Of a stretch of 14,898 nt of DNA, positions 1 through 14,898 are shown piece by piece; position 1 is the stretch's first letter; each line of letters opens with the position of its first letter. Location of the stretch: positions 1 through 14,898 of the forward strand of contig JALGVQ010000096.1 of assembly GCA_025774615.1 (NCBI GenBank). The letters run 5' to 3'. The position numbers and the translations under genes were made by a program. The notes under the pieces are model-generated. The model was not told the origin of the DNA, made no database searches, and saw nothing but the letters and a program-made list of their open reading frames with translations. This stretch comes from a bacterium. GTDB lineage: Bacteria; Blakebacterota; Blakebacteria; Blakebacterales; Blakebacteraceae.

Positions 1-81
1 CCGCAGACCTATCCGGTCCACCGGCTGCTGAAACCAGCTTCCATGATCAAGGAGACAATCCGGGAGGTTCCCGACCGCTAA
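1..81 (+). CDS. C-terminal tail of an unidentified protein (5' partial)
   Basis: Frame 1 is open from the window edge to a TAA at 79-81 and gives 26 residues ending REVPDR. The tail is basic and polar, with a hydrophobic HRLLKPASM stretch, and is too short to assign to a family. A GC-rich hairpin begins 12 nt after the stop, as expected behind a gene end. Frame 3 is also open here but runs through the hairpin-rich gap without clear protein-like composition, so frame 1 is preferred. Confidence is limited because the body of the gene lies outside the window. Confidence 0.4.
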   Translation, partial: PQTYPVHRLLKPASMIKETIREVPDR

Positions 82-93
82 TCGATCTGAAGT

Positions 94-110
94 GCCGGCT
101 ATGTGCCGGC
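94..110 (+). terminator. GC hairpin after the upstream gene
   Basis: The self-complementary hexamer GCCGGC occurs twice (94-99 and 105-110) around a TATGT spacer, so it can fold as a 6-bp stem with a 5-nt loop. The same bases form a short tandem repeat (GTGCCGGCT at 92-100 and 103-111). No T-run follows, so this is not a canonical intrinsic terminator. It may be a 3'-end stabilising hairpin for the gene ending at 81. Confidence 0.3.
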
Positions 111-143
111 TGTAAGAAATATCGGGCTTCTCACACCTACCGA

Positions 144-236
144 AAGGGACCTTTCTGTAGTCCGCTGAGGTCCCTTAAGCGGGTTTCCCCTGACAGGCTG
201 GCGGCTTTTAATCAGGGGGGACCTGTTTCTTTTATA
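144..236 (+). promoter_or_regulatory. Competing hairpins upstream of the OsmC-like gene
   Basis: AGGTCCC at 168-174 has two possible partners. Its GGTCCCTT extension (169-176) pairs perfectly with AAGGGACC at 144-151 (8 bp, 17-nt loop). AGGTCCC itself pairs perfectly with GGGACCT at 218-224 (7 bp). The second fold also encloses CCCCTGA (187-193) pairing with TCAGGGG (212-218), and a T-rich stretch (GTTTCTTTTATAT, 225-237) follows. The second fold therefore looks like a terminator and the first like its antagonist. It could be an attenuator for the downstream gene or simply the terminator of the upstream one. I recognise no riboswitch class, and no energies were computed. Confidence 0.35.
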
Positions 237-261
237 TCCTGCTTACATGCTTGATCATTCG

Positions 262-267
262 AAGGAG
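262..267 (+). promoter_or_regulatory. Ribosome binding site fixing the OsmC-like start
   Basis: AAGGAG lies 6 nt upstream of the ATG at 274. It sits inside the reading frame that would begin at the earlier ATG at 247, which has no comparable site, so 274 is taken as the start. Confidence 0.8.
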
Positions 268-273
268 CATTCC

Positions 274-693
274 ATGAGTGTGATCGCCAGAAGTGCCACC
301 GGTGTACAGGTAGATATCGAAGCCGGAGGACACTCCTTTACCGCTGATGAACCCCGGGAGTGGGGAGGGACCGATGTCGGTCCGAATCCCTACGACCTGA
401 TGCTCAGCGCTCTGGCCGCCTGCACCGTCATGACAGTAAAGATGTATGCCCACCGGAAAGAATGGCCCCTTGAAGAGGTCACGATCAAACTCGACACCCA
501 CAGGATCCACGCCAGGGACTGCGAGGATTGTGAGAGTGAACCCGGAGCAATGGTGGACATCATCGAGAAAGAGATCTCATTCGAAGGTGACCTTTCCGCC
601 GACCAACTCGATCGTCTGATGGAGATCTCAGGCCGCTGTCCTGTGCACCGTACCCTCGAAGGTGAGATCAAGATCAGGTCGTCGAGAGCCTGA
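274..693 (+). CDS. OsmC/YhfA-like thiol peroxidase family protein
   Basis: This is a 139-residue cytoplasmic protein of the OsmC family, whose members reduce organic hydroperoxides with a cysteine pair. The first family cysteine is Cys50 in SALAACTVMTVKMYA and the second is Cys122 in SGRCPVHRTLEG. Both are in the expected contexts, and the length is typical. A further pair, Cys83 and Cys86 in the DCEDCE motif, is seen in the YhfA-like branch as I remember it. The start at 274 is set by AAGGAG six bases upstream; the alternative ATG at 247 would add nine residues. The gene stands alone on the plus strand, and the next gene begins 113 bp later. The physiological substrate cannot be read from the sequence. 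Peroxide detoxification or another thiol-dependent reaction is a family-based inference. Confidence 0.88.
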   Translation: MSVIARSATGVQVDIEAGGHSFTADEPREWGGTDVGPNPYDLMLSALAACTVMTVKMYAHRKEWPLEEVTIKLDTHRIHARDCEDCESEPGAMVDIIEKEISFEGDLSADQLDRLMEISGRCPVHRTLEGEIKIRSSRA

Positions 694-806
694 AACGTAA
701 CTCTCCGTTCCTCTGCGGCGTATCAACTGGTAGAATCACCGCTCGCCCGATCGATGGTTCGCCTTTGATATCACACTGCTCCACTATCTATTCCGGGAGT
801 GAATTC

Positions 807-3236
807 ATGGCCATCCTGCCGCAGAATATCCGCTTCGGTTTCAGACGACTCTTCTCCAACCCTGCCCTCTCTATCATCATCGTAGTGACACTCGCGCTCG
901 GTATCGGAGCGAACACGACCATCTTCAGCGTGGTGAACGCCATGCTGCTCCGCCCCCTGCCCTACCCCTCTCCCGACCGCCTTGTGACCATCAATCATCA
1001 CTATCCCTCGATGGAACTGATCGCTCCCGTTTCGTTAGAGGGATTCCGCAATTACCGCGACAACACCTCCTATTTCGAGCAGACAGGGATCTCGACCGGC
1101 TGGGCGGTCAACCTCACCGGTGAGGGACAGCCGGAACGACTCACCGCCGGCCGGGTGACCAGCGGGTATCTGGAGACGTTCGGACTCCCCCTGGCCGGGG
1201 GACGGCATTTCACTCCTGATGAGGAGACACCGGGAAACAACCAGGTAGTGATCATCAGTGACGGGTTCTGGAAACGCCGTCTGGGTGGTGTCGCTGATGT
1301 CATCAACAGCGAACTGCAGCTCAACAGCGAAACGTACACCATCGTCGGATTGATGCCGCCCGGGTTCGATGATTATTTCAACCGTGAACGCGAACTGTGG
1401 ACTCCGCTGGCCCTCACTGCCGAACAGATCGACAGTCGGGGGTACCTGAGTGAATGGCTCTCTCTGGCGGCACGGGTCGAAGAGGGAGTATCGATCGAGA
1501 CGGTTCGGCAGGAACTGGTCGCCATGGCGGAGGGTCTCAAGGAAGCATCTCCGGATGAATTCCCCGCCACCTGGACGCTGATGGTCACCTCGCTCGATAA
1601 ACGGGCCAAGGAGGACTACCGGACTTCTCTCTTCATCCTGGCAGGAGCGGTCGGCCTGGTGCTGCTCATTACCTGTTTCAACGTCGCCAACCTCCTGCTG
1701 GCGCGAGCGATCGGACGTCGCAAGGAGATCGCCATCCGGGGTGCACTCGGAGCCGGCCGGGGACAGATACTGCAGCAACTGCTCTCGGAGAGCGTCATCC
1801 TGGCAGGCGCCGGCGGGCTCCTGGGATTGCTGCTGGCCGGGCTGGGGATACGCGCGGTGGTCGCGCTCGGCCCCCCCGGTTCAGACAGCGCTGGTATAGT
1901 GATCGATCTGCCCGTCCTGCTCTTTACGCTGATGCTCTCACTTCTGGTCGGCGTGATATTCGGCCTGATCCCGGCCCTCCAGATATCGAAGACCGATATC
2001 CAGAGCACCCTGCGGGAAGGTGGGCATCGCTCCCATACCGACCGCAGCGGCAGAACGCTGAGAAAGGTGCTCGTAGCCGGAGAGTTCGCGATCTCCCTGG
2101 CGCTGTTGACCGGAGCGGGCCTGCTGATACAGACGATGGCAGGACTGCAGAGGGTCGATCCGGGGTTCGATCCCGAGAACGTCCTCACCGCCAACATCTC
2201 CCTCCCCGCCGCGAAATATCCCGACAGTGGATCGCAACAGGCATTCTACCGGGAACTCCTTCCACGTCTCGAAGCGCTTCCGGGCGTGGAGACTGCCAGT
2301 ACCACTGATGTCCTCCCCTTCAGTGGATCGTGGTCGACAGGCACCTTCAGCATCGAAGGCTACAATCTCGACGGGAGCCTGGAGAACCCCTGGGGAGACA
2401 TCAGGATCGTCAGTCCCGGTTTCGACCGCGCTCTCGGCCTGAGACTCATCAGAGGCCGATTCCTTGATGAGACCGACACATCTGACACCCGCCTCGTCTG
2501 TGTGGTGGATGAGGAGATGGTCAACCAGTTCTGGAGCGATGAAGAACCGATCGGCAAGCGGATCACCTTCGATGATCAGGAAGATCCTGAAGCGCTCTTC
2601 TTCGAGGTCATCGGGGTCGTCGGTCACACGATGCACGAAGGCCTGGACGCCGACCCCCGTCTCCAGATCTATGGCCCCCATCAGCAGGCGGGTGGCAGGG
2701 TGACCAACCTGGTGATCCGCGCCAGTGTGGACCCCCTGAGCCTGGTCTCAGCGGTACGCCAGACCATCCTCTCTCTCGACAGCGATCAACCGGTCTCCAG
2801 ATTCAGGGTGATGGAGGAGATGATCGCCGAATCGATCGGAGACAGGAAGACCACCACGCTCATTCTGGTCCTCTTCGCCGGTCTTGCGATCATGCTCGCA
2901 TCTCTCGGTATCTACGGTGTGATGTCGCAGATGGTCAATGAGCGTACGACCGAACTCGGAGTGCGACTGGCTTTCGGCGCGACCGGTCCGCAACTCACCT
3001 TGATGGTACTGAAAAGCGGTCTCACTCTGGCTACGGCCGGTATAGGGGTGGGCCTACTCGGATCGCTCGGTCTGTCGCGCCTGATCGTGAGCCAGTTGTA
3101 TGGTGTGTCGCCAGCTGATCCCGTCACCCTGGTGAGTGTCACGATCCTGTTATTCCTGGTCGCGACGCTCGCTACGTTCCTGCCTGCTCTCAGGGCGGCC
3201 AGGCTCGATCCGTTGACATCACTTCGCGGAGAATAG
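807..3236 (+). CDS. Orphan ABC permease, duplicated FtsX/MacB type (ADOP-like)
   Basis: This 809-residue inner-membrane protein is built from two FtsX-like halves. The N-terminus has the MacB-type signature LALGIGANTTIFSVVNAMLL (30-48) around the first membrane helix, followed by a periplasmic core domain (about 45-270). Three helices follow at about 273-297, 326-352 and 366-391. The second half repeats this plan: one helix at about 420-446, a second periplasmic domain, and three helices at about 683-708, 736-760 and 775-795. It ends in the family-typical RAARLDPLTSLRGE. Its length and arrangement match the acidobacterial duplicated orphan permease family, which lacks a dedicated neighbouring ATPase, and none is present here. 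The start at 807 has GGGAG at 795-799; the upstream TTG at 765 lacks support. The substrate is unknown. MacB relatives act in efflux or lipoprotein handling, but no such role can be assigned here. Confidence 0.85.
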   Translation: MAILPQNIRFGFRRLFSNPALSIIIVVTLALGIGANTTIFSVVNAMLLRPLPYPSPDRLVTINHHYPSMELIAPVSLEGFRNYRDNTSYFEQTGISTGWAVNLTGEGQPERLTAGRVTSGYLETFGLPLAGGRHFTPDEETPGNNQVVIISDGFWKRRLGGVADVINSELQLNSETYTIVGLMPPGFDDYFNRERELWTPLALTAEQIDSRGYLSEWLSLAARVEEGVSIETVRQELVAMAEGLKEASPDEFPATWTLMVTSLDKRAKEDYRTSLFILAGAVGLVLLITCFNVANLLLARAIGRRKEIAIRGALGAGRGQILQQLLSESVILAGAGGLLGLLLAGLGIRAVVALGPPGSDSAGIVIDLPVLLFTLMLSLLVGVIFGLIPALQISKTDIQSTLREGGHRSHTDRSGRTLRKVLVAGEFAISLALLTGAGLLIQTMAGLQRVDPGFDPENVLTANISLPAAKYPDSGSQQAFYRELLPRLEALPGVETASTTDVLPFSGSWSTGTFSIEGYNLDGSLENPWGDIRIVSPGFDRALGLRLIRGRFLDETDTSDTRLVCVVDEEMVNQFWSDEEPIGKRITFDDQEDPEALFFEVIGVVGHTMHEGLDADPRLQIYGPHQQAGGRVTNLVIRASVDPLSLVSAVRQTILSLDSDQPVSRFRVMEEMIAESIGDRKTTTLILVLFAGLAIMLASLGIYGVMSQMVNERTTELGVRLAFGATGPQLTLMVLKSGLTLATAGIGVGLLGSLGLSRLIVSQLYGVSPADPVTLVSVTILLFLVATLATFLPALRAARLDPLTSLRGE

Positions 3237-3254
3237 GGCTCAGGAAACAGGTGC

Positions 3255-4874
3255 TCAGAAGAAGAGAAAGTTCGGTTCCGCGGCCCGGCTCAGGTAGTCG
3301 CTCAATTCCCGGTCGACCTCACCCCTGACCTCCGGAGGGACCATCTCCCTGAGGATGGTGGCCGGCGGGAACTCCCCCCTCCCTTCCCTATACCTGATCA
3401 GATCACGGTGCAGCACTCCCCGGTGAAAGAGATCCTCGAAGTATTCGGATATCTCCGGGTTCTGAAAGGTCGCGAAGAACGCCTGAGTCCGGTGGAATGT
3501 GAAGTAGTGGAGAGCATTGATCCGCACCTGCATCCCGAACGACCAGAGCAGGATCACCCCGATGATGATCGTTATCGGAGCCGCCACCCTTCTCGGCACC
3601 TTCAGGAGCCATTCACCCACTTCTATGCGCGGCAGGGTACCAATCAGCGCGATCGGCAGCAGATAGCGGGGACCGTAACACCATTCTCCGGCCCATGATG
3701 AGAAACAGGAGACTCCCACGAAGATCGCCCCGGCTACTGTGAGCAGGAAGAGCGCCTCCGGCCGGTGCCGCCTGAGGAAAGCCGGCAGTCCGAAGAGGGC
3801 GACCAGGAGCGGTGGCACATGGATGAACACGTTCGCGTTCCCCGGTTTGAACAGGAACGAGCTGACCGCCGTAAAAAAGTAAGAGATACCGAAGTGGTCA
3901 TGAGCCCGTCCGTCGGCGCCCAGCCACTGCCCGTACCCCGATGTGAAAGGCGAGCCGAACTTGATCTGATTCACCATGAGCAGCAGCACGACGATTGCCA
4001 CTGTCGGCACAAGCAGAGGCCGGATAAGCGACCGGATCCCTGCCTGGCTGCAGTTCGCCTGCCACCGTACCCGCAGTGGGGTGGTCCGCGGACCCGCTGA
4101 GAGGACGAAAAGCCAGACCACCGGGATGAGGATGATGAAGAAGAGCTTCATTAGCACCAGTACACCGAGCCAGACCGTCGCGCGGATCAGGTGCCGGCTT
4201 GCCACGGATTCCACTCCCTGATCTGATTCTGCCTCCCCTGCCTCCTCCCCTTCCCCCTCCCGCACTCTCAGGTAGCGGAGCAGATAACTGAGAAACGCCA
4301 CGAAGGGCACGACCTGGAATATCTCGAGACTCGGGGAGCGGAGGTAGTACCACACGAATGTCCCGTAGTAGAGAACCAGGATGAATCCGACTCTGATCAG
4401 TGACCGCTCCGTATAGAGCGATACGATGCGGTAGAGGAAGATCGTCGCGATGAGGGTGAGCACGATCGACCAGAGGTTCATCCAGACCAGCAGTGAGGTC
4501 GTCCCCGACTGGAATCCGATCTCCCCGCCGGTGAGTCGTTCCGCCAGCAGAGGAGGCAGAGAGAGAAGCGTATTCCCGATCCCGTATTTCGAGTAGAGCT
4601 TCCCGCTGGCTTCACGCTCGAAGAAATACTGCCCCTTCTGCGTCAGAAACGATTCGAGTTCCGGACGTGCCGATGGAGCGATCCCGATATCCCCGGAAGA
4701 AAGGAAACTTACAGCGGCGGCACGGGGAGCGAAATTATCGCCCGGATAGGTGAATCCGGGCATGGTCACGACATGGAAGATCGCGATGCCGAGCAGAAGG
4801 TAGAGGAGTGGCCGCTCTATCCGGGGGCTCTCAGACTGTCCAGTCGTTGATGTTGAGGAGGAGAAGGTCATCAT
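3255..4874 (-). CDS. Polytopic membrane protein, GT-C-like glycosyltransferase candidate
   Basis: This 539-residue protein has about ten hydrophobic segments, including roughly 23-38, 132-150, 160-176, 234-259, 285-302, 361-378, 383-400 and 450-468. An acidic residue (Asp46) lies in the long loop after the first helix, as in GT-C-fold lipid-phosphosugar glycosyltransferases. Two stretches are typical of that group: KYGIGNTLLSLPPLL (96-110) and WAGEWCYGPRYLLP (404-417). A cytoplasmic or loop segment at about 204-222 is rich in Glu and Gly. The C-terminal 70 residues are soluble and charged. The ATG overlaps the stop of the sulfatase by four bases (ATGA), so translation is probably coupled, and no strong ribosome binding site of its own is visible. 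Transfer of a sugar from a lipid carrier is inferred from the fold; donor and acceptor are unknown. It could equally be an uncharacterised membrane protein of this fold. Confidence 0.65.
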   Translation of the reverse strand: MMTFSSSTSTTGQSESPRIERPLLYLLLGIAIFHVVTMPGFTYPGDNFAPRAAAVSFLSSGDIGIAPSARPELESFLTQKGQYFFEREASGKLYSKYGIGNTLLSLPPLLAERLTGGEIGFQSGTTSLLVWMNLWSIVLTLIATIFLYRIVSLYTERSLIRVGFILVLYYGTFVWYYLRSPSLEIFQVVPFVAFLSYLLRYLRVREGEGEEAGEAESDQGVESVASRHLIRATVWLGVLVLMKLFFIILIPVVWLFVLSAGPRTTPLRVRWQANCSQAGIRSLIRPLLVPTVAIVVLLLMVNQIKFGSPFTSGYGQWLGADGRAHDHFGISYFFTAVSSFLFKPGNANVFIHVPPLLVALFGLPAFLRRHRPEALFLLTVAGAIFVGVSCFSSWAGEWCYGPRYLLPIALIGTLPRIEVGEWLLKVPRRVAAPITIIIGVILLWSFGMQVRINALHYFTFHRTQAFFATFQNPEISEYFEDLFHRGVLHRDLIRYREGRGEFPPATILREMVPPEVRGEVDRELSDYLSRAAEPNFLFF

Positions 4875-6691
4875 AACCGGATCAGATCGACCTGCAATGG
4901 GCCCTGCACGACCTCACCGAACCTGAGATCGGCGCTCAGGTTGAGGGGCCCCATCGGCAGAACGACCTCATGGAAAATGCAGCCCGAAGCCCCTTCGGGG
5001 AGATCCCCGGTCATCTCACGACCGTCAAGATGGAGGACGACCTCACCCTCCTCCTCTGTCACTGGAAAGCGGAGACGGATATTCCACATCGCGAGATTAG
5101 CCACCTGGAGTTCCCACCGACCGTTGGAGTATTGAGCCCATGAACCTTGCGTACTCCTCCAGTTCTGTCTGGTGAGAACGGTCGGATTCTCATGCCGCGT
5201 CCCGATCACGATCTTCGGCGGCGCATAGTTATCGGGACGGGTACTGCCCACATCGTCGAACCACGCCTCATAGTCGTGGAGCATGTTCCGAAGCACGTCC
5301 GGTCTCAGGTGGGCGATGTTGTGCTCCTCCAGCGGATCGAACTCCATATCGTACAATTCGAGAGCCGGCGCGCCATCGAATCGTTCCCGGCCGAATCCGC
5401 TGGCGTGGAGGAACTTCCACTTCTGGCTCCTGGCGGCAAAATTGTGGAACTTGAAGGGCCGATCGCCGCGGTGTGCCTGGATGTGGATGGTCCGGTCGGG
5501 CCATGAGGCATCCTGACCTTCGAGCAGCGGCAGGATACTGCGGCCGTCCAGATGCAGTCCGGCTGGAACCGGCACGTCACACGCATCAAGAATGGTGGGA
5601 AGCACATCGATATGCGCGGCGATCCGGTCGATCGATGTCCCGGAGCTGAGCCGTTCCGGCCATTGGACAAAGAAGGGTGAGCGGATCCCGCCCTCGTACA
5701 CAGAGGCCTTGCTCCCCCGCATCCCGGCCACGTACCGCTGTCCGTTCGGTCCGTTATCCACCATGAAGATGACGATGGTATTTCCGGTGACCCCCAGTTC
5801 ATCGAGCCTCCCGAACAGCTTCCCCATGTTCTGGTCGATATTGGTGATCATCGCGAAGATGCGCGCCCGCCGATCGGTATCTGCTTCCTCCGGCAAAGGA
5901 TGCCCCCGATCGCGGGGAAAAACATGATTGCCCAGATCGATCGAGAGGTACTCATCATAGAGATCCTGCGGCACATCGTGGAAGGGACCGTGAGGTGCAT
6001 TCGGGGCGATATAGGCGAAAAAATTCCTCCCCCCCTCAACCTGCTCACCGACCCATTCCAGCGCAGAATCGAAATAGACATCAGTGCAGAATCCTTCGGC
6101 CTGGATCTCTTCGCCGTTATGGAAGAGGATCGGATCGGTGTACTTCCCCTCCCCCCCGGGCGGATCGCTGGGCTGACCGATCCCGCCGCCACGGTGCACC
6201 AGTGACTCTTCGAAACCCTTGTCCATCGGGCGCATCGGGTAATTATCGCCGAGATGCCACTTGCCGAAGATGCCGGTGGCATACCCCGAACCGTTGAGAA
6301 GTTCAGCTACCGTCACCTCTTCAGGATCCATCATCGATCGGCCGACCCAGGTGTCGATCACCCGGGTACGATGGTTATACCGGCCGGTCATGAGGCATGC
6401 CCGGGTGGGTGAGCAGACCGGGTGCACGTAGAACTGCTCCATCTGTGCGCTGCGTGCTGCCATAGCGTCGATGTGGGGGGTTCGGATAACCGGGTTACCG
6501 GTCACTCCCAGGTCGCCATACCCCTGATCGTCGGTCATGACCAGGATCACATTGGGCCGCTCCCGGTTCTCTCCCCGCAGAACCGAAAAGGGCCAGGCGG
6601 CGGTCACGGCGGCTGCACCGGCGCCCAGTTCCCTCAGGAACCGGCGTCGGTTTCGCGGATGTTTGTGCGGATGTTCGTTCTGCTCGTTCAT
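4871..6691 (-). CDS. Tat-exported type I sulfatase with C-terminal beta domain
   Basis: This 606-residue enzyme of the alkaline-phosphatase superfamily hydrolyses sulfate esters, outside the cytoplasm here. The N-terminus carries a twin-arginine signal (NRRRFLRELGAGAAAVTAAW, 14-33). The metal-binding VMTDDQGYGD follows at 51-60. The sulfatase motif CSPTRACLMTGR starts at Cys93, which must be converted to formylglycine, with Arg97 beside it. Further expected residues are Lys144 and His146 in GKWHLG, His234, Asp312-Asn313 in VDNGPNG and Lys328 in RGSKASVYEGGIR. The active site therefore looks complete. The last 110 residues or so (NPTVLTRQNWRSTQG onward) form the beta-rich tail found in many arylsulfatases. 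The ATG at 6691 directly precedes the Tat region; a GTG at 6769 would add 26 residues unlike a signal. The maturase gene is not in the window. The substrate (sulfated polysaccharide or another ester) is undetermined. Confidence 0.93.
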   Translation of the reverse strand: MNEQNEHPHKHPRNRRRFLRELGAGAAAVTAAWPFSVLRGENRERPNVILVMTDDQGYGDLGVTGNPVIRTPHIDAMAARSAQMEQFYVHPVCSPTRACLMTGRYNHRTRVIDTWVGRSMMDPEEVTVAELLNGSGYATGIFGKWHLGDNYPMRPMDKGFEESLVHRGGGIGQPSDPPGGEGKYTDPILFHNGEEIQAEGFCTDVYFDSALEWVGEQVEGGRNFFAYIAPNAPHGPFHDVPQDLYDEYLSIDLGNHVFPRDRGHPLPEEADTDRRARIFAMITNIDQNMGKLFGRLDELGVTGNTIVIFMVDNGPNGQRYVAGMRGSKASVYEGGIRSPFFVQWPERLSSGTSIDRIAAHIDVLPTILDACDVPVPAGLHLDGRSILPLLEGQDASWPDRTIHIQAHRGDRPFKFHNFAARSQKWKFLHASGFGRERFDGAPALELYDMEFDPLEEHNIAHLRPDVLRNMLHDYEAWFDDVGSTRPDNYAPPKIVIGTRHENPTVLTRQNWRSTQGSWAQYSNGRWELQVANLAMWNIRLRFPVTEEEGEVVLHLDGREMTGDLPEGASGCIFHEVVLPMGPLNLSADLRFGEVVQGPLQVDLIRL

Positions 6692-6790
6692 GGGTTCCCG
6701 TATCGTAGCCTCCCGCTGGAGATTGTGGAAAGAAGAGATTATGCTATTGACCGGTGAACAGGCAGTCACTCTCCGAGAGGATCGACTCCA
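6692..6790. promoter_or_regulatory. Divergent intergenic region between sulfatase and M20D genes
   Basis: These 99 bp separate two genes transcribed away from each other, so promoters for both must lie here or overlap the gene starts. I could not find a convincing pair of -35 and -10 hexamers in either direction. GAGAGG at 6775-6780 is the best ribosome binding site for the plus-strand gene. Confidence 0.4.
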
Positions 6791-8125
6791 ATGCAGAACA
6801 GAACAGCCGCAAAGTTTTTCAACATGAAATCATCGGCTTCAGCCGTAATGGCAGTATTGCTGCTTCCCGCGGTGACGCTGGCCCAGCCGGGCAGCTACGA
6901 CCAGACGATCACTGCAGCGATCAGGTCGTGCGAGGAGACGATCATCGCCGCCCGACATCAGATCCATGCCAATCCTGAACTGGGGAACCGTGAATTCGAG
7001 ACGGCTGCCCTGGTCGCCGGACATTTAACCGCCCTCGGACTCGAGGTGAGGACCGGTGTGGCACACACTGGTGTTGTCGGGATCCTGCGCGGTGGCAAGC
7101 CGGGCCCTGTTGTCGCGCTCAGGGCGGACATGGACGCCCTGCCGGTTACCGAGGAGACCGATCTCCCCTTCCGATCCACGAAACGGACTACCTACAACGA
7201 CAGGGAAGTCGGAGTGATGCACGCGTGCGGGCACGACATCCACACCTCCATTCTCATGGGTGTCGCCTCGGTCCTGACCGACCTGAAGGAAGAGCTGGCC
7301 GGTTCGGTCCTCTTCATCTTCCAGCCCGCCGAGGAGGGTTCACCAGCCGGGGAATCGGGAGGCGCGAGTCTCATGATCGAGGAAGGGGTATTCGAGGGAG
7401 TCGAACCATCAGCGATCTTCGCACTCCACATCGATCCCCAGGTACCGGTGGGTGATATCATCTACACGGCCGGTCCAGCACTGGCCGCAAGCGACGGGTT
7501 CTCCATCACCGTGACGGGAAAGCAGACCCATGCCGCGAGGCCCCATACCGGTATCGACCCGATCGTGATGGCAGCACAGGTCGTCCTTGCCCTGCAGACG
7601 ATCCCCTCAAGGACGCTCGATCCTCTCGATTCATGTGTCGTCACCGTCGGCATGATCCACGGGGGTGAGCGTTCCAACATCATCCCGGAGAATGTCAGGC
7701 TCACCGGTACCGTTCGCTCATACAGCGATGATGTCCGCGACACCGTCGAGCGGCGGATGACCGAGATCGTTGAAGGTATCACGAAAGCGGGTGGCGGTTC
7801 ATACCAGTTGAACTATTCAAGGGGACTTCCTCCGACGATCAACGATCCCGCTCTGGTGAGATCGATGATCCCCACCCTGCAGGCGGCACTGGGGAGTGAT
7901 CATGTCATCGAGGGAGCACCATGGATGGCCTCGGAGGATTTCTCCTATTATGCCCGACTGGTGCCCGGATTCATCTTCTTCCTCGGCAGCCTCAAGGAGG
8001 GGACCGAGAGTGGTGACCTCCACAACCCCTCTATGCGAGCAGACGATTCTGCCATCCCGGTCGGTATCCGCGCCCTCAGCAACCTCGTGATCGACCGTCT
8101 GATGATGGAGGAGCGGGAGCGGTGA
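6791..8125 (+). CDS. Exported M20D family metallo-amidohydrolase
   Basis: This 444-residue enzyme of the M20D group (hippurate, indole-acetyl-amino-acid and N-acyl amino acid hydrolases) cleaves amide bonds with a two-metal centre. Residues 1-31 resemble a Sec signal peptide: basic start, hydrophobic core SAVMAVLLLPAV, then LAQ. The metal-ligand set is intact: Cys146 and His148 in HACGHDIH, Glu181-Glu182 in QPAEEGS, His213 in FALHID and His411 in DLHNPSM. The dimerisation (lid) domain runs from about 230 to 345, with its conserved HAARPHTGIDP motif. The ATG at 6791 has GAGAGG ten bases upstream; an internal ATG at 6824 lacks a site but would still leave a signal peptide. Its stop overlaps the next gene by four bases. 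Periplasmic cleavage of an N-acyl amino acid is inferred; the exact substrate is unknown. Confidence 0.9.
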   Translation: MQNRTAAKFFNMKSSASAVMAVLLLPAVTLAQPGSYDQTITAAIRSCEETIIAARHQIHANPELGNREFETAALVAGHLTALGLEVRTGVAHTGVVGILRGGKPGPVVALRADMDALPVTEETDLPFRSTKRTTYNDREVGVMHACGHDIHTSILMGVASVLTDLKEELAGSVLFIFQPAEEGSPAGESGGASLMIEEGVFEGVEPSAIFALHIDPQVPVGDIIYTAGPALAASDGFSITVTGKQTHAARPHTGIDPIVMAAQVVLALQTIPSRTLDPLDSCVVTVGMIHGGERSNIIPENVRLTGTVRSYSDDVRDTVERRMTEIVEGITKAGGGSYQLNYSRGLPPTINDPALVRSMIPTLQAALGSDHVIEGAPWMASEDFSYYARLVPGFIFFLGSLKEGTESGDLHNPSMRADDSAIPVGIRALSNLVIDRLMMEERER

Positions 8126-9399
8126 CGTTCACCGAATGGAGAGGTCTATCCCTGGACTCACCCGATCAGGTCCTTCAGGCATTCCGTGAACGATGCGATG
8201 GGATCGATCCGCAGGAGATCGCGCCGGCCATTGCCTGGCAGCCCGACTCCCTCCCGGCGATCGAAGCGGGTGATGAGTCGGCTGACAGGCCGGGTGAATG
8301 GAGAAAGCGCCCCCTTGCCGGTGTCCCTTTCCTCGTCAAGGACCTCTACGACGTGGTCGGCTGGCCGACGAATGCTTCTTCCACGTTCCTCTCCTCGGTA
8401 CGGGGTATCCCTGAGAGTACCTCCCCGCTGGTCAGGCGGCTCTCTACCCTGGGCGCCACGCCGGTGGGCAAGACCCACCTGAATGAATTCGCCTATGGCC
8501 TCTCCGGACGGAATGCTCATTACGGGCATTGCCGTCACCCGCAATTTCCCGGTCGTTTGAGTGGCGGATCGAGCAGTGGATCGGCCTGGGCCGTCAGCAG
8601 GGGGCTCGTCCCGCTGGCGCTCGGCACCGACACCGGCGGATCGGTACGCGTGCCCGCCTCATTCTGCGGCATCTACGGCCTGCGCCTGACCCCCGATGAG
8701 TGGTCCCATGACGGGTGCTTCCCTCTCTCTCCCGGTCTCGATACTGCCGGATGGTTCTGTCGCACCCCTGGAGACATGGTAGAAGTGACCGGCCTCCTGC
8801 TCGATCCGGAGGCCTCAGATGGTGAGCTGCGCGGTGTCACGCTCGAATCGGAAGGTCTCGCCATCGATCCCGACCTCAGCAAGGCCTACAACGCATTCAC
8901 CGGCGGGATCGGTCTGAAGACCGACCAGGAGATCAACCGGGAATACAGGTCGGCAACGGAAGGACTGATCCAGACCTACAGCGTTATCCAGAGCCGGGAG
9001 GCACTCGAGATCCACGAACCGTGGATCGAGGAGTATCGTGATGCATACCAGCCGGTGGTCCTGGAACGGATCGTCAGGGGTCGGGCGTGGAGCCGGAGTG
9101 ATGTCGACGCGGCTGAGACAGGACGGGAACGCCTGCACCGATTCTTCGACCGGCTCTTCGAGGAGCATGAGTTTGCAGTCCTTCCGGCCACCCCCTTCCC
9201 CGCACCCCTGGTGGACCGGATGGGTCAGGAGTCACGACTCTCGATCCTGACCCTCACAGCGCCGGCGAGCATCGGTACCCTGCCGGTATTGACTGTTCCC
9301 GTTTTCCTTGATAGTGGTCTGAGCGGCGGGCTTCAGTTCATCTACCGGGATCCGGCTTCTGATATACCGATCAGACTGCTGAATGAGATTCTGGGGTGA
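8122..9399 (+). CDS. Amidase signature family hydrolase
   Basis: This 425-residue enzyme uses the Ser-cisSer-Lys triad of the amidase signature family. Lys73 lies in [11 protein letters not shown], the cis-serine is Ser150 in [10 protein letters not shown], and the nucleophile is Ser174 in [11 protein letters not shown]. The 24-residue spacing between the two serines is the family norm. The GTG start at 8122 overlaps the TGA of the M20D gene (GTGA). GGAGGAG at 8107-8113, eight bases upstream, supports it and indicates translational coupling. No signal peptide is visible, so it should act in the cytoplasm. It is shorter than GatA and has no GatB or GatC neighbour, so tRNA amidotransferase function is unlikely. 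Deamidation or hydrolysis of a small amide, possibly a product of its operon partner, is inference. Confidence 0.9.
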
Positions 9400-9444
9400 A
9401 GCCGGAGGAACTGATACTGCCAGGTGGATACGACAGGACGAGGT

Positions 9445-10254
9445 TTATGGCGGTGAGATGTAATCTCCGATGATCGAAGTGACTTCCAGATCGTCATATC
9501 CCGAATCCCGGTACCTGATCACCATGTTCCTGTCGAGCACCAGGTTGAGCGGGATGTAATACCCGTCGTATCGTTCCCAGAGTACTCCGTCGTTGTCGTC
9601 CAGGATCGGGAAGGAGAGGCCGAACTGGTCGGCCCAGTCTGCAGCGTCCCCGTCTATCATCATGCCGATGATCCGGAATCCCTGGTCTCTGTAATCGCTG
9701 AAAAGATCTTCAAGGAGTGAGGCCTCACTCTGACATGGTCCTCACCACGACGCCGCGAAATTAAGCAGGATGACATTACCTTCGTATGAGTAGAGGGAGA
9801 TCATGGCGTTGTTCTGATTCCGCGCCGAAAAATTCTCTGCGATATTGCCGACGTTGATCCCATAGATCTTGAACCTGATGGAGAGTGAAGGGTCGGAGGA
9901 TCCCTGCCCGTTTATCGCGTGTACCCGGAATGAATAATTCTCGTTCGGATCGACTTCAGTCACCGTGAAGGTCGTGATATCTGCTTCGACGGAGATGTGG
10001 TCCTGGAATCCCTCCGGACCGGGTGGATTCAGTTCAATCACGAATCCTGTTTCATCATCAGAATTGTCGACCCAGTTCAGGACGATACTGCTCACACTGC
10101 CGGCTTCAGCCCTGAGAGTGTGTGGTGGATCGGGAACATCGGGACCGGTTGTTCCATTGCATCCGGTCAACCCCAGGTACCCGGCAAGGGAGAACAGCAG
10201 CATGCTGGCGAGGCCGGCTGCCCGGATAGTGTGTCGTCGTTTTGATCCTGCCAT
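9445..10254 (-). CDS. FN3-thioredoxin lipoprotein, probable selenoprotein (UGA at residue 171)
   Basis: The frame runs 269 residues if the UGA at 9742-9744 is read through. Order: a lipoprotein signal with basic start and lipobox GLTGC (Cys32); a fibronectin type III domain (about 41-130, with SIVLNWVDNSDDETGFVIEL); and an AhpC/TlpA-type thioredoxin domain (about 135-269). That domain begins VGNIAENFSARN and the core strand is VILLNFAASW. The UGA then falls exactly where the first redox cysteine belongs, giving W-U-G-P-C with Cys174 intact. The remaining domain is normal in the same frame, with cis-proline Pro235 in YIPLNLVLDRN. The start at 10254 has GGGGGGAG eight bases upstream. The product should be anchored in the membrane, with its redox domain in the periplasm or at the surface. 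Alternatives are a nonsense mutation or a base-call error. SelA, SelB, SelC and SelD genes lie outside the window. Confidence 0.75.
9710..9733 (-). promoter_or_regulatory. Candidate bacterial SECIS hairpin
   Basis: The RNA from 9730 down to 9715 reads GAGTGAGGCCTCACTC: a perfect 6-bp stem with the tetraloop GGCC. Three more pairs (TCA with TGA) can extend it after a two-base bulge. The first loop G is the 18th base after the UGA. Bacterial SECIS elements, as known from published surveys, are small stem-loops with a G among the first loop bases about 16-37 nt after the UGA, and this fits near the lower limit. The element lies within the coding sequence, as expected in bacteria. Confidence 0.55.
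9742..9744 (-). other. In-frame UGA, proposed selenocysteine codon
   Basis: On the minus strand TGG TGA GGA CCA TGT reads W-stop-G-P-C, so the UGA replaces the Cys of a WCGPC redox site. Coding continues in the same frame for 98 more residues of thioredoxin fold. Other genes here (274-693, 6791-8125, 8122-9399) use UGA as a true stop, so a global code change does not explain it. Confidence 0.75.
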
Positions 10255-10262
10255 ACCGGCAT

Positions 10263-10270
10263 CTCCCCCC
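10263..10270 (-). promoter_or_regulatory. Ribosome binding site of the FN3-thioredoxin gene
   Basis: GGGGGGAG on the minus strand lies 8 nt upstream of the ATG at 10254. It sits inside the longer frame from a GTG at 10299 and decides for the later start, which also puts the basic signal residues (SKRRH) near the N-terminus. Confidence 0.7.
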
Positions 10271-10289
10271 TGTTTCCCGGTATATCGAT

Positions 10290-10334
10290 TCACAGACACG
10301 GATCACAGAATGACCCGGATCACAAGATATCACA
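10290..10334 (-). promoter_or_regulatory. Four TGTGA repeats upstream of the candidate selenoprotein
   Basis: On the minus strand TGTGA occurs four times in 45 bp (10334-10330, 10324-10320, 10307-10303 and 10294-10290). Two copies belong to a 9-bp direct repeat TGTGATCCG spaced by 17 bp. They lie 36-80 bp upstream of the start codon, all on one strand. TGTGA is the CRP/FNR-family half-site, but no inverted partner is evident, so the binding protein is unknown. I found no convincing promoter hexamers for this gene. Confidence 0.3.
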
Positions 10335-10356
10335 CGCTCATGGAATATCCGACTAT

Positions 10357-10369
10357 TTAGGTCTCCTAA
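10357..10369. promoter_or_regulatory. Small inverted repeat, possible operator
   Basis: TTAGGTCTCCTAA is a 5-bp inverted repeat with a 3-bp centre, just upstream of the proposed -35 box at 10375 in a divergent intergenic region. It could bind a dimeric regulator. It is short enough to occur by chance. Confidence 0.2.
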
Positions 10370-10374
10370 TTCTC

Positions 10375-10403
10375 TTTACACCCGATCAGAACCTTTGTAC
10401 CAT
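10375..10403 (+). promoter_or_regulatory. Sigma70-like promoter for the 10447 gene
   Basis: TTTACA at 10375-10380 and TACCAT at 10398-10403 are separated by 17 bp and match the -35 and -10 consensus at five and four of six positions. Transcription would begin near 10410. This favours the start at 10447 over the ATG at 10402, which overlaps the -10 box. Confidence 0.4.
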
Positions 10404-10446
10404 GATTTCTGCGAAGAAGCCCACCTTATACCATGCGAGTATAAAG

Positions 10447-10969
10447 ATGAAGAGAACATTCCACCCTGCTCTTGCCGCTCTGTTCCTTCTGTTCTTCACC
10501 CTCGGCATGTCATCACCGGTGCAGGATGGCTTCGGGGAGGGATCAACAGCCCCGGAGTTCGAGATCACCCGAGAATGCTCCAGCTTTCATCGTCTTCTGG
10601 AAAGAGAGCTGTCCGAGCAATCGGCGCGCTGCTCCTCTCTTCAAAGCCATCAAGGATGCGTATGGTGAAAAGGTGAACCTGATCGGGGTGGTGACGGCTC
10701 CTCCGGAGAGGATCTCCGACTGGGCCGAGCAGTTCGAGACCAACTACCCGCTCCTCCCGAACAGCGACAAGTCATTGATCAGGGATTACGACCTCTCCCG
10801 TTCGATCACGACCTTTCAGATCGGGACCAACGGCAAGATCACCACGATCTTCGCCGGGTTCGGGTATGACGCCTTGAGCGCCCTGAACAAGGCGATGGCT
10901 GAAGCGGCCGGTGTCGACGTCGCCGAGGTCGACCTCAGCAGCGCACCCACCCGCACGACCTACGGCTGA
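10447..10969 (+). pseudogene. Frameshifted, shortened thioredoxin-like exported protein
   Basis: The N-terminal part (MKRTFHPALAALFLLFF, then GSTAPEFEIT) is a signal peptide and the start of a TlpA/ResA-like domain. It runs in the frame of the ATG at 10447 until about 10570. The rest (ENAPAFIVFWKESCPSNRRA to SAPTRTTYG) continues in the +1 frame to TGA at 10967-10969. Only about 15 residues separate the APEF and IVFW landmarks, where relatives have roughly 28, so an internal deletion that also shifted the frame is the simplest reading. The redox site is CPSN instead of CxxC, and the usual cis-proline segment reads SITTF. Both changes suggest lost or altered thiol chemistry. It is divergent from the FN3-thioredoxin gene, 192 bp away. 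Alternatives are an assembly error or +1 frameshifting near ACC CGA (10567-10572). A strong terminator follows. Confidence 0.6.
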
Positions 10970-10982
10970 GCATTCTGATTCA

Positions 10983-11001
10983 GCTCCCCGGTCAGGGGAG
11001 C
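10983..11001 (+). repeat. Stem-loop after the frameshifted gene
   Basis: GCTCCCC (10983-10989) pairs perfectly with GGGGAGC (10995-11001) around GGTCA. It lies 13 nt after the stop codon and just before the intrinsic terminator, with no T-run of its own. It may protect the 3' end or assist termination. Confidence 0.5.
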
Positions 11002-11008
11002 AACGGAC

Positions 11009-11042
11009 AGAGCCCGGTTCAGACGAGTCGGGCTCTTTTTTT
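11009..11042 (+). terminator. Intrinsic terminator
   Basis: AGAGCCCG (11009-11016) pairs with CGGGCTCT (11029-11036) around a 12-nt loop and runs directly into a T-tract ending at 11042. This is a canonical rho-independent terminator for the plus-strand gene ending at 10969. It abuts the stop codon of the convergent minus-strand gene, for which it lacks a T-tract. Confidence 0.85.
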
Positions 11043-11643
11043 ACCCATTTCTGAGAGTATCGAGAGTAATCGGAAAGCCCACGATCGCGTTGATGGATCT
11101 GGTCGCCAGACTCATGCTTAACCCCAAATTGATCTGGTTGCCACGGTGATATACGCCCAGCAGAAGATCGAACAGATAGCGCTGCTTCATCCTGTCCAGC
11201 AGGTGGTAGATATCATGCCCCTCATCCATGCCCTCATCGTAGTACTTTCTGTATCTCCGTTCCCTCACGATCCCGATACCTGTCATAAGGACAGCATTGC
11301 GCACTCTCTGATGAAACGCGAATCCACCGTAAACCCCCAGATACTGTTCCCGACCGTATCCCATGAATGTACTCTGCATGGACGATTCGGCGTTGACTGC
11401 GCTCCAGGAGACCCGTTCACCCTCAGGTCCGATAGCTGAGACTCGAAATCCCGTGAAGAGGCCCTCCTTCCCCCAGTTCACCACCTGCAATCCCACTGTA
11501 CCATCGTGATCACCGATGATCAGCAGATCGGCCTGCCTGTGCAGCGGCACATTCGGCCCCTGAGCCATTACAGAACCGCCGGGTGTGAGCATACCCGGCA
11601 CGGTCCCACAGAAAAGCAGTACACCGATAACTACATTCTTCAC
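11041..11643 (-). CDS. Exported protein of unknown function, possibly beta-barrel-like
   Basis: This 200-residue protein belongs to no family I recognise. The GTG at 11643 overlaps the previous gene's TGA (GTGA) and has GGAGG five bases upstream. That gives a good signal peptide: VKN, the hydrophobic VVIGVLLFCGTVPGML, then MAQ. An ATG at 11658 would add five residues without a properly spaced site. The mature part is rich in Gly and aromatic residues with alternating hydrophobic stretches (YLGVYGGFAFHQ, FDLLLGVYHRGNQINLGLSM), which suggests beta strands, perhaps a small outer-membrane barrel. A charged segment (RERRYRKYYDEGMDEGHD) could be an exposed loop. It is the last gene of a three-gene set after a Nudix hydrolase and another exported protein, so the two exported proteins may act together; that is inference. 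Confidence 0.7.
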   Translation of the reverse strand: MKNVVIGVLLFCGTVPGMLTPGGSVMAQGPNVPLHRQADLLIIGDHDGTVGLQVVNWGKEGLFTGFRVSAIGPEGERVSWSAVNAESSMQSTFMGYGREQYLGVYGGFAFHQRVRNAVLMTGIGIVRERRYRKYYDEGMDEGHDIYHLLDRMKQRYLFDLLLGVYHRGNQINLGLSMSLATRSINAIVGFPITLDTLRNG

Positions 11644-12236
11644 TGAGACCTCCGCCATGCTCCGGACGACCGATCGAATCGCCTGGTGAGTGGTGAGAGG
11701 CGTTGATGAACTTCCATCTCGATCTGAGTGAACGCTTCGAGGATGGGGACGGGATCATCGGAATCTCTCCCCCGATCCGCTTTCCTCATCAAAGCACCCC
11801 ACTGTTGAAGATCACTGGAGGTGATTATTCGAACAGCATTGTTCTTGGCCCATTCGGCAGCGATCAGTCTGCCCAGTACATTCATCCGTCCGATCAGCTC
11901 GTCATTGTGGGATTCCACTGGCAGATACCCCAGGATCCGGCCGCACTGATCGGTCCATCCCCGGGCCAGAAGATTGCCGTTATAGAAGGTCTGTACCCAG
12001 CCCCGGTATCGTTCCCATCGCTGGCGGGAGCGGTTGGCATGATCGATCTCGTATCGCATTCGGAAGTGTTCGCTGACCGGCGAGTAGAAGATTCCGGCAG
12101 AATCAGGGATGACATGTGACCAGGTGGTGAGAATGCGAACCTGATCGCCCTGTATGGCCTGGTGCACAGATTGTTCTGGTCGGGTCCCCGGTATGAGCAC
12201 TGAAATGATCAGGAGGAGAGCGGCCGGGGAGTTCAT
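11640..12236 (-). CDS. Exported protein of unknown function
   Basis: This 198-residue protein matches no family I know. The first 17 residues or so (MNSPAALLLIISVLIPG) are hydrophobic and look like a signal peptide, although without a clear basic start. The remainder is soluble, with many Arg and Trp residues (RSRQRWERYRGW, QQWGALMRKADRGRD) and a stretch FYNGNLLARGWTDQCGRILGYLP that could be beta strands. A helical C-terminal part follows. The only mature cysteine is in TDQCGR. It starts 4 nt after the Nudix gene stop, with AGGA eight bases ahead of the ATG, and its own stop overlaps the next gene (GTGA). Tight spacing implies cotranscription of all three. No catalytic motif is evident. Confidence 0.7.
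   Translation of the reverse strand: MNSPAALLLIISVLIPGTRPEQSVHQAIQGDQVRILTTWSHVIPDSAGIFYSPVSEHFRMRYEIDHANRSRQRWERYRGWVQTFYNGNLLARGWTDQCGRILGYLPVESHNDELIGRMNVLGRLIAAEWAKNNAVRIITSSDLQQWGALMRKADRGRDSDDPVPILEAFTQIEMEVHQRLSPLTRRFDRSSGAWRRSQ
11649..11653 (-). promoter_or_regulatory. Ribosome binding site supporting the GTG start at 11643
   Basis: GGAGG on the minus strand lies 5 nt upstream of the GTG at 11643 and inside the end of the preceding gene. It is in frame-overlap position for translational coupling and argues against the ATG at 11658. Confidence 0.65.
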
Positions 12237-12240
12237 CTCG

Positions 12241-12819
12241 CTATTCCTGACGCACCATCTTGAGGAAGGGGGATATGATTCGTTCCGTCATCCCCCAGAC
12301 GAAATGCGAGCCAAGGCGATATCCGCTTGCCGTGATCCTGAAATCTTTGATCACGATCTCTTCCAGAGCACGGGCAACGGGGAGGGTATGCAGAGGAACC
12401 CAGATATGGAGTGCAACCTCATCATTATCCAGTACTACCGTCGGCCTGGAGGGCAGGATAAACACGAATGGACGGACCAGGATCGGCGGCAGGTGTGGAC
12501 TTGACGGGCTCAGGTCGTCGAGTTCCCCTATTAACTCGGCTGAACCCAGATCGACAGATGTTTCCTCCCTTGTTTCCCGAATGGCAGTCTGACGCAGATC
12601 ATCATCTTCAGCATCCCTGCGGCCACCCGGCATGGCCATCTGACCCGACCACGGGTCATCATCCCGCTCGGTGCGTTTGATGAGGAGCATTTCCAGCCCC
12701 TCATCGACGGGAACCAGCACGAGGGCGACGGCCGCCTGGATCCTGCCGTCAGGATCGGCACGCTTTGGCTGGTATCCCGAGAGGGTCGCACGGATGATAT
12801 CGATCATGATCCGGTTCAT
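12241..12819 (-). CDS. Nudix hydrolase, CoA pyrophosphatase (NudL)-like
   Basis: This 192-residue Nudix hydrolase should cleave a nucleoside diphosphate linked to another group. The Nudix box spans about 65-88: PGGRRD, then IRETREETSVDL with the metal-binding REXXEE at Arg81-Glu86. The upstream context (MLLIKRTERDDDPWSGQMAMPGG) and the wider spacing within the box resemble NudL-type CoA pyrophosphatases and their DDDPWSG relatives, not MutT. No signal is present, so it is cytoplasmic. The ATG at 12819 is chosen because homology starts just after it. The frame extends upstream to 13170 but overlaps the divergent TlpA gene and has no Nudix features there. It is the first gene of a minus-strand set with two exported proteins. 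The substrate assignment is family inference. Confidence 0.82.
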   Translation of the reverse strand: MNRIMIDIIRATLSGYQPKRADPDGRIQAAVALVLVPVDEGLEMLLIKRTERDDDPWSGQMAMPGGRRDAEDDDLRQTAIRETREETSVDLGSAELIGELDDLSPSSPHLPPILVRPFVFILPSRPTVVLDNDEVALHIWVPLHTLPVARALEEIVIKDFRITASGYRLGSHFVWGMTERIISPFLKMVRQE

Positions 12820-12836
12820 ATGTCCATCACGGGTGG

Positions 12837-12866
12837 TTGATATCGATTTCGTCTGTAGACTATACC
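12837..12866 (+). promoter_or_regulatory. Candidate promoter for the TlpA-barrel gene
   Basis: TTGATA (12837-12842) and TATACC (12861-12866) are 18 bp apart in the divergent region between the Nudix and TlpA-barrel genes, matching the -35 well and the -10 moderately. On the opposite strand the overlapping TATAGT (12864-12859) could serve as a -10 for the Nudix set, but it lacks a clear -35. Confidence 0.35.
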
Positions 12867-12946
12867 CCGCTTCCCTCACTAAGGGGAGAGGAGATATGTT
12901 CGCAGGGCTTGAGAGAGCACCCGGCTGAAGGTGGTGATCGTCAGTG

Positions 12947-14898
12947 ATGGATACACAGCGTCGAAAACAGCACGGCTCCATGTGTGTTTCGAAGTACCGG
13001 CCAATCATCCTGCTGATCATGCTGGTTCTGACCCCGGTAACCGCGAACTCACAGTCCGCCTTCGACTTCACGCTCGATGACATCGACGGTACGCAGGTGA
13101 CTCTGAGCGAGTTCGCGAATGAGCGGGTCGTACTGCTCAGTTTCTGGGCAACCTGGTGCGTCCCCTGCAAAAAGGAACATCCCCACCTGCAGCGCTTTCA
13201 GGATGAGTACGGGGAGAAGGGACTGACCGTCCTCGCGATCAGCGTGGATGGACCGACGACGATCGCGGGTGTGAAGCAGTACATTTCACGGTACGGGTAT
13301 ACCTTCACGACCCTGCTCGACACCGACTCAGAGGTGCTCAGTCTCTACAACCCCCAGATTGTCCTCCCCTTCTCTGTGCTCATCGACCGGAGCGGCATGA
13401 TCGCGTCTGTGCACCATGGATATAGTCCGGGCGATGAGAACATGCTGGAGGAGAAAATAAGGGCTCTTCTCGATCAGCCGCCCAGCCAGCAGGTGGACGC
13501 GCTCTCGACGCATGTGAGCGAGGCGCTTCTCTACCGGCGCTTCACTGATGAAGGATACCTTGAGCGGGAGAGATCGGGGAGATCCTCCCAGATCATCAAC
13601 CAGGTTGATGTCAGTGTGACCAGATCCGTCTTCATCCTCGGCCTCCGTTTCGACTCGAATCTTGATTACTCACCCTGGCGTGATACCTGGACGATCGAAA
13701 AGAAATACTTCGAGATGAACCGTAGTGGATTCTCGATCCGACTGGGTGACTTCTACCATTCAATCGGTCGCGGCCTCTCCCTGAGCCTGCTGAAGATCTT
13801 CGAGGAAGAGGGCCTGGAATACATCATCGACACCACCATCAGCGGCGGAAAGATCGGGCTCTCAAGGGGTGCCTGGTCGGCTGACCTCTTCAGCGGGACT
13901 ATCCGCTCCCTGGACACACGATCGACCGACCGGATCAGCGGGAGCACGATCGGGTGGAAAAAGGACGATGTGGTTTCCCTGAACCTCTCACTCCTGACAT
14001 CGGACCTCGAGGAGAATACGATCTATGGAGTCAGTGAAGTAACGGTACAGACCGTGGGAGTGGACATACCGGCGCTTCTCTCCCCATTCAGGTTCTATGG
14101 TGAATTCGCCCGGATGCAGCATGGTTCCACAACCGACCACGCCCCGACCGGTCATGGTCTCTACATCGAGTCAGGATTCACGTCAGGGAACATATCGATT
14201 TCTCTGGAAATGAAGGACTATCTGGATTTCTCCTTCACTCACAACCGCCCGCCGACACTTGAGAGCGAGGATCTCGACATCCTCGCGTCACAGTTCGATA
14301 CCGACCTGGTCGCTGTCTCGGGTGTCGCGCTCCGGGTCGACCATTTCATCCCCACTATCACCACCCTGCTCTATGCCCGGTTCTCATACTTCGATGACCA
14401 TCCACTTGACCACCCGCTCTACGGTTCGTACCGGCGGATCGGCAGGCACGGCTATGCTGGTATCGAAAAGCGATTCGGGAACGGCGGCTATATCAACGCC
14501 CTGGCCGGTATACGAGATGAGAAGAATGCCACTCTGGTATTTCAGAACATGTCAGGCAGAACCGGGCATGGTCAGGTCAACCTGAACATCCCCCTGACAT
14601 CACGACTGAGCATTGAAGCTGACTGGAAGGGGAAACGATTCATCGGAGAAGATCTCAGATATTATGAGAACCGGTCGTTCCTCTCCCTGCACTACTCACC
14701 GGTTCTGGTACTCACGCTCTTCATGGACCGGAGCGACGATCCTGAGGTTGTGTTCTTCGAGGGACAGAACTCCTGGCAGGCCGTGCAGCTGGAGACGCGG
14801 ATCACTCCGGCGCACACTCTCCGTCTTTTCTGGGGCGCGACGAAGGGCGCGGTCAAATGCGCCGGTGGTGTCTGCCGTTACTTCCCCCCCTTCAAGGG
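12947..14898 (+). CDS. Thioredoxin (TlpA) domain fused to outer-membrane-type beta-barrel, 3' partial
   Basis: The frame is open from 12938 to the window end: 650 codons and no stop. A signal region (RPIILLIMLVLTPVTANSQ) precedes a complete TlpA-like domain (about 37-175) with the active site FWATWCVPCKKE (Cys71 and Cys74) and the expected proline in the VLPFSVLIDRSG segment. After a polar linker, residues from about 215 onward are beta-rich with alternating hydrophobics and frequent Tyr, Phe and Gly, as in a porin-like barrel. The stretch GFSIRLGDFYHSIGRGLSLS recalls the DUF6029 barrels of Bacteroidota, from memory. Near the end lies KCAGGVCRYFPPF, the only other cysteine pair in the mature protein (Cys638 and Cys643). 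GTG at 12944 is an alternative start. The likely location is the outer membrane with the thioredoxin domain in the periplasm. The fusion is unusual, and its partner is unknown. Confidence 0.75.
   Translation, partial: MDTQRRKQHGSMCVSKYRPIILLIMLVLTPVTANSQSAFDFTLDDIDGTQVTLSEFANERVVLLSFWATWCVPCKKEHPHLQRFQDEYGEKGLTVLAISVDGPTTIAGVKQYISRYGYTFTTLLDTDSEVLSLYNPQIVLPFSVLIDRSGMIASVHHGYSPGDENMLEEKIRALLDQPPSQQVDALSTHVSEALLYRRFTDEGYLERERSGRSSQIINQVDVSVTRSVFILGLRFDSNLDYSPWRDTWTIEKKYFEMNRSGFSIRLGDFYHSIGRGLSLSLLKIFEEEGLEYIIDTTISGGKIGLSRGAWSADLFSGTIRSLDTRSTDRISGSTIGWKKDDVVSLNLSLLTSDLEENTIYGVSEVTVQTVGVDIPALLSPFRFYGEFARMQHGSTTDHAPTGHGLYIESGFTSGNISISLEMKDYLDFSFTHNRPPTLESEDLDILASQFDTDLVAVSGVALRVDHFIPTITTLLYARFSYFDDHPLDHPLYGSYRRIGRHGYAGIEKRFGNGGYINALAGIRDEKNATLVFQNMSGRTGHGQVNLNIPLTSRLSIEADWKGKRFIGEDLRYYENRSFLSLHYSPVLVLTLFMDRSDDPEVVFFEGQNSWQAVQLETRITPAHTLRLFWGATKGAVKCAGGVCRYFPPFK

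Follow-up and report, generated by a model that had tools for sequence, protein, structure and literature searches.

In the window, the whole 14,898-nucleotide stretch of DNA analysed here, one gene has a single in-frame UGA (codon 171) that is very probably read as selenocysteine (Sec), yielding an exported redox lipoprotein with a fibronectin type III (FN3) domain and a TlpA-like domain, and this joint reading explains the data best. The Sec reading of UGA 171, judged from sequence comparison, is strongly supported: the genome holds the Sec machinery, an orthologue conserves the UGA, and hairpins follow the Sec codons of the clade as a set, all of which bear out the assignment made in the first-pass annotation. 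What appears to be new is the FN3-lipoprotein architecture, the catalytic type being already known.

A UGA codon at the catalytic position of an FN3-TlpA lipoprotein

Translation of the minus strand of 9445–10254 confirms the claim of a single UGA within a 269-codon frame (Table 1). The product starts with MAGSKRR and contains, in this order, the LTGC32 lipobox, an fn3 domain and an AhpC-TSA/Redoxin domain. Specifically, the UGA lies in the context AASW-U-GPCQSE, a ResA/TlpA-type motif in which it replaces the first Cys of W-C-G-P-C, and the Pfam AhpC-TSA/Redoxin match (residues 135–255, E 3.8e-19) runs across it, in line with the proposal that the UGA falls on the nucleophilic Cys with thioredoxin fold on both sides. 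The split expected from automated gene callers is also seen, as the ORF listing gives a 185-aa ORF (9742–10299) and a 72-aa ORF (9445–9663). No family was matched in an Rfam scan of the window.

Table 1. Positions of the gene and its features in the window.
Feature	Position	Strand	Basis
Selenoprotein gene (probable), FN3-TlpA lipoprotein	9445..10254	minus	269 codons, TAA stop, one in-frame UGA
Likely ribosome-binding site GGGGGGAG	10263..10270	minus	sequence; 8 nt upstream of ATG 10252–10254
Signal peptide and lipobox, residues 1–32 (...LGLTGC32)	10159..10254	minus	sequence, lipobox rule, predicted helix
Fibronectin type III domain, residues 42–127	9874..10131	minus	Pfam fn3, E 4.9e-12
TlpA/ResA-like thioredoxin-fold domain, ~residues 133–255	9490..9858	minus	Pfam, AlphaFold2, Foldseek
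Probable Sec codon UGA (U171), nucleophilic position of W-U-G-P-C	9742..9744	minus	UGA conserved in orthologue; column U/C
bSECIS-like hairpin gaguga-GGCC-ucacuc	9715..9730	minus	loop 17 nt after UGA
cis-Pro position P235 of thioredoxin fold	9550..9552	minus	at least 90% invariant column

Bacterial lipoproteins carry a signal peptide with the lipobox [LVI][ASTVI][GAS]C, a pattern that L29-T-G-C32 fits by inspection, and AlphaFold2 predicts a hydrophobic helix at residues 13–27. Most of residues 141–220 in the TlpA domain are modelled with a pLDDT of ~95; the FN3 region, where the alignment is shallow, is poorly modelled (pLDDT ~40). Across 14 aligned TlpA-type homologues, the only invariant columns are F166 and the U171 column, which is occupied by either U or Cys.

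Selenocysteine machinery and a single orthologue

The window is contig C141 of G000, a 3.3-Mb metagenome-assembled genome (MAG) of 324 contigs that is 82% complete. selA, selB, selD and tRNA-Sec, the genes to which the first-pass annotation had tied its proposal, are all found in this MAG. Specifically, selB scores 321 bits against a cut-off of 242, its 701-codon frame giving a 646-aa product with GTP_EFTU, SelB beta-barrel and two SelB winged-helix domains; selA scores 509 bits; tRNA-Sec scores 66 bits against a cut-off of 47, with a UCA anticodon assigned by ARAGORN; and selD scores 351 bits and has a UGA of its own in CAG-U-ASK, where SelD proteins usually carry Sec. Our sample of the phylum comprises four genomes (G000–G003), all of them incomplete MAGs. 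G001 also possesses selB, selA and tRNA-Sec, and G003 (63% complete) has selA, selD and tRNA-Sec, with no selB match at E ≤ 1e-30. In G002 (72% complete), selA, selB and tRNA-Sec were not found; it nonetheless has one UGA gene, encoding a deiodinase-like protein (contig C117, L057), and the missing machinery is probably due to incompleteness.

Within this sample, the full FN3 architecture occurs in one orthologue besides the window. This protein, from G001 in the same genus, is 50% identical, and its TGA falls on the corresponding codon (M-U-G-A-C); at such divergence, the shared position argues against chance. Its lipobox, AFSGC, fits the lipoprotein pattern less strictly. The orthologue lies on JALGWK010000198.1, a contig of the independently deposited MAG bacterium Meg22_46_Bin_213; Meg22-prefixed bins, of which Bin_213 may be one, were used in the description of new FCB phyla found largely in the Guaymas Basin (PMC9727166). 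The two contigs share a neighbourhood consisting of the Sec lipoprotein gene, a divergent Cys-TlpA-like gene, two genes of no assigned function, a NUDIX gene and a TlpA-DUF6029 gene. When GTDB was scanned for FN3-TlpA relatives, the G001 contig alone aligned with both domains over the UGA, and the other aligned matches were rejected as relatives for being FN3-only, spurious or Cys-TlpA only. A plasmid search returned generic TlpA/redoxin matches only.

Hairpins downstream of the Sec codons

Bacterial SECIS (bSECIS) elements have a 3–9 nt apical loop with a G in its first two bases, a 4–16 bp stem, a distance of 16–37 nt from the UGA and an MFE of at most −7.5 (PMC13188914). Of the 21 distinct Sec codons in the clade, 20 have downstream a perfect hairpin whose energy is −6 kcal/mol or lower and whose first two loop bases include a G, mostly at a distance of 16–17 nt. 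Only ~11% of background codons reach −6 kcal/mol, and among the 14 Cys paralogues not one catalytic Cys codon reaches even −4 kcal/mol. Synonymous-codon shuffles give a combined Fisher p of 4e-15, a value that overstates the strength of the result because the rows are partly related. The sole UGA gene of the scan without a bSECIS-like hairpin, FAYT-U-KEC on G000:C171 (L075), has its 3′ end cut by the contig end.

The window hairpin, with its 6 bp stem, GGCC loop and 17-nt distance, fits the bSECIS geometry; taken alone it is weak (−6.1 kcal/mol, synonymous-shuffle p ~0.08), and the 39- and 55-nt folds of the window show no significant structure, the 55-nt fold (−11.4, z ~0) being no better than shuffles. 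In the orthologue this hairpin is preserved, with a change in the last loop base alone, and is longer; its 39-nt fold (−20.5 kcal/mol, z −2.9) clearly lies within the bSECIS definition. The SECIS case therefore rests on the orthologue and on the set.

The weak hairpin of the window copy is one reason to consider that UGA 171 acts mainly as a stop, with a 170-residue FN3 lipoprotein as the main product and Sec inserted only under a plentiful supply of selenium. Incomplete read-through is common among known selenoproteins. We regard this alternative as unlikely, given that conservation extends over the entire TlpA domain after the UGA and that the hairpin of the orthologue is strong.

Selection and the pattern of UGA codons across the clade

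If a chance nonsense mutation had struck the catalytic Cys of a pseudogene, the downstream half should be decaying. NG86 comparison with the orthologue instead gives a dN/dS of ~0.23 both upstream (0.47/2.02) and downstream (0.32/1.38) of the UGA, values that are rough because dS is high and partly saturated; purifying selection thus acts on both halves, and the part after the UGA shows no decay. The neighbourhood is not free of broken genes or assembly faults: the adjacent divergent TlpA-like gene at 10402–10969 on the plus strand (FWKESCPSN) has a frameshift and lacks 38 bp after EFEIT relative to G001 (L025, ~990–1544), a frame break that is either a pseudogene or an assembly fault. The UGA itself, however, is common to both orthologues, which makes a pseudogene very unlikely, and the homologue comparison suggested earlier thus came out in favour of the Sec reading, with the UGA at the same codon and no decay behind it.

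The paralogues point the same way. A PF00578 scan of the four genomes gave 38 matches, of which 9 of 16 in G000, 7 of 15 in G001, 1 of 4 in G002 and 2 of 3 in G003 have one TGA each. These 19 TGA-bearing AhpC/TSA-fold matches represent 18 distinct genes or fragments, all with the TGA at the catalytic column, which again argues against a pseudogene. The motifs are TFVU in the peroxiredoxins, one of which is a PrxU (395 bits against an NCBIfam cut-off of 270); UPPC, UGPC, UGGC, UGSC and UGAC in TlpA-like proteins; TUPPF and TUPPY in deiodinase-like proteins (PF00837); and TUKEC in one further UGA gene. In G000, the nine comprise envelope TlpA-type reductases, two peroxiredoxins and two deiodinase-like proteins; besides the window gene they are L047 (C72, the PrxU), L051 (C244), L060 (C47), L062 (C51), L072 (C109), L073 (C213), L074 (C111) and L075 (C171).

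A sequencing or assembly error might be suspected in so fragmented and incomplete a MAG, and is extremely improbable given that the same TGA occurs in the independently deposited contig; additionally, the Thioredoxin_2 and FdhA-like matches of the same genomes contain not one internal TGA, which shows that the assemblies are not generally prone to stray stops. A code in which UGA stands for Trp, Gly or some other amino acid throughout the genome (codes 4/25) would also open the frame, and can be dismissed as scarcely credible: TGA is the stop codon of 7 of the 10 other window genes, TGA stops at the overlapping gene ends 4871–4874 and 8122–8125 refute it, internal TGAs fall only at catalytic Cys positions, and tRNA-Sec (UCA), SelA and SelB are present.

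Proposed mode of action

Under the Sec reading, SelB and tRNA-Sec (UCA) would decode UGA 171, directed by the stem-loop just downstream of it. The product would be exported and, as the lipobox suggests, lipid-anchored at Cys32, with the FN3 domain possibly serving as a spacer or contact module. By analogy with ResA/TlpA proteins, and from its motif and fold, Sec171 is expected to act as the nucleophile towards disulfides or related oxidised groups of the substrate, and the resulting mixed selenide-sulfide could be resolved by Cys174. A role in periplasmic reduction or repair seems more probable than one as an oxidase.

Relation to known families

UxxC selenoproteins with PF00578, cd02966 and PF08534 domains, and a UGC-type TlpA, appear in an inventory published in 2026 (PMC13188914). 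Its Prx-like (PF00578) and thiol-disulfide isomerase-like (cd02966) families have a downstream bSECIS, which the hairpin of the window gene resembles in geometry, and share the thioredoxin-fold domain of AhpC/TSA type and Sec at the first position of CxxC with the window protein, whose PF00578 score of 69.3 bits (gathering threshold 26 bits) and UGPC (UxxC) motif place it among the Prx-like UxxC selenoproteins. FN3 and a lipobox, however, go unmentioned for these families, and the window form is confined to one genus of the four-genome phylum sample. The words fibronectin and lipoprotein are absent from the inventory, which describes no family with FN3, and our search of the open-access literature found no bacterial FN3 selenoprotein. 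Of the novelty claimed in the first-pass annotation, the FN3-lipoprotein architecture thus holds for the literature searched, whereas the UxxC Sec-TlpA kind had already been catalogued.

ResA and CcmG/DsbE-type thiol-disulfide reductases are the top matches in NCBIfam HMM, PDB-sequence and Foldseek searches (ResA being best both by HMM and by structure), and the W-U-G-P-C-x-x-E motif and P235 fit the ResA/TlpA/CcmG reductase class, which shares W-x-G-P-C-x-x-E and the cis-Pro. Distinct from that class, the window protein has Sec for Cys, a fused FN3 domain and no E-x-P proline (E-A-S), and it scores 69 bits against the 170-bit cut-off of the ResA model NF002854, outside that family. Seleno-TlpA-like domains are also common to NF041054 (ResA-like WAxxUGC) and NF053656 (TUGYCR seleno/thioredoxin fold); the window protein differs in its WUGPC motif and UxxC spacing, and its scores (21 against 300 bits and 18 against 100 bits, respectively) are so far below the cut-offs that it is not a member of either. 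PrxU (NF040737), a Sec peroxiredoxin with a true representative on G000 contig C72, bears Sec in the same fold, whereas the window protein is of UxxC type without the Prx TxxU motif.

A selenium-rich, little-sampled lineage

The source lineage is Sec-rich and little sampled. Searching for a single fold and for SelD yielded ~10 Sec genes in G000, which is notable and not a record, as the largest reported bacterial selenoproteomes have ~60 genes. Because standard gene callers cut the window gene, at least eight other thioredoxin-fold genes and selD, annotation misrepresents the redox biology of the lineage. As an FN3-lipoprotein, the window protein brings a further architecture to the Sec-thioredoxin repertoire, and a small clade so rich in Cys and Sec paralogues would allow one to ask when and why Cys changes to Sec. 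Tentatively, and with somewhat less than even confidence, we suggest that the lineage may have converted much of its complement of thioredoxin-fold redox proteins to selenium, with the FN3-Sec-TlpA lipoprotein in a dedicated envelope redox network based on selenium. Elsewhere in the window, 12944–14896 on the plus strand encodes another TlpA-like protein (WCVPC), which is joined to a DUF6029 domain; it runs off the window and is conserved in G001.
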